64,000 nucleotides of DNA from Spirosoma foliorum. GTDB taxonomy: Bacteria > Bacteroidota > Bacteroidia > Cytophagales > Spirosomataceae. Where the stretch lies: NCBI RefSeq assembly GCF_014117325.1, contig NZ_CP059732.1:4167001-4231000 (forward strand), written 5' to 3'. A program made the position numbers and the translations under genes. Every line of letters starts with the position of its first letter. Position 1 is the first letter of the stretch. Of this stretch, positions 1 through 64,000 are shown in pieces. Below the pieces are notes generated by a model. It had not been told where the DNA came from and searched no databases. It was given only the letters and a program-made list of their open reading frames with translations.

Positions 1-327
1 ACGGGCTTCTCGGCCTCCACCCGTTCGATCGTTGTTAACCCATTAGCTGGCACTACCAGCACCTACACCGTACGCGATAGCAAGAATTGCGTACAGGATG
101 TTTTCACAGTGATTAGTTCAGGCCCTATGTTCACGCTTAAATCGGGAAACTGGAACGATCCCAGCATCTGGTCTGGCAATCGAGTTCCTACCAGTTCCGA
201 TACACTGCAGTTAAAACATCTGGTGAGCATTCCGAATAATACCGAAGTACATGCATTGACGATAAACTACGACCCCGGGATTAAGCTCCAGATTGGTTTG
301 CAAGCCAAAGTAAGGATCGCCAACTAG
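1..327 (+). CDS. C-terminal end of a large surface/secreted protein (5' end outside window)
   Basis: The frame is open from the first base to the TAG at 325-327, so this is the last 108 residues of a protein that begins upstream. The opening part has an immunoglobulin-like repeat flavour (TSTYTVRDSKNC resembles the end of the TYTVTxxDxxGC repeats of Bacteroidota adhesins). It is followed by GNWNDPSIWSGNRVP, a segment commonly found near the end of secreted Bacteroidota proteins. No T9SS sorting domain is visible after it. A GTG at 109 could be taken as a start, but the coding frame clearly extends upstream. The binding partner or function is unknown. The gene converges on the di-heme peroxidase, with only 4 nt between the two stop codons. 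Confidence 0.75.
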   Translation, partial: TGFSASTRSIVVNPLAGTTSTYTVRDSKNCVQDVFTVISSGPMFTLKSGNWNDPSIWSGNRVPTSSDTLQLKHLVSIPNNTEVHALTINYDPGIKLQIGLQAKVRIAN

Positions 328-331
328 CCGT

Positions 332-2218
332 TTAGTACCTGCCACCAGGCTTCCGTCGATTCAAGGCGGGTTCACGTTCAACAATTGGCAACTGGGTCGG
401 TCGGCTAGTCAGGCCGGTTGTATCTGTTAATGAGTTTAGAAACGAAACCAGTGCTTTCTGCTCCACAGGCGTCAGATCGAGGGGTTTATCGGCTAAGGTT
501 TGCCCATCAAGATGAATACCAATCCCTCGCCCTCCGCCCCGGTTATAGAAATCCACAACCTGATCGAGTGTTTTATAAACGCCATTATGCATGTAGGGAG
601 CTGTAAGGGCTGCATTACGTACCGTTGGCGTTTTAAACGCAAACCGATGTAGTTCTTTCTGGTACGTCATAAATTTCCCAGGGTCTGAGTCAATGCGGGC
701 GTTTTCTATTTTTCGGCGATTGGGCACCCCAATAATTTCGCTTTCGGTCTTGTCGAAATGAGGAGGTGTAAAGCCATTATAAATAGGGAAGAAATGGCAG
801 GTTGCGCAACGGGCTTTGCCTAAAAACAAGTTAAAGCCCAGCTTTTCGTCGGCCGTTAGTGACACCTCTTCTCCACGCAGATAGCGGTCAGATCGGGAAT
901 TAAGGCTCGTCAGGCTACGGATATAACACGCCAGCGCATTGCGTACGTTCGGGGCAGTCAAGCCACCCGAGAAAGCTTCAGTGAACCATTTTTTGTACTC
1001 ACTGCTTCCCGACAGTTTACGAACGACTTCATCAGGAGACGTTCGCATCTCGTGGGCATTTTTGAGCACATCGTGAGCCTGGTCTTCCAAATAAAAAACC
1101 CTCGAATCGTAAAACTGGACATTTTGCAAGCCAGCGTTCAGCAAGGTGGGCGCATTTCGCAGAACCGATTTCCGCCCCCGAAACGCCCGGCTTTTCACGC
1201 GACCATCGGTAAACGCCCGCTCTGGCTGGTGGCACGAAGCACAGCTCCGGGCATTATTCCCCGATAATAAGGGATCAAAAAACAGCACCTTACCCAACGC
1301 TACTTTTTGGGGAGAACTCCTAAAATCACCAAAGTTGATCAAGTAATCGGGTCGGAAAGCACCCGAATCAGAGAGTGTGGTAACCATAGGCGACAGAAAC
1401 CGGCCACTAGCTGTCACCCCAACGCCTAGCGTCTGTCGAGCCTGCTGTAATACGTTACAAAGTGGATAGAGTTGTTCCCGAATAAACGTAACCCGATCGA
1501 AACTACTAAAATCAGAAGCCTTGCTTACGGCCTGAATAGCGGCTAGCCAGTGCTTTTCTACCTGCGTTGCCAACGCATTAGGAAGACGGTTGGCATACGG
1601 TTGGAATGTTTCATGAAGGGTAGTAAGAACAACGGCAGCTTCGGGTAATCCGGTCTGGACTTCGGGCGCATCATACCCAGTGATCCCCAAGGTCAATAAC
1701 CGGAAAAGTTCCTCCCGTATGGCCTCTAAAATATCGGTATCTGATAGTTTGTTAGCAGGTATACCTTGCTCTAATCGGGTTGAGTACGATAATAATACCG
1801 TTAGCTCGTGGACTAAGCTATCTTTTTGCGTCCGATCGTAGGTTGGAAATAGGTAAGGTTCAACAACTTGCAAACCACGGGGCATCATAAGAATCTCGCC
1901 AGGCTCATCTACTTCAACTTCCACGACCGGGGGGCCATTGACGCGACTAGCCAAAACGGGCTGATAATATTCCAATAGCCATTCGAGACGCTTGTACCCT
2001 AACCGACTTCGTTTGAAAGCCGCCTGTAGTGAATCTTGCGGGGCATCGCTTTGTACATAGGTTGCCAGTTGCTGAACCTGCTGATGAAACCGACTTTTAT
2101 CAGCCAGAAATCGGGCGTATACCTGCTCTCCCTCAGTAGGTGTTTCCTGAGGTAAAAAAGCCGCAGTAGCCACCAGTATACAAAACAATCCCAGCGCCCG
2201 ATACATTGAAACGTTCAT
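332..2218 (-). CDS. Di-heme cytochrome c peroxidase / MauG-like protein
   Basis: A periplasmic heme protein of about 628 aa. Two c-type heme motifs are visible, SCASCH near residue 324 and RCATCH near residue 468, as in the CCP/MauG family that reduces hydrogen peroxide or oxidises protein substrates. GKVLFFDPLLSGN just before the first heme and TPTVRNAALTAPYMHNG near the C-terminus are family signatures. The first ~280 residues are an extra helical region not found in short CcpA proteins; its role is unknown. I chose the ATG at 2218 because it gives a plain signal peptide (MNVSMYRALGLFCILVATAA). A longer start at 2239 is possible. It is followed by no obvious partner gene; the RNA methylase gene upstream is on the same strand with a 53-nt gap. 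Confidence 0.85.
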   Translation of the reverse strand: MNVSMYRALGLFCILVATAAFLPQETPTEGEQVYARFLADKSRFHQQVQQLATYVQSDAPQDSLQAAFKRSRLGYKRLEWLLEYYQPVLASRVNGPPVVEVEVDEPGEILMMPRGLQVVEPYLFPTYDRTQKDSLVHELTVLLSYSTRLEQGIPANKLSDTDILEAIREELFRLLTLGITGYDAPEVQTGLPEAAVVLTTLHETFQPYANRLPNALATQVEKHWLAAIQAVSKASDFSSFDRVTFIREQLYPLCNVLQQARQTLGVGVTASGRFLSPMVTTLSDSGAFRPDYLINFGDFRSSPQKVALGKVLFFDPLLSGNNARSCASCHQPERAFTDGRVKSRAFRGRKSVLRNAPTLLNAGLQNVQFYDSRVFYLEDQAHDVLKNAHEMRTSPDEVVRKLSGSSEYKKWFTEAFSGGLTAPNVRNALACYIRSLTSLNSRSDRYLRGEEVSLTADEKLGFNLFLGKARCATCHFFPIYNGFTPPHFDKTESEIIGVPNRRKIENARIDSDPGKFMTYQKELHRFAFKTPTVRNAALTAPYMHNGVYKTLDQVVDFYNRGGGRGIGIHLDGQTLADKPLDLTPVEQKALVSFLNSLTDTTGLTSRPTQLPIVEREPALNRRKPGGRY

Positions 2219-2271
2219 TTTCACGAAGATACGGAACAAACACCCTCCGTAAATTGATAATTGAGAGCTAC

Positions 2272-3030
2272 TTACTGCCCTGCATTAACCCGTCGAATAT
2301 TATCTAATAAAACAGCGGTAGCGATTCCAACGTTTAATGACTCAGCATCGCCATAGCGCGGAATCGTCACACGTTGCGTCACGAACTGCGCTACTTCGGG
2401 GCGGATTCCGTTCGATTCATTGCCCATCACCAGATAACCCGATTGACTAAATGCCAGTGTATGCACATCCTCACCGCCTAAAAAAGCGCCGTAAACAGCC
2501 AATGGGGTGTTTTTTTGATTCAGCACTTCAACAACATTGCCATACCACCACTGCACCCGGGTAAAGGAGCCTTTGCTAGCCGAAATAACTTTGGGGTTAT
2601 ACACATCGGCTGTGGTTTCGGAGCAGAGAATTTTCCGGACGCCATACCAGTCGGCAATTCTGAGGATGGTACCAAGATTACCAGGGTCCCGAATATCATC
2701 TAAAATTAAAGCGATCTCGCCTGGTTCGGCCAATAGCGGACGGTTCTCTTTCGTTTTGACCACAGCGAGCGCTGCGTTATTACTTTCGAGGGTGCCAGCG
2801 CGTTCAAGATCACCAACCGATGCAATTTCGACGGGCGTTCGTTGGTGGTCTGTTAAGCGAGCGTTTTCTTTGTAGAATGCTTCGGTCGCTACAACAAGTT
2901 CAATCTGAAAATCAGACTGTAGAACTTCCTGAACGCTCTTGGCCCCTTCGACCAGAAATGCCCCATACTGCTGCCGGTATTTTTTCTGGTGCAGCGACTG
3001 AATATATTTAAGTTGATTTTTAGAAAGCAT
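2272..3030 (-). CDS. TrmH/SpoU-family RNA 2'-O-ribose methyltransferase
   Basis: A 252-aa SPOUT-fold methylase that transfers a methyl group from S-adenosylmethionine to a ribose 2'-OH of rRNA or tRNA. The three SpoU motifs are visible: the DIRDPGNLGTILR region, GYLVMGNESNGI, and IPRYGDAESLNVGIATAVLL at the knotted C-terminus. The N-terminal KNQLKYIQSLHQKKYRQQYGAFLVEG is the usual substrate-binding extension. The start at 3030 (MLSKNQ) is preferred over the longer frame to 3081, because the added residues are encoded by an inverted repeat and are not family-like. It is divergent from tamL; the two start codons overlap inside one CATG. Which RNA is modified cannot be told from sequence alone. 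Confidence 0.88.
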   Translation of the reverse strand: MLSKNQLKYIQSLHQKKYRQQYGAFLVEGAKSVQEVLQSDFQIELVVATEAFYKENARLTDHQRTPVEIASVGDLERAGTLESNNAALAVVKTKENRPLLAEPGEIALILDDIRDPGNLGTILRIADWYGVRKILCSETTADVYNPKVISASKGSFTRVQWWYGNVVEVLNQKNTPLAVYGAFLGGEDVHTLAFSQSGYLVMGNESNGIRPEVAQFVTQRVTIPRYGDAESLNVGIATAVLLDNIRRVNAGQ

Positions 3031-5701
3031 GAAAAAAATGTATGATATACGATATATGATGTATGAGAGGCTAACTAGCAATATATCCTACATCCTACAT
3101 CATACATCACGCTTAGGCTTATTTTTACTAATTGTGTCTTTATCCGGTTGTTTGAGTTCGAAGAACTTACGTACGAACTCTTATATCCTGACGGCGCAAA
3201 CGATACGGGGCAATCATACGATTTCGAGTGAGTCTCTGGAAAGCCTGATTCCCCAAAAACCCAACCGCCGGATTTTGGCCCTCCCCATTACTCCGCCACT
3301 TTGGTTCTATCAATTGGGCGCGAATCGGTACAACCGCGAGAAGGCCCTACAGGAGTTACAGGCCAAAACTAACGAATTTGAAGAGCAAAGCCAGCAATTA
3401 GCCGATCAACCCCAGGCGCTAAAAAAACTGAATCGTCGGTATGGTCGAAAATTGAAGCATCTGCGCGTAAAAGCTGAAGAAGGAAACTGGCTCATGCGGA
3501 GTCTTGGTGAGCCTCCCTCTTATTTTGCCGAAAGCGATGCCAAAGCCAATGCAGCCAAAATGCAGAAGTACCTGTCTGACAAAGGTTTTTTCAATGCCAA
3601 AACGGCGTATTCGCTCGATACCTTACGCCGTCGGCAGATCCGGGTGAATTACCTGATTAGCGAAAACGAAGGCTTTTATCTACGCAACATTACGTATACA
3701 ATTGCCGATCCACGGGTCGACTCTATTGTTCGTCAATCATTTGACAAATCAAAACTCCAAACCGGCGAACGATTCGATTTTGATAACATGGCGAATGAGC
3801 GTATTCGCATTGAAACGCTCTTGCGTGACCAGGGCTATTACACTTTTTCGCGGCAGTATATCCGGGCTACTGACGTGGATACGGTACGCCGGGGTAATGA
3901 TCGCCGTTTCCATGACAGGCTCGAACCCGGCGATTCGACTCGTCGAAATGTAGATGTAGCGTTGCAGATTGTCAATCCACCCGGCAAATCGGCACATCCA
4001 ATTTATCGCATTGGCGATGTGGAAGTGCGAGTCAGCCCCGATATAGACGCTTCGGGAAGCTCCACGACAACGGCGTCAGCAATGGCGTTGGATACAGTAC
4101 GTCGTAACGGAATCACTTACCTGTTGGGCGGGCGTGATATCTCAACTCGATTATTAGACGCCAAAATTCTTGTTCGCCCTGGTCAGCTCTATAACCAAAC
4201 TAACTACCGGGATACCCAACGACAGCTGTTTCTGCTCAATCAGTTTAAATACATCAATCTCAACTTTATTGATAGCACCAATCGATTGCTACGAACACTC
4301 GTAACAGCCTCTCCATTAGACAAATACGAAGCCACTGCAGAGGGAGGTGCAACAAGCCTGCTGTATCAAGGTCAAGCCTTTCCGGGTGGTTTTGGCAGCT
4401 TGATTTTCCGAATACGTAATATGCTGGGAGGGCTCGAAACCTTCGAAATCTCTGCCCGCTACGGGATAGAAGCTCAGACTGGATTTGTGGTCGATCCAAC
4501 GAATCCCACTAAAGTTGTTTATAAATCGCAGGAATTAGGTGTAAGTAGCTCACTGACTTTTCCTCAAATTTTGTTTCCTGGTCCTCTTCGGTTTGGCTTT
4601 AACCGCTATGCCCCCCGCACGCAAGTCAGCTTAAGCCTCAATAATACGTTTAGACCCGATTTTCGACGATCACTTCTTCGGGCCTCCATGGCTTATAACT
4701 GGCAAACAACACCTACTAAGCAATTCAGTTTTTTTATTGCCGACATTAACCTGATTAATGCTGGCGATGGTAGCAACAAGATTATAAGCGATGCTTTTAA
4801 AGATCAATTGGATAGTCTCCAGAAGACAGGAAGCACAGTCTATTTAAGCTTCCGGCGGTCAATTAGTTCAAGTTTCAGTTTTGCCTACACGTATAATACG
4901 AATACGCCGAACCAAAATCATCGGGCTAATTTTCTCCGTGCAGTAGTTGAATCAGGAGGTACAACCTTAAACTTCTTTCCAGAAGCGCAGCTGCGAAAGT
5001 TTTTCAACACGACCGACACTACAGGGTTACAGTTTTATAAATTCCTGCGTTTCAACCTGGATTATCGGCATTACATTCCTTTGCGGCCCCGTACTACACT
5101 CGCCTTCCGATTCAATACGGGGCTAGTATATGGCTATGGATCAAACAATACTGCACCTTACGAAAAACTGTTTTTCGCGGGTGGTAGCAACAGCATTCGG
5201 GCCTGGCTTCCCCGGCGACTAGGCCCTGGCTCCGAATGGCCACAAACCGTAGGCGGCAAACCTGTATTCAGTTCACCTGATGAACAACAATTTCTTTATA
5301 TCATTGAAAAACCTGGCGATATGATTATCGAGGGGTCGGCTGAGCTACGAGGTAGGTTATTTCATCTTGGGGCCGATGTTAATGGGGCTATTTTTGTGGA
5401 TGCGGGGAACGTCTGGAACATAAGATATAACGAGAAACGCCCTGGTACCACCTTTGGGTTCGATACGTTTATTCCACAAATTGCCGTCGGTACCGGCGTT
5501 GGTCTTCGAATCGATTTCTCCTTTTTTGTGATCCGCTTCGATGGCGGTATTAAAGTCTGGGACCCTGCCCGGAGGTATATTGATCCAACGAGCGGGGAGC
5601 CAGTTGACAAACGATTTACCCTCCCTGAGTTCTCTCTAAGTAAGTTATCGAGCGGCCCTAACCCCTTGGTTATCAACTTTGGGATCGGTTACCCCTTTTA
5701 A
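3029..5701 (+). CDS. tamL: Translocation and assembly module lipoprotein TamL (Omp85 family)
   Basis: An outer-membrane protein of about 890 aa of the BamA/TamA superfamily, in the lipidated Bacteroidota form. A lipobox (IVSLSGC, Cys about residue 41) is followed by QKPNRRILALPITPPLWFYQLG, typical of TamL. POTRA-like domains come next to about residue 420, then a 16-strand-type barrel ending in Phe (INFGIGYPF). It is expected to work with TamB in outer-membrane protein insertion. The start is uncertain: ATGs at 3029, 3056 and 3059 all precede the signal peptide, and the coding segment between 3037 and 3106 is an inverted repeat that contributes NISYILHH to the signal peptide. No tamB lies adjacent. 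Confidence 0.85.
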   Translation: MKKMYDIRYMMYERLTSNISYILHHTSRLGLFLLIVSLSGCLSSKNLRTNSYILTAQTIRGNHTISSESLESLIPQKPNRRILALPITPPLWFYQLGANRYNREKALQELQAKTNEFEEQSQQLADQPQALKKLNRRYGRKLKHLRVKAEEGNWLMRSLGEPPSYFAESDAKANAAKMQKYLSDKGFFNAKTAYSLDTLRRRQIRVNYLISENEGFYLRNITYTIADPRVDSIVRQSFDKSKLQTGERFDFDNMANERIRIETLLRDQGYYTFSRQYIRATDVDTVRRGNDRRFHDRLEPGDSTRRNVDVALQIVNPPGKSAHPIYRIGDVEVRVSPDIDASGSSTTTASAMALDTVRRNGITYLLGGRDISTRLLDAKILVRPGQLYNQTNYRDTQRQLFLLNQFKYINLNFIDSTNRLLRTLVTASPLDKYEATAEGGATSLLYQGQAFPGGFGSLIFRIRNMLGGLETFEISARYGIEAQTGFVVDPTNPTKVVYKSQELGVSSSLTFPQILFPGPLRFGFNRYAPRTQVSLSLNNTFRPDFRRSLLRASMAYNWQTTPTKQFSFFIADINLINAGDGSNKIISDAFKDQLDSLQKTGSTVYLSFRRSISSSFSFAYTYNTNTPNQNHRANFLRAVVESGGTTLNFFPEAQLRKFFNTTDTTGLQFYKFLRFNLDYRHYIPLRPRTTLAFRFNTGLVYGYGSNNTAPYEKLFFAGGSNSIRAWLPRRLGPGSEWPQTVGGKPVFSSPDEQQFLYIIEKPGDMIIEGSAELRGRLFHLGADVNGAIFVDAGNVWNIRYNEKRPGTTFGFDTFIPQIAVGTGVGLRIDFSFFVIRFDGGIKVWDPARRYIDPTSGEPVDKRFTLPEFSLSKLSSGPNPLVINFGIGYPF
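3037..3106. repeat. Imperfect inverted repeat inside the tamL 5' end
   Basis: The left arm (3037-3064, TATGATATACGATATATGAT core) pairs with the right arm (3079-3106, CCTACATCATACATC end) with roughly five mismatches over 28 nt. A related but different GGATATATGAT palindrome lies at 31741-31801. The repeat overlaps the translation start of tamL and the upstream edge of the divergent methylase gene. Confidence 0.7.
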
Positions 5702-5732
5702 GCATTACCCATATATACCCATAAATAAACTC

Positions 5733-5966
5733 ATGATTGCTACGTATTTTAAAGACAATGCACCTAAGGATGAGCAGCTTGTGCACTATGGCATCTCAGA
5801 ATCCAGGCCTCCTACACTTCCTCCCGATAGCCCTATTGGCCGCTGGAATGGAACTTTTGGAGTGATCGTCACAGATCGGCTTCAAATCAATGATTATGTT
5901 GGTAATGCCACAGCCTGCTGGGCTTATACCGGCCAAATAACGATGGTTCCAGCCTTGTTTGCTTAA
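5733..5966 (+). CDS. Small hypothetical protein (doubtful)
   Basis: A 77-aa frame beginning MIATYFKDN; an in-frame longer start exists at 5679, but it would overlap the end of tamL. The middle (SPIGRWNGTFGVIVTDR) looks protein-like, but I recognise no family, signal peptide or membrane segment. It sits alone in the 470-nt gap between tamL and miaB. It could be a genuine small gene, a remnant or chance. Nothing in the context suggests a function. Confidence 0.3.
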   Translation: MIATYFKDNAPKDEQLVHYGISESRPPTLPPDSPIGRWNGTFGVIVTDRLQINDYVGNATACWAYTGQITMVPALFA

Positions 5967-6172
5967 CGATCTCTTTGTTTTTACTGCTGCATCTAGCTAA
6001 TCTTTAAGAGAAATTAACGGCATATCCTGCCAAAATGACAGCATAATCGGGGCTTTCTTCGTAATTTTGTAAAAACACCGGGCCGCCGGAGCGGTCGATA
6101 GTCGTCAGTAGGTAGTCGCTAGCCAACTCCTACTGCCGACTGTCGGCTATTGACTATTGACTATCAACTATT
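5967..6172. other. Intergenic region with weak inverted repeat upstream of miaB
   Basis: This gap has no convincing gene. Between about 6094 and 6172 there is a low-quality inverted repeat built from GTCAATAG/CTATTGAC-like words (GTCGATAGTC on the left, GACTATTGACTATC on the right) ending just before the miaB ATG. This is the same placement as the stronger repeats elsewhere in the window. No clear promoter can be asserted. Confidence 0.4.
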
Positions 6173-7654
6173 ATGACGCTCATTCCCGAACTTACCATAC
6201 TACAACCGGCTGATAAGGAACAGATTGATCTGCCACGCACCTCGGAAGACGAGTTGGCAGTAGGTAAAAAACGGCTCTATATTGAAAGTTATGGCTGCCA
6301 GATGAATTTCGCAGATAGCGAAATTGTAGCAGCCGTTATGCGGAATGCAGGTTTTGCGACTACTTCAACGGCCGAAGATGCCGACGTTATTTTTTTAAAT
6401 ACCTGTGCAATTCGTGATAACGCTGAACAGAAAGTTCGGCATCGGCTCAAACACCTCACCGGCCTTAAACGTCAGAAGCCTGAGCTGCTGGTAGGCATGC
6501 TTGGCTGTATGGCTGAGCGACTGAAAGTCAAGCTACTGGAAGAAGAAAAAGTAGTTGACATTGTGGCTGGTCCAGATGCGTACCGCGACATTCCCAAACT
6601 AGTTGAAGAAGCTGAATCGGGCCAGAAAGCCGTAAACGTGTTTTTGTCGCGTGAAGAAACTTACGCCGATATTTCGCCTATTCGCCTGAATTCGAACGGG
6701 GTTACGGCCTTCGTTTCGATCATGCGTGGCTGCGATAATATGTGCAGTTTCTGCGTGGTGCCGTTCACTCGTGGTCGCGAACGCAGCCGCGATCCCTACA
6801 GCATCGTTCGTGAAGCACAGGATCTTTTCGATCGGGGCTATCGCGAAGTGACCTTGCTGGGGCAGAACGTGGATAGTTATAAATGGAAGGGAACCGAGGG
6901 TACAGTACAAGAAACAGAAAATGCAGTAGAGGCTCATTCCCATGCTCCGAGCACCGAGCCTATTACCACCTTCGCGAATCTCCTCGAAATGGTGGCGCTG
7001 ATTCATCACGACCTACGCGTACGGTTTTCGACTTCACACCCAAAAGATATTACGGATGATGTGCTACATACCATGGCACAGTACGAAAACATCTGTAACT
7101 ATATCCACTTACCGGCCCAAAGCGGCAACAGTCGGGTATTGAAATTAATGAACCGAACGTACGACCGCCCCTGGTATATCGGCAAAATTGATCGAATCCG
7201 GGAAATTCTGGGCGAAGACTGCGGCATCTCGACCGATATGATTTCGGGTTTCTGCACCGAAACCGAAGAGGAACACCAGGAATCGCTGTCGCTTATGGAT
7301 TATGTCCGCTATGACTATGCTTACATGTTTGCCTATTCGGAACGTCCTGGTACGCTAGCCGCTAAAAAATATGCGGATGACATTCCCGAAGACGTAAAAA
7401 AACGGCGGCTGAATGAGATCATCGCCCGGCAATTAGCGCACTCTTCGGAACGGAATCAACGTCATATCGGTCAGGTTCAACGCGTCCTGATCGAAGGAAC
7501 GTCTAAACGCTCTGAAGACTTCCTGTGTGGCCGAAATGATCAGAACAAAATGGTCGTTTTTCCGAAAGGGAATCATACAAAAGGCCAGTATGTAAATGTG
7601 CTTGTCACCGAATGTACCTCAGCAACGCTGAGGGGTGAAGTAGTTAATGAATAA
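6173..7654 (+). CDS. miaB: tRNA (N6-isopentenyl adenosine(37)-C2)-methylthiotransferase MiaB
   Basis: A radical-SAM methylthiotransferase of 493 aa that adds the methylthio group to i6A37 of tRNAs reading UNN codons. The N-terminal UPF0004 domain starts at [15 protein letters not shown] (~residue 36), with further cluster cysteines in [10 protein letters not shown] and GMLGCMAER. The SAM-cluster motif CDNMCSFC has its cysteines at about 187, 191 and 194. The C-terminal ~65 residues form a TRAM-type RNA-binding domain. A low-complexity insertion (roughly residues 240-263, Glu/Thr/His-rich) interrupts the radical-SAM barrel compared with the usual length. It is the first gene of an apparent operon with the sigma-54 activator, lptE, a hypothetical gene and secG, an order seen widely in Bacteroidota. 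Confidence 0.96.
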
Positions 7655-7726
7655 TGTAGAATGGATAATGTATAATGGCCTAAAGCCGCAATTTCCTACA
7701 CATTATTCATTCTACATTATTCATTA
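7645..7726. repeat. ATTCATT-type inverted repeat between miaB and the sigma-54 activator
   Basis: Two 30-nt arms (7645-7674 and 7697-7726) pair with only two mismatches, with a 22-nt loop. The left arm contains the miaB stop codon (7652-7654). The right arm ends 12 nt before the next start codon. Confidence 0.85.
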
Positions 7727-7738
7727 TTCATTAAAAAG

Positions 7739-9097
7739 ATGAATCAACAGGAAATTCAAAGCATTAAACAGCGCTTCGGTATAATTGGTAATGCACCAGC
7801 TCTCAACTACGCTATCAACGTAGCGATGCAGGTGGCTGCTACCGATCTGACTGTACTCATTACGGGTGAAAGCGGTAGTGGTAAAGAGTCTTTTTCGAAG
7901 ATAATCCATAGCCTGAGTGCCCGTAAACACGGCCAGTTTATTGCCATCAACTGCGGAGCTATTCCTGAAGGTACAATTGACTCGGAGTTGTTTGGTCACG
8001 AAAAAGGCTCATTTACTGGTGCTGTTGATTCCCGAAAAGGGTATTTTGAGACGACCAACGGAGGAACTATTTTCTTAGATGAAATTGGCGAAATGCCGCT
8101 CGGTACACAGGCCCGGTTGCTACGTGTACTCGAAAATGGAGAGTTTATTCGGGTTGGGTCATCGAAGACGCAGAAAACCGATGTTCGGGTTGTTGCTGCG
8201 ACTAATGTCAACCTGATGGATGCGGTTGAAAAAGGAAAGTTCCGGGAAGATTTATACTATCGTCTGAACACCGTTCCCATTTTTGTGCCGCCCCTCCGCG
8301 AACGCGGTGCCGATATCGAACTTCTGTTTCGGAAGTTCACGACCGATTTTGCCGAACGCTATCGCATCAACCCGTTACAATTAACCGAGAGCGCCAAGCA
8401 AACGCTCATGGCCTACCCATTTCCGGGTAATATTCGGCAATTGAAAAATATTGCAGAACAAATATCCATCCTTGAGTCGGAACAGAACAAGCCAATTGAT
8501 GGGGAAACACTGGCCAAATACCTGCCTCTTTCTCAACAACCGAACCGAACACTAGCCTTATTTCCGCAAGCTCCCGGTACCAACGGTGAGAATTTTTCGG
8601 AACGGGAACTGCTCTATAAAGTTCTGTTCGATATGCGTCGGGATGTGAACGATCTAAAAAAACTCGTTCGCGATGTACTCGGCAATGAACAGGATGGTCG
8701 GCAGATTCTGCATAATCACAAAGATTTATTCGATTCGATCTCGCCCGATGTCGATTTGCGTCCATCGACGGATGTAAGCGTTACTCGCTTTTTGCCTGCT
8801 ACGAATGGCTCAATCCGCGCGGAGACGCCACCGCCTTCAGAAACCTACGGTACCCATCCCCCCGTTCAGATTTTTGATAATGTAGATGGTGATGTCAACG
8901 AAGTAACCGAAGTAGAAGATGTAACTCATGAAACGGAAGAAGACGATTCGCTCTCGCTCGAACGGCAGGAAAAAGAAATGATCCTGAAAGCGCTCCGACG
9001 CAACAACAATAAGCGTAAATACGCAGCCCAAGCACTTGGTATCTCAGAGCGGACGTTATACCGAAAAATTAAACAGTATGAGATTGATGAAGAATAG
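7739..9097 (+). CDS. Sigma-54-dependent transcriptional regulator without receiver domain
   Basis: A bacterial enhancer-binding protein of 452 aa. The AAA+ domain begins almost at the N-terminus: Walker A GESGSGKE at residues 43-50, the sigma-54 contact loop as GSFTGA (usually GAFTGA) at 90-95, and Walker B GGTIFLDEIGEMP near 108. After a linker of about 150 residues with an acidic stretch (VTEVEDVTHETEEDD), a Fis-type helix-turn-helix closes the protein (KYAAQALGISERTLYRKIK). There is no receiver, GAF or PAS domain, so activity must be set by another protein or by abundance. It sits between miaB and lptE. The target promoters are not visible here. Confidence 0.92.
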   Translation: MNQQEIQSIKQRFGIIGNAPALNYAINVAMQVAATDLTVLITGESGSGKESFSKIIHSLSARKHGQFIAINCGAIPEGTIDSELFGHEKGSFTGAVDSRKGYFETTNGGTIFLDEIGEMPLGTQARLLRVLENGEFIRVGSSKTQKTDVRVVAATNVNLMDAVEKGKFREDLYYRLNTVPIFVPPLRERGADIELLFRKFTTDFAERYRINPLQLTESAKQTLMAYPFPGNIRQLKNIAEQISILESEQNKPIDGETLAKYLPLSQQPNRTLALFPQAPGTNGENFSERELLYKVLFDMRRDVNDLKKLVRDVLGNEQDGRQILHNHKDLFDSISPDVDLRPSTDVSVTRFLPATNGSIRAETPPPSETYGTHPPVQIFDNVDGDVNEVTEVEDVTHETEEDDSLSLERQEKEMILKALRRNNNKRKYAAQALGISERTLYRKIKQYEIDEE

Positions 9098-9103
9098 ATT
9101 TTC

Positions 9104-9197
9104 AATGATGAATGATGAATTAAGAATGATCCAGGCCGCCAATAAGATCAAGCGACTCTTTTTGTTATTCATCATTCTTAATTCATCATTCATCATT
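9104..9197. repeat. 27-bp perfect inverted repeat spanning the lptE start and signal peptide
   Basis: The left arm at 9104-9130 and right arm at 9171-9197 are exact reverse complements over 27 nt, separated by 40 nt. The word is built of AATGATG/CATCATT. The left arm includes the preferred lptE ATG (9126). The right arm is read as IILNSSFII, the hydrophobic core of the signal peptide. Confidence 0.92.
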
Positions 9198-9653
9198 CAG
9201 TCCTGCGGAGTGTATTCTTTCACGGGAACAACGCTTAATCCCAATATAAAAACCGTAACGGTAAATAATTTTGTATTGGCAACAGCTGGGGGGCCAGCCA
9301 ACCTACCGCTGACGTTTAATGAGAAACTAAAGGAATATTACCAACGCTACACGAACCTAAAAGTAGTTCCAAGCAACGGCGATATGGTGCTGGAGGGTAA
9401 TATTACAGGCTACGACCTGTTGGCAGTGGCTCCAACAGCACAAGATCAGGCGGGTGTTAACCGATTACAAATCACTGTTTTGGCCCGTTTTTATAACAAT
9501 AAAGACGAGAGTAAGAACTTCGAACAGTCGTTTTCGTTCTATCAGGATTTCCCACAGGGGCAAACTCTTAGCCAGAATGAAAGTCGCTTAGTGCCAAAAA
9601 TTCTGGACCAGATCGTTCTTGATATTTTCAATAAAACTGCCGCCGACTGGTAA
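9126..9653 (+). CDS. lptE: LPS assembly lipoprotein LptE
   Basis: An outer-membrane lipoprotein of about 175 aa, the plug of the LptD lipopolysaccharide translocon in Bacteroidota. The start at 9126 gives a compact lipoprotein signal: charged n-region MIQAANKIKR, hydrophobic core, lipobox FIIQSC with the Cys near residue 27. CGVYSFTGTTLNPNIKTVTV and the final LVPKILDQIVLDIFNKT match the family. Alternative ATGs at 9087 (overlapping the upstream stop by 11 nt), 9105 and 9108 would lengthen the n-region. Unusually, the signal peptide is encoded by an intergenic-type inverted repeat. The upstream gene ends at 9097, so translation may be coupled. Confidence 0.88.
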   Translation: MIQAANKIKRLFLLFIILNSSFIIQSCGVYSFTGTTLNPNIKTVTVNNFVLATAGGPANLPLTFNEKLKEYYQRYTNLKVVPSNGDMVLEGNITGYDLLAVAPTAQDQAGVNRLQITVLARFYNNKDESKNFEQSFSFYQDFPQGQTLSQNESRLVPKILDQIVLDIFNKTAADW

Positions 9654-9657
9654 AAAA

Positions 9658-9725
9658 GATTTACGAATTACAGTTTACGAATTACAATTGAAACACCTAC
9701 TTTCGTAAATCGTAATTCGTAAATC
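9658..9725. repeat. Inverted repeat of GATTTACGAATTAC type
   Basis: Arms at 9658-9679 and 9704-9725 pair over 22 nt with one mismatch. It fills the gap between lptE and the next gene and is related in style to the TTTACGG repeats at 28.9 and 32.4 kb. Confidence 0.75.
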
Positions 9726-9737
9726 GCAATTCCCTCC

Positions 9738-10568
9738 GTGCTTGCCCTCGATAAAGAAACATTCTCGTACTGGGTCACCCATCCCGACGACTTAACAACT
9801 ACCGACTTCACTCAGTTGCAGGAGAGTCTATCTGCCTATCCATACTGTCAATCACTGCATACACTAACCGCTAAGGCTGCTTCATTGCACAACCGAAGTC
9901 AGGCTATATCATTTGTGCGTCAGGCAGCGGCTCATGCGCTCAGTCGTAATTCGCTCCGCAAGCTGATTGAAAATGAGTTTCAGTGGTCAGATAATTTACT
10001 GACGAAACTGAATGAATTATCAGCTAAACACGTCCCTATTCCAGAAGATTATCAACAAGAGAGCTACGCCCTTTTTAAGTCAAAAGCAGGTTTGAGTAAC
10101 GCATTTCCCAATTTATCGCTCCTTCGCTTGCCAGTTCCTGGCATGGGCGAACAAGAAGCAACGACCCCTACTCCAGAAGATCCAACATTAGCTGAAACAA
10201 ATCTCCAGCACGAACTCACGCAAATAGTTGAGCCAGTGATTCTTCAGCCCGAACTTTCCCCAGCCGACCTTGAACGTCAACGTCAATTTGAGCTAATCGA
10301 CAGCTTTATTAAGAATGAGCCTCGTATTTCGCCCGTGCGAACTAAACTTGACGCACCGCTAGAGCAGGAAGATTTAACGAAACGGGCTAAGCCAAGTGGT
10401 GGTGGTTTGATAACAGAAAGTTTCGCCAAAATTCTTGTAAAGCAAGGTAAGCTAGATAAGGCTCGTGAAATGTACAAGCAACTTATGCTAAAAAATCCCG
10501 AAAAAAACGCGTACTTTGCGGCAAAAATCAGCGAGTTAGAGAATACTAAGAATTCGGCAGAGGACTAA
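9738..10568 (+). CDS. Conserved hypothetical protein with one C-terminal TPR-like helix pair
   Basis: A 276-aa soluble protein starting at a GTG (MLALDKETFSYWV). The N-terminal ~110 residues are helical and contain AYPYCQSLHTLTAK. The middle (residues 130-215) is Pro/Glu-rich and probably disordered. The C-terminus has a single tetratricopeptide-like unit (AKILVKQGKLDKAREMYKQL followed by NPEKNAYFAAKISELE). I know this gene only as the conserved neighbour between lptE and secG in Bacteroidota; its function is not established. Position suggests an envelope-assembly role, but that is inference. No signal peptide is visible. Confidence 0.8.
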   Translation: MLALDKETFSYWVTHPDDLTTTDFTQLQESLSAYPYCQSLHTLTAKAASLHNRSQAISFVRQAAAHALSRNSLRKLIENEFQWSDNLLTKLNELSAKHVPIPEDYQQESYALFKSKAGLSNAFPNLSLLRLPVPGMGEQEATTPTPEDPTLAETNLQHELTQIVEPVILQPELSPADLERQRQFELIDSFIKNEPRISPVRTKLDAPLEQEDLTKRAKPSGGGLITESFAKILVKQGKLDKAREMYKQLMLKNPEKNAYFAAKISELENTKNSAED

Positions 10569-10626
10569 GTTTCATATTTCTCTAAACCTGTAAACGCATT
10601 AACTAAAAATTTAGCACCTTTTTTTC

Positions 10627-11031
10627 ATGATTACGGCAACTATTGTCATCATTTGTATTATCACAGTTCTGTTAATTCTTATCGTATTAATCCAGAACTC
10701 AAAAGGCGGAGGCCTATCTGGCGAATTTGGCGGCTTAGGTTCTAACCAACTTATGGGAGTAAAGAAAACCACCGATCTATTAGAACAAATCACCTGGGGA
10801 CTTGGTATCGCTATGATGGTGCTGTCGATGGCCTCTTATATCATGGTCGACCGTAATCAGGTAGGTGGTATCAACAGTGCTAACGTAGATCGGGCACAAA
10901 CCCAAACGCTTCCGGGCGCAGCAGCTCCAACACCTGCTCCTAGTGCAGCCAATGGCGCAGCACCAAGTCAGGCAGTTCCAGGTGCTCAGACTCCAGGCGC
11001 ATCAACCTCGGCTCTGACACCACAGAAGTAA
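10627..11031 (+). CDS. secG: Preprotein translocase subunit SecG
   Basis: A small inner-membrane component of the SecYEG channel, 134 aa. It has two transmembrane helices (residues ~3-22 and ~57-75) joined by the typical Gly-rich loop NSKGGGLSGEFGGLGSNQL, then a long Ala/Pro-rich C-terminal tail of about 50 residues that is longer than in Proteobacteria but common in Bacteroidota. It is the last gene of the miaB-to-secG operon and is followed directly by a strong hairpin terminator. Confidence 0.94.
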   Translation: MITATIVIICIITVLLILIVLIQNSKGGGLSGEFGGLGSNQLMGVKKTTDLLEQITWGLGIAMMVLSMASYIMVDRNQVGGINSANVDRAQTQTLPGAAAPTPAPSAANGAAPSQAVPGAQTPGASTSALTPQK

Positions 11032-11049
11032 GCACATTCTTACCTCATA

Positions 11050-11084
11050 AAAAATGCCACGCCTGAAAAGACGTGGCATTTTTT
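11050..11084. terminator. Bidirectional intrinsic terminator between secG and the converging gene
   Basis: The stem AAAATGCCACG pairs with CGTGGCATTTT, followed by a T run on the plus strand and, by symmetry, on the minus strand. It serves secG and the convergent gene at 11103-11810. Confidence 0.88.
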
Positions 11085-11102
11085 ATGGACCTGTACCTAA
11101 AC

Positions 11103-11810
11103 TCAGGCAACAGCCTGTGCCAATAGTTGCCGGGCAATAGGTAATAGTGTTTCCTGAACAGGATAATTCCGCTTACTTTCCAGCATATACGTCGCCGGAT
11201 TAGGCAGGTATCGATGTCGGCGAATCAGATCGAGTTTAATATTTTCAACAGTGTTCACTAAGCTTTTCTGCACAGCTTCAATAAACCGAAACTGCACCAA
11301 TCGTCCTCCTGGCTCCTGTTCTGAATAAAATGTCATGGAGAAATAATAGACCTGCGTTTCGGCTTGATTAGTCGCATGAATAAGCAAGTAGCCTTCCTCC
11401 GGCCTTAATGGCAATAAACCTACGGGCGCAAGCGTCAGCGATTGAGCAATATCTGCCCAGCGTTGGTGGCCTTCGGTCAGTGTAGCCTGAAAACGAGGCA
11501 AAGCAAATTCCATAATCGCATCCACCTCGGTCATAAAGTCCGGGTCCGTTACCTCAGATTTATATTCGATTCGGGGTGGAGGTCCACTAACTCGACTAAC
11601 TCGCTTGGGGAAAGCAGCATTTAACGTACCTTTGCCCCTCGAAAAACGAATACCAGCATCGTAGTGACTACGTAGTTCGGGTAAATCAGGGCAGAGTTTG
11701 TATTCCGTAAAGTTCTGCTGAACAGCCTGTAAGTATGCCATCACGACATATTTCTGATATTCGGCATCAAGCCAATTTTGCGTAAACCAGTCAGGTTGTA
11801 ATTTTTTCAT
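11103..11810 (-). CDS. Conserved hypothetical cytoplasmic protein
   Basis: A 235-aa protein beginning MKKLQPDWFTQNWLDAEYQ, with no signal peptide, membrane helix or known motif that I can identify. It is rich in aromatic residues and has a mixed alpha/beta appearance (GLLPLRPEEGYLLIHAT, VYYFSMTFY). The overall look is of a Bacteroidota-specific housekeeping family, but I cannot name it. It converges on secG and shares its terminator. Confidence 0.75.
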   Translation of the reverse strand: MKKLQPDWFTQNWLDAEYQKYVVMAYLQAVQQNFTEYKLCPDLPELRSHYDAGIRFSRGKGTLNAAFPKRVSRVSGPPPRIEYKSEVTDPDFMTEVDAIMEFALPRFQATLTEGHQRWADIAQSLTLAPVGLLPLRPEEGYLLIHATNQAETQVYYFSMTFYSEQEPGGRLVQFRFIEAVQKSLVNTVENIKLDLIRRHRYLPNPATYMLESKRNYPVQETLLPIARQLLAQAVA

Positions 11811-12065
11811 AAACCAAAAAAAGTGACTTTGTGGGTGTATGATTTGGTTAATCTAAGCATTTGTTATCAAAAAACCAAATTCTATTCGCCAGGAGTATCG
11901 TCTCTGCCAAAGGAAGTTTAGCCAATGTAGCGAATGGCAGTATGTCAGGCAAAAACCTGAAAAATTGGCAGTTTAGCGCATTGGCACAGTAATTGGCGGG
12001 TCGAGAACGTCGTGTAAGTATAATACGGTACACAAACAGTTAATAACCTTAATCAACTCATTATC
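11811..12065. other. Upstream region of groES
   Basis: This 255-nt gap carries the divergent promoters of the hypothetical gene and groESL. No CIRCE element (TTAGCACTC-N9-GAGTGCTAA) is present. A TATAAT-like word lies about 45 nt before the groES start, but I cannot assert it as a promoter. Confidence 0.35.
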
Positions 12066-12362
12066 ATGGTAGCAGAAACGGAAAGCGTTAAAGTGAACGT
12101 GAAACCGCTGGCCGACCGGGTGCTGGTAGAAGCCGCACCGGCTGAAGAAAAAACCTCGTTTGGAATTATCATTCCAGACACGGCGAAAGAAAAACCCCAG
12201 CGTGGTACAGTCGTTGCCGTTGGCGCAGGTAAGAAAGATGAGCCGCTGACGGTTCAGGTGGGAGACACGGTACTGTATGGCAAATATGCTGGTACAGAAA
12301 TCACCGTTGATGGCAAAGAGTACCTCATCATGCGTGAATCAGACATTTTCGCAATCCTTTAA
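12066..12362 (+). CDS. groES: Co-chaperonin GroES
   Basis: The 10-kDa lid of the GroEL folding chamber, 98 aa. [18 protein letters not shown] at the N-terminus, a mobile loop ([17 protein letters not shown]), then GTVVAVGAG and [15 protein letters not shown] are diagnostic. A short extension of about nine residues (MVAETESVK) precedes the usual start. It is first in the groESL pair; the 106-nt gap to groEL is larger than usual and is occupied by an inverted repeat. Confidence 0.97.
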
Positions 12363-12365
12363 TTC

Positions 12366-12460
12366 AATGATGAATGATTAATGATAAATGATGAATTGGT
12401 TCTCGGAGGGCCGTCATCATTGCATTGTCATTCATAATTCATCATTTATAATTCATCATT
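12366..12460. repeat. ATTCATC-type inverted repeat between groES and groEL
   Basis: The left arm 12366-12397 (AATGATGAATG...) pairs imperfectly with 12436-12460 (AATTCATCATTTATAATTC...). It ends 8 nt before the groEL ATG and may form a hairpin in the groESL transcript. Confidence 0.75.
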
Positions 12461-12462
12461 AA

Positions 12463-14106
<1,644 letters not shown>

Positions 14107-14162
14107 TCGTCTGAACCGCTTCGGCGGCCCGGCAGGATTTTCTTGATTAAAAAGATTTTCCT

Positions 14163-14212
14163 GAAAACTAAAAACGCTCCTGATCTCACGATTAGGAGCG
14201 TTTTTAGTTTTC
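14163..14212 (+). terminator. Intrinsic terminator of groESL
   Basis: A 19-nt stem (GAAAACTAAAAACGCTCCT pairs with the reverse complement at 14194-14212) with a 12-nt loop; the distal stem contains TTTTT. Confidence 0.9.
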
Positions 14213-14336
14213 AGCTTATTACTATTGATTGCCTATAAGTCCACACTGAAATTTACGACATTACTTCTTGTAGTTTTGGCAGGAGATATTGAGATGTTCC
14301 GATATAACTCACTTTCTAATAACCAGCTTTACTTCT

Positions 14337-14759
14337 ATGAAAAAACTCTTCTCTACCGAAAGCATTTTACAGGACAGTGGCCTGACAGCCATACGTATTA
14401 TTGTGGGTTTATTCCTCGCTTATCACGGCTGGGAAGTGTTTGATGCTAGTAAGATGAAAGACTATGCCGTGTGGGACGTTTTTAAAGAATCAGCATCGCC
14501 CTCTTTCATGGTTTATCTTGGCAAAGGCTCTGAGTTTGCTGCAGGCGTTTTCCTTAGTGCTGGTTTATTCACCCGATTGGCCTGCCTGCTTATTATTGGT
14601 ACGATGCTGTACATTACCTTTTTTGTCGGCCACGGAAAATTTTGGTACGAAGATCAGCATCCTTTCCTATTTGCCTTGCTTGCTGCAGTTTTCTTTTTCA
14701 TCGGCCCTGGCAAATGGAGTATAGATGCTCTTGCTGAACGAACGTATCCTAAAAAATGA
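14337..14759 (+). CDS. DoxX family membrane protein
   Basis: A 140-aa integral membrane protein with four predicted helices. TAIRIIVGLFLAYHGWEVFD and the later GPGKWSIDAL are typical of DoxX/DoxD-like proteins. The start at 14337 (MKKLFST) is preferred to 14289, because the upstream residues are not family-like. The biochemical role of most DoxX proteins is not settled; redox or quinone-linked functions are proposed. It stands alone after the groEL terminator. Confidence 0.82.
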   Translation: MKKLFSTESILQDSGLTAIRIIVGLFLAYHGWEVFDASKMKDYAVWDVFKESASPSFMVYLGKGSEFAAGVFLSAGLFTRLACLLIIGTMLYITFFVGHGKFWYEDQHPFLFALLAAVFFFIGPGKWSIDALAERTYPKK

Positions 14760-15205
14760 TGTAGATATATAGCCCGATTTAGATAGGAAAAGATGCCTGA
14801 CGGGAGAGGTAATTGTAACCAGATAAACTAATCTTATACTGGGCTTTGAGAACACCGAGAGTTAGTTAAATCGGCTTAATCTTGTTACTATACGATTCAA
14901 ATAGTATCTATTATTGTGCAATTAGGCAACATATAGGCAAACAAAAAAGCCAAGCGAGATACTCTCTTGGCTTTCTGATTTACTCAACGTTATGAAAAAC
15001 TTTTCTTTTCGACACAATTATAAAACAAATTTATCAAAAAATTATCCTCTGATCAAAAAAAATTTTTCTCACATACATAACAATCTCAATATCAATGCAT
15101 TATAAAAATAAATTAAGTATTAATAACCAAGTATTTTTATTAGCCTATTCGACGGTCGGGTCATAAGCTGGCTAAAAATAGAGGTCCTCAAACGCTCAGT
15201 CCAAC
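14760..15205. other. AT-rich intergenic region
   Basis: A 446-nt gap between two convergent genes, markedly A/T-rich from 15000 to 15150. It contains a hairpin at 14943-14976 that suits the minus-strand gene as a terminator. A 37-codon frame from 14992 (MKNFSFRH...) is of Asn/Lys/Ile composition, expected by chance in such DNA. I see no supported gene. Confidence 0.6.
14943..14976 (-). terminator. Probable minus-strand terminator
   Basis: AAAGCCAAG (14946-14954) pairs with CTTGGCTTT (14966-14974). On the minus strand the stem is followed by TTTTTTGT. It lies 230 nt beyond the stop of the secreted dehydrogenase gene. Confidence 0.65.
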
Positions 15206-15641
15206 TTATCGAGCAATGAGTAGCCGATGAGTAAAATTCCACAGACTTCCGGACTGTATTCGGATTAAATAGAGCCCATTTGGCAAATCTGCAACAGATA
15301 AACGATGTGTTGTACTACCGTCCACTTTAAGCGTTTCTGATCGCACCGATTGTCCGGTAGTGTTAAGCAAGTCGATTTGAACAGGCGAATTGTCCATACG
15401 GGGCAAGTCCAGATTCACGTAGGTTTGTGCCGGGTTGGGATAAACGTTCACGACAGGTTCGTACTCAGCACCAAGACGTCCTCCGCTCGTTGTTGTACAA
15501 CCTACTGTTTCAATTTTCCAGTACTGGACATACGATCCGCTCGCGGTATACTGAATAACCTGACTTCCTTCATCCTGATTCGCAATATCCAGCAACATAT
15601 TCGAATGAACAGCTTTCAGTGTCGAGTAGCCATCTCCCCCC
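15206..15641 (-). pseudogene. Out-of-frame 3' end of the secreted dehydrogenase: ricin-repeat end plus T9SS sorting domain
   Basis: In a different frame from the main body, this segment continues the second ricin-type repeat (DGYSTLKAVHSNMLLDIANQ, matching the first repeat almost word for word). It ends with a classic T9SS C-terminal domain: PVVNVYPNPAQTYVNLDL, then VQIDLLNTTGQ and LSVADLPNGLYLIRIQSG. The frame break is at a run of seven C on the plus strand (15636-15642). Six would keep one continuous protein. It has no credible start of its own. Confidence 0.85.
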
Positions 15642-18600
15642 CGTTTGAATAACCCATTTCTGATTACTGGCGCTGGTATTCGTCGATTGGACAACGCTTG
15701 CCCAACCCTGCGTTGACGCACCTTGTACGGCAAGCACTTTTCCACTGTGAATCGCGGCAAGCTGATAGGTATTCGTTGCGCCTGTTGGTCGAAGTTCCCA
15801 TTTTTGCCAGGGCTGATTGCTATAGGTCTGTTGTTTAACGGAGGCTCCGTCAGATGTTAACGCACCTTCTACGCCTAATACCTTCCCACTCATCCGGTTC
15901 GTAACTTTATAACAGGTCGTAGCCGACACGGGGGGTGTAGATGTGGTGGTACTTGAACAGCCGGTGGTTTCAATTTTCCAGTACTGAACATACGATCCAC
16001 TAGCCGAATATTGAATGATCTGACTTCCTTCGTCCTGATTCGCCATATCCAACAGCATATTGGAATGCACAGCTTTCAGCGTCGAATAACCATCACCATC
16101 TGTCTGAATAACCCACTTTTGGCTGGCAGCATTTGTGTTCGTAGTCTGTACAACACTCGCCCACCCCTGCGTTGAAGCACCCTGTACGGCAAGCACTTTC
16201 CCACTATGAGTTGCTGTGAGTTGATACGTATTCGAGCCTAGTGACTGAAACTTCCATTTTTGCCAGGGCATATCGACAAAGGTGCGCTGCTTAACTGAAG
16301 CGTCATCGGTCGTTAAGGCATCTTCTACACCTAACACCTTATTACTAATCCGATTCGTGATCTTATAACACAAAGCAGGATCAAACTGGCCCGGTGTTGA
16401 CACCGTACCGGTTGTTAAACTAACCTCTACGCCACCAGACCATGCATTACCCGCCCGTGTGTAAACCCGAAAATAATACGTCGTTTGCGGATTTAAATTC
16501 GTAACTGTCATTGCGGTCGCTAGGCCGCGATAAACGACTTTCCCTCCTTCTATAACCGATCCGTTTCCTTGAAAATCAGCACTAGCCGTATAACTGGTAC
16601 CTGACGGCCGATCTAAAAAACTACTACCCGCCCGAACAGCAACCAGCACTTCATCGAAAGGAGCTGTTGGGTAATTCCAGGTCAGACTAGTGATGGTTGT
16701 ACCGGATAAAACCGCCTTCAAATTTTGCACAGCCAGATTCAACGACGCACAATCCGGGTAAACCTTAACGGAATCCATAGCTGTCAATCCGCCATTATCG
16801 GTAACCTGCACCGTAATCATGTAATAATAGGTATTGCCATCGCATCCTACAGGCGAAATATTCACGCTGGGCGATATACCAGCTATGGCTGGTTCCACAT
16901 GTTGGTGGTTATTATGCCGTAGCGTCACTTGCCAGCTATACGCTAAACTACTGACGGCCTCATCGGTGACAGTGGCTTTCAGTTGATATACGCTTTCCCG
17001 GTCGAGTGGGTACAAACTCCCGTTGACAGGGTTAGTAATCTTAACCGTCGGAGCTGTATTGTTTAGCGAAATAATGATCTGTTGACTTGCCGTTAAACCC
17101 TTTGTGTCGGTTACGGTTAGTTGCACTGTAAACCCCTGCGTCCCTGTTCCCGAAAATACATGACTCGGATTGGCCGTTGTAGCTTTTGTCCCATCACCAA
17201 AATCCCAGGCATAGGTAAGTGCATCGCCGTCGGGGTCGCTGGAGCCATCGCCCTTAAATTGTACCGTTAACGGACTCGCTCCTTTTGTTTTATCAGCCGA
17301 TAGCACAGCTACTGGCGGCTGGTTAGTCCCATAACTAACTTTTCGTATCTCTCCGTTATTGATATTGGTATAGTAAAGTCCGCCATCCAACGGGTTATAT
17401 TCCAGATCTACCACGCCATTGGTTCCACCGGCCGGAATGAACTCCTTCACGTCGGTAATAGTCCCATTACTACCTAAGGTTGCCGCTTTGATCCAGTTAG
17501 CGCCATAGTCGGCAAAGTAGTACAGGTTACGGTAAGCTGTGGGAAAATTGGTGCCTGCGTAGTAAGCTCCTCCGGTTGAGCAGTTGCCTTTAAAAGGCGT
17601 GCCCGTTACCGAAGAGCCAGCCGCGCCCACCAAAGCAGTGGTTGTACTAGTGGCTGTCAGTTTCGGGGCACGGGCTATATTAGCATTATGATTCCAGTCT
17701 AAAGCAGGCACACTGTGCACATAGCGCCGTTGCAAGCCAGGTAAAGCCTGCCCGCTACAAGGATTCGTCACCGTAGTGGTTGAACTAGCAGCCTGTTTGA
17801 GCAGATTGGCAAAGGTTAGGTAAGGCTTATTGCACGTATTGGATGGATTCGGCTCATCCTTATTTTCGAGCGTTTGAGCGGCTGCGTAATACGAACTATT
17901 TTCCAGAATGCCTTCAAAAATAGGCCAGCCCGCATTCTCGCCCCCCTGCCGAATCAGGTGCATATCCTCCCAGGTATTCATGCCAACATCACCAACGAGC
18001 AGGATGCCAGGGTTTCCACTGGCTGGATTCGTAGTGCCCGTTCCGGGTTGAATACCCATCCGATAGGGATTACGAAAACCAAGGGCCCACACCCTTGAAG
18101 CCGCCGAACGTGGGCTAGTTGCGTTATAAAATGGATTGCTGCTCAGGCCATCGCCGGTATTGGGGTCCAGCCGAAGGATTTTCCCACAAAGCGACGTAAT
18201 CATCTGCGCACGAAAAGCGCCTACATTCTCATTCGTCCGTAGAATGCCATCGTTAATGGCTGTTTGCCAGTAAGTCTCGCTGGCGCTGCCTTTATCAGTA
18301 GAGCTGTAACTGGCATTATCCCCCGTCGATACCAATAATGTACCATCGGCACCGAACAGAATGGTGCCACCCGCATGTGATTCATGCGTCAATGGCACCC
18401 CAGTTGACTTAGTTTCGCCAAGTAACACTTTGCGGCTACTCTGGTCGGTCGATAGTACGTTGTTCGTTGCGGTAACTTTATAACGCGTTACCCGGCTTAT
18501 TGTGGCATTGTAATACTCATCTTTCGTGGCACTATACGAGGCTGTACCAAAGTAAAGTAGATGATGGCGGTCGACCATGTAGTAAAGGTAAATCAGACCA

Positions 18601-18941
18601 TTCGTGGCAAAGTTTGGATCGAGGCATAGGCTCGCCAAACCAAAATCGCGCCAGTTGCCTACCTCTTCGCTAATGTCTAAAACAGGCATCGTCTGTTTTG
18701 TGTATTGAGTACCATTCCAGGTAGATACCCAAACACGACCCGCTTTATCCCACACAAAGAGCTGCTTTCCATCGGCCGAGAAGACCGTGCCCATCGGTGT
18801 CGTATAACCATTCTGGACTAAACTGTTGTTAAAACCTGTTGGCAGCGATTGAGCCAATGTGCGTACGCTCAGCAGCGTAAGTAGGCCAGCCATGAGCAAC
18901 GTAAATCGTTTGGCTGAATAGTTCGTAGAGGATTTCTTCAT
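15570..18941 (-). CDS. Secreted PQQ-dependent sugar dehydrogenase-like multidomain protein (frame-disrupted)
   Basis: 1,123 aa as read. A signal peptide ends near LAQ (residue 31). Residues ~35-540 form a glucose/sorbosone dehydrogenase-like six-bladed propeller (VLLVSTGDNASY, GFRNPYRMGIQPGTG, GGLYYTNINNGEIRKVSY). A PKD domain follows (~545-625, DPDGDALTYAWDFGDGT), then an Ig-like segment, an FN3 domain (~735-850) and two ricin-type carbohydrate-binding repeats (QKWKFQSLGSNTYQLTATHSG, with its echo in the second repeat). The predicted role is oxidising or binding extracellular sugars. As read, the last 28 residues are out of frame (GGRWLLDTESCSFEY...), so the T9SS secretion signal is lost. 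Restoring one base at a 7-nt G run (coding strand) joins it to the tail at 15206-15641. Either a pseudogene, a sequencing error or a slippage-switched gene. Confidence 0.85.
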   Translation of the reverse strand: MKKSSTNYSAKRFTLLMAGLLTLLSVRTLAQSLPTGFNNSLVQNGYTTPMGTVFSADGKQLFVWDKAGRVWVSTWNGTQYTKQTMPVLDISEEVGNWRDFGLASLCLDPNFATNGLIYLYYMVDRHHLLYFGTASYSATKDEYYNATISRVTRYKVTATNNVLSTDQSSRKVLLGETKSTGVPLTHESHAGGTILFGADGTLLVSTGDNASYSSTDKGSASETYWQTAINDGILRTNENVGAFRAQMITSLCGKILRLDPNTGDGLSSNPFYNATSPRSAASRVWALGFRNPYRMGIQPGTGTTNPASGNPGILLVGDVGMNTWEDMHLIRQGGENAGWPIFEGILENSSYYAAAQTLENKDEPNPSNTCNKPYLTFANLLKQAASSTTTVTNPCSGQALPGLQRRYVHSVPALDWNHNANIARAPKLTATSTTTALVGAAGSSVTGTPFKGNCSTGGAYYAGTNFPTAYRNLYYFADYGANWIKAATLGSNGTITDVKEFIPAGGTNGVVDLEYNPLDGGLYYTNINNGEIRKVSYGTNQPPVAVLSADKTKGASPLTVQFKGDGSSDPDGDALTYAWDFGDGTKATTANPSHVFSGTGTQGFTVQLTVTDTKGLTASQQIIISLNNTAPTVKITNPVNGSLYPLDRESVYQLKATVTDEAVSSLAYSWQVTLRHNNHQHVEPAIAGISPSVNISPVGCDGNTYYYMITVQVTDNGGLTAMDSVKVYPDCASLNLAVQNLKAVLSGTTITSLTWNYPTAPFDEVLVAVRAGSSFLDRPSGTSYTASADFQGNGSVIEGGKVVYRGLATAMTVTNLNPQTTYYFRVYTRAGNAWSGGVEVSLTTGTVSTPGQFDPALCYKITNRISNKVLGVEDALTTDDASVKQRTFVDMPWQKWKFQSLGSNTYQLTATHSGKVLAVQGASTQGWASVVQTTNTNAASQKWVIQTDGDGYSTLKAVHSNMLLDMANQDEGSQIIQYSASGSYVQYWKIETTGCSSTTTSTPPVSATTCYKVTNRMSGKVLGVEGALTSDGASVKQQTYSNQPWQKWELRPTGATNTYQLAAIHSGKVLAVQGASTQGWASVVQSTNTSASNQKWVIQTGGRWLLDTESCSFEYVAGYCESG

Positions 18942-19029
18942 AAGCTTTATTAAAAAACAGGGTTAGGGCAATAGACTTCCACTACCCCGAAAAACGGGGT
19001 ATGCACACGAGAGAATATTCTTAAGAGAA

Positions 19030-19689
19030 TCAGCTAAACATCATTCCATCCCGAATAATCAGCTTGCGGTCGGCAAGATCGGCCAGTTGTTCATTATGCG
19101 TCACAATGACAAGTGTCTGACCGAACTCATCACGAAGTTTGAAGAAAAGTTGATGCAGCTCCTGAGCATTGTGCGAATCAAGGTTACCGCTAGGTTCATC
19201 AGCGAAAACAATCGCTGGTTGATTAATCAATGCCCGGGCTACAGCAACTCGTTGTTGTTCACCGCCTGATAGTTGAGACGGCAAGTGAGATACCCGGTCA
19301 CGTAGGCCAAGCAGCTCCAATAATTCGGTAGCTCGTTGCCGAACAGTTCGCTCGTCCTTACCCACGATAAATCCAGGCAGACATACATTTTCAAGGGCTG
19401 TAAACTCAGGCAACAAGTTGTTGAACTGAAAAACAAATCCGATACGTTCGTTACGGAACTGAGCCAGTTGACGATCATTCAGTCCAAAAACATTTTGCCC
19501 GGCAATCTGGAGTTCGCCGGAGTCGGGCCGATCAAGTGTACCCAGAATTTGGAGCAGTGTAGTTTTCCCGGCACCCGATGCGCCTACAATTGAGACAACC
19601 TCACCCGGTTCTATGCTCAGATTAATTCCTTTCAGAACAGGTAACTTACCGTAGTTCCGGCGTATATCAATTGTTTGAAGAAGCGACAT
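19030..19689 (-). CDS. ABC transporter ATP-binding protein, LolD/MacB-type
   Basis: A 219-aa nucleotide-binding subunit. Walker A GASGAGKT (~residue 38), Q-loop [17 protein letters not shown], signature [15 protein letters not shown], Walker [14 protein letters not shown] and H-loop VTHNEQL are all intact. The phrase [14 protein letters not shown] is typical of LolD, the ATPase that drives lipoprotein release or MacB-type permeases. The start at 19689 (MSLLQTIDI) is chosen over 19752 because the extra residues derive from a repeat. No permease is adjacent. It is the only such ATPase in the window and could energise the orphan permeases further on, but this is speculation. Confidence 0.93.
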
Positions 19690-19697
19690 GTACATTA

Positions 19698-19797
<100 letters not shown>

Positions 19798-19852
19798 CCT
19801 GTTAACTTGCCGCACAAAAATACGATTTCCAATCCTCCTTGTTGCAGTTGTC

Positions 19853-21070
19853 ATGAATATACACGAGTATCAGGGTAAAGAAATTCTCAAAAAGTACGGT
19901 GTCCGCATTCAAGAGGGCATTGTTGCTGAGTCACCCGAAAAAGCCGTTGAAGCCGCTAAACAGATTATCGCTCAGTCGGGCCAGAAGTTTGTTGTGGTTA
20001 AATCCCAAATCCATGCTGGTGGACGGGGAAAGGGTCAGATTGTGGGTTCGGAGCAACGCGGAGTAGCCTTAGCCAAATCGGTCGATGCTGTACGCGACAT
20101 TGCTAAAAACCTCATTGGCAATGTACTGGTTACCCATCAGACAGGCCCAGAAGGAAAACGGGTTAATAAAGTTCTCATCGCTGAGGATGTGTACTACCCA
20201 GGAGCGTCTTCGCCCAAAGAAATGTACATCGGCATCCTGCTCGATCGTAGCAAAGCCTGCAACGTAATTATGGCCAGTACCGAAGGTGGTATGGACATTG
20301 AAGAAGTAGCAGAGCATTCGCCCGAAAAAATCGTGAAGGAATGGATCGACCCAGCCGTTGGCTTGCAGCCTTTCCAGGCCCGCAAGGTGGCTTTCGGTCT
20401 TGGACTGGAAGGCGATGCCTTCAAGGAAATGGTGAAATTCGTTACATCGCTGTACAAAGCGTATGTTGACACCGATGCGTCGATGTTCGAAATTAACCCA
20501 GTTCTGAAAACGTCGGACAATAAAATTCTGGCCGTTGATGCGAAGGTTAATTTAGATGACAATGCTCTGTATCGTCATCCTGACCTGAAATCGATGCGCG
20601 ATCTGGCCGAAGAAGATCCTCTCGAAGTAGAAGCATCTGCCAGCGACCTGAATTACGTAAAACTCGACGGTAACGTGGGTTGTATGGTAAACGGTGCCGG
20701 TCTGGCTATGGCCACGATGGACATCATCAAACTATCGGGTGGTGAGCCTGCTAACTTCCTCGATGTTGGGGGTGGTGCCAATGCGAAAACGGTAGAAGCT
20801 GGTTTCCGTATCATACTGAAAGATCCGAACGTAAAAGCTATTCTGATTAACATCTTCGGTGGTATCGTTCGTTGCGACCGTGTTGCTACTGGCGTTGTGG
20901 AGGCTTACAAAGCCATTGGCGATATTCCGGTTCCGATCATTGTTCGCCTGCAAGGAACAAATGCAGCCGAAGGCGCGAAAATCATTGATGATTCGGGCCT
21001 GAAAGTACAGTCGGCGGTTGAGTTGAAAGAAGCTGCCGAAAAAGTACGTCAGGTTGTAGCTGCTTTATAA
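19853..21070 (+). CDS. sucC: Succinate--CoA ligase (ADP-forming) subunit beta
   Basis: The TCA-cycle enzyme subunit, 405 aa, that with SucD converts succinyl-CoA to succinate while making [20 protein letters not shown] at the N-terminus, the ATP-grasp region with [13 protein letters not shown], the SMFEINPV metal site, [20 protein letters not shown] and the final [13 protein letters not shown] segment are all family hallmarks. The start is the first ATG of the frame and is unambiguous. sucD is not in the window. The gene is followed by a pair of hairpins. Confidence 0.97.
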
Positions 21071-21071
21071 C

Positions 21072-21148
21072 TTATGTCTGGGCCAAGCTCTGGCTTGGCC
21101 ATTGAAGTAATTAAGAATAGGCCAAGCCAGAACTTGGCCCAGACATAA
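21072..21148. repeat. GGCCAAG-type palindromic repeat after sucC
   Basis: Arms at 21072-21100 and 21120-21148 (29 nt, one mismatch) contain GGCCAAGCTCTGGCTTGGCC and its partner. The repeat starts just after the sucC stop codon. Confidence 0.85.
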
Positions 21149-21178
21149 AAAAGCCGGGATCAGAGTCCCGGCTTTTTT
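21147..21178. terminator. Bidirectional terminator between sucC and the M48 peptidase gene
   Basis: AAAAAAGCCGGGA pairs with TCCCGGCTTTTTT with a 6-nt loop, giving U-tracts in both directions for the convergent genes. Confidence 0.9.
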
Positions 21179-21196
21179 ATGTCTATACGTTTCTAC

Positions 21197-22024
21197 TTAA
21201 CGACGTGCGTAATATTTCTGCGCTTCAGGTAATAATTTTTGCAAATCAGCAATTCGGCGTTCATCAGATGGGTGATCTGACAAGAATTCAGCAGGTGCTT
21301 TTCCACCACTTGCTTTTGCCATCCGGGTCCAGAACGTAATGGCTTCTCTCGGATCATAACCCGCCATCGACATAAAAATAAGCCCCAGATGGTCGGCTTC
21401 GGATTCCTGACCGCGGCTATGTGGAAGGCCAACACCGTATTGATAAGCGAGTGGCCCTACAACACCAAACGCCTGCTGAAACAAAGCCTGAGTTTGCGGA
21501 CTTCGTGCCGATGTTGCAATACCCGTTGCTACCTGACCAGCTTGTAACAGTCCATTGGCTACCAATCCTTCACTCATCCGTTCGTTCCCGTGTTCGGCAA
21601 TGGCGTGCGAAACTTCGTGTCCTAGTACAGTCGCTAAACCTGCTTCATTCTGCGTGTAGGGCAAAATGCCGGAGTACACCACAATTTTTCCACCTGGCAT
21701 ACACCAGGCATTTACCTGATTACTTTGCACCAGGTGGTATTCCCATTTGAAGCCTTCCAAACGCTTAGCGTACCCATTGCTATTCATGTAACTTTCTACA
21801 GCCTGACGAATACGGTTACCAACCCGGTTAACCATCTCAGCATCGCTATTGCTGGTATTGATTACTTTGCTGGTATCTAAAAATGCTTTGTATTGAGTGA
21901 AACTCATCGAAAGCATATCATTATTAGGCACTAAAATTAATTGTCGGCGTCCCGTAAGGGGCACTTTCTCGCAGGCAGTAATGGCGAAAGCCAGCGACAA
22001 CATGATAATTAAGGTTGTTCTCAT
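21197..22024 (-). CDS. M48 family zinc metalloprotease lipoprotein
   Basis: A 275-aa predicted lipoprotein: signal MRTTLIIMLSLAFAITAC with the lipobox Cys at about residue 18. The zinc site HEVSH is visible in VLGHEVSHAIAEHGNERM (~residue 132), and a third ligand Glu lies downstream in GQESEADHLGLIFM. This is the BepA/LoiP-like arrangement of periplasmic peptidases that degrade or quality-control outer-membrane proteins; the substrate is not known here. It is divergent from the FAH-family gene, with a palindromic repeat in between. Confidence 0.92.
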   Translation of the reverse strand: MRTTLIIMLSLAFAITACEKVPLTGRRQLILVPNNDMLSMSFTQYKAFLDTSKVINTSNSDAEMVNRVGNRIRQAVESYMNSNGYAKRLEGFKWEYHLVQSNQVNAWCMPGGKIVVYSGILPYTQNEAGLATVLGHEVSHAIAEHGNERMSEGLVANGLLQAGQVATGIATSARSPQTQALFQQAFGVVGPLAYQYGVGLPHSRGQESEADHLGLIFMSMAGYDPREAITFWTRMAKASGGKAPAEFLSDHPSDERRIADLQKLLPEAQKYYARR

Positions 22025-22161
22025 CTTTGGTGGTTTTATTAATTGGTAGATGGTGTTCTGACGTTATATGACGCGTAAGGTACCAGAATTGTTCAAATTT
22101 TTCCAGCCCAATGCGGTCAGCCCCTCTTTAGTCCTTAGATTTGTAGCAATCTAAAAAGTTT

Positions 22162-22223
22162 AGTAACGCGGACATCCTGTCCGCTTTTTACCTGATAAGA
22201 GCGGACAGGATGTCCGCGTTACT
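22162..22223. repeat. GCGGACATCCTGTCCGC palindromic repeat
   Basis: Two arms (22162-22185 and 22200-22223) are perfect reverse complements over 24 nt. The right arm ends 4 nt before the FAH-family start codon. A related GCGGACTGGAAGTCCGC repeat lies at 25473-25535. Confidence 0.9.
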
Positions 22224-22227
22224 CTCT

Positions 22228-22839
22228 ATGAAAATCATCTGCGTTGGTCGAAATTACGCCGACCATGTTAAAGAACTCAACAACGAGCAGCCCGAAGATC
22301 CGGTTATCTTCATGAAACCCGAAACGGCTATTCCTCTCAAAAACGAACCATTTTTCTACCCAGATTTTTCCAGCGATGTCCATCACGAAGTTGAGATTCT
22401 GGTCAAGATAAATCGGGTGGGCAAAAATATCGATGAAAAGTTTGCCTATAAATATTACGACGAAATTGGTGTTGGTATTGATTTCACAGCCCGAGATTTA
22501 CAGAGTAAGCTAAAGGCGAAAGGATTACCCTGGGAGTTGGCGAAAGGCTTCAATGGCTCTGCCCCTATTTCGGGTTTTGTACCCAAGACCGATTTCCCGG
22601 ATCTACAAAATTTAAACTTCCACCTCGACATCAATGGTGAAATCCGGCAAACGGGCAACACCAATCTGATGATGTTCAAAATCGATTACCTGATTTCGTT
22701 CGTGTCGCGGTATTTCTTGCTGCAACAGGGCGATATTATCTTCACGGGTACCCCAAAGGGCGTTGGACCTGTGCAAATCGGCGACCGGCTTACGGCTTAT
22801 ATTGAGGATAAACCCATGTTGACGTTTGACGTGAAGTAA
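22228..22839 (+). CDS. Fumarylacetoacetate hydrolase family protein
   Basis: A 203-aa enzyme of the FAH superfamily, which contains decarboxylases, hydratases and acylpyruvate hydrolases with a metal-bound oxyanion. KIICVGRNYADHVKEL, FMKPETAI, the HHEVEILVKI metal ligands (E and E), YTFARDLQ-like (FTARDLQSKLK) and FTGTPKGVGPVQIGD are conserved. The start at 22228 is used because the earlier ATG at 22210 is inside a palindromic repeat. The M23 peptidase gene follows after 7 nt. The substrate is not predictable; acylpyruvate or oxaloacetate-type activity is plausible. Confidence 0.92.
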   Translation: MKIICVGRNYADHVKELNNEQPEDPVIFMKPETAIPLKNEPFFYPDFSSDVHHEVEILVKINRVGKNIDEKFAYKYYDEIGVGIDFTARDLQSKLKAKGLPWELAKGFNGSAPISGFVPKTDFPDLQNLNFHLDINGEIRQTGNTNLMMFKIDYLISFVSRYFLLQQGDIIFTGTPKGVGPVQIGDRLTAYIEDKPMLTFDVK

Positions 22840-22846
22840 TTCCATT

Positions 22847-24973
22847 TTGCCCGACCAAAAGCATAGTTCGGTCGGGCAAAAACCATTTACAACCTTGCTA
22901 TTGATACGTTTTCTTTTTTATACGTTTATTACAGTTTTCACCTGTACAGAACTGGCGGTTGGACAATCGACTAAACCAGTCTCAACCACCGAATCAGGAC
23001 AACCACAAACAGGCTATATTCAGCCGGGTACGCTTGTCGATGGTTATTTTATGTTTCCAATTCAACCTGGGGCTGCGAATTCGTTATCGGGTGGTATGGG
23101 CGATTTGCGACCCAATCACTTTCATGCTGGTTTAGACATACGTACCGGCGGGCGCGAAGGACTTGACGTTCATGCAGCTGCCGATGGGTATGTTTCCCGA
23201 ATTGCGGTTTTCACAGGTGGTTACGGTAATGTCATCTTTATCAAACATCCCAATGGCCTCACAACCGTTTATGGCCACCTCAAAGCGTTAAAAGATACCC
23301 TGGGCGTCTACCTTCGAGAGCAACAGTATCAGAAAAAAACGTTTGAGATTGATCTACGGCCTCAACCGGGCCAATTTCCGGTAAAAAAAGGTGATGTTGT
23401 TGCGGCATCAGGCAATACTGGGGGATCTGGCGGGCCACACCTGCACTTCGAGATTCGGGATAACAAAGACAATCTGATTAACCCGCTGCTCTATAATTTC
23501 TCCGAGATCCAGGACAATGTGCCGCCCTATTTTGAGCGTGTTGCCCTGAAAACCATGACAGCCACTTCGCGCATTAACGGCGAATACCAGCGTGTCAGTT
23601 ATGCACCTGTTCGGCGCTCCGATGGTACGTTTACGATTGTACAGCCCATTACAGCGTCGGGGCTGATTGGCATGGAAGTATTGGCCTACGACAAAACCAG
23701 CGGCTCGCCTTACCGAAATGGCATTAGCTGTCTGGAAATTAGGCTCGATGGTCGCGAAGTGTTTGCCTACAACATGAACAGCTTCCCGAATGAGCAAACG
23801 CGGTTCATGAACGTCCACGAAAACTATGAAGTTGAACAAACCAGTGGGCAACGTTATCACCGAGGCTACATTGCCGATGGCAACATTCTGAATCTGTATA
23901 AACTACAAAGCAACGCAGCCTATCGCGGCCGATTACCTTTACTGGATGGCCAGCCGCATGAGGTTACGTTGACACTCTACGATGCGTCTGATCACTCAAC
24001 ACAATTAACCTTTACGATTCAGCCAGAAGTTGCATCTACCAGTTCAGCTCGGGCAGATTCATTAACGATTCCTCCAGCCAATTTCAGAGGAGAGTCACTA
24101 AGTGGTGACCCAACTGCTACCATTACTACCGACGAAAATGTACTGAAGCTAACCGTCAAAAATATAACAGCGTCAAATCCACCGGTTGCTAAATTGATCT
24201 CAGGTCGCACTGTAACGGAGCAGCCTGTTAGCTATGTCCGTAACAACCAAGCCGTTTATCTTATAGATTTGCGCCAGACTTTACCTGATTCTGTTCAGTT
24301 TGGTCGGGGGGTTGTACGAACAAATTTCAAGAAGCGTATCATACCCGGCCGAAATGAAGTGGTTGTCGATGGAAGCGCCCGGTTGGAATTTAGTCCGAGA
24401 ACTCTGTTCGATACATTGCATTTAGCCATGCGGTCGATACCAGGAGGAGGCTTAGAAATTAACCAGTCTACAATTCCACTCAACGATTACTTGACGATTC
24501 AGTACACACCCAATTACCCGATTGCCATTGATACAGCTCGAACCAAAATGTATTGGACTAGTGGTGGTAACGAAAGTTTTCTGGGGGGTACCTGGACTAA
24601 AGGGCGAATTGAATTCAAAACCCGTTCGCTGGGGCGATTTCAATTAATGACGGACATCAATCCGCCCAGAGTTGAGATTCTATCCGCAACGCCGAAAGGC
24701 ATTACAGCGCGTATTCGGGATGATTTGTCAGGTATTGCCGAGTTTAGAGCATTGGTGAATGGTGAGTGGGTGCTGATGCAATATGACTACAAGCGAGCAT
24801 TGCTCTGGTCAGATAAGTTAGACCCAGACGAACCGTTTGAGGCTGGTGCCGAAGTGTTAGTACAAGTAAAAGATCGGTCGGGTAATATTGGTTCTGACAG
24901 TACGACTATTGACGTACCCAGAGCACCTGTACACCGAAAAGCAACCCCAAAAGGGAAAAAGAGAAGACGATAA
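22847..24973 (+). CDS. M23 family metallopeptidase with long C-terminal region
   Basis: A secreted peptidoglycan endopeptidase-like protein, ~708 aa. After a signal segment (LLLIRFLFYTFITVFTC) comes the LytM domain: HFHAGLDIR (zinc H and D), the AADGYVSRI core and GPHLHFEIRD (the HxH). The remaining ~480 residues form beta-rich domains with no family I recognise (LRQTLPDSVQFG, DDLSGIAEFRALVNGEW). No ATG precedes the signal peptide in this frame. TTG at 22847 is the longest start; TTGs at 22895 or 22901 would give a shorter signal. The gene follows the FAH gene by 7 nt, suggesting co-transcription. The C-terminus is Lys/Arg-rich (TPKGKKRRR). Confidence 0.88.
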   Translation: MPDQKHSSVGQKPFTTLLLIRFLFYTFITVFTCTELAVGQSTKPVSTTESGQPQTGYIQPGTLVDGYFMFPIQPGAANSLSGGMGDLRPNHFHAGLDIRTGGREGLDVHAAADGYVSRIAVFTGGYGNVIFIKHPNGLTTVYGHLKALKDTLGVYLREQQYQKKTFEIDLRPQPGQFPVKKGDVVAASGNTGGSGGPHLHFEIRDNKDNLINPLLYNFSEIQDNVPPYFERVALKTMTATSRINGEYQRVSYAPVRRSDGTFTIVQPITASGLIGMEVLAYDKTSGSPYRNGISCLEIRLDGREVFAYNMNSFPNEQTRFMNVHENYEVEQTSGQRYHRGYIADGNILNLYKLQSNAAYRGRLPLLDGQPHEVTLTLYDASDHSTQLTFTIQPEVASTSSARADSLTIPPANFRGESLSGDPTATITTDENVLKLTVKNITASNPPVAKLISGRTVTEQPVSYVRNNQAVYLIDLRQTLPDSVQFGRGVVRTNFKKRIIPGRNEVVVDGSARLEFSPRTLFDTLHLAMRSIPGGGLEINQSTIPLNDYLTIQYTPNYPIAIDTARTKMYWTSGGNESFLGGTWTKGRIEFKTRSLGRFQLMTDINPPRVEILSATPKGITARIRDDLSGIAEFRALVNGEWVLMQYDYKRALLWSDKLDPDEPFEAGAEVLVQVKDRSGNIGSDSTTIDVPRAPVHRKATPKGKKRRR

Positions 24974-24975
24974 GC

Positions 24976-25008
24976 AAACCTATAAGGTTTTTAAAACCCT
25001 ATAGGTTT
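24976..25008. repeat. AAACCTATA palindromic repeat
   Basis: AAACCTATAAGGTTT on the left pairs with AAACCCTATAGGTTT on the right (14 of 15), just after the M23 gene. It may double as a terminator. Confidence 0.7.
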
Positions 25009-25025
25009 ATTAAACCAACAACTAC

Positions 25026-25475
25026 ATGAGCCTATCCATCGGCGATCCAGCTCCCGACTTTACGAGCGCTGACCAAACTGGTCAGCCTATTAAGTTGTCT
25101 GATTATCGGGGCAAGAAAGTGGTACTCTATTTCTATCCCAAAGACAATACACCGGGCTGTACAGCCCAGGCTTGTAGCCTGCGCGATAATTACAGCGCTT
25201 TACAGGCAGCAGGCTACGAGGTCTTAGGGGTTAGTGTGGATGATCAGAAATCACACCAGAAGTTTATCAACAAATTCGATCTACCCTTTACACTCGTTGC
25301 GGATACCGACAACCAACTCGTAGAAGCCTACGATGTATGGAAAGAGAAGTCCATGTATGGTAAAAAGTTTATGGGTATCGTTCGGACCACGTTCCTGATC
25401 GATGAGAACGGTATCATTACCGATATCATTGGAAAAGTAGATACCCAAAATCACGCCCAACAAATTTTAATGTAA
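25026..25475 (+). CDS. bcp: Thioredoxin-dependent thiol peroxidase (bacterioferritin comigratory protein)
   Basis: A 149-aa peroxiredoxin of the BCP/PrxQ class that reduces peroxides with thioredoxin. The peroxidatic Cys is in TPGCTAQACSLRD (residue ~45), with the resolving Cys five residues later. LYFYPKDNTPGC and GKKFMGIVRTTFLID are typical. The start is unambiguous. It lies between the M23 gene and the transketolase N-terminal subunit, with palindromic repeats on both sides. Confidence 0.95.
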   Translation: MSLSIGDPAPDFTSADQTGQPIKLSDYRGKKVVLYFYPKDNTPGCTAQACSLRDNYSALQAAGYEVLGVSVDDQKSHQKFINKFDLPFTLVADTDNQLVEAYDVWKEKSMYGKKFMGIVRTTFLIDENGIITDIIGKVDTQNHAQQILM

Positions 25476-25535
25476 CGCGGACTGGAAGTCCGCCTTTATC
25501 TACCAATTGCTACAGCGGACTGGAAGTCCGCGCTA
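25473..25535. repeat. GCGGACTGGAAGTCCGC repeat pair
   Basis: Two copies of the small palindrome GCGGACTGGAAGTCCGC (7-bp stem, 3-nt loop) lie at ~25477-25493 and ~25515-25531. The block begins at the bcp stop codon and ends 5 nt before the transketolase ATG. Confidence 0.9.
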
Positions 25536-25539
25536 CTTT

Positions 25540-26397
25540 ATGGAAATCGAACAACTCAAAAGCACGGCTACGGCCGTTCGGCGCGATATTCTTCGCATGG
25601 TTGCCGCTGTTAATTCGGGTCACCCCGGCGGATCATTAGGCTGCACCGATTTTTTGGTCGCCCTCTATTTCGAGGTAATGAACCGAAAAAAAGATGCGGA
25701 TGGTAATCCTATTTTTGACATGGACGGCCGGGATGAAGATATCTTCTTCCTCTCGAATGGGCACATTTCGCCAGTGTTTTATTCGGTGCTTGCGCGGGCA
25801 GGTTATTTCCCGGTTTCTGAATTAGCCACCTTCCGCAAGTTAGACAGTCGGCTACAAGGGCACCCTACCACGGCTGAACACCTGCCGGGTATCCGCATCG
25901 CGTCGGGTTCATTGGGACAGGGTTTATCGGTAGCAAGTGGTGCCGCTTATTCCAAAAAACTCAACGGCGATAAAAGCCATGTATATGTGCTAATGGGAGA
26001 CGGTGAGCAACAGGAAGGCCAAATTTGGGAAGCAGCTCAGTTTGCACCCAATAAAAAACTTGGCAACCTGACCGCCATCATTGACCTCAACCACGCACAA
26101 ATTGACGGTACGACCGACAACGTAAACAGCAACCGCGACCTGGCTGCCAAATACCGCGCCTTCGGCTGGTACGTTGAAGAGATGGAAGGTAATGACATTG
26201 CCGATGTGATTCATACGCTTAAGAAATCACAGGAAGACCCCGATGTTCCAACGATGATTCTGATGCACACCGAAATGGGCTTCGGCGTTGAATACATGGT
26301 GGGCAACTACAAATGGCACGGTACGGCTCCTAATGCTGAGCAATTAACGCAAGCCTTGAACGGGTTGCCATTATCAGTAGGTGTAACGGATTATTAA
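25540..26397 (+). CDS. Transketolase, N-terminal (TPP-binding) subunit
   Basis: A 285-aa protein covering the pyrophosphate-binding half of transketolase. VNSGHPGGSLGCTDF, SNGHISPVFYSVLARAG, ASGSLGQGLSVA and the TPP/Mg motif GDGEQQEGQIWEAA with DLNHAQIDG are intact. The start at 25540 (MEIEQLKS) is used; 25507 lies in a repeat. In many Bacteroidota the partner subunit follows directly. Here 1.55 kb of foreign-looking DNA separates them. Both subunits are needed for sugar two-carbon transfer in the pentose phosphate pathway. Confidence 0.94.
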   Translation: MEIEQLKSTATAVRRDILRMVAAVNSGHPGGSLGCTDFLVALYFEVMNRKKDADGNPIFDMDGRDEDIFFLSNGHISPVFYSVLARAGYFPVSELATFRKLDSRLQGHPTTAEHLPGIRIASGSLGQGLSVASGAAYSKKLNGDKSHVYVLMGDGEQQEGQIWEAAQFAPNKKLGNLTAIIDLNHAQIDGTTDNVNSNRDLAAKYRAFGWYVEEMEGNDIADVIHTLKKSQEDPDVPTMILMHTEMGFGVEYMVGNYKWHGTAPNAEQLTQALNGLPLSVGVTDY

Positions 26398-26402
26398 AAT
26401 TT

Positions 26403-26430
26403 GTAGAGACAAGGCATGCCTTGTCTCTAC
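26403..26430. repeat. GTAGAGAC 28-bp perfect palindrome
   Basis: GTAGAGACAAGGCA is followed immediately by its reverse complement. The identical 28-mer recurs at 60541-60568. It sits between the transketolase N-subunit gene and the AAA ATPase gene. Confidence 0.95.
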
Positions 26431-26437
26431 GTATATT

Positions 26438-27412
26438 ATGAAAATCAAACGCCTGGTCATAGAAAATTTCAAGTCCATTGAGCGGATCGAGCTTATTGAG
26501 CCGAATCCGTTTACGGTCTTTGTCGGCCCTAACGGGTCGGGCAAGTCGAATATTTTCGAGGCTTTGGAGTTTTTCGATCTAGTATCTCAATATAAAGACG
26601 CTAGCAGTTTATTTGGCGGGTTGGATAGTATAAGGAGAAAGCAAAACACTACTGCAGAATTTAGACTCTCTTATGAACTAGAAAAATTCCTTATTGAACG
26701 TGATAATTCTATAGAGACAACGACTTACAATTTTAAGTCTGAAGAAGATAGCGCTCTTACTATTGAAGAAAACACAGGAAGAATTTCTTACAAAGATCAA
26801 GAGTTTCAGCAGTTTCTTAATTTCTCCCGAATTTTTGTCGGCAATAAAAATAGGTTGGAGCGTAATGATAATAAACGCCTATCATTATCTGCGAGTAATC
26901 TTGAAAAAGTATTGAAGCGAATTTTGTCCGATAATACTTTAAAAAATGAAATCTTCGAGTGGCTTGAACTATTCGTTCCAGAGTTCAAAGCCGTTGAAAT
27001 CGACGATCGAGATGAGTTACATTGGTTTGAGGAGTTTGCTCCAAATTATTTTACCAAGGACTTAATTTCTGACGGTACATATAATATTCTGGCTCTACTC
27101 ACTGCTGTCTATCAAAGCGACGATAAGCCTCAATTCCTGTGTATTGAAGAGCCTGAAAATGGCCTACATCCACAAGTTGCACGGGAATTAGTTGATTTCT
27201 TCCGAATCATGTGTGAGGAGCGTGGGCATCATATCTGGTTGAATACTCATTCGCAATCAATGATAGCCAGGGTAAAGCCAGAAGAAATGGTTATCGTTGA
27301 TAAAAAGCAAGGCACTACTCGAATTAAGCAGATTTCAAAAGAGGAATTTAAAAATTGGCGGATGGACGAAGCCTTACTAATGAATGCTTTCGGAGGTGGG
27401 CTTGCGTGGTAA
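26438..27412 (+). CDS. AAA family ATPase (AAA_15/21, OLD/RloA-like)
   Basis: A 324-aa SMC/ABC-like ATPase without transmembrane parts. MKIKRLVIENFKSIE then Walker A GPNGSGKS (residues 30-37), Walker B FLCIEEPENGLHPQ (~231) and the H-region NTHSQSM (~269) are all present. The middle holds a long, divergent helical insertion. The C-terminus ends in MNAFGGGLAW and overlaps the next gene, starting at GTG 27406, by 7 nt. DNA composition is visibly more A/T-rich than the flanking transketolase genes, suggesting transfer. Such ATPases pair with nuclease-like effectors in anti-phage modules; that role is inferred here. Confidence 0.88.
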   Translation: MKIKRLVIENFKSIERIELIEPNPFTVFVGPNGSGKSNIFEALEFFDLVSQYKDASSLFGGLDSIRRKQNTTAEFRLSYELEKFLIERDNSIETTTYNFKSEEDSALTIEENTGRISYKDQEFQQFLNFSRIFVGNKNRLERNDNKRLSLSASNLEKVLKRILSDNTLKNEIFEWLELFVPEFKAVEIDDRDELHWFEEFAPNYFTKDLISDGTYNILALLTAVYQSDDKPQFLCIEEPENGLHPQVARELVDFFRIMCEERGHHIWLNTHSQSMIARVKPEEMVIVDKKQGTTRIKQISKEEFKNWRMDEALLMNAFGGGLAW

Positions 27413-27978
27413 AGGTTGGTTTTATTTGTGAAGGTAAAACGGAACAAGAAATTATTGAATCAAGCAATTTTCAAGATTGGCTTGATCGAAATGGCTTAAG
27501 ATGTGTTAATCCTGTTTTCGATGTTGCTGGAAGTGGTAATCTGTTGCCTCATCGCCTGGGAGATATTCGGGATACACTATTTAGGAATGGAGCCAATGTC
27601 ATTGTTATTATAACTGACCTCGATCAAGATCAGTGTATTACAGTAACACGTCAGCGTATAACTCAACAAGATAATCAAGTTGTGATTATTGCTGTAAAGC
27701 AAATTGAATCTTGGTTTCTAAGTGATTCAACTACTTTACGTAGGCTGTTTTCAGATAATGCATTTGAGTTTAGTAATCCAGAGGCAGAGAACAATCCATT
27801 CGCTACTTTAAAGCGCTTGTTTGAATTAAAAACTGGTCGAGGTATCGGAACAAAACCAATGTTGGCTCGACGCATGTTGAAATACGGCTTTACCATCGAA
27901 AATGCAGCTCAACATCCAAATTGCCCTAGTGCCCACTATTTTCTAACTAAATTGCAAACCCTCGCTTCGGCGAATTAA
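27406..27978 (+). CDS. DUF4276-like/TOPRIM-type protein paired with the AAA ATPase
   Basis: 190 aa from GTG 27406, overlapping the ATPase stop by 7 nt (GTGGTAA), which implies translational coupling. Key acidic residues of a TOPRIM-like fold are visible: CEGKTE (E9, E13), TDLDQD (D71, D73, D75) and IESWF (E101). This matches the pattern of DUF4276/RloB-type proteins. The C-terminal third (GIGTKPMLARRMLKYGF) is consistent with the same family. A metal-dependent nuclease activity is plausible but not shown. The gene ends only 5 nt before the transketolase C-subunit ATG, so the pair sits inside the operon. Confidence 0.8.
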   Translation: MVKVGFICEGKTEQEIIESSNFQDWLDRNGLRCVNPVFDVAGSGNLLPHRLGDIRDTLFRNGANVIVIITDLDQDQCITVTRQRITQQDNQVVIIAVKQIESWFLSDSTTLRRLFSDNAFEFSNPEAENNPFATLKRLFELKTGRGIGTKPMLARRMLKYGFTIENAAQHPNCPSAHYFLTKLQTLASAN

Positions 27979-27983
27979 TAGAC

Positions 27984-28937
27984 ATGAAAAAATACGAATA
28001 CACAGAGAAAAAAGACACGCGGTCGGGTTTCGGCGCGGGTATATCTGAACTAGGCCGAACGAATCCTAATGTGATCGCTCTGACAGCCGATCTGGCTGGC
28101 TCACTCAAGCTGGAAACGTTCATTAAAGAATATCCTGAACGCTTCGTTCAGTGCGGTATTGCCGAAGCTAATATGATTGGTGTGTCGGCGGGTTTGACCA
28201 TTGGTGGCCATATTCCGTTTGCAACGACCTTCGCCAACTTCGCTACGGGTCGCGTATATGACCAGATTCGTCAGTCGGTAGCGTATTCAAACAAGAATGT
28301 GAAGATTTGCGCTTCCCACGCCGGTTTGACGCTAGGCGAAGATGGGGCAACTCACCAGATTCTGGAAGATTTGGGCATGATGAAAATGCTGCCCAACATG
28401 ACCGTTATCAATCCCTGCGATTATAACCAAACCAAAGCGGCTACCATTGCTATTGCGGAGCACGTTGGTCCAGTTTACCTACGCTTCGGTCGACCCGTGA
28501 TTCCGGTGTTTACACCCGCCGATCAGAAATTTGAAATTGGCAAGGCATGGACGGTAAACGAAGGTAAAGATGTATCGATTTTCTGCACAGGTCACCTGGT
28601 TTGGGAAGCCATCAAAGCGGGCGAAATCCTGGCTGAACAGGGAATTGACGCCGATATTATCAATATTCACACAATTAAGCCGTTAGATGTAGAGGCCATT
28701 CTGGCATCGGTGAAGAAAACCGGCTGTGCTGTATCGGCAGAAGAACACATGCTTAACGGTGGTTTAGGTGATAGCGTTGCACAGGTTCTGTCGCAAAATT
28801 TCCCTGCCCCACTGGAATACATCGGCGTTCACGATACCTTTGGCGAAAGTGGTACACCCGACCAGTTAATGCAGAAATATGGCCTGACTGCCGACAAAAT
28901 TGTTGAGCAGGCGAAAAAAGCAATAGCAAGAAAATAG
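27984..28937 (+). CDS. Transketolase, C-terminal (pyrimidine-binding) subunit
   Basis: A 317-aa protein with the PYR and C-terminal domains. TRSGFGAGISELGRTNPNV at the start, the catalytic-site region RFVQCGIAEANMIGVSAGL, ASHAGLTLGEDGATHQILED, and the C-terminal EEHMLNGGLGDSVAQVL are typical of the split transketolase partner. It forms a heteromeric enzyme with the protein encoded at 25540-26397. The gap to the preceding DUF4276-like gene is 5 nt. Confidence 0.94.
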   Translation: MKKYEYTEKKDTRSGFGAGISELGRTNPNVIALTADLAGSLKLETFIKEYPERFVQCGIAEANMIGVSAGLTIGGHIPFATTFANFATGRVYDQIRQSVAYSNKNVKICASHAGLTLGEDGATHQILEDLGMMKMLPNMTVINPCDYNQTKAATIAIAEHVGPVYLRFGRPVIPVFTPADQKFEIGKAWTVNEGKDVSIFCTGHLVWEAIKAGEILAEQGIDADIINIHTIKPLDVEAILASVKKTGCAVSAEEHMLNGGLGDSVAQVLSQNFPAPLEYIGVHDTFGESGTPDQLMQKYGLTADKIVEQAKKAIARK

Positions 28938-29031
28938 GTTTTTGGTTTACGGTTTACGGTCTACGGTTGGCTGGCGCGAAAATAGTTTAAATGCACCAGC
29001 TAACCGTAAACCAAAAACCAAAAACCAAAAC
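28938..29031. repeat. GGTTTACGG-type inverted repeat
   Basis: GGTTTTTGGTTTACGGTTTA on the left pairs with TAACCGTAAACCAAAAACC on the right. The middle contains CTGGCGCG and CCAGC. A related repeat is at 32408-32490. The right arm ends just before the sigma factor start. Confidence 0.75.
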
Positions 29032-29040
29032 CATGAACCA

Positions 29041-29613
29041 ATGACTGACGCAGAAATTCTCGCCAAATACCGCGACCCGTCGAGCCGGAATTTTGCCTTT
29101 AATCTGTTGGTGCGACAGTACCAGCAGAAAATCTATTGGCATATCCGTAAAATGGTTATTGATCACGACGATGCCGATGATTTGGTGCAGGAAACATTCA
29201 TAAAAGTGTGGAACAGCCTGGAACAGTTTCGGGGTGATAGTCAGTTATATACCTGGATATATCGCATTGCTACCAATGAGTGCCTTAACTTTCTGAACAA
29301 GAAACGTCGACGCTTTTTTCTGCCCATTGGCGACGTTGAAGGCGAATTGATGGAAAAACTGGAGAGTAACAGCGATTATGTTACATCCGGCAACGAACTC
29401 AGTGGTGAAGACGTACAGTTGAAGTTACAGAAGGCGCTACTAAAATTACCCGATAAGCAACGTTTGGTGTTCAACATGAAGTACTTCGATGATATGAAGT
29501 ATGAGGACATTTCAGATATTACGGGAACATCGGTAGGGGCCTTGAAAGCATCGTATCATCTGGCAGTGAAAAAAATTGAAGATTATCTGACAAAAACTGA
29601 TACAACCGATTAA
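29041..29613 (+). CDS. ECF-type RNA polymerase sigma factor
   Basis: A 190-aa sigma-70 family protein with region 2 (DDADDLVQETFIKVWNSLEQFRG, then LYTWIYRIATNECLNF) and region 4 (LLKLPDKQRLVFNMKYFDDMKYEDISDITGTSVGALKASYHLAVKKI). The start at 29041 (MTDAEILAKY) is preferred; the longer frame from 28942 is repeat-derived. It heads a three-gene unit with a single-pass membrane protein and a Spy/CpxP-like protein, so an envelope-stress circuit is a sensible inference. Confidence 0.93.
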   Translation: MTDAEILAKYRDPSSRNFAFNLLVRQYQQKIYWHIRKMVIDHDDADDLVQETFIKVWNSLEQFRGDSQLYTWIYRIATNECLNFLNKKRRRFFLPIGDVEGELMEKLESNSDYVTSGNELSGEDVQLKLQKALLKLPDKQRLVFNMKYFDDMKYEDISDITGTSVGALKASYHLAVKKIEDYLTKTDTTD

Positions 29614-29686
29614 ACCCCAGCCGCTTTAGACTGTCCAATTCGTACAACACGGGAACCTAATTGTGTATTTGATACACACCACGATA

Positions 29687-30151
29687 ATGAATGACAAAAA
29701 CGAATTTCGGCTTGACGAACTGCCCCCTGAACATCGACTGAGGCAGTTGCCGTTTACGACTCCAGAAGGGTATTTTGACACGTTACCATCGCGTGTACAA
29801 GCTCGCGCGGTTCGTAAGTCAAAGCCGGCTTTTAGTATCACCTGGTCGTGGCAGCGCTCGATAGCGTCATTGGCTGGGGCTAGTCTGATTGCCGTGCTGG
29901 TTTGGCAAACTTTACCCCAACGGCAGGAGTCATTGGGAAATGAAGTGTTGGCCGGTGTGAGTGACGAAGCTATTACGGCTTATCTTGATGAACAAGGGGT
30001 AGACGCCAGCGAATTGGCCGATGCACAACAAATTCATTCGTCGTTGGGCAGCGACACAACCGCGATTCAGTTCCTTAATGTGCAGCCAAAGGATATTCAA
30101 CAGCACATTAAAGAACAAACTGCACTGGATAGTCCGAACTTCGGTTCCTGA
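29687..30151 (+). CDS. Single-pass membrane protein, candidate anti-sigma factor
   Basis: 154 aa. An N-terminal cytoplasmic part (MNDKNEFRLDELPPEHRLRQLPFTTPEGYFDTLPSRV) is followed by one transmembrane helix (~residue 62-80, SLAGASLIAVLVWQTLP) and an acidic extracytoplasmic tail. The layout and its place right after an ECF sigma gene suggest an anti-sigma factor, but no classical zinc-binding HxxxCxxC motif is visible, so the call is by context. The phrase TPEGYFDTLP recurs in Bacteroidota membrane proteins of this position. Confidence 0.75.
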   Translation: MNDKNEFRLDELPPEHRLRQLPFTTPEGYFDTLPSRVQARAVRKSKPAFSITWSWQRSIASLAGASLIAVLVWQTLPQRQESLGNEVLAGVSDEAITAYLDEQGVDASELADAQQIHSSLGSDTTAIQFLNVQPKDIQQHIKEQTALDSPNFGS

Positions 30152-30176
30152 TTTTTGAATGGTTAACTTTACCACA

Positions 30177-30608
30177 ATGAGACACGCATGGATTGGTTGG
30201 CTGGTTGGACTACTGTTTATAGCACAAGTGGCCAACGCACAGAACGACCCTAACGGACGGCAGAAAATTGAAGCAGCTAAGATTGGGCTGATTACGAACC
30301 GGCTCAACTTAACAACGGATCAGGCTCCCCAGTTCTGGGCAATTTATAATGAATACAATGCCAAGAAGCAGGAACTGAATCGTCGGATTCGGCAATTGAA
30401 TAACGAACCGTCGCGCACAAACCTAAACGATAATCAGTTAGTAAACGGCCTTCGGGAAGTCAATTCCAATAAACAAAAACTCGCCGACCTTGACGACGAG
30501 TATATGAGCCGATTCCTGAAAGTAATTTCGCCCGCTCAATTGGCGGAGCTTTATAAGACTGAGCAGATGTTTAACAGGATGCTGCTCAATAAGTTGAATC
30601 AAAACTAA
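30177..30608 (+). CDS. Spy/CpxP-like periplasmic protein
   Basis: A 143-aa exported protein. A signal peptide (MRHAWIGWLVGLLFIAQVANAQ) is followed by a helical hairpin with LNLTTDQAPQFWAIYNEY and, later, VISPAQLAELYKTEQMF, the LTxxQ-type repeats of the Spy/CpxP fold. These proteins bind unfolded periplasmic clients or report envelope stress. It starts 25 nt after the putative anti-sigma gene. The start at 30177 is preferred to 30159, because it gives a clean signal peptide. Confidence 0.82.
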   Translation: MRHAWIGWLVGLLFIAQVANAQNDPNGRQKIEAAKIGLITNRLNLTTDQAPQFWAIYNEYNAKKQELNRRIRQLNNEPSRTNLNDNQLVNGLREVNSNKQKLADLDDEYMSRFLKVISPAQLAELYKTEQMFNRMLLNKLNQN

Positions 30609-30714
30609 TCTGAACCGGGATTTTAACAAGATTAAAAGGATTTACACGATTATCCGCTAATGCTTTATTAATCGTATGAATCTTTCAAATCTTGTTAAAA
30701 TCCCGGTTCAGACT
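30607..30714. repeat. CCGGGATTTTAACAAGATT inverted repeat
   Basis: Arms at 30607-30633 and 30688-30714 (27 nt, one mismatch). It separates two convergent genes and provides part of the stop codon of the LiaF-like gene (30713-30715). Confidence 0.88.
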
Positions 30715-31729
30715 AATACCGCACTACTTTAAATCTCGAAATACCACCATCGAAACGGATGGTTATTTTCTTTTTAGTGCCATCGTAACCAGGGCTAATA
30801 AATTCGCCACCGCCCACACTGGTAAAATCATCTAGCTGTTCCAGGTTAAGAGCGCCATCTTTTTTGATCCGGCAACCCACTTCTTTCGGAACACGGACGG
30901 TTACCGAAGCCGCTCCTACATCCAGCTTCACGTCCGACACGTCGGCTTTGGCACCGAGTTTCAGATCAAGTTCAGCAGCACCAGCGCCAACTTTTAAGCT
31001 CTTGACGGTGTAAGCACTCAAATCAAGATCACCCTGACCGGCGCCCAAAGCTACATCCATTGACCAAACGGGAGTAGAGTTCAGATGCACGTCAACGCGA
31101 TTCTCGAACTTGCCATCTTTAAAATCAATATGTTGATCTTCATCTGTTGGCTTAAGTTCGATAGTTGGAATATGGGTGGTTTCGTCCCGATCTACCGACA
31201 TTGAGTAACTACCCGTCGTTTGCTTGGTGTCGGCTTTGATGAGTTCAGAGCTTGGCTCGCTAATGATAAACCGTCCAGCGCCACCCGACAATTTCAGGAC
31301 AGCTTCGCGCGTATCGGCATCCATGTTTTCGGCAAACGTATTAGTCTGCACCTTAACACTTTCCGATTCCCGGCGCTCTCGCTCCGACTGATAATCGTCG
31401 TCGTTGTTGTCATTGTCATCATCAGAATTTCCATGATCATCATCGTCGTCATGCCAGCGCATATTGAACTCATCACGATCCCGATGATGCGATAGAAAAC
31501 CAAATAATGTAGTAGGTACGGCTACGGCTAACATAACAGTTGTAATAAAAGCCGCCGGATTCCCACGCCGTTCCAGGATCAGGTTTATACCTCCCAGAAT
31601 CAGCAGCACTGGCCATAAATTCACTAATAAATGCCAGTCAATATCGAGCATACCCGCCCGCCGAGCCAGAAATAACACGCCTAGCGTTAAGAGAAAAATG
31701 CCCCAGAACAATCCATTTTTTCGTTGCAT
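30713..31729 (-). CDS. LiaF-like membrane protein with beta-rich C-terminal domain
   Basis: 338 aa. Three to four short transmembrane helices fill residues 1-80 (GLFWGIFLLTLGVLFLARRAG, LWPVLLILGGINLIL), as in LiaF/DUF5668 proteins. An Asp/Asn-rich, low-complexity linker follows (residues ~93-118). The C-terminal ~200 residues form a repeating beta structure (LDLSAYTVKSLKVGAGAAEL, KLDVGAASVTVRVPKEVG) of the kind found in DUF2154/LiaF C-terminal domains. It is likely co-transcribed with the upstream PspC-like gene. Members of this class are linked to cell-envelope stress; the specific signal is unknown. Confidence 0.8.
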   Translation of the reverse strand: MQRKNGLFWGIFLLTLGVLFLARRAGMLDIDWHLLVNLWPVLLILGGINLILERRGNPAAFITTVMLAVAVPTTLFGFLSHHRDRDEFNMRWHDDDDDHGNSDDDNDNNDDDYQSERERRESESVKVQTNTFAENMDADTREAVLKLSGGAGRFIISEPSSELIKADTKQTTGSYSMSVDRDETTHIPTIELKPTDEDQHIDFKDGKFENRVDVHLNSTPVWSMDVALGAGQGDLDLSAYTVKSLKVGAGAAELDLKLGAKADVSDVKLDVGAASVTVRVPKEVGCRIKKDGALNLEQLDDFTSVGGGEFISPGYDGTKKKITIRFDGGISRFKVVRY

Positions 31730-31740
31730 AAGTCTTAGGG

Positions 31741-31801
31741 ATGTATGCTATAGGATATATGATATATTGCCTGAATACATCATATATCCTATAGCATACA
31801 T
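31741..31801. repeat. GGATATATGAT perfect inverted repeat
   Basis: Arms at 31741-31763 and 31779-31801 are exact reverse complements over 23 nt. They lie between the PspC-like and LiaF-like genes. Confidence 0.88.
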
Positions 31802-31804
31802 CTA

Positions 31805-32275
31805 TTAAAGTGTTCCGTTCGGGTCGTTGTTTGTATTTGTTGTGTCGTAAGGAGGTTTGATCCGATCCTTAAAAATCAGCCACAAACCAATTGCGATCAG
31901 AACAAACGGCCATAGATCACCAAAGTCAATGTCGAAATAACGGTCCAGTAAAAACAGGACACCAAGGATAATCAAAACGGCCCCGCCAATAATGCTACGG
32001 TCGGGAGATGCAGGCTTGTTCGGATTGTAGGGATTCATGGCAAAATAAGGATTAGAAAAAGCAGTTGATTGGGATGTTGCGCTACCAAAACGACGTTCGG
32101 GAAGTGCAATCCACAAGATAATGTAAATGATAATAGCCGGAAAGTGGGGCAGGAAAATTCCGATTACAAAAAGGACGCGCACCAATGCACGGTCAATGCC
32201 AAAATAATCGGCCAAACCAGCACATACCCCCCCAATTTGGGCCTGGTCGGCAATACGTTCTAATCGCTTGTTCAT
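31805..32275 (-). CDS. PspC domain-containing membrane protein
   Basis: 156 aa. An N-terminal PspC domain (RIADQAQIGGVCAGLADYFGIDRALVRVLFVIG) is followed by a hydrophobic segment (FPAIIIYIILWIALP). Two further transmembrane helices lie in the C-terminal half (IIGGAVLIILGVLFLLDRYF, LWPFVLIAIGLWLIF). The second half resembles the DUF5668 repeat of the LiaF-like neighbour. PspC proteins sense inner-membrane stress; here the pair with the LiaF-like protein suggests one envelope-monitoring module. Confidence 0.9.
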   Translation of the reverse strand: MNKRLERIADQAQIGGVCAGLADYFGIDRALVRVLFVIGIFLPHFPAIIIYIILWIALPERRFGSATSQSTAFSNPYFAMNPYNPNKPASPDRSIIGGAVLIILGVLFLLDRYFDIDFGDLWPFVLIAIGLWLIFKDRIKPPYDTTNTNNDPNGTL

Positions 32276-32407
32276 GATTGCTGTTGTTTAAAACGATGTA
32301 AACCTACTAGATAACCCTATTTGGCAAAAGGAGAATTGGAAGAATGGACGCGGTTATGGATGGAAGTATGTTTTCAATGATAGTAGGTAATACATAGTAG
32401 TGGTAAA

Positions 32408-32490
32408 TGGTTTATAGTATTTAGTTTACGGCTGGCTGACGCAAGAAGATACTAACGCATGAGCCAACCGTAAACTAAATACCATAAACC
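32408..32490. repeat. TTTAGTTTACGGCTGGCT inverted repeat
   Basis: Arms at 32408-32437 and 32461-32490 with few mismatches. Similar to the 28938-29031 repeat. It ends 12 nt before the stop of the TrpF-like gene. Confidence 0.75.
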
Positions 32491-32502
32491 GTAAACCAGC
32501 TA

Positions 32503-33132
32503 CTACTCTTCCTCAATCGCTTCCAGAATATCCATTAGCTCCCCGAATTCTTTATTACCGGGTCGTTCTTCGTCGCCCCCGCTGAGCGAAATCCCCTGAA
32601 CGGGCAAATCGGCCAGTAGCTCATGAATATTCTCGGCTGATACGCCAATTCCCAATAAGACAGGATAACGCGACGCCAGCCGCTGAAGGGCACTTTTTAG
32701 TTCGTCGTCGAGGTGAAGCGGGCTGTTGCTTTCGAGCAGTATGTAGTCGGCTCCAGTTGCAGCGGTCTGGAATAGAGTGTCGAGTTGATCGAGCGTTAAC
32801 TGCGCCAAATCGACCTGTAGAATAAAGCGCAGGTTATCCTTCACTTTCGTACTCAGATAAGGTAATAGCGCAGCTTCATCAACTTGTAATAAGTCGGGTT
32901 GGTAGGTATCGAGGAGTTGCTCAATTACTTCGGGATCGACCGATGTTGTTTCGCCAACAATCTGCACGCCTGCTACCCAGCCTCTGATTTCAGCAAACTT
33001 TTTCGGCTCTACATAATCCGGCGAGTCGGCATCCATTGAGAAGCCAAGCATGTCTACACCCATACCGGCGCAGTAGCGAGCATCGCTGAGATTGGTAACG
33101 TTAGATATTTTAACGATCGTTTTGAGAGCCAT
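32503..33132 (-). CDS. TrpF-like (phosphoribosylanthranilate isomerase-like) barrel protein, probably not an isomerase
   Basis: 209 aa, one (beta/alpha)8 barrel. The N-terminus KISNVTNLSDARYCAGMGVDMLGF matches TrpF, but the usual KICG is KISN, so the catalytic Cys is absent. The GGTGxxFDW loop is also replaced (ILLESNSPLHLDD). The phosphate-binding end GVSAENIHEL...GISLSGGDEERPGNKEF is partly kept. The best reading is a TrpF paralogue that has changed function. Nothing from tryptophan biosynthesis lies nearby. Confidence 0.7.
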   Translation of the reverse strand: MALKTIVKISNVTNLSDARYCAGMGVDMLGFSMDADSPDYVEPKKFAEIRGWVAGVQIVGETTSVDPEVIEQLLDTYQPDLLQVDEAALLPYLSTKVKDNLRFILQVDLAQLTLDQLDTLFQTAATGADYILLESNSPLHLDDELKSALQRLASRYPVLLGIGVSAENIHELLADLPVQGISLSGGDEERPGNKEFGELMDILEAIEEE

Positions 33133-33304
33133 ACGTCAATAAGCAGTTATCGGTAATCAGCGAATAGTCGCCATCGTGGAGCTACAAAGTTACGGACAGT
33201 CGGGCATTGTACTAGCTACCGGTAGACTAGATAATTTGACGCAGATCGGGAAAAATTAGTTGTGGAATTTCCCAACAAAAATCATCGTACACATGTTCGG
33301 CACC

Positions 33305-33331
33305 GGACAAAAACTGTACGATTTCGGACAA
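33305..33331 (+). promoter_or_regulatory. Operator-like element upstream of padR1
   Basis: A 27-nt sequence GGACAAAAACTGTACG followed by ATTTCGGACAA. It aligns base for base with elements at 45848 and 61505. Three half-sites are visible: GKACAA, TGTMC and GGACAA. It ends 39 nt before the promoter-like block. Confidence 0.7.
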
Positions 33332-33370
33332 CTCTTATCAAGTACATCGTCTCAAATAAGCCATAAAGCC

Positions 33371-33397
33371 ACTTTTCGAGAATTGGCAAAGCATTTG
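33371..33397 (+). promoter_or_regulatory. Promoter-like block upstream of padR1
   Basis: ACTTTTCG, then a 6-nt spacer, then GGCAAAGCATTTG. The same 27-nt layout occurs at 45924 and 61581. It ends 31 nt before the padR1 ATG. The TTTG resembles the Bacteroidota promoter word TTTG, but which element (-33 or -7) it represents is not settled. Confidence 0.6.
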
Positions 33398-33428
33398 TTC
33401 TACAAAAGTTAATATTATCAGGTAAGTC

Positions 33429-33767
33429 ATGAAACGAACGTACTTAGGCGAGTTTGAAGAAATCGTTTTACTAACAGTCGCGGTCCTGAACGACGCTGCG
33501 TATGGGGTCGCTATTACCGACGAGCTGGATCGGCAAACGGGGCGCTCCGTCAGTATCAGTGCCGTTCACGCAGCCTTACACCGGCTCGAAGAGAAAGGCA
33601 TGCTTAGCTCACACATGGGCGAAGCTACAGCTGAACGGGGCGGTCGACGAAAACGCCTGTTTACGGTTACGGCACTGGGCAGTCGGGCCTTACACGATAT
33701 CCGAGCCATGCGCGACCAGTTATGGAATTCAATTTCGCCAAACGCTTTACCGGCCATCAGCATATAA
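33429..33767 (+). CDS. PadR-family transcriptional regulator (PadR1)
   Basis: 112 aa. A winged helix-turn-helix protein: LGEFEEIVLLTVAVLNDAAYGVAITDELDRQTGR opens the domain, ISAVHAALHRLEEKGML is the recognition helix region and AERGGRRKRLFTVTALG the wing. PadR proteins are usually repressors released by small ligands. The C-terminal dimer helix is short, as in the Acidobacterial PadR group linked to orphan permeases. It heads the first permease cluster and its own upstream region carries the shared operator. Likely autoregulated. Confidence 0.93.
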   Translation: MKRTYLGEFEEIVLLTVAVLNDAAYGVAITDELDRQTGRSVSISAVHAALHRLEEKGMLSSHMGEATAERGGRRKRLFTVTALGSRALHDIRAMRDQLWNSISPNALPAISI

Positions 33768-33781
33768 ATAGCAGAGGGCGT

Positions 33782-33855
33782 AGGGTTTGGGGCAGAGGGT
33801 GAAGCTATTCTAATCAACTACTCCCTCTACCCTTACCTCTCTGCCCCCAAACCCT
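33782..33855. repeat. AGGGTTTGGGGCAGAGGGT inverted repeat
   Basis: Arms at 33782-33800 and 33835-33855 pair with small gaps. It fills the gap between padR1 and the first permease gene. Confidence 0.75.
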
Positions 33856-33861
33856 TTCGCT

Positions 33862-36504
33862 ATGAATACACAACCACCCCGCTGGGCCGACCGACTACTG
33901 GAATGGTTCTGTGCTCCGCACTTGCTGGAAGAGGTGCAGGGCGATTTATATGAACGTTACATGCGGGATGTGCGTCGGCTGGGCGCTCCCAAGGCGAACC
34001 AGCAGTATAGTTTAAATGTGCTACGTTTCCTCCGTCCTTTTGCCCTTAAACGAAAACCGAATCCGAATTCTCAACCGGAGTGCCGGACCACTCCTTTATT
34101 CAGAGCTGCCATGTTAGAAAACTATCTCAAAATCGCCTTCAGGAATCTGACTAGAAACAAGGCATACTCAGCCATAAACATTATTGGATTAAGCATTGGG
34201 CTGGCTGCTGCCATGCTGATTATGTTGTACACCAAAGACGAAGTCAGTTACGACCGCTTTCATGCCAACAATCCGCTTATTTACCGGATTACCAGCCAAA
34301 ACATAACCCCTGCAGGTGTTCCTGACCATAAACAACCCTATACCGGACTTTTTCCGGGGCCAAAATTCCATGCTGGTGTTCCTGAAATAAAGGCGTTTGT
34401 GCGCTACCGGGAAAATCATCGGGATATGAAACAAGGCAATGAAGTAAACAGCCAGAGCGTCTATTTTGCCGACACTAGCTTCTTCTCGGTATTTACGTTC
34501 CCTTTACTAAGCGGCAACCCTAAAACCGCCTTACAAAATCCTCACTCGGTTGTGATTTCGGAGGAGATCGCCGAGAAGAACTTTGGTACAACAAATGCAG
34601 TTGGGAAGACCCTGTTTTTTAAAGAAGACGACAAATTTGAACCGCATACAGTAACGGCTGTTGCGAAAAAATGTCCGCAGAATTCATCCATCAAATTTGA
34701 TGTATTGATGCCGATGCTAGTAAAGCCGGAGGAGATGGCCAACAATGAGAATTGGTTCAGTGTGTTTATGAACACGTTCGTCGTTCTTAGCCCAAATGCC
34801 AATCTTAACGCTGTGGAAGCCAAAATGAATCAGGTGTATCTGGCTGATGCACAGGAGGCTATCAAACTGATTACCAAAAAGTTTGGCAATCAGGATCTGA
34901 CTCAATATGCGCTCCAGCCTTTCACAGACATGCACCTAAGCCAAGAGCTTCCTGCCAGTAACGGTCTTGTCGACGAAAGCAATCCTACGTTTTCCTACAT
35001 CTTATCGGGTATTGCCTTATTCATTCTCCTAATTGCCTGCATCAACTTTGTTAACCTAACCGTGGCCCGTTCGCTAAAGCGAGCGAAAGAAATTGGCGTC
35101 CGAAAAGTAGTTGGTGGAGCCAGAGTGCAGCTCATCATCCAGTTTCTGGGCGAATCCTTTATTCTGTGCTTTGCGGCTTTTGCACTTGCCCTGATTTTGA
35201 TCGAACTCGCCTTACCTACGTTCAATCAATTGGCGAACAAAGCCCTTGCCCTCTCCTATCTTTTCGATACGCAACTGGTCATTGGTTACGTTGCTTTATT
35301 TATCGTAACCAGCTTACTGTCTGGATTTTACCCGGCACTTATTCTATCAGGCTATAACCCTGTTCAAACGTTATATAGTCGCTTTAACCTTTCGGGGAAG
35401 AATTACCTGCAAAAGTCATTAGTTGTTCTGCAATTCTCGCTGGCTTCTTTTCTGATCATTGCTTCGCTGACCATCTATTCGCAGTTCAATTATTTAACGA
35501 GCAAAGACTTAGGCTACGACGATAAAAACCTGGTTATCGTCGATAAATCAAATTTGACCCGTAGCGAAGCGAAACTGTTAAAAGAAGAGCTACAAAAAGA
35601 TCAAAACATTGTAGACGTTGCGCCCAAAAATGGCGGTACGTGGGGCACTGTTGCCAAAATTAACGGCGATACCCAGTTGAGCTTTATCTATGAAACCGTT
35701 AATGAAACCTATTTGCCTCTTTTTAAAATACCGATCGTTCAAGGGCGAAATTTCTCAAAAAATTTCCCTTCCGATTCGACTCATTCTGTTCTCGTCAATG
35801 AAACATTTGTCAAGAAAGCGGGCTGGAAAAACCCTGTTGGACAAGTAGTTGATTTCTGGCTCGACAGTACAAAATACAACGTCATTGGGGTTGTTAAAGA
35901 CTACCATTTCATGGCACTGAATCGGGAAATCGGCCCGCAATTATTTACGATGAAACCCAAAAATCAATACGGGAAAGCCTTCATCAAAATCAGACCCAAT
36001 ACCGAGACGGCGAGCCTTCAATCTATCGAAAACGTATTCAAAAAGCTGTTTCCGCTAACCCCTTATTCCTATCAATTCATGGATCAGGAAAACATTAAGC
36101 GGTATGAGTCGGAGGCCAAATGGAAACAAATGGTGCTCTTCGGAGCTATACTGACCATTTTCATTTCGTGTATTGGTCTGTTTGGATTAGCCACGCTCTC
36201 GGCCGAACGACGAACGAAGGAAATCGGGATTCGGAAAGTACTGGGAGCCTCGGTTACGGGAATTGTCCAACTACTCTCCACCGACTTCCTGAAGCTGGTT
36301 TCCCTTTCGTTCATTTTTGCCTTTCCTGCCGCCTGGTACGCTATGAGCAAATGGCTCGAAAACTACCCTTATCGTATCAACATAAGCGTGTGGATCTTCC
36401 TGATAACCGCTTTCATTTCCATTTCCATCGCGTTTTTAACCGTTAGCTGGCAATCACTACGAGCCGCCATGATCAATCCCGTTCGCTCCCTTCGGTCGGA
36501 GTGA
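33862..36504 (+). CDS. FtsX/MacB-like permease with N-terminal prefix domain, cluster 1 gene 1
   Basis: 880 aa. Residues 1-65 are the prefix domain (PPRWADRLLEWFCAPHLLEEVQGDLYERY...LRFLRPFALKR). The permease has two halves: TM1 at ~103-122 (AINIIGLSIGLAAAMLIMLY), a MacB-type extracytoplasmic domain, three helices around FILLIACINFVNL with the cytoplasmic loop KEIGVRKVVGG (~410), then a second such unit ending with RTKEIGIRKVLGA (~785) and NPVRSLRSE. Both halves keep the loop that contacts the ATPase in MacB-type transporters, yet no ATPase gene is nearby. Substrate unknown. Confidence 0.9.
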   Translation: MNTQPPRWADRLLEWFCAPHLLEEVQGDLYERYMRDVRRLGAPKANQQYSLNVLRFLRPFALKRKPNPNSQPECRTTPLFRAAMLENYLKIAFRNLTRNKAYSAINIIGLSIGLAAAMLIMLYTKDEVSYDRFHANNPLIYRITSQNITPAGVPDHKQPYTGLFPGPKFHAGVPEIKAFVRYRENHRDMKQGNEVNSQSVYFADTSFFSVFTFPLLSGNPKTALQNPHSVVISEEIAEKNFGTTNAVGKTLFFKEDDKFEPHTVTAVAKKCPQNSSIKFDVLMPMLVKPEEMANNENWFSVFMNTFVVLSPNANLNAVEAKMNQVYLADAQEAIKLITKKFGNQDLTQYALQPFTDMHLSQELPASNGLVDESNPTFSYILSGIALFILLIACINFVNLTVARSLKRAKEIGVRKVVGGARVQLIIQFLGESFILCFAAFALALILIELALPTFNQLANKALALSYLFDTQLVIGYVALFIVTSLLSGFYPALILSGYNPVQTLYSRFNLSGKNYLQKSLVVLQFSLASFLIIASLTIYSQFNYLTSKDLGYDDKNLVIVDKSNLTRSEAKLLKEELQKDQNIVDVAPKNGGTWGTVAKINGDTQLSFIYETVNETYLPLFKIPIVQGRNFSKNFPSDSTHSVLVNETFVKKAGWKNPVGQVVDFWLDSTKYNVIGVVKDYHFMALNREIGPQLFTMKPKNQYGKAFIKIRPNTETASLQSIENVFKKLFPLTPYSYQFMDQENIKRYESEAKWKQMVLFGAILTIFISCIGLFGLATLSAERRTKEIGIRKVLGASVTGIVQLLSTDFLKLVSLSFIFAFPAAWYAMSKWLENYPYRINISVWIFLITAFISISIAFLTVSWQSLRAAMINPVRSLRSE

Positions 36505-36596
36505 GTAATTGATAATGAAGAAGTTATAATGACTTTTTATGAGCGATAAATGAGCTGTCCACACCATTATTCATTGCACATTTTTCATTATCCATT
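36505..36596. repeat. ATTCATT-type intergenic repeat
   Basis: AATTGATAATGAAGAAGTTA on the left pairs loosely with the right part ending CATTATCCATT immediately before the ATG at 36597. The pairing is weaker than in the copies at 7645 or 9104. Confidence 0.55.
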
Positions 36597-38750
36597 ATGA
36601 TACCTCCCCGACCCGTTGGACCGCCCCGCTGGGCCAACAAATTATTGGAAATTTTCTGCAATCCGTTGCTGCTGGAAGAAGTGCAGGGCGATTTGTATGA
36701 ACGATTCAATAGGCGAGTCGAGACACTCGGCGTTACCGAAGCAAGACGCCAGTTCGGCAAAGAGGTGTTGGGCTTTCTACTGCCTCGGTCGGGGCAACGG
36801 TTCGCCGGATTACCAAAAGCGTTCAGACACCAAGATGCTTATCCTAAACCTACACTTACCTTTATGTTTCGCAATTATCTGACTATCTCTTTACGGAACC
36901 TATGGCGAAACCGTCAGGTTAGCGCCATCAATACCTTTGGCTTAGCCACTGGGCTTGCCTGTGGTATTGTTATCTTCCTATTGGTCAGCTACATGTTTAG
37001 TTTCGACCGCTACCACGCCAAAGCAGACCGGACGTTCTGGATTGTAACGGATATCCGCCACGAAAACGTAGTTCCAACCGATGCCACTCCCCGACCGTTG
37101 GCCGATGTGCTCCGGCAGGAATACCCATTTGTAGAAAGCGCCGTTCGACTGGAGAATACGTTTGGGCGAATCATAAGCGTGCCGAATGGTAAAGGTGGTT
37201 TTGGGAAGAAGTTTGAAGAATCGCGGAATATCTGTTTTACGGAGTCCCAATTCTTCGACGTTTTCGACGTAAAATGGCTGAACGGAAACCCAAAAACGGC
37301 GCTAACAGCCCCAAACACTGTTGTGTTATCGGAGCGCTACGCGCAGAAATATTTCGATACAGATAACGCAATCGGCCGAACGTTGCGCTTTGATAATCAA
37401 ACGAATCTGACCGTAACGGGCATCATTAAAAACCCGCCTTCGAATACCAAACTTCGATACGATGTTCTGATTTCGTACGGCACCGTTCCGGCTATGATGG
37501 GCGAAAATGGGAAACAGGCGATGCAAAACTGGGAACGCATTAACGCCCTGTGCTTTGTCGCCTTACGCGAAGGAACATCCCCTCAGCGTTTAGTGGACGC
37601 ACTGACAGCTACGGGCCGTAAATACCTGAAGACCCAGGATGCCAAATTGCTCGATTTCCATGCCCTGCCTCTTTCCGATTTAAACCATAATCCACAATAC
37701 GGCGGAACGGCTCCTCGCCCGATTCTGTACGCCCTGATTATTGTTGGTTTATTTCTGGTCATTGCCGCCTGTATTAATTTTATCAATATCGCTACGGCTT
37801 ACGCACTTAAGCGTTCGAAGGAAGTGGGCGTTCGAAAGGCAATGGGCAGTACACGGAAGCAATTGATTGCGCAATTCCTGATTGAAACAACGCTCATTAC
37901 GCTCACAGCAGTGGTTATCGCGATTCTATTCGCACAACTTGGTTTACCGCTGCTAAACAATGCCTTAGCCATTTTAGGCACCGATCTGTCGGTACTCGAT
38001 CTCGTTAAACCCCGGTCGCTTATCTGGTTTGGTGCCCTGATTCTGGGCGTGATTCTGGTAGCAGGTTTTTATCCATCGTTGGTGCTTTCCCGCTTCAACC
38101 CGGTGGCCGCCTTACGAGGGCGACTCACGACGAAACAAGTGGGTAGCGTATCTGTTCGGCGTGGGTTAGTGGTGGTCCAGTTTTTCATCACACAGCTATT
38201 CATTATCGGTCTTATCGTGATGATGTCGCAGGTGCGATACATGCAGCAGAAGGATTTGGGTTTCTACAAAGATGCCGTTCTAACCGTGCCTGTTCCTACC
38301 GATGACCCCATCCGACAGCAAACCTTACGTGAGCAATTACGTGCCTTACCTGGCGTTGAACAGGTTTCGTTAGGTGCAGAACCACCAACCTCGCGCCAAC
38401 GCGACCCGGTTCAGTTTACATTCGACACACATACCGAAGCCGAAAAATTTCCAACTCGCGCCAAAATTGGTGATATGAATTACATACCACTCTTCGGATT
38501 GAAACTCCTGGCCGGGCGCAATTTCAGCAACAACGATACGACCAACAGCGAGGCCATCGTCAACGCAACCATGATAAAGCAACTGGGTCTGCGTTCGCCT
38601 GGTGATGTGCTAGGAAAACGGCTTACTATTTGGGGACAGAACCGAATTGTTGTTGGCGTTGTCAACGACTTTAACACCGATGAGCTGTACGCAACAATTC
38701 CCCCACTACGCTCATCAATTACCACCCCGAGAACAATCTGGCAGCTCTGA
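36597..38750 (+). CDS. FtsX/MacB-like permease, cluster 1 gene 2 (5' part, frame-disrupted)
   Basis: 717 aa as read: a prefix domain (PPRWANKLLEIFCNPLLLEEVQGDLYERFNRRVE), the first permease half with KEVGVRKAMGS (~408), and most of the second extracytoplasmic domain. The frame then fails at 38700-38704, in a C5 run. Six C would continue as PTLINYHPENNLAALKL, which is read in the other frame and leads into the 3' part. The last 13 residues as read (LRSSITTPRTIWQ and beyond) are out of frame. A pseudogene, an error or slippage. Confidence 0.85.
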   Translation: MIPPRPVGPPRWANKLLEIFCNPLLLEEVQGDLYERFNRRVETLGVTEARRQFGKEVLGFLLPRSGQRFAGLPKAFRHQDAYPKPTLTFMFRNYLTISLRNLWRNRQVSAINTFGLATGLACGIVIFLLVSYMFSFDRYHAKADRTFWIVTDIRHENVVPTDATPRPLADVLRQEYPFVESAVRLENTFGRIISVPNGKGGFGKKFEESRNICFTESQFFDVFDVKWLNGNPKTALTAPNTVVLSERYAQKYFDTDNAIGRTLRFDNQTNLTVTGIIKNPPSNTKLRYDVLISYGTVPAMMGENGKQAMQNWERINALCFVALREGTSPQRLVDALTATGRKYLKTQDAKLLDFHALPLSDLNHNPQYGGTAPRPILYALIIVGLFLVIAACINFINIATAYALKRSKEVGVRKAMGSTRKQLIAQFLIETTLITLTAVVIAILFAQLGLPLLNNALAILGTDLSVLDLVKPRSLIWFGALILGVILVAGFYPSLVLSRFNPVAALRGRLTTKQVGSVSVRRGLVVVQFFITQLFIIGLIVMMSQVRYMQQKDLGFYKDAVLTVPVPTDDPIRQQTLREQLRALPGVEQVSLGAEPPTSRQRDPVQFTFDTHTEAEKFPTRAKIGDMNYIPLFGLKLLAGRNFSNNDTTNSEAIVNATMIKQLGLRSPGDVLGKRLTIWGQNRIVVGVVNDFNTDELYATIPPLRSSITTPRTIWQL

Positions 38751-39268
38751 AACTGAATCCGGCCGATTTATCAGAAACTACCAAACTGGTCGAATCTCGC
38801 TGGAACGAGTTATTTCCCGAGTACGTCTACAAAGCTTCTTTTGTGGATGAAATGCTCGACCAGTTTTACCTCAAAGAGCGCGTTCTGCTGGGGCTGATAC
38901 AGGTTTTCTCATTGATCGCCATCCTGATTGGCTGTCTGGGTTTATACGCCCTGGTATCGTTCATGAGCGAATCGAAAACGAAAGAAATTGGCATTCGGAA
39001 GGTAATGGGAGCAACGACCAATCAGGTACTTTGGCTATTTGGCCGAGAGTTTAGTAAGCTGATGCTCATTGGCTTTTCATTGGCCGCTCCCCTAGGCTGG
39101 TTCCTGATGCGTGGCTGGCTACATGGCTATGCCTATCACATTGACTTCGGCTGGTGGATTTTCGCGCTGGCGTTGGGGGTTATTGTGGCTATCACGTTAG
39201 CGACTGTATCGTATCAATCACTAAAAGCAGCCATTACCAATCCGGCAAAAAGCCTACGAACCGAGTAA
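38702..39268 (+). pseudogene. 3' part of the cluster 1 gene 2 permease, out of frame
   Basis: This frame continues LINYHPENN...KLVESRWNELFPEYVYKASF, then the last permease half with TMs near LIQVFSLIAILIGCLGLYAL, the loop KTKEIGIRKVMGA and the C-terminal NPAKSLRTE. A GTG at 38843 is the first possible start but does not look real. The segment is the missing end of the gene beginning at 36597. Confidence 0.85.
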
Positions 39269-39271
39269 TAT

Positions 39272-39365
39272 GTAGAGACGCATCCTTGCGTCTCCTGTGC
39301 GTCAGCAATTAGTACCCAACTAGAGAAAACCATCCGGGAGAGGAGACGCAAAGATGCGTCTCTAC
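39272..39365. repeat. GTAGAGACGCA inverted repeat pair
   Basis: GTAGAGACGCATCCTTGCG on the left pairs with GACGCAAAGATGCGTCTCTAC on the right. It is a member of the GTAGAGAC family and fills the gap between cluster 1 genes 2 and 3. The loop holds AAAACCATCC, the complement of part of the loop at 44821. Confidence 0.8.
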
Positions 39366-39378
39366 ACCAAACAAACCT

Positions 39379-42024
39379 ATGCAACCACCCCGCTTAGCCG
39401 ACCGCCTACTGGAATGGTTCTGTGCTCCTCACTTGCTGGAGGAAGTGCAGGGCGATTTGTACGAGCGCTACGTCCGCGATGTACGGGACGTGGGTATTTC
39501 AGCGGCTAACCAGCGATACTGGTTCAACGTCATCCGTTTTTTAAGACCATTTGCCCTAAAACGACAACACACGGAGTATTCGTCTCCACTCTTACTAAGC
39601 CCTGTTATGCTGAGTAACCATTTTAAAATCGCCTGGCGGAACCTCGTTAAAAACAAGGTGTATTCAGCCATCAATATTTTTGGGTTAGCCGTAGGGCTGG
39701 CAACCTGCCTGCTCATTACGCTGTATGTTTTTGATGAACTTAGCTACGACAAGCACCACGAAGATGCGAATCGGCTCTACCGGGTAGTTACTGGAACAAA
39801 ACAGGAGAATTGGGCAGCCACTGGCGCTCCTACTGCTCTGGCCTTAAAAAACGACTTCCCTGAAGTTGAGCAGGCTACCCGGTTACTGAAATTACCGAAC
39901 ATGGATAAGATGCTGTTGCGGTATACGCATAACCATCAACAGAAGCAGTTCTTTGAAACGAATGGCTATTATGTGGATTCTACCTTTTTCGAACTGTTCA
40001 CGTATCCATTCAACTATGGGAATCCGCGAAAAGCGATCAACCAACCCAATACGATCGTTATTTCTGAAACCCTGGCCAGCAAATTATTCGGCAAGGAAAA
40101 CCCTGTTGGCAAAGTCATCAAGGTCGGGCTTCCCTTTGGCGATTACAATTATACCGTTGGTGGGGTCTTTGACGACAAAAACAAATCGCATATCGATGCT
40201 CATTTTTTCCTTTCGATGCGGAATGGCGATATAGGCAATTGGGTAGATCAGCAAAAAAACTGGGCGACCAATAACATTTTCTACACCTATATAAAGTTGA
40301 AGGATGGGGTGCATTCGGAGGCATTCGAAGCAAAATTGCCCGCCTTTTTGAATCGGCATGGAGCCGCAGATTTAAAAGCTCTAGGGGTTTCAAAAACACT
40401 TACCCTCCAACACGTGCCAGACATCTATCTAAAATCCAACATGGATAATGAGATTTCGGCGAACGGCAGCATGACGTATCTGTACATTTTTGGATCAATA
40501 GCGGCCTTTTTGCTACTGATTGCCTGCATCAATTTCATGAACCTTTCGACGGCTCGTTCCGAAAAACGGGCAAAGGAAGTTGGTATTCGGAAAACAATGG
40601 GGGCCATCCGGGCATCATTGGTAAGCCAGTTTTTGGGCGAATCGTTGCTTATGTCTCTGTTGGCTCTTTTTCTGGCATTGTGTTTTATTCAACTCTTTCT
40701 TCCTGCCTTTAATGGCCTTACGCAAAAGAACTTAGCGCTTTTCCAGAATCCTGTCTTCATTGTATCGATTGCAGTCACAACATTACTAACAGGCTTGTTA
40801 TCAGGCCTATATCCTGCAATTTATCTCTCTTCATTCAGGCCAATTACGGTACTTAAAGGGAAGCTCATTAACAGTATTTCGGCAACGGCGCTCCGTAAAG
40901 GGCTGGTGGTTTTTCAGTTTACAGTGTCAATTGTTCTGATCCTGGGCGCCATCATCATCTGGCAACAATTGTCGTTCGTTCAAAACCAGCAGTTGGGCTT
41001 CAACAAAAGCCAAAAAATTGTCATACCGCTACATAGTAATCAGGCGACCACTAACTATACTGCGTTTAAAGATGAAGTCCTTAAAAATCCGAGTGTGGTT
41101 TCGGCAGCGAGCGGCTCCACTTATCCCGGTATTCCGAGTGATAATGATCTTCTTTTTTATGCAGAAGGGAAATCGGTTCATGAGGCCGTGGATATAAATT
41201 TTGCAACGGTCGAGAACGATTATGTTGAAACGCTGGGCTTCAAACTTTTGTACGGCCGGGCTTTTTCAAAAAACTTCACGGCCGACTCTGCGAGCATCAT
41301 CCTCAATGAAGTAGCCATCAAACAACTAGGTTATGACCCCAAAACGGCTGTAGGGAAGAACATTTATTTTGATTGGCAGAATGTGCGCCATCCAATGAAA
41401 ATCGTGGGAGTGGTCAGAAATTATAACTACGAGAGTCTACATCAGGAAATAAAACCGTATGGGTTAACGACTACGATTGGCGATAAACACCATTATTTTA
41501 TCGCTAGCGTGCAAACAAAAGAGTACTCTAAACTTCTGGCAGACATTGAGCAATCCTGGAAAAAGATAAACCCGGATACACCTTTTTCGTATTCATTCCT
41601 CGACCAGGATTTTGAACGGAATTACCAAAAAGATCAGCGAACATCCAGCATAGTCCTCTATTTCACACTGATTGCCATTGTGATTGCCTGTTTAGGGCTG
41701 TTCGGGCTGGTTGCTTTTTCAGCGGAACAACGTACTAAAGAGATTGGCATTCGAAAGGTGTTAGGCGCATCGGTACCGAGTATTGTAGCGCTTCTTTCCA
41801 GGGAGTTTGTACGTCTGATAGTTGTGGCCAATCTACTTGCTGTACCCATCGCGTGGTACGGCATGAACCTATGGCTCCATGATTTTGCCTACAAGGTTTC
41901 GATTCAGTGGTGGGTGTTTGTACTAGCGGGTTTGCTGGCACTCAGTACAGCCTTACTAACGGTGAGCTTCCAAAGCATTAAAGCCGCCCTGATGAATCCG
42001 GTGCGCTCCCTGCGGTCGGAATAG
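39379..42024 (+). CDS. FtsX/MacB-like permease with prefix domain, cluster 1 gene 3
   Basis: 881 aa. The prefix (MQPPRLADRLLEWFCAPHL, then the ANQRYWFNVIRFLRPFALKR end) is the cluster 1 type. First half: FGLAVGLATCLLITLYVFDE, LLLIACINFMNLSTARSEKRAKEVGIRKTMGA (loop ~400). Second half ends RTKEIGIRKVLGA (~787) and NPVRSLRSE. It is intact. The extracytoplasmic domains are unlike those of gene 1 (LQHVPDIYLKSNMDNEIS), so ligand or partner probably differs. Confidence 0.9.
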   Translation: MQPPRLADRLLEWFCAPHLLEEVQGDLYERYVRDVRDVGISAANQRYWFNVIRFLRPFALKRQHTEYSSPLLLSPVMLSNHFKIAWRNLVKNKVYSAINIFGLAVGLATCLLITLYVFDELSYDKHHEDANRLYRVVTGTKQENWAATGAPTALALKNDFPEVEQATRLLKLPNMDKMLLRYTHNHQQKQFFETNGYYVDSTFFELFTYPFNYGNPRKAINQPNTIVISETLASKLFGKENPVGKVIKVGLPFGDYNYTVGGVFDDKNKSHIDAHFFLSMRNGDIGNWVDQQKNWATNNIFYTYIKLKDGVHSEAFEAKLPAFLNRHGAADLKALGVSKTLTLQHVPDIYLKSNMDNEISANGSMTYLYIFGSIAAFLLLIACINFMNLSTARSEKRAKEVGIRKTMGAIRASLVSQFLGESLLMSLLALFLALCFIQLFLPAFNGLTQKNLALFQNPVFIVSIAVTTLLTGLLSGLYPAIYLSSFRPITVLKGKLINSISATALRKGLVVFQFTVSIVLILGAIIIWQQLSFVQNQQLGFNKSQKIVIPLHSNQATTNYTAFKDEVLKNPSVVSAASGSTYPGIPSDNDLLFYAEGKSVHEAVDINFATVENDYVETLGFKLLYGRAFSKNFTADSASIILNEVAIKQLGYDPKTAVGKNIYFDWQNVRHPMKIVGVVRNYNYESLHQEIKPYGLTTTIGDKHHYFIASVQTKEYSKLLADIEQSWKKINPDTPFSYSFLDQDFERNYQKDQRTSSIVLYFTLIAIVIACLGLFGLVAFSAEQRTKEIGIRKVLGASVPSIVALLSREFVRLIVVANLLAVPIAWYGMNLWLHDFAYKVSIQWWVFVLAGLLALSTALLTVSFQSIKAALMNPVRSLRSE

Positions 42025-42027
42025 GGA

Positions 42028-42158
42028 ATGAATAATGGAGAATGTACCGCGCGGGCGGCCCCGAATGAATAGTGAACCGCATTGGCAACTCCGATAGTGG
42101 ATTGTATCTCCTGTAATCCGTGACCCACATTATCCATTATTCATTATCCATTAAAACC
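42028..42158. repeat. ATTCATT-type repeat with inner GGGCGGCCCCGAATG element
   Basis: Left arm GAATGAATAATGGAGAATG, right part CATTATCCATTATTCATTAT ending 5 nt before the ATG at 42159. An inner GC-rich word, GGGCGGCCCCGAATG (42052-42066), recurs at ~49112 and in inverse orientation at ~46393. Confidence 0.75.
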
Positions 42159-44822
42159 ATGCAACCACCCCGCTCCGCCGACCGCCTACTCGAATGGTTC
42201 TGTGCTTCTCATCTGCTGGAGGAAGTGCAGGGCGATTTATACGAGCGTTTCGTTCGCGATGTGCGGGAGGTGGGTATTCCAGCGGCAAATCAACGATACT
42301 GGTTCAACGTCTTGCGCTTCATCCGTCCATTTGCGTTGAAACGACAACCTAATCAATATTCAGCACCAAGTCTAGTTAACCCACTTATGCTACGCAACTA
42401 TTTCAAAACATCGATTCGTAATCTGGCCAAACACAGAGTCAGTACGCTGATTAATTTGTTGGGACTTACGCTGGGCGTTACGGCCTGTCTGGTGATCTAC
42501 CTAATTACCAGTTATGAACTGGGCTACGATACGTTCCATCCTGATGGTGAACGCATTTATCGAGTTGTTGGGGATGTAAAGTACAACGCAACCGACGAAA
42601 AACATTCGGTGGGTTTTCTGCCAGCTCCTGTCCCGCAAGCCTTACGGAAAGAAGTGGCAGGCCTCGAAACCGTTGCGGCCTTTCATAATCTCGAATCGGA
42701 TGTATTGATCCCGAACGGTAAAGAAAAACCGATACGATTTGAAAGCCGACGGCGGACTGGAGGAGACGCGAATATAATTGTGGTTGAACCGCAGTATTTT
42801 GATATTTTCAAGTACCAGTGGCTGGCTGGCAATCCCAAAATAGCCTTGAATGAGCCCTTTAAACTGGTTTTGTCCGAACAGAAAGCCCGTACCTATTTCG
42901 GCGATTTACCCCTTTCGGAAATTATTGGGAAAGAGCTTATCTACGAAGATTCGGTTCGGGTTAGTGTATCGGGTATTGTGAAGGATTGGGGCAAGCCAAC
43001 CGATTTTACATTTACCGATTTCATTTCGTTTGCGACCATACGCGCCAGTCAACTAAAACGAGGCATCAATCTTGACGATTGGAACGACAACTGGTCGGCT
43101 TCACAAGCTTTTGTGAAACTGCCAGCTGGTTCAACGCCCAATCAACTAACGGCCTCGCTCCAGCAATTCTCGAAAAAACATTTTCAGGCAGACATGAAAT
43201 TCTGGCCGGCTCTTCAACCGCTATCCGACCTTCATTTCAACGAAACATACCAGGACAATTACAGCCGGAAAGCCCACCTACCAACGCTCTATGGACTGAT
43301 GGCTATCGCCGGTTTTATTCTATTGATTGCCGCCATCAATTTTATCAATTTATCTACTGCGCAGTCGGTACAACGGGCCAAAGAAACCGGTATTCGTAAG
43401 GTGATGGGAAGTAGTCGGGCTAATCTTGTCATGCAATTTCTGAGCGAAACTGTCTTTTTAACGTTCGTCGCTGTCCTTATCTCGCTGGTACTCGTCAATC
43501 CAATTCTTTCCGCTTTTCAATCGCTAACGCCCAAAGGGTTAACCTTTGATTTATTCAGTTGGCAAACGTTGATTTTCTTAGGGATTGTTACCCTGGTTAC
43601 CTCACTCCTATCGGGCTTCTATCCATCGTGGGTATTGTCGTCCTACCTTCCTGTGCTGACATTAAAAGGCCAGACGGCCGTAACGGGCGGCCAAAAAGGC
43701 TATTTACGTAAAGGGTTGATTGTCTTCCAGTTTACGGTTTCGCTGGTGTTTATTATCAGCACGTTCATTGTAAGTCGGCAACTCAACTTTATGCGCAATG
43801 CCGATCTGGGCTTCTCGACCAATGCCATTATTGAAGTCCACACTCATCATGACGACAAGAGTCTTGTGTTAGCCGAAAAAATTAGAAATCTGGCTGGTGT
43901 TGAGCAAATTACCCTGCAATGGTTTCCTCCGATGGGTTCGGCGTACATGGTAACCAAGCTCAAATATCAAGGCAAAAAGGAAATCGAGATGGATGTGTCG
44001 GCGAAGGCTGGCGATGCAAACTTTATTCCGCTGTATAAACTCCGACTGCTGGCAGGTCGCAACTACCTGAAAAGTGATTCGCTCCGGGAACTGGTCATCA
44101 ATGCTACGTATGCGAAAGCGCTAGGCTTTAAAAAACCAACCGACGCCATTAACGAACTCATTGAATTTCAAGGCAGAAAATACCCAATTGTGGGCGTAGT
44201 AGCCGATTTCCATGAGCAATCGTTTCACGAAAAGATCGAACCGACGTTCATCGGCTATTTACCCCGGCAATCAAAAAACATAGGGGTTAAATTAGCAACC
44301 CAAGGCGGGCAACTAAGCGATGTAAAAGAGATTCTGGCCAGTATCGAGCAGGAATGGAAGACCGTTTATCCAGACAACAAATTTGATTATTCCTTTCTGG
44401 ACGATTCCATTGCCAGGCTCTACGAAAAAGAACAGCAAACCAGTCAGCTCGTCAATACCGCAACCGCTATAGCGATTCTGATTTCTTGTATGGGATTATT
44501 TGGCTTAGCTACGTTTACAGCCCAGCAACGCACCAAAGAAATTGGCGTTCGCAAAGTATTAGGAGCTTCGGTAGGTAGTATTGTTGTGCTCCTCTCGAAA
44601 GACTTCCTGAAGTTAATCATTATTGCTTTGTTACTCTCCTCGCCAATTGCCTGGTGGGGCATGAATCAATGGCTAAAGGACTTTGCTTATAAGATCGATA
44701 TGGCCTGGTGGATCTTTGCCCTGGCTGGCATTCTGGCCGTAGCAATAGCCTTACTAACCGTTAGCTTTCAAAGCATTAAAGCCGCCTTGGTGAACCCGGT
44801 GAAAAGTTTGCGGAGTGAATAA
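42159..44822 (+). CDS. FtsX/MacB-like permease with prefix domain, cluster 1 gene 4
   Basis: 887 aa from the ATG at 42159 (MQPPRSADRLLEWFCASHL); the upstream ORF start at 42120 is in the repeat. TM1 is LGLTLGVTACLVIYLITSYE. First loop QRAKETGIRKVMGSSRANL (~408), second RTKEIGVRKVLGA (~794). Prefix as in genes 1-3. The stop codon (44820-44822) lies in the left arm of a perfect inverted repeat. It is the last gene of cluster 1. Confidence 0.9.
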   Translation: MQPPRSADRLLEWFCASHLLEEVQGDLYERFVRDVREVGIPAANQRYWFNVLRFIRPFALKRQPNQYSAPSLVNPLMLRNYFKTSIRNLAKHRVSTLINLLGLTLGVTACLVIYLITSYELGYDTFHPDGERIYRVVGDVKYNATDEKHSVGFLPAPVPQALRKEVAGLETVAAFHNLESDVLIPNGKEKPIRFESRRRTGGDANIIVVEPQYFDIFKYQWLAGNPKIALNEPFKLVLSEQKARTYFGDLPLSEIIGKELIYEDSVRVSVSGIVKDWGKPTDFTFTDFISFATIRASQLKRGINLDDWNDNWSASQAFVKLPAGSTPNQLTASLQQFSKKHFQADMKFWPALQPLSDLHFNETYQDNYSRKAHLPTLYGLMAIAGFILLIAAINFINLSTAQSVQRAKETGIRKVMGSSRANLVMQFLSETVFLTFVAVLISLVLVNPILSAFQSLTPKGLTFDLFSWQTLIFLGIVTLVTSLLSGFYPSWVLSSYLPVLTLKGQTAVTGGQKGYLRKGLIVFQFTVSLVFIISTFIVSRQLNFMRNADLGFSTNAIIEVHTHHDDKSLVLAEKIRNLAGVEQITLQWFPPMGSAYMVTKLKYQGKKEIEMDVSAKAGDANFIPLYKLRLLAGRNYLKSDSLRELVINATYAKALGFKKPTDAINELIEFQGRKYPIVGVVADFHEQSFHEKIEPTFIGYLPRQSKNIGVKLATQGGQLSDVKEILASIEQEWKTVYPDNKFDYSFLDDSIARLYEKEQQTSQLVNTATAIAILISCMGLFGLATFTAQQRTKEIGVRKVLGASVGSIVVLLSKDFLKLIIIALLLSSPIAWWGMNQWLKDFAYKIDMAWWIFALAGILAVAIALLTVSFQSIKAALVNPVKSLRSE

Positions 44823-44908
44823 TGTAGAGACGCAATCCCTTGCGTCTCCTCTTGCCGGATGGTTTTGGCTGACGCAAGAGGAGACGCAAGGGATTGCGTC
44901 TCTACATT
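44821..44908. repeat. 35-bp perfect inverted repeat between convergent genes
   Basis: Arms at 44821-44855 and 44874-44908 are exact reverse complements, with an 18-nt loop (44856-44873). Core GTAGAGACGCAATCCC. It contains the end of the permease stop codon on one side and the start of the isomerase stop on the other. Probably a bidirectional terminator. Confidence 0.93.
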
Positions 44909-45761
44909 ACTGCACCTTCACCCGATTATACATCTCACGGAAATTCTTCACGCTTTCGGCAATTTCGGGGCCGTTGTTTTCCCAGTGATATTCGTATTCC
45001 ACATTGATGGGTCCTTTAAAATGCTGGCGTTTTAGCTCGGCAATAACCTGCTCAATCTTGCAGTCGCCTGTGCCCCAGATAACGTCGTGGTATTTGCCAT
45101 CAGGCGTATCTTTTTTAACGTCTTTGAAGTGCATGCCCAAAACGTGTCCGTTCAGCTTTTTCAGGCACTCGACTGGATCAAGTCCCGACCGAACCCAGTG
45201 GCCAATGTCGGAGCAGGAACCTACGTATTTGCTGTTGCCAATAGCTGCCAACACAGTATCGGGATGCCAGTAGCGCGATGGTTTGGGGTGGTTATGCAGC
45301 GCGACGTTGATTTTGTATTCATCAGCCAGTTTCCGTACCAGCGGCATTTGCGCAGGCGTAGGCTCTGAGTTGATGTTCAGAATACCCATGTCTTTGGCAA
45401 ACGCAAACAACGTCTTCCATTCCTCATCCGTTTTGGGATTCACAACCCCATAGGCGGTAAGCGTCAGGCCCTTATCTTTGATTAGCTTCTTCACCGCCTG
45501 GCGAGTAGCGGCATCCATTGTAAAATCCATTTTCCCTTCTACGCCACCGCCGATGGTCTGCCCCGGAAAAGCTTCTACATATTTCAGGCCGCAACTATCA
45601 ATTTTTCGTAGCGCTTCAGCAAAGGTGAATAACCGAAACGAATAGGCCTGAGAGCCCAGTTTCCAGCCCGCTTTGTCTTCGGGTCCTTTCTGCGCCAGTA
45701 CGGGAGCGACGCCTATCGAAAAGAGCAGTCCGAAGAGCAGGAATTTTGTCAAATGTTTCAT
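44907..45761 (-). CDS. Secreted sugar phosphate isomerase/epimerase-like TIM barrel protein
   Basis: 284 aa. A signal peptide (MKHLTKFLLFGLLFSIGVAPVLAQ) is followed by an AP-endonuclease-2/xylose-isomerase-like barrel: KYVEAFPG, VALHNHPKPSRYW, CSDIGHWVRSG, LGMHFKDV and the final NVEYEYHWENNGPE carry the metal ligands expected of the family (H, D, H, E). Such secreted members are common in Cytophagales polysaccharide-degrading sets; the substrate is not determinable. It is divergent from padR2. Confidence 0.87.
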   Translation of the reverse strand: MKHLTKFLLFGLLFSIGVAPVLAQKGPEDKAGWKLGSQAYSFRLFTFAEALRKIDSCGLKYVEAFPGQTIGGGVEGKMDFTMDAATRQAVKKLIKDKGLTLTAYGVVNPKTDEEWKTLFAFAKDMGILNINSEPTPAQMPLVRKLADEYKINVALHNHPKPSRYWHPDTVLAAIGNSKYVGSCSDIGHWVRSGLDPVECLKKLNGHVLGMHFKDVKKDTPDGKYHDVIWGTGDCKIEQVIAELKRQHFKGPINVEYEYHWENNGPEIAESVKNFREMYNRVKVQ

Positions 45762-45847
45762 AGAAAAGCGAATGAGTTGTTTCTAAACCAAAGGAACAAC
45801 GAAAGTCAGTTTACCTATTTGCGCTAAAATTGGCCCTGTCCCAAACC

Positions 45848-45874
45848 GTACAATAATTGTCCGAAACTGGACAA
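45848..45874 (+). promoter_or_regulatory. Operator-like element upstream of padR2
   Basis: GTACAATAATTGTCCG then AAACTGGACAA. TTGTCC and GGACAA form a perfect 6-6 inverted repeat with a 6-nt spacer, preceded by GTACAA. The same 27-nt element precedes padR1 and padR3. It ends 49 nt before the promoter-like block. Confidence 0.75.
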
Positions 45875-45923
45875 CAGGAATTTGCCCCTTTCTTTAAAAA
45901 CAGCGTTTCCAAGCGCTTAAGGC

Positions 45924-45950
45924 ACTTATCTCAATCTGGCAAAGCATTTG
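45924..45950 (+). promoter_or_regulatory. Promoter-like block upstream of padR2
   Basis: ACTTATCTCAATC, then TGGCAAAGCATTTG. Identical length and layout to the padR1 and padR3 blocks. It ends 29 nt before the ATG at 45980. Confidence 0.6.
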
Positions 45951-45979
45951 CTCAGCAAAACTAGAACTAATTAATGGCC

Positions 45980-46318
45980 ATGAAACGAAGCTATTTGGGC
46001 GAGTTCGAAGAGATCGTTCTGCTGACTGTTGCCGTGATGGAAGGACAGGCGTATGGCGTAGCGCTCACACACGAAATCATTGAGCAAACCGGGCGCTCGG
46101 TTCGCCTGAATCAGATTCACGCGGCCCTGCAACGACTGGAAGACAAAGGCATGGTGAAGTCTGAAATGGGTGAGCCTACTGCCGAACGGGGCGGTCGCCG
46201 GAAACGGCTGTTTACCGTTACCGCCTACGGTCGGCGGACGTTGCAGGAAATTCAGGATGTGCGGGCAAATCTGTGGACCCGGATGCCCGACCCATTCAAC
46301 CCAGCTATTAGCTTATAA
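45980..46318 (+). CDS. PadR-family transcriptional regulator (PadR2)
   Basis: 112 aa. MKRSYLGEFEEIVLLTVAVMEGQAYGVALTHEI is close to PadR1, and the recognition region is LNQIHAALQRLEDKGM. The ATG at 45980 is chosen over 45974 because the same MK(R/G)xYLGEFEE start is shared by PadR1 and PadR3, and because the spacing to the promoter-like block then matches. It heads cluster 2 with five permeases. Likely a ligand-released repressor. Confidence 0.93.
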   Translation: MKRSYLGEFEEIVLLTVAVMEGQAYGVALTHEIIEQTGRSVRLNQIHAALQRLEDKGMVKSEMGEPTAERGGRRKRLFTVTAYGRRTLQEIQDVRANLWTRMPDPFNPAISL

Positions 46319-46319
46319 C

Positions 46320-46453
46320 TAATGGATAATGAACAATGGATAACGTAAAATGTATCCTATGGCCGACTCATAACTCGTGAACTTCCTTATTCATTCGGGG
46401 CCGCCCTCGCAGTCCATTTTACATTATCCATTTTACATTATTCATTGTCCACT
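46320..46453. repeat. ATTCATT-type repeat upstream of cluster 2 gene 1
   Basis: AATGGATAATGAACAATGGA on the left pairs with the right part holding CATTATCCATTTTACATTAT. An inverse copy of the GGCGGCCCC word lies at ~46397-46405. Confidence 0.7.
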
Positions 46454-47299
46454 ATGCCCCCGCCCCGCCTAGCCGACCGAATCCTCCGCTTCTTCTGCGC
46501 TCCCCACCGGCTGGAGGAAGTGCAGGGCGATTTGCACGAGGAGTTCGCTTATCAGGTCGAGCGGATTGGCGAACGGCGAGCACGCTGGCGCTACTGGCGG
46601 GACGTGTTAGGATTCATGAAACCATTTGCGATTAAACGTACAATCAGAGCATACCCTACCCCAACAAATACAACTATGCTACGAAACTATCTCAAAATTG
46701 CCTTCAGAAACCTCGTTAAGAATAAGGCCTATTCAGTTATTAATATCGGCGGACTGGCTGTTGGCATGGCCGTAGCGATGCTGATTGGCCTTTGGTTGTG
46801 GGATGAATTATCGTACGATAAATACCATAAGAATTACGACAGTATCGCCCAGGTATGGAGTGGTGGAACTGACCCGCAAACCAGTAAAATTGGGGGGTCT
46901 ATTTCGCTACAATTTCCAATGGGAGCCATTCTTAGAACGAAGTACAAACACTATTTCAAACATGTGTTGATGGCCTGGTGGGTAGGCGGTTATACATTAA
47001 AACTGGGTGATAAAAATTTCCAGAAAACGGGGGAATTCATCGAAGCCGGCGCGCCGGAAATGCTTTCGCTACATATGTTAAAAGGAAGCTATGCGAGCTT
47101 AAGCGACATGCATTCCATCATTCTGTCGAAATCGACGGCCGAGACGATGTTTGGCAACGATGATCCTATCAACAAATCCTTAAAAATTGACAATCGAATT
47201 GATGTAAAAGTAACAGGCGTTTATGAGGATATACCGAAGAATGCCCGTTTCGGCGAAGTGCAGTTTTTTTTCTCCCTGGCCATTGTGGGTTGTTTCTAA
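46454..47299 (+). CDS. FtsX/MacB-like permease, cluster 2 gene 1 (5' part, frame-disrupted)
   Basis: 281 aa as read. The prefix is the cluster 2 type (PPPRLADRILRFFCAPHRL, then DLHEEFAYQVERIGERRARW and DVLGFMKPFAIKR). TM1 is GLAVGMAVAMLIGLWLWDE, then most of the first extracytoplasmic domain ending VTGVYEDIPKNARFGEVQF. The frame fails at a run of eight T (47264-47271). Seven would continue as QFFSPWPLWVVSNEWIKN, which is read in the next frame. The rest as read (SLAIVGCF) is spurious. Confidence 0.85.
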   Translation: MPPPRLADRILRFFCAPHRLEEVQGDLHEEFAYQVERIGERRARWRYWRDVLGFMKPFAIKRTIRAYPTPTNTTMLRNYLKIAFRNLVKNKAYSVINIGGLAVGMAVAMLIGLWLWDELSYDKYHKNYDSIAQVWSGGTDPQTSKIGGSISLQFPMGAILRTKYKHYFKHVLMAWWVGGYTLKLGDKNFQKTGEFIEAGAPEMLSLHMLKGSYASLSDMHSIILSKSTAETMFGNDDPINKSLKIDNRIDVKVTGVYEDIPKNARFGEVQFFFSLAIVGCF

Positions 47300-49091
47300 C
47301 GAGTGGATAAAAAATGCTGAATTCAAATGGGATAACCGATCCTTTAACATCTATGTCCAGCTACAGCCAGCTGTAACACTGGCAAGTGCCAACGCCGGTA
47401 TTCGGGATTTTTATTATAAAAATTCACCTACCAGTTTTTTCAAAGAAATGCAAAAATATAAACCATTTGCTCAGCTAGTTCCCATGAGTACCTGGCACTT
47501 ATATTCGGAATTTGTGGACGGCAAACCCGCTGCCGGGCGCATTACGTTCGTTTGGTTATTTGGTATCATTGGGGTATTTGTGTTGTTGCTGGCCTGCATC
47601 AATTTCATGAATCTCTCGACGGCCCGCTCCGAGAAACGAGCTAAAGAAGTGGGTATTCGAAAAGCCATTGGCTCTATAAAATGGCAGCTCATCAACCAGT
47701 TTATGAGCGAATCATTTTTAGTCGTTGTCCTGGCCTTTGCCTTAGCCGTACTACTGGTTGTAACGTCGCTGTCCTGGTTCAACGAATTGGCCGATAAGGA
47801 TATGACTTTACCGTTTACTAATCCTGTATTCTGGCTTATTTCGCTGCTGTTTATTACCCTAACGGGTTTTCTGGCGGGGCTTTATCCGGCTTTCTACTTG
47901 TCTTCTTTCCAACCCGTTAAAGTCCTTAAAGGAACGATTCGGCTGGGTCGCTTTGCGGCATTGCCCCGCAAAATTCTGGTAGTTGTTCAGTTTACCGTTT
48001 CGGTGGTTCTGGTCATTGGGACCATCATCGTTTACCAGCAAATCCAGCATGCCCGCAACCGACCAATCGGGTATAATCGGGAAGGATTGATCAACCTCTC
48101 CATGAACGACCCTAATTATAAAGGGAAGCACGAGCTACTAAAAAGTGAATTGATCAATACAGGCATGGTTAGCGATGTGGCCTTTTCGTCCAATCCATTA
48201 ACGGCCGTTTGGAGTAATTCGGGAGGCTACGACTGGCGAGGCAAAGAACCCGAAAAAGACAATGATTTCGCCGTTTGCGAGGTCACGCACGATTTTGGCA
48301 AAACGGTTGGCTGGCAATTTATTGATGGTCGCGATTTTTCAAGAGCGTATTCGACTGATTCATCGGGCCTGATTATCAATGAAACAGCGGCTAAATACAT
48401 GCATTTAAAAAAGCCGGTTGGCGAATTTGTGAAAGGCTACGATAAAGTATCGACCTGGAAGATAATCGGCGTGATTAAAGACCTGGTGATGCAATCGCCC
48501 TATGAGCCCGTCAAGCAGACATTCTTTTTTCTGGACAAAAACTATGCGGGGTCAAGCCAACTGACGCTCAAGATCAAGCCAACGGTTAGTGCTGCGGCTG
48601 CTATTCCGCAGATAGAAGGCGTGATCAAAAAAATAGTCCCTTCGGCTTCCTTCGATTATAAATTTGTGGACGAGCAGTATGCCGCCAAGTTTTCGGCCGA
48701 AGAGCGAATTGGCAAACTCGCTTCTGTTTTCGCTGCACTCGCCATTCTCATCAGTTGTTTGGGTCTTTTCGGACTGGCTTCGTTTGTAGCGGAACAACGC
48801 ACCAAGGAAATCGGTGTTCGCAAAGTACTGGGAGCTACCGTCACCAATTTGTGGGGGCTACTCTCCAAAGACTTTGTCTTTCTGGTCATTATTTCCTGCC
48901 TGATTGCGGTGCCCATCGCCTGGTATTTCATGAATCAGTGGCTCCAGAAATACGAATACCACACCGACATTGAATGGTGGATTTTTGCAGCCGCCGGTAT
49001 AGGCGCCCTTGTCATCACGCTACTGACCGTCAGTTTCCAGGCAATCAAAGCGGCCTTAATGAACCCGATTACCTCCCTACGGTCGGAATGA
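47271..49091 (+). pseudogene. 3' part of the cluster 2 gene 1 permease, out of frame
   Basis: From SPWPLWVVSNEW onward this is the rest of the same permease: loop RAKEVGIRKAIGSIKWQL, a second extracytoplasmic domain, RTKEIGVRKVLGATVTNL and NPITSLRSE. It closely resembles the products of the genes at 49195 and 57281. Restoring one base makes a full-length gene of about 880 codons. Confidence 0.88.
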
Positions 49092-49194
49092 TTAATGGAT
49101 AATGAACCGCGTGGGCGGCCCCGAATGGATAATGCCTTCTAAACGATCGTGGCTGCCTGCTCTCATTGTCCATTTTACATTATTCATCTTCATT
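49092..49194. repeat. ATTCATT-type repeat with inner GGGCGGCCCCGAATG element
   Basis: The left arm (ATTAATGGATAATGAACCGC) and the right part (CATTTTACATTATTCATC) pair loosely. The GC-rich word lies at 49112-49126. The right end abuts the ATG at 49195. Confidence 0.75.
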
Positions 49195-51825
49195 ATGAGA
49201 CCACCCCGCTTAGCTGACCAACTGCTCCACTTCTTCTGCGCTCCCCACCGACTGGAGGAGGTACAGGGTGATTTGCATGAGGAGTTCGTCTATCAGGTCA
49301 GTCGCATTGGCGAACGTCGGGCGCGCTGGCGCTACTGGTGGGATGTGATCGGATTCATCAAACCATTTGCCGTAAAGCGGGAGTCGAATCAATATCCAAA
49401 ACCAACAAACACGGACATGCTACGTAATTATTTAAAAGTCGCTTTTCGAAATCTGGTCAAAAACAAAGGGTACTCGGCCATCAATATTGGTGGGCTATCG
49501 GCTGGCATGGCCGTAGCGATGCTGATTGGCCTCTGGATCTACGACGAACTCTCCTACAACACGTATCACCAGCATTATGACCGTATTGCCCAGGTTATGC
49601 AGCACCAAACGGTCAATGGGCACATTAGTTCACAAGAATCCATTCCTGCTCCGCTGGATGCCGAGTTGCGGGCCAAGTACGGTACCAATTTTAAACACCT
49701 GGCATTGGCGGCCTATCCAGGCGACCGGATTCTGTCATATGGTGAAAAAAAGATGGCTCGCCCAGGAAACTACATGGATGCTGAAATGCCCGAGATTCTG
49801 TCGTTGCATATGCTGAAAGGCAGCCGTAATGGGCTGAAAGAACTCAATTCTATTTTGCTATCGGCCTCAACGGCAAAAGCCCTTTTTGGCGATGCCGATC
49901 CGATTGGTAAACTCATCAATATTGAGGGAAAGGCCGATGTGAAGGTAACGGGCGTTTACGAGGACTTACCGTTCAACACAGAGTTTCATGACCTTACATT
50001 CATTGCTCCCTGGAAGTTATACGTAGCAACGCAGCCCTGGGTAAAGCAGGCGCTTGACAAGCAGATTTGGGGTGAAAACTCGTTTCAACTGCTTGTCCAG
50101 CTTGCCGATAATACGGATATAAAAACAGTGAGTGATCGGATCATAAACGCTAAACTGGATAACGTACCCACCGAAGATAAGAAATACAAATCGGAGATTT
50201 TTCTGCACCCGATGAGCGACTGGCGACTGCATTCTGGCTGGGAAGAGGGCGTTCAGACGGGCGGCTATATCCAGTATGTCCGGCTGTTTGCTATCGTTGG
50301 CCTTTTTGTCTTGCTGCTAGCCTGTATCAACTTTATGAATCTGAGCACGGCTCGTTCGGAAAAACGGGCCAAAGAAGTGGGCATTCGCAAGGCGGTTGGA
50401 TCAGTACGTAGCCAGCTTGTCAAGCAGTTTTTTAGCGAGTCGTTTTTGGTGGTTTTCGTTGCATTTGGCGGAGCCATACTGATTATTCTGGCTTTACTCC
50501 CCTGGTTTAACGAGGTAGCCGCCAAGCAACTCGTTTTCCCCTGGACGAAGGTTCCATTCTGGGTAGTGAGTCTGGGGTTCATCCTAATTACTGGACTATT
50601 GGCAGGTAGTTATCCTGCGTTCTATCTATCATCGTTCCAGCCGATTAAAGTCTTAAAAGGTACGTTTAAAGTGGGCAGTCTGGCAGCTGTTCCGCGCAAA
50701 GTGCTGGTTGTGATTCAGTTCACCGTTTCCATTACGTTGATCATTGGCACTATCATCGTTTATCGACAAATCCAGCACACGAAAAATCGACCGCTCGGCT
50801 ACAATAGCAACGGCGTAGTGATGATTCCAATGCTATCGCCAGCGTTTTACGGCAAATACGACGTCCTGAAAACCGACCTCAAAAATGCAGGTGTTATTCA
50901 GGAAATAGCCGAATCATCCAGCCCAATGACGAGCGTTTGGTCAAACACGAGTGGCTTTAGCTGGCAAGGCAAAGACCCATCGCTCGACACCGATTTTTCA
51001 TCCATTTGGGTAACACACGACTTCGGCAAAACAGTAGGCTGGCAATTTAAAGAGGGCCGCGATTTTTCGAGAGCGTTCACAACCGATTCATCGGCCATAA
51101 TCATCAACGAAACGGCTGTCAAGTTTATGGGGCTCAAACATCCCATTGGTACGGTTGTCAGATGGGGGGATGAAAAAGATCCCAGAACAAAATATTTTAC
51201 CATCATCGGTGTGATCAAAGATGTATTGGCTGAATCGCCGTATGAGCCAGTGAAACAAGCCATTTACTTCATGGATTACAGTAATGTCAACTGGATCATG
51301 CTCAAACTGGACCCAAGCAGAAGCACCAGCGAATCCATAGCGACAATTGAATCTGTTTTCAAAAAACACATTCCCTCGGCTCCGTTCGATTACAAATTTG
51401 CCGACCAGGAGTTTGGTAAAAAGTTTGCCTCAGAAGAGCGGATCGGTAAGCTGGCAGGTGGCTTTGCCATACTGGCCATTTTCATTTCCTGCCTGGGGTT
51501 GTTTGGCTTAGCTTCGTTCACGGCCGAGCAACGCACCAAAGAGATTGGAGTTCGCAAAGTGCTGGGCGCTTCAGTGCTGAATCTGTGGAGTATGCTCTCT
51601 AAAGACTTCATCGTACTAGTCATCATCTCCTGCCTGATCGCGTCGCCAATTGCTTACTATTATCTGGGCACATGGCTGAAGGATTACGATTACCGTACTG
51701 AACTATCGTGGTGGATTTTTGCAGGCTCAGCCGCTGGTGCTTTGCTTATTACGTTGCTAACCGTCAGTTACCAAAGCATTAAAGCTGCACTGGTGAACCC
51801 CGTCCGTTCCCTACGGTCGGAGTAA
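49195..51825 (+). CDS. FtsX/MacB-like permease with prefix domain, cluster 2 gene 2
   Basis: 876 aa. The start at 49195 (MRPPRLADQLLHFFCAPHRL) is preferred to 49102, which lies in the repeat. TM1 is IGGLSAGMAVAMLIGLWIYDE; loops are RAKEVGIRKAVGSVRSQL (~393) and RTKEIGVRKVLGASVLNL (~782). The prefix is cluster 2 type. Sequence is closest to gene 1 and gene 5 of this cluster (shared MLIGLW, LHMLKGS, VTGVYEDLP). These three are probably recent duplicates. Confidence 0.92.
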   Translation: MRPPRLADQLLHFFCAPHRLEEVQGDLHEEFVYQVSRIGERRARWRYWWDVIGFIKPFAVKRESNQYPKPTNTDMLRNYLKVAFRNLVKNKGYSAINIGGLSAGMAVAMLIGLWIYDELSYNTYHQHYDRIAQVMQHQTVNGHISSQESIPAPLDAELRAKYGTNFKHLALAAYPGDRILSYGEKKMARPGNYMDAEMPEILSLHMLKGSRNGLKELNSILLSASTAKALFGDADPIGKLINIEGKADVKVTGVYEDLPFNTEFHDLTFIAPWKLYVATQPWVKQALDKQIWGENSFQLLVQLADNTDIKTVSDRIINAKLDNVPTEDKKYKSEIFLHPMSDWRLHSGWEEGVQTGGYIQYVRLFAIVGLFVLLLACINFMNLSTARSEKRAKEVGIRKAVGSVRSQLVKQFFSESFLVVFVAFGGAILIILALLPWFNEVAAKQLVFPWTKVPFWVVSLGFILITGLLAGSYPAFYLSSFQPIKVLKGTFKVGSLAAVPRKVLVVIQFTVSITLIIGTIIVYRQIQHTKNRPLGYNSNGVVMIPMLSPAFYGKYDVLKTDLKNAGVIQEIAESSSPMTSVWSNTSGFSWQGKDPSLDTDFSSIWVTHDFGKTVGWQFKEGRDFSRAFTTDSSAIIINETAVKFMGLKHPIGTVVRWGDEKDPRTKYFTIIGVIKDVLAESPYEPVKQAIYFMDYSNVNWIMLKLDPSRSTSESIATIESVFKKHIPSAPFDYKFADQEFGKKFASEERIGKLAGGFAILAIFISCLGLFGLASFTAEQRTKEIGVRKVLGASVLNLWSMLSKDFIVLVIISCLIASPIAYYYLGTWLKDYDYRTELSWWIFAGSAAGALLITLLTVSYQSIKAALVNPVRSLRSE

Positions 51826-51914
51826 ATTAATGAACAATGTATAATGGATAATGTCCCCTCAACGATCACGATTATCTCTCTTCATTATTCATTATCCATT
51901 TTACATTATCAATT
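51826..51914. repeat. ATTCATT-type repeat upstream of cluster 2 gene 3
   Basis: AATGAACAATGTATAATGGATA on the left, CATTATTCATTATCCATTT on the right. It ends at the ATG at 51915. Confidence 0.75.
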
Positions 51915-54518
51915 ATGACCCCGCCCCGCTTAGCCGACCGTCTACTTCGCTTCTTCTGCGCTCCTCACCGGCAGGAGGAAGTGCAGGGCGATCTGCACGA
52001 GGAATTTTTCTGGCAAGTCGAGCGGATCGGTGAACGACGCGCCCGTTGGCGTTACTGGTGGGATGTGATCGGATTTATTAAACCCTTTGCCATTAAGAGA
52101 AAACCCAACGGATTACCCTCAACCCCTTTGTTTAGTATGGATATGTTTCGAAACTATTTCGCCATTGCTCTGCGTCAGTTGTGGAAAAACCAGCTGTTCA
52201 GCACGTTAAACATTGTCGGGCTGACCGTTGGGCTTGCCGTTAGTACGTTTATTGCACTCTACGTCTGGCACGAGTTTCACTACGATCGGTTCGAGCCCTT
52301 CGCCGATCGTACGTATCAAATTATATCGATGGTTAAATATGGTGGTGACGATGTCACGTTTAGCGGCCACCAGGAATCGTTTGGGCGGAAGATCAAACAG
52401 CAACTTCCCGAGGTAGAGCAAGTTATCCAACTGTCGGAGGGACTAAATAGTATTGTGTTGGAGTCGGACGTGAATCATCGCTTTAAAGAAGAAAAGATTG
52501 GCTATGCTAACGGATCGTTCCTGCCAGCTATGGGTTTTCAACTGCTTCAGGGCGATCCTAAAACAGCACTGAGCGAACCGGGACGTATTATACTGACCCG
52601 ACCATTGGCAGAGAAGTATTTCGGCAAGCAAAGTCCCATAGGCAAAACGCTGATTTTCGATAAGCATTTCCCGCTCACCGTTTCGGCAGTACTCGACGAC
52701 TTACCAACTAATTCAGAGATTGAGTTCAATGCGCTGGTTTCGTTGAGTTCGATGCCCACACTTGGACCAGCTCAACAAGGTATGTTCAAAGGAGGAGGAT
52801 TTCTAATGACCTATCTCGTCGTGCAGCCGGGAGCTAACCTAAGGGCCATTGAGAAAAAACTGCAAAATGTAAAACCCGATGTACAATTTGCAGATATTAC
52901 ACCTAAATACTTCCTGGAGTCCTTATCCTCAATCCATTTAGATAGTCGGGGTACGCCAAAAGATTCTCGACAGTCCCTATATATTCTGTTGACAATTGCC
53001 CTGATTATTCTGGCGTTAGCCGCTATCAACTACGTAAGCCTAACCACTGCCCGTGCTACCAAACGAGCCAAAGAAGTAGGCATCCGAAAAGCCATTGGTG
53101 GTGAGCGACGTGAGCTTATCGGCCAGTTTTTTTTCGAATCGTTCCTGACTACTACACTGGCTTTTGCATTATCACTAGCCCTCTTACAAGCTATTTTCCC
53201 CTGGGCCAACCACGCGCTCGACTTACACATAGATAATCGGGTATTGTCGCAGGGGCCATACTGGGGACTGATGCTTGCCTTATGGCTTAGCTGCTCACTG
53301 CTAGCAGGTGCCTATCCAGCCCTTCTCTTATCCGGGTTCCGGCCTGCGCTGGTACTCAAAGGGGCAACGAATTTCAGGTATGGCGGGACTGGTCTGCGCC
53401 AGGTGTTCACCACGATCCAGTTTTCGGCGAGTATTGGCCTGCTGATTTGCAGCGTGGTCCTTTATTCGCAAATGAGATTTCTACGGACGAAAAGCCTAGG
53501 TATCAATCGGGCTCAGGTAATGGCCATGTATATCGACAGAGATATGAAATCGCAATTTACGGGTCTGCGTGATCATGTACGGCAATGGGCTGGGAGCGAA
53601 AATGTAGCCTTTGCAGATAGACCATTATTTACGAATAACATACCAACGATGTTTACCCAAACGGAGACGAATCAGAAGCAGCTTATGGTAAATCTTCTGA
53701 CCGTTGACAAGCCATTTTTTGATATGATGGGCGTTCACTGGGTACATCGTCCAGTTGGTTGGGAAACAGGTCCGATAACAAAAGAATTATGCGTTTATAA
53801 CCAGACGGTTATGAAGGAGGCAGGCATTAAAGGAAATCCGATGCAACAGCCCGCTCCTTTTAAAAATCAGCCCGCAGATGGTATTGCAGTCGATTTTCAT
53901 GTGCGTAGTTTGCATGGCTCTGTTTCCCCAATGAAATTAACCGTTATCAGCGATACTAGTCGTTCTATACTGGACAATGGTGGCTATCTATTAATTCGCT
54001 TAAGGCCACAAACCAACGTACCGGAAGCACTTGCCCAGCTCAAGGAGTTATACGATCATAGCCGTCCATCCGCGCCCTTCGATTACTATTTTCTGGATGA
54101 AGCCTATGATAAACTCTACGCTAAAGAGGAACGTTTGGCCCGTTTGTTCAACGGATTTACCGCCCTCACGCTATTGGTGGCCTGCCTGGGTTTGTTGGGT
54201 CTGATGACTTTCTCGGTCGAAGCCCGCACCAAAGAAATCGGCGTTCGAAAAGTGCTCGGTGCATCGGTTGGCAGTATTGTCACATTACTCTCGAAAGATT
54301 TCGTCAAGTTGATTCTGCTAGCCATAGTGATCGCTTCACCCATTGCGTGGTGGGCGATGGACAAATGGCTTCAGGACTTTGCCTACAAAATCGACATCGC
54401 CTGGTGGGTATTTGCCTTGGCTGGCGGCCTGACCACTGGCATCGCCTTACTGACCGTCAGTTTCCAAAGCATCAAAGCCGCCTTGATGAATCCCGTTAAA
54501 TCATTGCGGTCGGAATAA
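51915..54518 (+). CDS. FtsX/MacB-like permease with prefix domain, cluster 2 gene 3
   Basis: 867 aa. The prefix has MTPPRLADRLLRFFCAPHRQEEVQGDLHEEFFWQVERIG; TM1 is IVGLTVGLAVSTFIALYVWHE. First loop RAKEVGIRKAIGGERREL (~385), second RTKEIGVRKVLGASVGSI (~774), end NPVKSLRSE. Its extracytoplasmic domains are more divergent from the rest of the cluster (LFTNNIPTMFTQTETNQK), so the ligand could differ. Intact. Confidence 0.92.
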   Translation: MTPPRLADRLLRFFCAPHRQEEVQGDLHEEFFWQVERIGERRARWRYWWDVIGFIKPFAIKRKPNGLPSTPLFSMDMFRNYFAIALRQLWKNQLFSTLNIVGLTVGLAVSTFIALYVWHEFHYDRFEPFADRTYQIISMVKYGGDDVTFSGHQESFGRKIKQQLPEVEQVIQLSEGLNSIVLESDVNHRFKEEKIGYANGSFLPAMGFQLLQGDPKTALSEPGRIILTRPLAEKYFGKQSPIGKTLIFDKHFPLTVSAVLDDLPTNSEIEFNALVSLSSMPTLGPAQQGMFKGGGFLMTYLVVQPGANLRAIEKKLQNVKPDVQFADITPKYFLESLSSIHLDSRGTPKDSRQSLYILLTIALIILALAAINYVSLTTARATKRAKEVGIRKAIGGERRELIGQFFFESFLTTTLAFALSLALLQAIFPWANHALDLHIDNRVLSQGPYWGLMLALWLSCSLLAGAYPALLLSGFRPALVLKGATNFRYGGTGLRQVFTTIQFSASIGLLICSVVLYSQMRFLRTKSLGINRAQVMAMYIDRDMKSQFTGLRDHVRQWAGSENVAFADRPLFTNNIPTMFTQTETNQKQLMVNLLTVDKPFFDMMGVHWVHRPVGWETGPITKELCVYNQTVMKEAGIKGNPMQQPAPFKNQPADGIAVDFHVRSLHGSVSPMKLTVISDTSRSILDNGGYLLIRLRPQTNVPEALAQLKELYDHSRPSAPFDYYFLDEAYDKLYAKEERLARLFNGFTALTLLVACLGLLGLMTFSVEARTKEIGVRKVLGASVGSIVTLLSKDFVKLILLAIVIASPIAWWAMDKWLQDFAYKIDIAWWVFALAGGLTTGIALLTVSFQSIKAALMNPVKSLRSE

Positions 54519-54582
54519 AATAATGGATACACCAAATGACCCGTAAACCCCATTGGTCATTATCCATTGACCATTATTCATT
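54519..54582. repeat. Short intergenic ATTCATT-type repeat
   Basis: AATGGATACACCAAATGACC on the left, GGTCATTATCCATTGACC on the right. The right end is directly before the ATG at 54583. Confidence 0.75.
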
Positions 54583-57210
54583 ATGCACCCGCCCCGTTTA
54601 GCTGACTCCCTGCTCAAATTCTTCTGTGCTCCCCACCGGCTGGAGGAGGTACAGGGTGATTTGCATGAGGAGTTTGCCTGGCAAGTCAGGAACATTGGCG
54701 AACGTCGGGCGCGCTGGCGCTACTGGTGGGATGTGATTGGATTCATAAAACCATTTGCTATCAAGAAAAAGTCAGGAGAGTACCCAAACCCAACAACAAC
54801 TACTATGCTAAGCAACTATTTCACCATCGCCTGGCGGAACGTACTCCGATACAAATTAAACAGCACGCTTACGATCACTGGACTTGCCTTAGGACTGGCC
54901 TGTGGCTTGTTGATGATTTTGCATGTACGGGAAGAACTAAACTATGATAAAGGCTTCTCGAAAGCGGACCATATTTTCCGGATTACGTCGGAAAATATGG
55001 GCGAGAAAAACCGGCAGTGGGCCGCCACATCCCCTATTCTGGGGACGGAGATGCAAAAAGCAATCCCCGGAATCCAGACGGTGGCCCGATTTCATCGACC
55101 GTATCCCGATCGGGTGTTCAGTTATATACCGTCGGGAGGAACGGTCAGGCAGTTTGAAGAGAAGAGCGGCTATTTCGCCGATTCGACCGTGGTTGATGTG
55201 TTCGACCTTCCGTTTGTTAAAGGTGATCCCAAAACCGCCCTCAAACAGATTGACGCTATTGTGCTTACCGAAGCCATGGCGACAAAATACTTTGGCAACG
55301 AAGACCCTATTGGCAAACGGATTCAGGACGATCTGGACAAGCGTCCGTTGATGGTAACGGGTGTCATCAGGAACTTCCCATTCCCAACGCACCTGCAATT
55401 CGATTATCTGATTTCCATGTCCACCTTTTATCAGTCTACCGATAAAAATACGCTGGAAAACCGGGGCTGGTCTGGGTTCTATAATTACATCGTACTGAAT
55501 AGTAGCACCTCGCGCGCGGATGTGGAAGCGCGGATACCCGAATTCATGGTGAAATTCTACGAGGTCAAGGGGGAAACCAGAAAGGAAATCCTGGCAACTC
55601 GGCGAACACCCATCCAGTCAATTATGGATATTCACCTGCACTCAAAGCTGGAAAAGGAAATGGGGCCGAACAGCGATATCACCTATGTCTACGTTTTTTC
55701 GATTGCTGCCCTGTTTATCCTGCTGATCGCGTCGGTGAATTTCATCAACATGGCTACGGCTCAGGCATTTAATCGGATGAAAGAAGTGGGCGTACGCAAA
55801 GTATTGGGTGCCCGCAAAGAGCAGTTAGTCAGGCAATTTCTGGGCGAATCATTCATTCTGACGTTGATAGCCGCTTCAGTCGCGTTTCTCTTATTCCGGC
55901 TGGCCATTCCCTTTTATAATGAGCTGGCAGCCAAAAACCTCCGCTTTGGCCAGTTATTCACCCCATCGAATGTGCTGCTCATGGTGTTATTAACGATGCT
56001 AATCAGTTTGATTGCCGGTTTTTACCCCGCCTGGTTCATCTCCAATTTCGATCCTGTTACCTCACTGAAAGGGAAGAAAAATCAGGTATCATCGGTTACG
56101 TTGGTTCGCAAAGGGCTGATTGTCTTTCAGTTTAGCGTGTCGGTGTTTATGATCTTCAGTACCATTGTGGTGTACCGACAAATGAAGTTTTTCCAGACGA
56201 AAGAGTTGGGCTTTGATCAGGATCAGGTGGTAGCGGTAAAACTTTATGGGAAGGAAATGTGGGACAAGGCCAACACGATCCAGCAGGAATTTCAGAAAAA
56301 CTCAGCCATTACAAACGTTGCCCGAATCTCGACCTTACCCGGTGACCGATTCGGCACCGACATGTTTACGCCATTGGGTAAATCCGATGATGCCAGCCAA
56401 CTGCGATTCATGTGGGCCGACGAACATACGCTTCCGGTCTTGCAGGTTGAGCTGAAAGCGGGGCGAAATTTCGTCAAAACAGTTGCCAATTCGCACTTCC
56501 CATTTATTCTGAACGAAGCAGCGGCTAAAGCCCTTAAACTGGATTCGCCTATTGGACAGAAAGCCGTAGCCTTGGGAGACACCGGCGAGATCGTAGGTAT
56601 TGTCAAAGACTTCAATTTTGCATCGTTGCATACGACAGTAGAACCCCTAGTGATTGTCCAGCATCCGGGTCAGGCAAACTATTTTCTGTTAAAGATCAAA
56701 GGCAATAAACTGGCTGAGACTTTAGAACTCACAAAATCGTCGCTGGCACGTCTTGCCCCTAACAGCCTGTTCATCTATACATTTCTGGACGAGAAAATGG
56801 CTCGGTTGTACGATTCAGAACAACGAGTTGGCAATGTACTAAATGCGTTTGCCGTCTTTGCCCTGTTCATTTCATGTCTGGGACTATTTGGGTTATCGGC
56901 CTATGCCGCTCAAGTGCGCACCAAAGAAGTCGGCATTCGGAAAGTACTGGGAGCTACGGTGTCGGGCATCATCGTATTGCTATCGACAGACTTCCTCCGA
57001 CTGGTACTGATTGCAACTGTTATTGCCTCACCACTAGCCTGGTGGGCCATGAAGCAGTGGTTACAGAGCTTCGCCTATCCGATAGCAATTGAGTGGTGGA
57101 TGTTTGTCCTGACGGGTTTACTGGCCGTGGCCGTCGCCTTACTGACGGTCAGTTTCCAAAGCATAAAAGCCGCGTTGATGAATCCCGTGAAATCCCTGCG
57201 TTCTGAATAA
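54583..57210 (+). CDS. FtsX/MacB-like permease with prefix domain, cluster 2 gene 4
   Basis: 875 aa. Prefix MHPPRLADSLLKFFCAPHRL...GERRARWRYWWDVIGFIKPFAIKK. TM1 ITGLALGLACGLLMILHVREE. Loops: RMKEVGVRKVLGARKEQL (~400) and RTKEVGIRKVLGATVSGI (~781). The first transmembrane and periplasmic parts are nearer to cluster 1 gene 4 in style than to its neighbours (VDVFDLPFVKGDPKTALKQ), although the prefix is cluster 2 type. Confidence 0.92.
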   Translation: MHPPRLADSLLKFFCAPHRLEEVQGDLHEEFAWQVRNIGERRARWRYWWDVIGFIKPFAIKKKSGEYPNPTTTTMLSNYFTIAWRNVLRYKLNSTLTITGLALGLACGLLMILHVREELNYDKGFSKADHIFRITSENMGEKNRQWAATSPILGTEMQKAIPGIQTVARFHRPYPDRVFSYIPSGGTVRQFEEKSGYFADSTVVDVFDLPFVKGDPKTALKQIDAIVLTEAMATKYFGNEDPIGKRIQDDLDKRPLMVTGVIRNFPFPTHLQFDYLISMSTFYQSTDKNTLENRGWSGFYNYIVLNSSTSRADVEARIPEFMVKFYEVKGETRKEILATRRTPIQSIMDIHLHSKLEKEMGPNSDITYVYVFSIAALFILLIASVNFINMATAQAFNRMKEVGVRKVLGARKEQLVRQFLGESFILTLIAASVAFLLFRLAIPFYNELAAKNLRFGQLFTPSNVLLMVLLTMLISLIAGFYPAWFISNFDPVTSLKGKKNQVSSVTLVRKGLIVFQFSVSVFMIFSTIVVYRQMKFFQTKELGFDQDQVVAVKLYGKEMWDKANTIQQEFQKNSAITNVARISTLPGDRFGTDMFTPLGKSDDASQLRFMWADEHTLPVLQVELKAGRNFVKTVANSHFPFILNEAAAKALKLDSPIGQKAVALGDTGEIVGIVKDFNFASLHTTVEPLVIVQHPGQANYFLLKIKGNKLAETLELTKSSLARLAPNSLFIYTFLDEKMARLYDSEQRVGNVLNAFAVFALFISCLGLFGLSAYAAQVRTKEVGIRKVLGATVSGIIVLLSTDFLRLVLIATVIASPLAWWAMKQWLQSFAYPIAIEWWMFVLTGLLAVAVALLTVSFQSIKAALMNPVKSLRSE

Positions 57211-57227
57211 GACCGTTCGCATTCGCC

Positions 57228-57255
57228 GTAGAGACAGGGCATGCCCTGTCTCTAT
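57228..57255. repeat. GTAGAGACAGGGCATG palindrome
   Basis: A near-perfect 28-bp palindrome of the GTAGAGAC family (the last base differs), between cluster 2 genes 4 and 5. Confidence 0.92.
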
Positions 57256-57280
57256 AACCAACAAAACCAACTAATAAATC

Positions 57281-59878
57281 ATGACCCCGCCCAAACTCGC
57301 CGACCAATTTCTCCGCTTTTTTCTATCTGCTGATCGGCTGGAGGAAGTACAGGGAGATTTGCATGAGGAGTTCGCTTATCAGGTCGAGCGGATCGGCGAG
57401 CGCCGGGCGCGCTGGCGCTACTGGCGGGATGTGATCGGATTCATCAAACCATTCGCTATAAAACGACAAGACAAACCGTATTCAACAACCTATCTAACGA
57501 ACCCGATTATGCTCCGAAATTATATCAAAATCGCCTGGCGGAATCTCATTCGAAACAAGAGTTATTCGGCCATCAATATTGTTGGTTTATCTGTCGGCAT
57601 GACCGTTGCGATGCTCATTGGATTATGGGTATACGATGAGCTATCGTTCAATTCCTATCACCCAAACCGCGATCGGATTGCGCAGGTCTTGGAGAACGAG
57701 ACGCTGGAGGGCGGCATTGAAACGTTTACCTCATTGCCCATGCCACTAAGTCAGGAGATCCGAAGCAAATACCCTAACGACTTCAAATACGTAGTAGCCT
57801 CTACAACAAGTTTTGAGCAGATCATTGCCTATAAGGATAAGAAATTCACGAAAACAGGAAATTATGCCGAAACGGAGTTTCCCGAATTAGTGACGCTGAA
57901 AATGATTAAGGGTACCCGTTCGGGCTTGAAAGACCCTACCTCTGTTCTCTTGTCTGAATCGGTCGCCAAAGCGCTGTTTGGTGATGTCGATCCACTTCAG
58001 AAAGCGGTTAAAATTGGCAATAAACACACGGTTCAGGTAACGGGCGTCTATGAAGACTTACCACGCAATTCGGCATTTTCCGATGTTACGTTCGTTGCGC
58101 CAATCGACCTGCTGTTCGAGAATAAAGAAGATAAAAATAATTGGCGGAACAGCTCATTCAGCATTTTCACTCAACTTAATCCAAACAGTCGGTTCGACGA
58201 TGTTTCGGTAAAAATTAAAGACCTGTTTCGGAATAATACGCAGGACAAAACCCAGTCGGCACTCCTCCTACACCCAATGAATCGGTGGCATCTGTATTCA
58301 ACCTGGGAGAATGGGGTTAACACAGGTGGGCGTATTCAGTTTGTCTGGCTTTTTGGCATTATCGGCGTATTTGTACTGCTGCTGGCGTGCATCAATTTCA
58401 TGAATCTAAGTACCGCTCGTTCTCAGAAACGGGCCAAAGAAGTCGGTATTCGGAAGGCAATTGGTTCGTTGCGAGGGCAATTGATCCGCCAGTTCTTCAG
58501 CGAATCATTTCTGGTTGTGGCCTTAGCCTTCGGGTTGGCAATAGCGCTGGTGTGGCTCATTCTTCCCTATTTCAACGAAGTATCTGACAAGCAGATGACA
58601 ATGCTTTGGGCCGATCCCCGGTTCTGGTTATTCAGTCTTGGATTCAGCCTTTTCACAGGTATAGTTGCCGGAAGTTATCCTGCACTGTATCTCTCTTCGT
58701 TTCAACCTATTAAAGTACTGAAAGGGACTTTTACTATTGGCCGTTTTGCATCTATTCCGCGCAAAGTGCTGGTTGTTATCCAATTTACGGTTTCGGTCAC
58801 GCTGATTATTGGAACGATCATTGTGTTCCGACAGATTCAGTTCGCCAAAAATCGCCCTATTGGCTACAGCCGGGAAGGGCTGCTTAACATCGTCATGAAC
58901 ACGCCCGAAATACAGGGAAACTATGATGTGGTTCGGAATGAGTTGTTCGAAACGGGCGTGGTCGCCGACATGGGCGAGTCATCAAGCCCAATCACCGGCA
59001 TCTGGTCGTCGGCCAATAATCTGGACTGGCGCGGCAAAGACCCGAACCGGGCAGCCTCGTTCGGCACCATCCTGGTCACGCCCGATTTTGGTAAAGTGAT
59101 TGGCTGGAAAATTAAAGAAGGCCGCGAATTTTCACGGCAGTTCACGAGCGACACCGCGACGTTTCTTCTGAACGAAGCCGCCGTTAAGCAAACTGGCCTA
59201 AAGAACCCAGTCGGCGAGATCATCAAATGGCACGGTAAAAACTGGAAAGTTCTTGGCGTTGTGAAGGATATGGTCATGACTTCGCCTTTCGAATCAGTTA
59301 TACCCACAGTTTTTATGATCGATTCAAAAGAGCGAAGTTTCAATATTATCCATATCAAGCTAAAGCCTACAGTGAGCGTTCGGGATGCGTTGGCGAAACT
59401 AGAGGTCGTTTTCAAACGACTGAATCCGGCTGCCCCCTTCGAGTATCGCTTTGCCGATCAGGAGTACACAAAAAAATTCGCGGCCGAAGAACGTATTGGG
59501 AAACTGGCCAGTATTTTCGCCATTCTGGCCATCTTCATTTCGTGCCTGGGCCTGTTCGGTTTGTCGTCCTTCATGGCTGAACAGCGCATCAAGGAAATTG
59601 GCGTGCGTAAGGTACTTGGCGCCACAATCCCCAACATTGTCTCGTTGCTTTCCCGGGACTTCCTGGTACTGGTATTCATCGCCTTTCTGGTTGCATCGCC
59701 CGTTGCCTGGTATTCGATGGACAAGTTCCTCCAAGCCTACAAATACCGCATCAACATCGAATGGTGGGTATTTGCCTTAACGGGCGCTTTGGCCTTGAGC
59801 ATTGCCTTAGTAACGGTTAGCTTCCAAAGCATAAAAGCGGCTTTGATGAACCCGGTGAAGAGTTTGCGATCAGAGTAA
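57281..59878 (+). CDS. FtsX/MacB-like permease with prefix domain, cluster 2 gene 5
   Basis: 865 aa. Prefix MTPPKLADQFLRFFLSADRL; here CAPH is replaced by LSADR, the most divergent prefix in the cluster. TM1 IVGLSVGMTVAMLIGLWVYDE. Loops QKRAKEVGIRKAIGSLRGQL (~386) and RIKEIGVRKVLGATIPNI (~771). Closely related to genes 1 and 2. Last permease before the minus-strand genes. Confidence 0.92.
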   Translation: MTPPKLADQFLRFFLSADRLEEVQGDLHEEFAYQVERIGERRARWRYWRDVIGFIKPFAIKRQDKPYSTTYLTNPIMLRNYIKIAWRNLIRNKSYSAINIVGLSVGMTVAMLIGLWVYDELSFNSYHPNRDRIAQVLENETLEGGIETFTSLPMPLSQEIRSKYPNDFKYVVASTTSFEQIIAYKDKKFTKTGNYAETEFPELVTLKMIKGTRSGLKDPTSVLLSESVAKALFGDVDPLQKAVKIGNKHTVQVTGVYEDLPRNSAFSDVTFVAPIDLLFENKEDKNNWRNSSFSIFTQLNPNSRFDDVSVKIKDLFRNNTQDKTQSALLLHPMNRWHLYSTWENGVNTGGRIQFVWLFGIIGVFVLLLACINFMNLSTARSQKRAKEVGIRKAIGSLRGQLIRQFFSESFLVVALAFGLAIALVWLILPYFNEVSDKQMTMLWADPRFWLFSLGFSLFTGIVAGSYPALYLSSFQPIKVLKGTFTIGRFASIPRKVLVVIQFTVSVTLIIGTIIVFRQIQFAKNRPIGYSREGLLNIVMNTPEIQGNYDVVRNELFETGVVADMGESSSPITGIWSSANNLDWRGKDPNRAASFGTILVTPDFGKVIGWKIKEGREFSRQFTSDTATFLLNEAAVKQTGLKNPVGEIIKWHGKNWKVLGVVKDMVMTSPFESVIPTVFMIDSKERSFNIIHIKLKPTVSVRDALAKLEVVFKRLNPAAPFEYRFADQEYTKKFAAEERIGKLASIFAILAIFISCLGLFGLSSFMAEQRIKEIGVRKVLGATIPNIVSLLSRDFLVLVFIAFLVASPVAWYSMDKFLQAYKYRINIEWWVFALTGALALSIALVTVSFQSIKAALMNPVKSLRSE

Positions 59879-59892
59879 TAAGGAAAATTGCT

Positions 59893-60027
59893 GGATTGAT
59901 GGCGCAAGGCTCCAGCCTTGTGCCTATTATTCCCGGCCTCTGGCCGGATTTTAATAAACATCAGTTCAATATCGGCCAGAGGCCGGAAAATAGTAGGCGC
60001 AAGGCTGGAGCCTTGCGCCATCAATCC
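59893..60027. repeat. Nested palindromic repeat, GGCGCAAGGC outside and CGGCCTCTGGCCG inside
   Basis: Arms of about 56 nt at 59893-59948 and 59971-60027 match with few mismatches. The outer parts contain GGCGCAAGGCTCCAGCCTTG, the inner parts CGGCCTCTGGCCGG. It covers the gap and the stop codon of the convergent gene at 60021. Confidence 0.9.
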
Positions 60028-60482
60028 ACCAACCGAATCAGAATAAAAGTCCCCAATTCGGCCAGGAGAAGATTAAAGTGAGTTGACGATAAACCGCCGA
60101 GTAAGTAGGTCAGAAAGATTTCGTCGGCCAGAATGAACGAGGCCCACAAGCCAATCGTGATGCCGAATGCCGCGTGCATAGTAACGTTCTGTTTTTGATT
60201 CAGTTGCAGCGTAATTCGAAACGCTTTCCAGAAAAGAATCGCTCCGATGGCCTCCCAGACAATAACACCTGCAAACAGAAAACCAGCTAGCCAGGTTGGC
60301 GGCTCATACATAGCCACCACTCGCTGAATTAATCCAAAATTCCCCGAAACAAAGTGCCAGTTAGGCGGCAGCAACGATAACGCCCCAAGTGCATCAGCGC
60401 TATTGCTGGTGAATACAATGGAGAAGTAAAGCGCCCAGAACAACAGCAATCCGGCCCTGATTCGTTTATCGACGGTTTTCAT
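60021..60482 (-). CDS. Small four-helix membrane protein of unknown function
   Basis: 153 aa from the ATG at 60482 (MKTVDKRIRAGLLLFWALYFSIVF). Four hydrophobic helices are visible (for example GLLLFWALYFSIVF, FLFAGVIVWEAIGAILFW, FGITIGLWASFILADEIFLTY). No motif names a family. It lies next to a DoxX protein and the divergent HxlR regulator and may be in one operon with doxX. The C-terminal stop lies within the palindromic repeat. Confidence 0.72.
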   Translation of the reverse strand: MKTVDKRIRAGLLLFWALYFSIVFTSNSADALGALSLLPPNWHFVSGNFGLIQRVVAMYEPPTWLAGFLFAGVIVWEAIGAILFWKAFRITLQLNQKQNVTMHAAFGITIGLWASFILADEIFLTYLLGGLSSTHFNLLLAELGTFILIRLVD

Positions 60483-60540
60483 GGTATAGGCAGTTGAACA
60501 ATGTGCGCCGAAATATACCATTTATTGAAATATAGATGGG

Positions 60541-60568
60541 GTAGAGACAAGGCATGCCTTGTCTCTAC
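60541..60568. repeat. GTAGAGAC 28-bp perfect palindrome
   Basis: Identical to 26403-26430. It lies between the two minus-strand membrane-protein genes, just downstream of the DoxX stop. Confidence 0.95.
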
Positions 60569-60571
60569 ATT

Positions 60572-60928
60572 CTAGGCTGCGGGTAAAAAAATCGTTTTAT
60601 CGCGCAAGAAGGCCGCAATCCAGATCAGTACGAGCGGCATAACCGCGTTAAACGGCGTACCATGAGAAAGTTCAGTAGCTATTGCTCCCGAAAAGTAACA
60701 CGTCAATAGAATGAAGCCGATTTTCATTGTTTTTGGATAAATGAAAAGAGCAGCAAAGCCAATTTCCATCAGGCCCAACGGGATAACATGGTCGCCCACG
60801 CCCACTTTGTTCAGACTTTCCATTACCTGCGGTGATTTTGTTAGTTTCATCACGCCACTCAATATAGCCATTCCAGCGGCCAGAACAGTCATAACGATAG
60901 TCAGTATACGCATTACTTTTGGATTCAT
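60572..60928 (-). CDS. DoxX-like family membrane protein
   Basis: 118 aa from the ATG at 60928 (MNPKVMRILTIVMTVLAAGMAILSGVMKL). Four predicted helices, GLMEIGFAALFIYPKTMKIGFILLTCYFSGAIATELSHG being the centre. This is the DoxX-like subfamily that is commonly divergent from HxlR regulators, as here. Its enzymatic role is not established. Longer start at 60979 would overlap the operator region and is not preferred. Confidence 0.85.
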   Translation of the reverse strand: MNPKVMRILTIVMTVLAAGMAILSGVMKLTKSPQVMESLNKVGVGDHVIPLGLMEIGFAALFIYPKTMKIGFILLTCYFSGAIATELSHGTPFNAVMPLVLIWIAAFLRDKTIFLPAA

Positions 60929-61011
60929 GATTTGTACGGTTTTACTATGACCTTCGCTGGCCACATATTGATGGCACAAACCTAGTGAAACCCGCTATCT
61001 ATTTGTTATCA

Positions 61012-61045
61012 GTATCCCAAAGGATACCACTATCTTTCAGGATAC
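61012..61045. promoter_or_regulatory. Candidate HxlR operator in the doxX/hxlR divergent region
   Basis: GTATCC-4-GGATAC forms a 6-bp inverted repeat (61012-61027), with a third half-site GGATAC at 61040-61045. It is the only clear palindrome between the two divergent genes, which suggests HxlR binding and control of both. Confidence 0.55.
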
Positions 61046-61083
61046 CGCATGGTCAATTAAATCTGACATACTACCTTTAGTAT

Positions 61084-61485
61084 ATGAGCACAATCGTTGA
61101 AGAAGCTATTCCAGCAACGCCCCCCCGCAGAGAGCATTCTGCAGCTGCCTGTAATCAGAGCTTGCAGGCAGTACAGGACGCATTGTATGTGTTAAATGGA
61201 AAATGGAAGTTGCCTATTATCATTGCCCTAAGCGAAGGTCCACGGCGCTTTCGGGAGTTGCAGCGTCTGGTTACGGGCATTACAGCCAAAGTCCTCAGCA
61301 AAGAACTTAAGGAGTTAGAGCTTAATGAGTTTGCCATTAGGCATGTGTATGCCACAACGCCCGTCACCGTCGAATATGAACTGACCGAATACAGTCATTC
61401 ACTAGATAGTATCATTGAGGCTTTGCGTCATTGGGGCATTCAGCACCGGGCACGAATCCTGGGAAAAGACAAAGTCGAATCGTAG
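61084..61485 (+). CDS. HxlR family winged-helix transcriptional regulator
   Basis: 133 aa. CNQSLQAVQDALYVLNGKWKLPIIIALSEGPRRFREL is the HxlR hallmark; the recognition helix region is ITAKVLSKELKELELNEF and the wing is VTVEYELTEYSHSL. HxlR proteins respond to aldehyde or redox signals through a Cys near the N-terminus, and one is present (ACNQSL). It is divergent from the DoxX gene and its control region holds the GTATCC/GGATAC repeat. Followed by an intrinsic terminator. Confidence 0.92.
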   Translation: MSTIVEEAIPATPPRREHSAAACNQSLQAVQDALYVLNGKWKLPIIIALSEGPRRFRELQRLVTGITAKVLSKELKELELNEFAIRHVYATTPVTVEYELTEYSHSLDSIIEALRHWGIQHRARILGKDKVES

Positions 61486-61504
61486 CTGTTTGCTGTCCAG
61501 ATGC

Positions 61505-61531
61505 GTACAAAAACTGTCCGTTTCTGGACAA
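61505..61531 (+). promoter_or_regulatory. Operator-like element upstream of padR3
   Basis: GTACAAAAACTGTCCG then TTTCTGGACAA, differing from the padR2 element at few positions. It ends 49 nt before the promoter-like block. Confidence 0.75.
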
Positions 61532-61545
61532 ATTAATTTGTTCTG

Positions 61546-61594
61546 AAAAACGAAAAAGTGTCATTTCTAGCCGGAATGGCACTTTTTCGTTTTT
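61546..61594 (+). terminator. Intrinsic terminator of the hxlR gene
   Basis: AAAAACGAAAAAGTGTCATT pairs with the distal arm ending CACTTTTTCGTTTTT. Its distal arm overlaps the start of the padR3 promoter-like block. Confidence 0.85.
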
Positions 61595-61607
61595 GGCCAA
61601 GCATTTG
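61581..61607 (+). promoter_or_regulatory. Promoter-like block upstream of padR3
   Basis: ACTTTTTCG...TGGCCAAGCATTTG, 27 nt, in the same layout as padR1 and padR2. It ends 29 nt before the ATG. The first 14 nt are shared with the terminator arm, so the left half may be coincidental. Confidence 0.5.
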
Positions 61608-61636
61608 TTATACATATACACATCTAATAAACGCTG

Positions 61637-61963
61637 ATGAAAGGGACGTACTTAGGCGAATTTGAAGAGGTCGTACTGCTGGCGGTAGCTATTCGGTCGG
61701 GAGATGCCTATGGCGCAACCGTTGTCACCGAAATTGAGCAACAGATGAAGCGCTCGGTCAATCTGGGCGCAGTCCACTCGGCGCTAAACCGACTTGGCGA
61801 AAAAGGCTTGGTGACATCAGAGCTAGGCGGCATGACTGCCGAACGCGGTGGCCGTCGAAAGCGGCTTTACTCGGTTACGGCGGCTGGTCGTCGGGCATTG
61901 GAAGAAATTCGGCAGGTACGCAATCAGATGTGGGAGTCGATTCCAAACACGATCTGGATGTGA
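61637..61963 (+). CDS. PadR-family transcriptional regulator (PadR3)
   Basis: 108 aa. MKGTYLGEFEEVVLLAVAIRSGDAYGATVVTEIEQQMK starts the winged helix; LGAVHSALNRLGEKGLV is the recognition region and AERGGRRKRLYSVTAAG the wing. It precedes a third permease with its own prefix type. The shared operator suggests that all three PadR proteins could bind each other's sites. Confidence 0.93.
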   Translation: MKGTYLGEFEEVVLLAVAIRSGDAYGATVVTEIEQQMKRSVNLGAVHSALNRLGEKGLVTSELGGMTAERGGRRKRLYSVTAAGRRALEEIRQVRNQMWESIPNTIWM

Positions 61964-61971
61964 TGGCTTTT

Positions 61972-62108
61972 AAAATGAATAATGGATAATGAATGATCAA
62001 TTTTCTTGAATGTACCCACGGGCTTCAGCCCGTGTATGAGCCTAACTGAAAAACGGGCTGAAGCCCGTAGGTACAACAGTACTACTTAATTCACCTACAT
62101 TATCCATT
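61972..62108. repeat. ATTCATT-type repeat enclosing a GGGCTTCAGCCCGT repeat
   Basis: Outer arms: AATGAATAATGGATAATGAA on the left and ACATTATCCATT on the right, which ends at the ATG. Inside, CACGGGCTTCAGCCCGT (62017-62033) pairs with ACGGGCTGAAGCCCGT (62053-62068). Two families are nested. Confidence 0.8.
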
Positions 62109-64000
62109 ATGAAATCTCGCTGGGCGAAATACCTGATTCGCTGGTTCTTCGCTCCTCATCGGGCCGACGAGCTGGAGGACGATTTAGACGAGTTGTTCCA
62201 GCAACGGGTCGAATTGATTGGCCTTCGGCAAGCTCGATGGCGTTACGTTCGGGATGTCATAAGCCTGATGCGGCCCAGCCTGATGCGACCCTCCTTACTA
62301 AAACAACAACTGACTAACGAATACCCTCAACCTTTTTTCCTGACCCCAACTATGATTAGCAATTATGTTAAAATCGCCTGGCGGAACCTGATGAGGGCCA
62401 AAGGCTATGCATCGCTTAACATCGCTGGGCTGGCTGTCGGAATGGCAGCATCGGCACTGATTTTCCTGTGGATACAAAGCGAGTTGACCTACGATCGATT
62501 TTACACCAAAACAGATCGGCTTTTTCAAGTCTATAACCGGGATATATTCAGTGGAAATGCACAGGTTTGGGGCACTACGCCAAAGCCGTTGGCACCTGCT
62601 CTAAAACAGGATTATCCTGATATTGAAGACGCTATTCGCTTCCGCCCCACCGGTTTTCTGTTGACGGCGGGCGATAAAAAACTGAACTCAGAAGGTGCCT
62701 ACGCTGACCCTTCCTTCTTGAACCTGTTCGACTTTTCTTTACTGGCTGGCAATCGCGAAAAAGTTCTTTCGGGAAATAATGGCATCGTTATTACAAAAGC
62801 GTTGGCGGAAAAGCTGTTTGGCACAACCGATGCGTTAGGAAAAGTCGTCCAGCTCGATCATAAGAATAGCTTTTCGGTGACGGGTATTCTGGATGATTTA
62901 CCAACGAATACTCAATTTAGCGATGTATCCTTTCTTCTGCCCTGGACTGCGTTTGTAACGCCAAGCTGGGATTCGGATGGATGGGCATCGAATAACAATT
63001 ACACATTTGTCCTGCTAAAAGATAAAGTCAACTCAGACCTTGTCGATGAGAAGATCAAGCGCCTGACCGCAAATCATCTTAAAGGGGTGGTCGAAGATGT
63101 AACAAACCGGCAGATTTTCCTGCACCCAGCTAGCCAATGGCATTTGTATTCCAAACAGGAAAATGGCCAACTCACTGAAGGCAAGATTGTTACCGTACGC
63201 TTATTCGGAATAATTGCGGCCCTTATTCTGCTCATAGCGGCTGTCAACTTCATCAATCTGAGTACCGCCCGAAGCGAAAAACGAGCCAAGGAAGTTGGCG
63301 TTCGAAAGGTAGCTGGCGCCCAGAAATCAGCCTTGATTTTTCAGTTTATCAGCGAGTCGGTACTGCTTACGTTTCTTTCAGGTATCCTGGCCCTACTACT
63401 GATCGTGCTGTGCATTCCAACCTTTAACGACGTAACAGGCAAGCAACTCTCCTTATCGTTTGGATCGATTAGTTTTTGGGGAGCGGCTCTTGCTTTCGTA
63501 CTGTTCACGGGTTTGCTGGCTGGCAGCTACCCCGCCTTTTACCTCGCTAATTTTCAGCCGGTTAAAGTTATGAAAGGAATTTCTCAGTCAGTACATGCCG
63601 TATTCTCGCCAAGAAAAGGGTTGGTGATTGCTCAGTTTACGTTCGCCATTGTACTGATTATCGCCACGTTGGTCATCAAACACCAGATCAACTACGCCCA
63701 AAATCGGGAAAGCGGTTACGATCGAAACAATCTTCTGTTTTCATATCTCTCCGGCGACTTGCCCGACCATTATGGTTCCTTACAACAGGAGTTGATTCAG
63801 CGTGGGGCGGCTGTTGCCGTGAGCAAATCCCTCGGCCCGATCACAACAATCTCGTCCCGACAATGGGGGCTTTCCTGGCCCGGCAGTACAAAAGCCGACA
63901 AGGATATTGAATTCGATCGGTTTGCCGCCGATGCCGATTTTCTGAAAACAACCGGCACAAAATTGATCGCGGGTAGAGAAATTGACGTCCGGCAATATCC
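62109..64000 (+). CDS. FtsX/MacB-like permease with divergent prefix, cluster 3 gene 1 (3' end outside window)
   Basis: At least 630 codons, open to the window edge. The prefix is KSRWAKYLIRWFFAPHRADE with LEDDLDELFQQRVELIGLRQ, a third subtype. TM1 IAGLAVGMAASALIFLWIQSE. First loop RAKEVGVRKVAGAQKSAL (~394), then the second half begins (SPRKGLVIAQFTFAIVLII). It is the target gene of PadR3 by position. Confidence 0.92.
   Translation, partial: MKSRWAKYLIRWFFAPHRADELEDDLDELFQQRVELIGLRQARWRYVRDVISLMRPSLMRPSLLKQQLTNEYPQPFFLTPTMISNYVKIAWRNLMRAKGYASLNIAGLAVGMAASALIFLWIQSELTYDRFYTKTDRLFQVYNRDIFSGNAQVWGTTPKPLAPALKQDYPDIEDAIRFRPTGFLLTAGDKKLNSEGAYADPSFLNLFDFSLLAGNREKVLSGNNGIVITKALAEKLFGTTDALGKVVQLDHKNSFSVTGILDDLPTNTQFSDVSFLLPWTAFVTPSWDSDGWASNNNYTFVLLKDKVNSDLVDEKIKRLTANHLKGVVEDVTNRQIFLHPASQWHLYSKQENGQLTEGKIVTVRLFGIIAALILLIAAVNFINLSTARSEKRAKEVGVRKVAGAQKSALIFQFISESVLLTFLSGILALLLIVLCIPTFNDVTGKQLSLSFGSISFWGAALAFVLFTGLLAGSYPAFYLANFQPVKVMKGISQSVHAVFSPRKGLVIAQFTFAIVLIIATLVIKHQINYAQNRESGYDRNNLLFSYLSGDLPDHYGSLQQELIQRGAAVAVSKSLGPITTISSRQWGLSWPGSTKADKDIEFDRFAADADFLKTTGTKLIAGREIDVRQY

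Follow-up and report, generated by a model that had tools for sequence, protein, structure and literature searches.

In the usual picture, bacterial defence genes are mobile cargo that moves from one island to another. One candidate system, HEC-01 (HEC standing for Hma-embedded candidate), is represented by the PADLOC profiles HEC-01A and HEC-01B. In the literature it was found in a relevant sense only as a system label in a list (available part of PMC12724379), and 'HEC' does not occur in the accessible portion of the PADLOC paper (PMC8565338). An ABC ATPase plus a TOPRIM domain is also the make-up of the OLD-family nucleases and of Gabija GajA. In the available part of PMC10568477, OLD classes 1–3 are defined by carrying both in one polypeptide, and PARIS by an ATPase (AriA) and a TOPRIM protein (AriB) as separate genes. 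Elsewhere in bacteria, conflict systems exist in which putative sensor parts are diversified by diversity-generating retroelements (DGRs) (available part of PMC10907252). Here, a two-gene locus resembling HEC-01 is described, which resides between the transketolase genes of Spirosoma foliorum and of many members of its family. No description of a transketolase-resident pair was found in the literature, nor any paper naming DUF4276, alone or with AAA_15; most subscription papers lie outside the search, and novelty is stated relative to it.

Layout of the locus and identity of the proteins

In the 64 000-nucleotide stretch of S. foliorum DNA that was analysed (the window), the gene for the transketolase N-terminal subunit (TKN; 25540–26397, forward strand; Pfam Transketolase_N, E 2.7e-47) is separated from that for the C-terminal subunit (TKC; 27984–28937, forward strand; Transket_pyr 2.2e-41, Transketolase_C 4.8e-30) by two genes on the same strand and no others. 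The upstream one (26438–27412) encodes an ABC-type (AAA_15/AAA_21) ATPase of 324 residues (AAA_21, 4.1e-28) with the Walker A motif GPNGSGKS, and the downstream one (27406–27978, beginning with GTG) a DUF4276 protein, predicted to be a TOPRIM-type nuclease. The two overlap by 7 nt (GTGGTAA), and 5 nt lie between the end of the DUF4276 gene and the ATG of TKC at 27984. An earlier reading of this DNA from its letters (the sequence-only reading) had given the split of the transketolase genes, the outer coordinates of the insert, the overlap, the gap and the Walker motif correctly. It had also called the pair A/T-richer than its flanks, which the GC content bears out (38.6 % against 50.2 % in TKN and 48.4 % in TKC); the GC of the pair is below that of both flanks in all 22 genomes measured of the 24 in the genus that are occupied. 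Its placing of the module in a housekeeping locus likewise agrees with the common strand and the short spacers, the distance from the pair to the TKC start being 3–45 nt in the 22 occupied genus genomes compared. No Rfam match was found within 26200–28200 up to E 1. In the sequence-only reading, expression of the module would be constant and tied to central metabolism. A Bacteroidota promoter motif does not occur at the locus, and its single match in the window, against 1.84 expected, is at the level of chance.

The best PADLOC profile for the ATPase is HEC-01A (PDLC04176; E 7.2e-89, 297 bits), matched by all 38 rows of the alignment of its relatives, and the best for the second protein, whose gene adjoins it, is HEC-01B (PDLC04191; E 3.9e-66). 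The model of the ATPase (pLDDT 86) has its best Foldseek matches in PtuA, SMC and OLD, and its profile finds OLD among PDB sequences (6p74; 1.2e-13). For the second protein, comparison with the sequences of solved structures gave three matches up to E 1, none credible; its predicted structure has a TOPRIM fold, aligning best with the TOPRIM domains of OLD and GajA. As to the assignment to DUF4276 (PF14103) made by the sequence-only reading, the window protein scores 29.7 bits, just under the curated cut-off of 30.2, and 33 of 39 aligned relatives match at E ≤ 0.001; two of the 39 match OLD-like_TOPRIM. The suggested kinship with RloB was not borne out, as no RloB is among the three Pfam matches of the protein up to E 1. 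Of the TOPRIM acidic residues, E8 and D70 are invariant in the 39 rows; D72 is near-invariant in the 24 rows from the genus and, by eye, is E in several distant rows. Residues are numbered from codon 27409, one codon later than in the sequence-only reading, so that the numbers are one lower and its D71 and D73 are D70 and D72. The alignments were drawn from 49 named loci, several of which were omitted for stops, cut ends or distance. Based on these profile matches, the pair resembles HEC-01 and is a candidate defence module with a predicted anti-phage role, and the earlier view of an ATPase plus TOPRIM-type pair of a defence kind is upheld.

Occupancy of the transketolase site

Within the family, 222 genomes were surveyed, with transketolase adjacency joined by hand and one side seen in a few loci at contig ends. 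DUF4276 matches at E ≤ 1e-3 are present in 80 of these, 71 of them strong (E 1.4e-44 or better; 24 within the genus and 47 outside it) and nine weak, the latter being other DUF4276-like proteins. A transketolase gene lies beside the pair in every one of the 71 genomes with a strong match. Larkinella, Arsenicibacter, Flectobacillus, Emticicia, Fibrella, Fibrivirga and Lacihabitans are among the named hosts, and when 291 genomes were drawn from the order, the 15 with relatives at E ≤ 1e-20 all belonged to this family. For 16 of the 49 named loci, several on short contigs, there is no transketolase in the available DNA, and these include loci from Thiomargarita, Neisseria, Sulfurimonas and Bacteroidota MAGs.

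Presence at this address is patchy. Among the 36 genus genomes, 24 have the DUF4276 gene, each directly upstream of TKC, and 11 are without the pair; the remaining one (G025) gave no transketolase match and was not assigned. Three of the 11 pair-less sites carry remnants, a 5′ piece of the ATPase gene in G017 and, as judged by eye, the 3′ end of the DUF4276 gene in G008 and G020, and the pair has therefore been lost there. At least three of the 11 are thus secondary losses, and the other eight are compatible with loss or with the pair never having been present. Elsewhere in the family, stops interrupt the pair in G153, G161 and G205, and in G204 DUF4276 and TKC are separated by a hydrolase gene. 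On a transketolase tree of 34 of the 36 genus genomes (all but G024 and G025) and two Larkinella, presence of the pair changes eight times, at least six of these being forced, and the type of the effector module (the ATPase C-terminus and the first ~155 residues of DUF4276), assigned by eye, changes 10 times.

Several further features of the site and its sequences were noted. The genome of the window has a second transketolase N/C pair (G000:C1:7561293-7563099; 67 % and 78 % identical to that of the window), seen as two matches 22 nt apart without inserted genes. In other genera, a Uma2-family putative endonuclease gene occurs at the same spot (L160:1846-2436 and L157:2036-2629), alone in G126 and upstream of the ATPase gene in G200; the spot therefore accepts other cargo. 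The TKC match of L095 (G032) is split into two frames at residue 219/220, by a frameshift or an assembly error. A MAG titled Spirosoma fluviale (L124; CAMCYZ010000075.1) has transketolase genes 66–77 % identical to those of the window, as against 94 % for S. fluviale strain DSM 29961 (L117), and its title therefore looks wrong.

At the upstream edge of the pair, the sequence-only reading had correctly seen a perfect 28-bp palindrome (26403–26430), GTAGAGAC. It is probably incidental. Repeat searches found two exact copies and one near copy in the window, this one included, and genome-wide four exact copies and five places with a relaxed pattern. A role as a site-specific insertion edge is rejected, since the repeat is dispersed and other occupied species have different repeats or none there. 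The further copies of GTAGAGAC in the window are at 57228–57255 and 60541–60568, and inverted repeats resembling it occur in the spacers of many relatives at the transketolase locus. Palindromic repeats of another type, GCGGACTGGAAGTCCGC, lie upstream of TKN (25477–25531; two exact copies, 38 nt apart), with two divergent copies near 22.2 kb (22168–22217). A search for phage-borne copies of the pair gave 16 viral-contig matches, the best long one 36 % identical and two short N-terminal ones 43 %.

Could the pair be mobile defence cargo that recently entered between two housekeeping genes, the palindrome marking its edge? Its low GC and the 11 pair-less sites would fit, but the unchanging site and strand in all 71 genomes with a strong match, the remnants at three or more of the pair-less sites, the dispersal of the palindrome, the lack of anything beyond the two genes between the transketolase genes of the window and the low identity of the viral matches leave this account with very little probability. 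The sequence-only reading had supposed cargo that jumped in, and had named a lack of empty sites together with normal composition as the opposite case. This case holds only in part: empty sites do occur, at least three of the 11 being secondary, and the composition is unusual. Judged from the genomes compared, the pair did not arrive recently and has no marked border; it is a long-term resident of the transketolase site across the family, where it has been lost repeatedly and has had internal modules replaced. Its linkage to a single operon across the family, and the 3–45 nt that separate it from TKC in the genus, could also mean that its function lies with transketolase or central metabolism, for instance as an operon regulator. 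This seems improbable, given eight changes of presence on the transketolase tree, a hypervariable replaced module and changing effector types, best profile matches to defence systems, a second transketolase pair in the same genome that does without the insert, and the Uma2-family genes that occupy the spot in two other genomes.

Mosaic structure and the predicted fold of the 5′ arm

Identity along the pair was compared in 22 of the 24 occupied genus genomes, excluding G024, in which the ATPase is cut by a contig end, and G026; another part of the comparison covered 23, all but G024. Mean amino-acid identity of the ATPase is 0.96 over residues 1–45, 0.33 over 46–165, 0.78 over 166–239 and 0.65 over 240–324; that of DUF4276 is 0.45 over residues 1–155 and 0.93 over the last 16. 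Two constant arms, a 5′ arm (ATPase codons 1–45; 26438–26572, forward strand) and a 3′ arm (the last 16 codons and stop of DUF4276; 27928–27978, forward strand), both with conserved synonymous sites, enclose the variable parts. These are the hypervariable module V (codons 46–165; 26573–26932, forward strand), a proposed sensor surface, and the effector module, which includes the ATPase C-terminal module (codons 240–324; 27155–27409, forward strand). Mantel tests used 21 genomes, G032 being excluded from these and from TKC comparisons as its TKC is frameshifted. Distances in the ATPase C-terminal module track those in DUF4276 1–155 (r 0.64, p 0.002), and V distances do not track effector distances (r 0.10, p 0.17). 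Against transketolase distance, r is 0.17 for V (p 0.02), 0.09 for the C-terminal module (p 0.11) and 0.10 for DUF4276 (p 0.15); a little ancestry therefore remains in V.

Pairs of genomes illustrate the exchange. Between G001 and G021, identity in 60-nt blocks from TKN to TKC is 0.85–1.00, except in V, where it falls to 0.38. G014 and G021 share V (0.68) and have different effectors (0.34), and in G000 and G003 both ends are kept and the whole inside differs. In three of six further pairs, V is replaced and the effector kept (Flectobacillus L108/L110, Larkinella L105/L106 and the Leadbetterella/Lacihabitans-like L122/L124); of the other three, L106/L146 show no V replacement, L104/L105 differ throughout the inside, and in L126/L143 the differences cover the spacer, V and part of the remainder. 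In the four V replacements aligned in detail, the 5′ breakpoint falls at nt 133–141 and the 3′ limit varies. Alleles of V differ in length and in most residues. Among 104 candidates, the V of the window recurs at 68–86 % identity in three other proteins, which have different C-terminal modules. In the first 160 residues, Larkinella L104 and L098 share 75–76 % identity with Spirosoma proteins, so effector types cross genera. From these alignments, V (codon 46 to about 165) is replaced in place, independently of the effector module, between arms that stay constant. Of the 36 genus genomes, 25 have the 5′ arm, always in a single copy, and no silent V cassettes were seen in the genus genomes searched; the donors of V are therefore probably other genomes.

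The variability of V, together with the putative sensors diversified by DGRs in other bacteria, might instead suggest diversification inside the cell by a retroelement or from silent cassettes. Next to no credence can be given to this, as the alleles are unlike one another in length and at most residue positions, the arm occurs once and is accompanied by no silent cassette, inspection by eye of the ORFs of 22–32 kb revealed no reverse transcriptase, and similar V modules recur across species and effector backgrounds.

The 5′ arm is conserved beyond its protein. Where the amino acid is the same, codon identity is 0.81 in the arm against 0.53 in TKN and 0.54 in TKC, and the arm exceeds TKN in 231 of 231 pairs and TKC in 210 of 210; the best 45-codon segments, for which a third of the pairs was used, reach 0.60 in TKN and 0.63 in TKC. 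In each of four genomes, the folding energy of the arm is below that of all 300 synonymous recodings (z −3.6 to −5.4), against a mean z of −0.13 (sd 1.27) for 142 other 135-nt segments of the same genomes. The lowest of these (−3.2) belongs to segments overlapping the arm, and the lowest elsewhere (−3.0) is in a TKC. Recoding with each locus's own codon usage was extended to 67 distinct arms of 90 found: for 52 transketolase-resident arms mean z is −4.47 (−7.1 to −1.5), and for 15 non-transketolase HEC-01 arms −0.10 (−1.7 to 1.6), ranges that barely touch. Under dinucleotide-preserving shuffles, a harder control, z is −1.75 to −6.03 for 12 resident arms (−2.46 in the window) and −2.25 to 0.84 for eight non-transketolase arms. 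The sense strand (z −4.43) folds more unusually than the antisense (−2.85), being lower in 47 of the 52 arms, and G-U pairs make up 10 % of the sense pairs. At z −4.0, the ATPase start is the lowest of 35 ORF starts in the window, the next being −2.4.

In the Spirosoma/Larkinella group, the arm is predicted to form an outer stem around two hairpins, with 95 % of cells paired and double changes in five of 50 pairs. The left side of the stem, 26447–26470, pairs with 26548–26572, which ends where V starts; inside are hairpin 1 (26472–26519) and hairpin 2 (26520–26544), over the P-loop codons, all on the forward strand. An RNAalifold consensus of 23 arms misses most of inner hairpin 1 and has little covariation, and an inverted-repeat finder reported nothing in the arm, whose stems are interrupted. 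Arms of other genera also fold strongly, through different codons and in part different pairings, and the claim is thus limited to a propensity to fold, not one fixed secondary structure. This predicted propensity is conserved and strongest on the sense strand. At the DUF4276 end, a 135-nt segment folds ordinarily (z −0.7 to 1.5 in four genomes), so that no RNA claim is made for the 3′ arm despite its conserved synonymous sites.

Taken together, the conserved synonymous sites and the strong sense fold suggest that the coding sequence contains an mRNA element not described before, and a fold so predicted at the ATPase start may hold translation down. Alternatively, the arm could function at the level of DNA, either as a recombination hotspot that forms hairpins or purely as a homology arm for swaps of V. 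The four V replacements do begin directly behind it, arms of different species resemble one another more closely than their flanks do, and the antisense strand also folds beyond expectation. A role as DNA is nevertheless considered rather unlikely, because the sense strand is the more unusual in 47 of 52 arms and a tenth of its pairs are G-U; moreover, the constraint that the P-loop helix places on the protein stops near the breakpoint codon, so that the breakpoint needs no special DNA.

Proposed explanation and relation to described systems

The explanation favoured here, with a probability of roughly 0.6, is a resident two-gene immune cassette whose parts are swapped in place and whose folded 5′ arm probably restrains translation. 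The locus, its mosaic make-up and the sequence properties of the arm are shown by the genomes compared, and the actions that follow are inferred. In such a cassette, the OLD/PtuA/SMC-like ABC ATPase would sense a phage-made trigger through V and would then unleash the TOPRIM protein, which would cut nucleic acid and abort the infection. Changing phages would select for replacement of V, presumably by homologous recombination with DNA of related bacteria, for which the constant arms and the transketolase genes could supply the homology. Just behind the start codon, the folded arm would act as mRNA and, despite the housekeeping nature of the operon, would limit translation of a pair that may be toxic. 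A more specific version is put forward only tentatively and is somewhat doubtful: a single-address immune locus updated by replacement of its sensor module, in which a three-way-junction-like intragenic RNA throttles or conditionally releases translation and has its end at the point where every new sensor module is joined on.

Replacement of a variable module at a fixed locus is likened to typing loci such as hsdS. Here, a candidate system keeps one core-genome address across the family while its likely recognition part is replaced, and, if the explanation is true, this is an example from nature of immune genes of bacteria that are renewed in place. The loci of G001 and G021 differ almost only in V, so that in such natural pairs phage specificity could be traced to V. 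Inside a housekeeping operon, the folded arm would offer a way to hold a dangerous pair in check, and would show that regulatory RNA can be hidden in the synonymous sites of defence genes.

Among described systems, those with DGR-diversified sensors, as far as the available part of their description goes, use targeted hypermutation, whereas here the whole module is replaced, apparently from other genomes. The ATPase matches AbiLi of the AbiL system (AbiLi/AbiLii) at 89 bits, and the match of the second protein to AbiLii is only E 0.013 (14 bits). The separate genes are a likeness to PARIS, and the AriA profile matches the ATPase at 102 bits, against 297 bits for HEC-01A; no AriB profile is among the 17 PADLOC matches of the second protein up to E 1. 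The pair shares the ABC ATPase plus TOPRIM with the OLD-family nucleases and GajA but, unlike OLD classes 1–3, divides them between two genes, and, unlike Gabija, has transketolase genes as immediate neighbours and no adjacent UvrD-like helicase GajB. It is most like HEC-01, both proteins matching the HEC-01A and HEC-01B profiles best and the genes being adjacent. It differs from HEC-01 in a strong 5′ fold that was not seen in the 15 non-transketolase relatives tested, in the mosaic exchange of V and in its residence between the transketolase genes.
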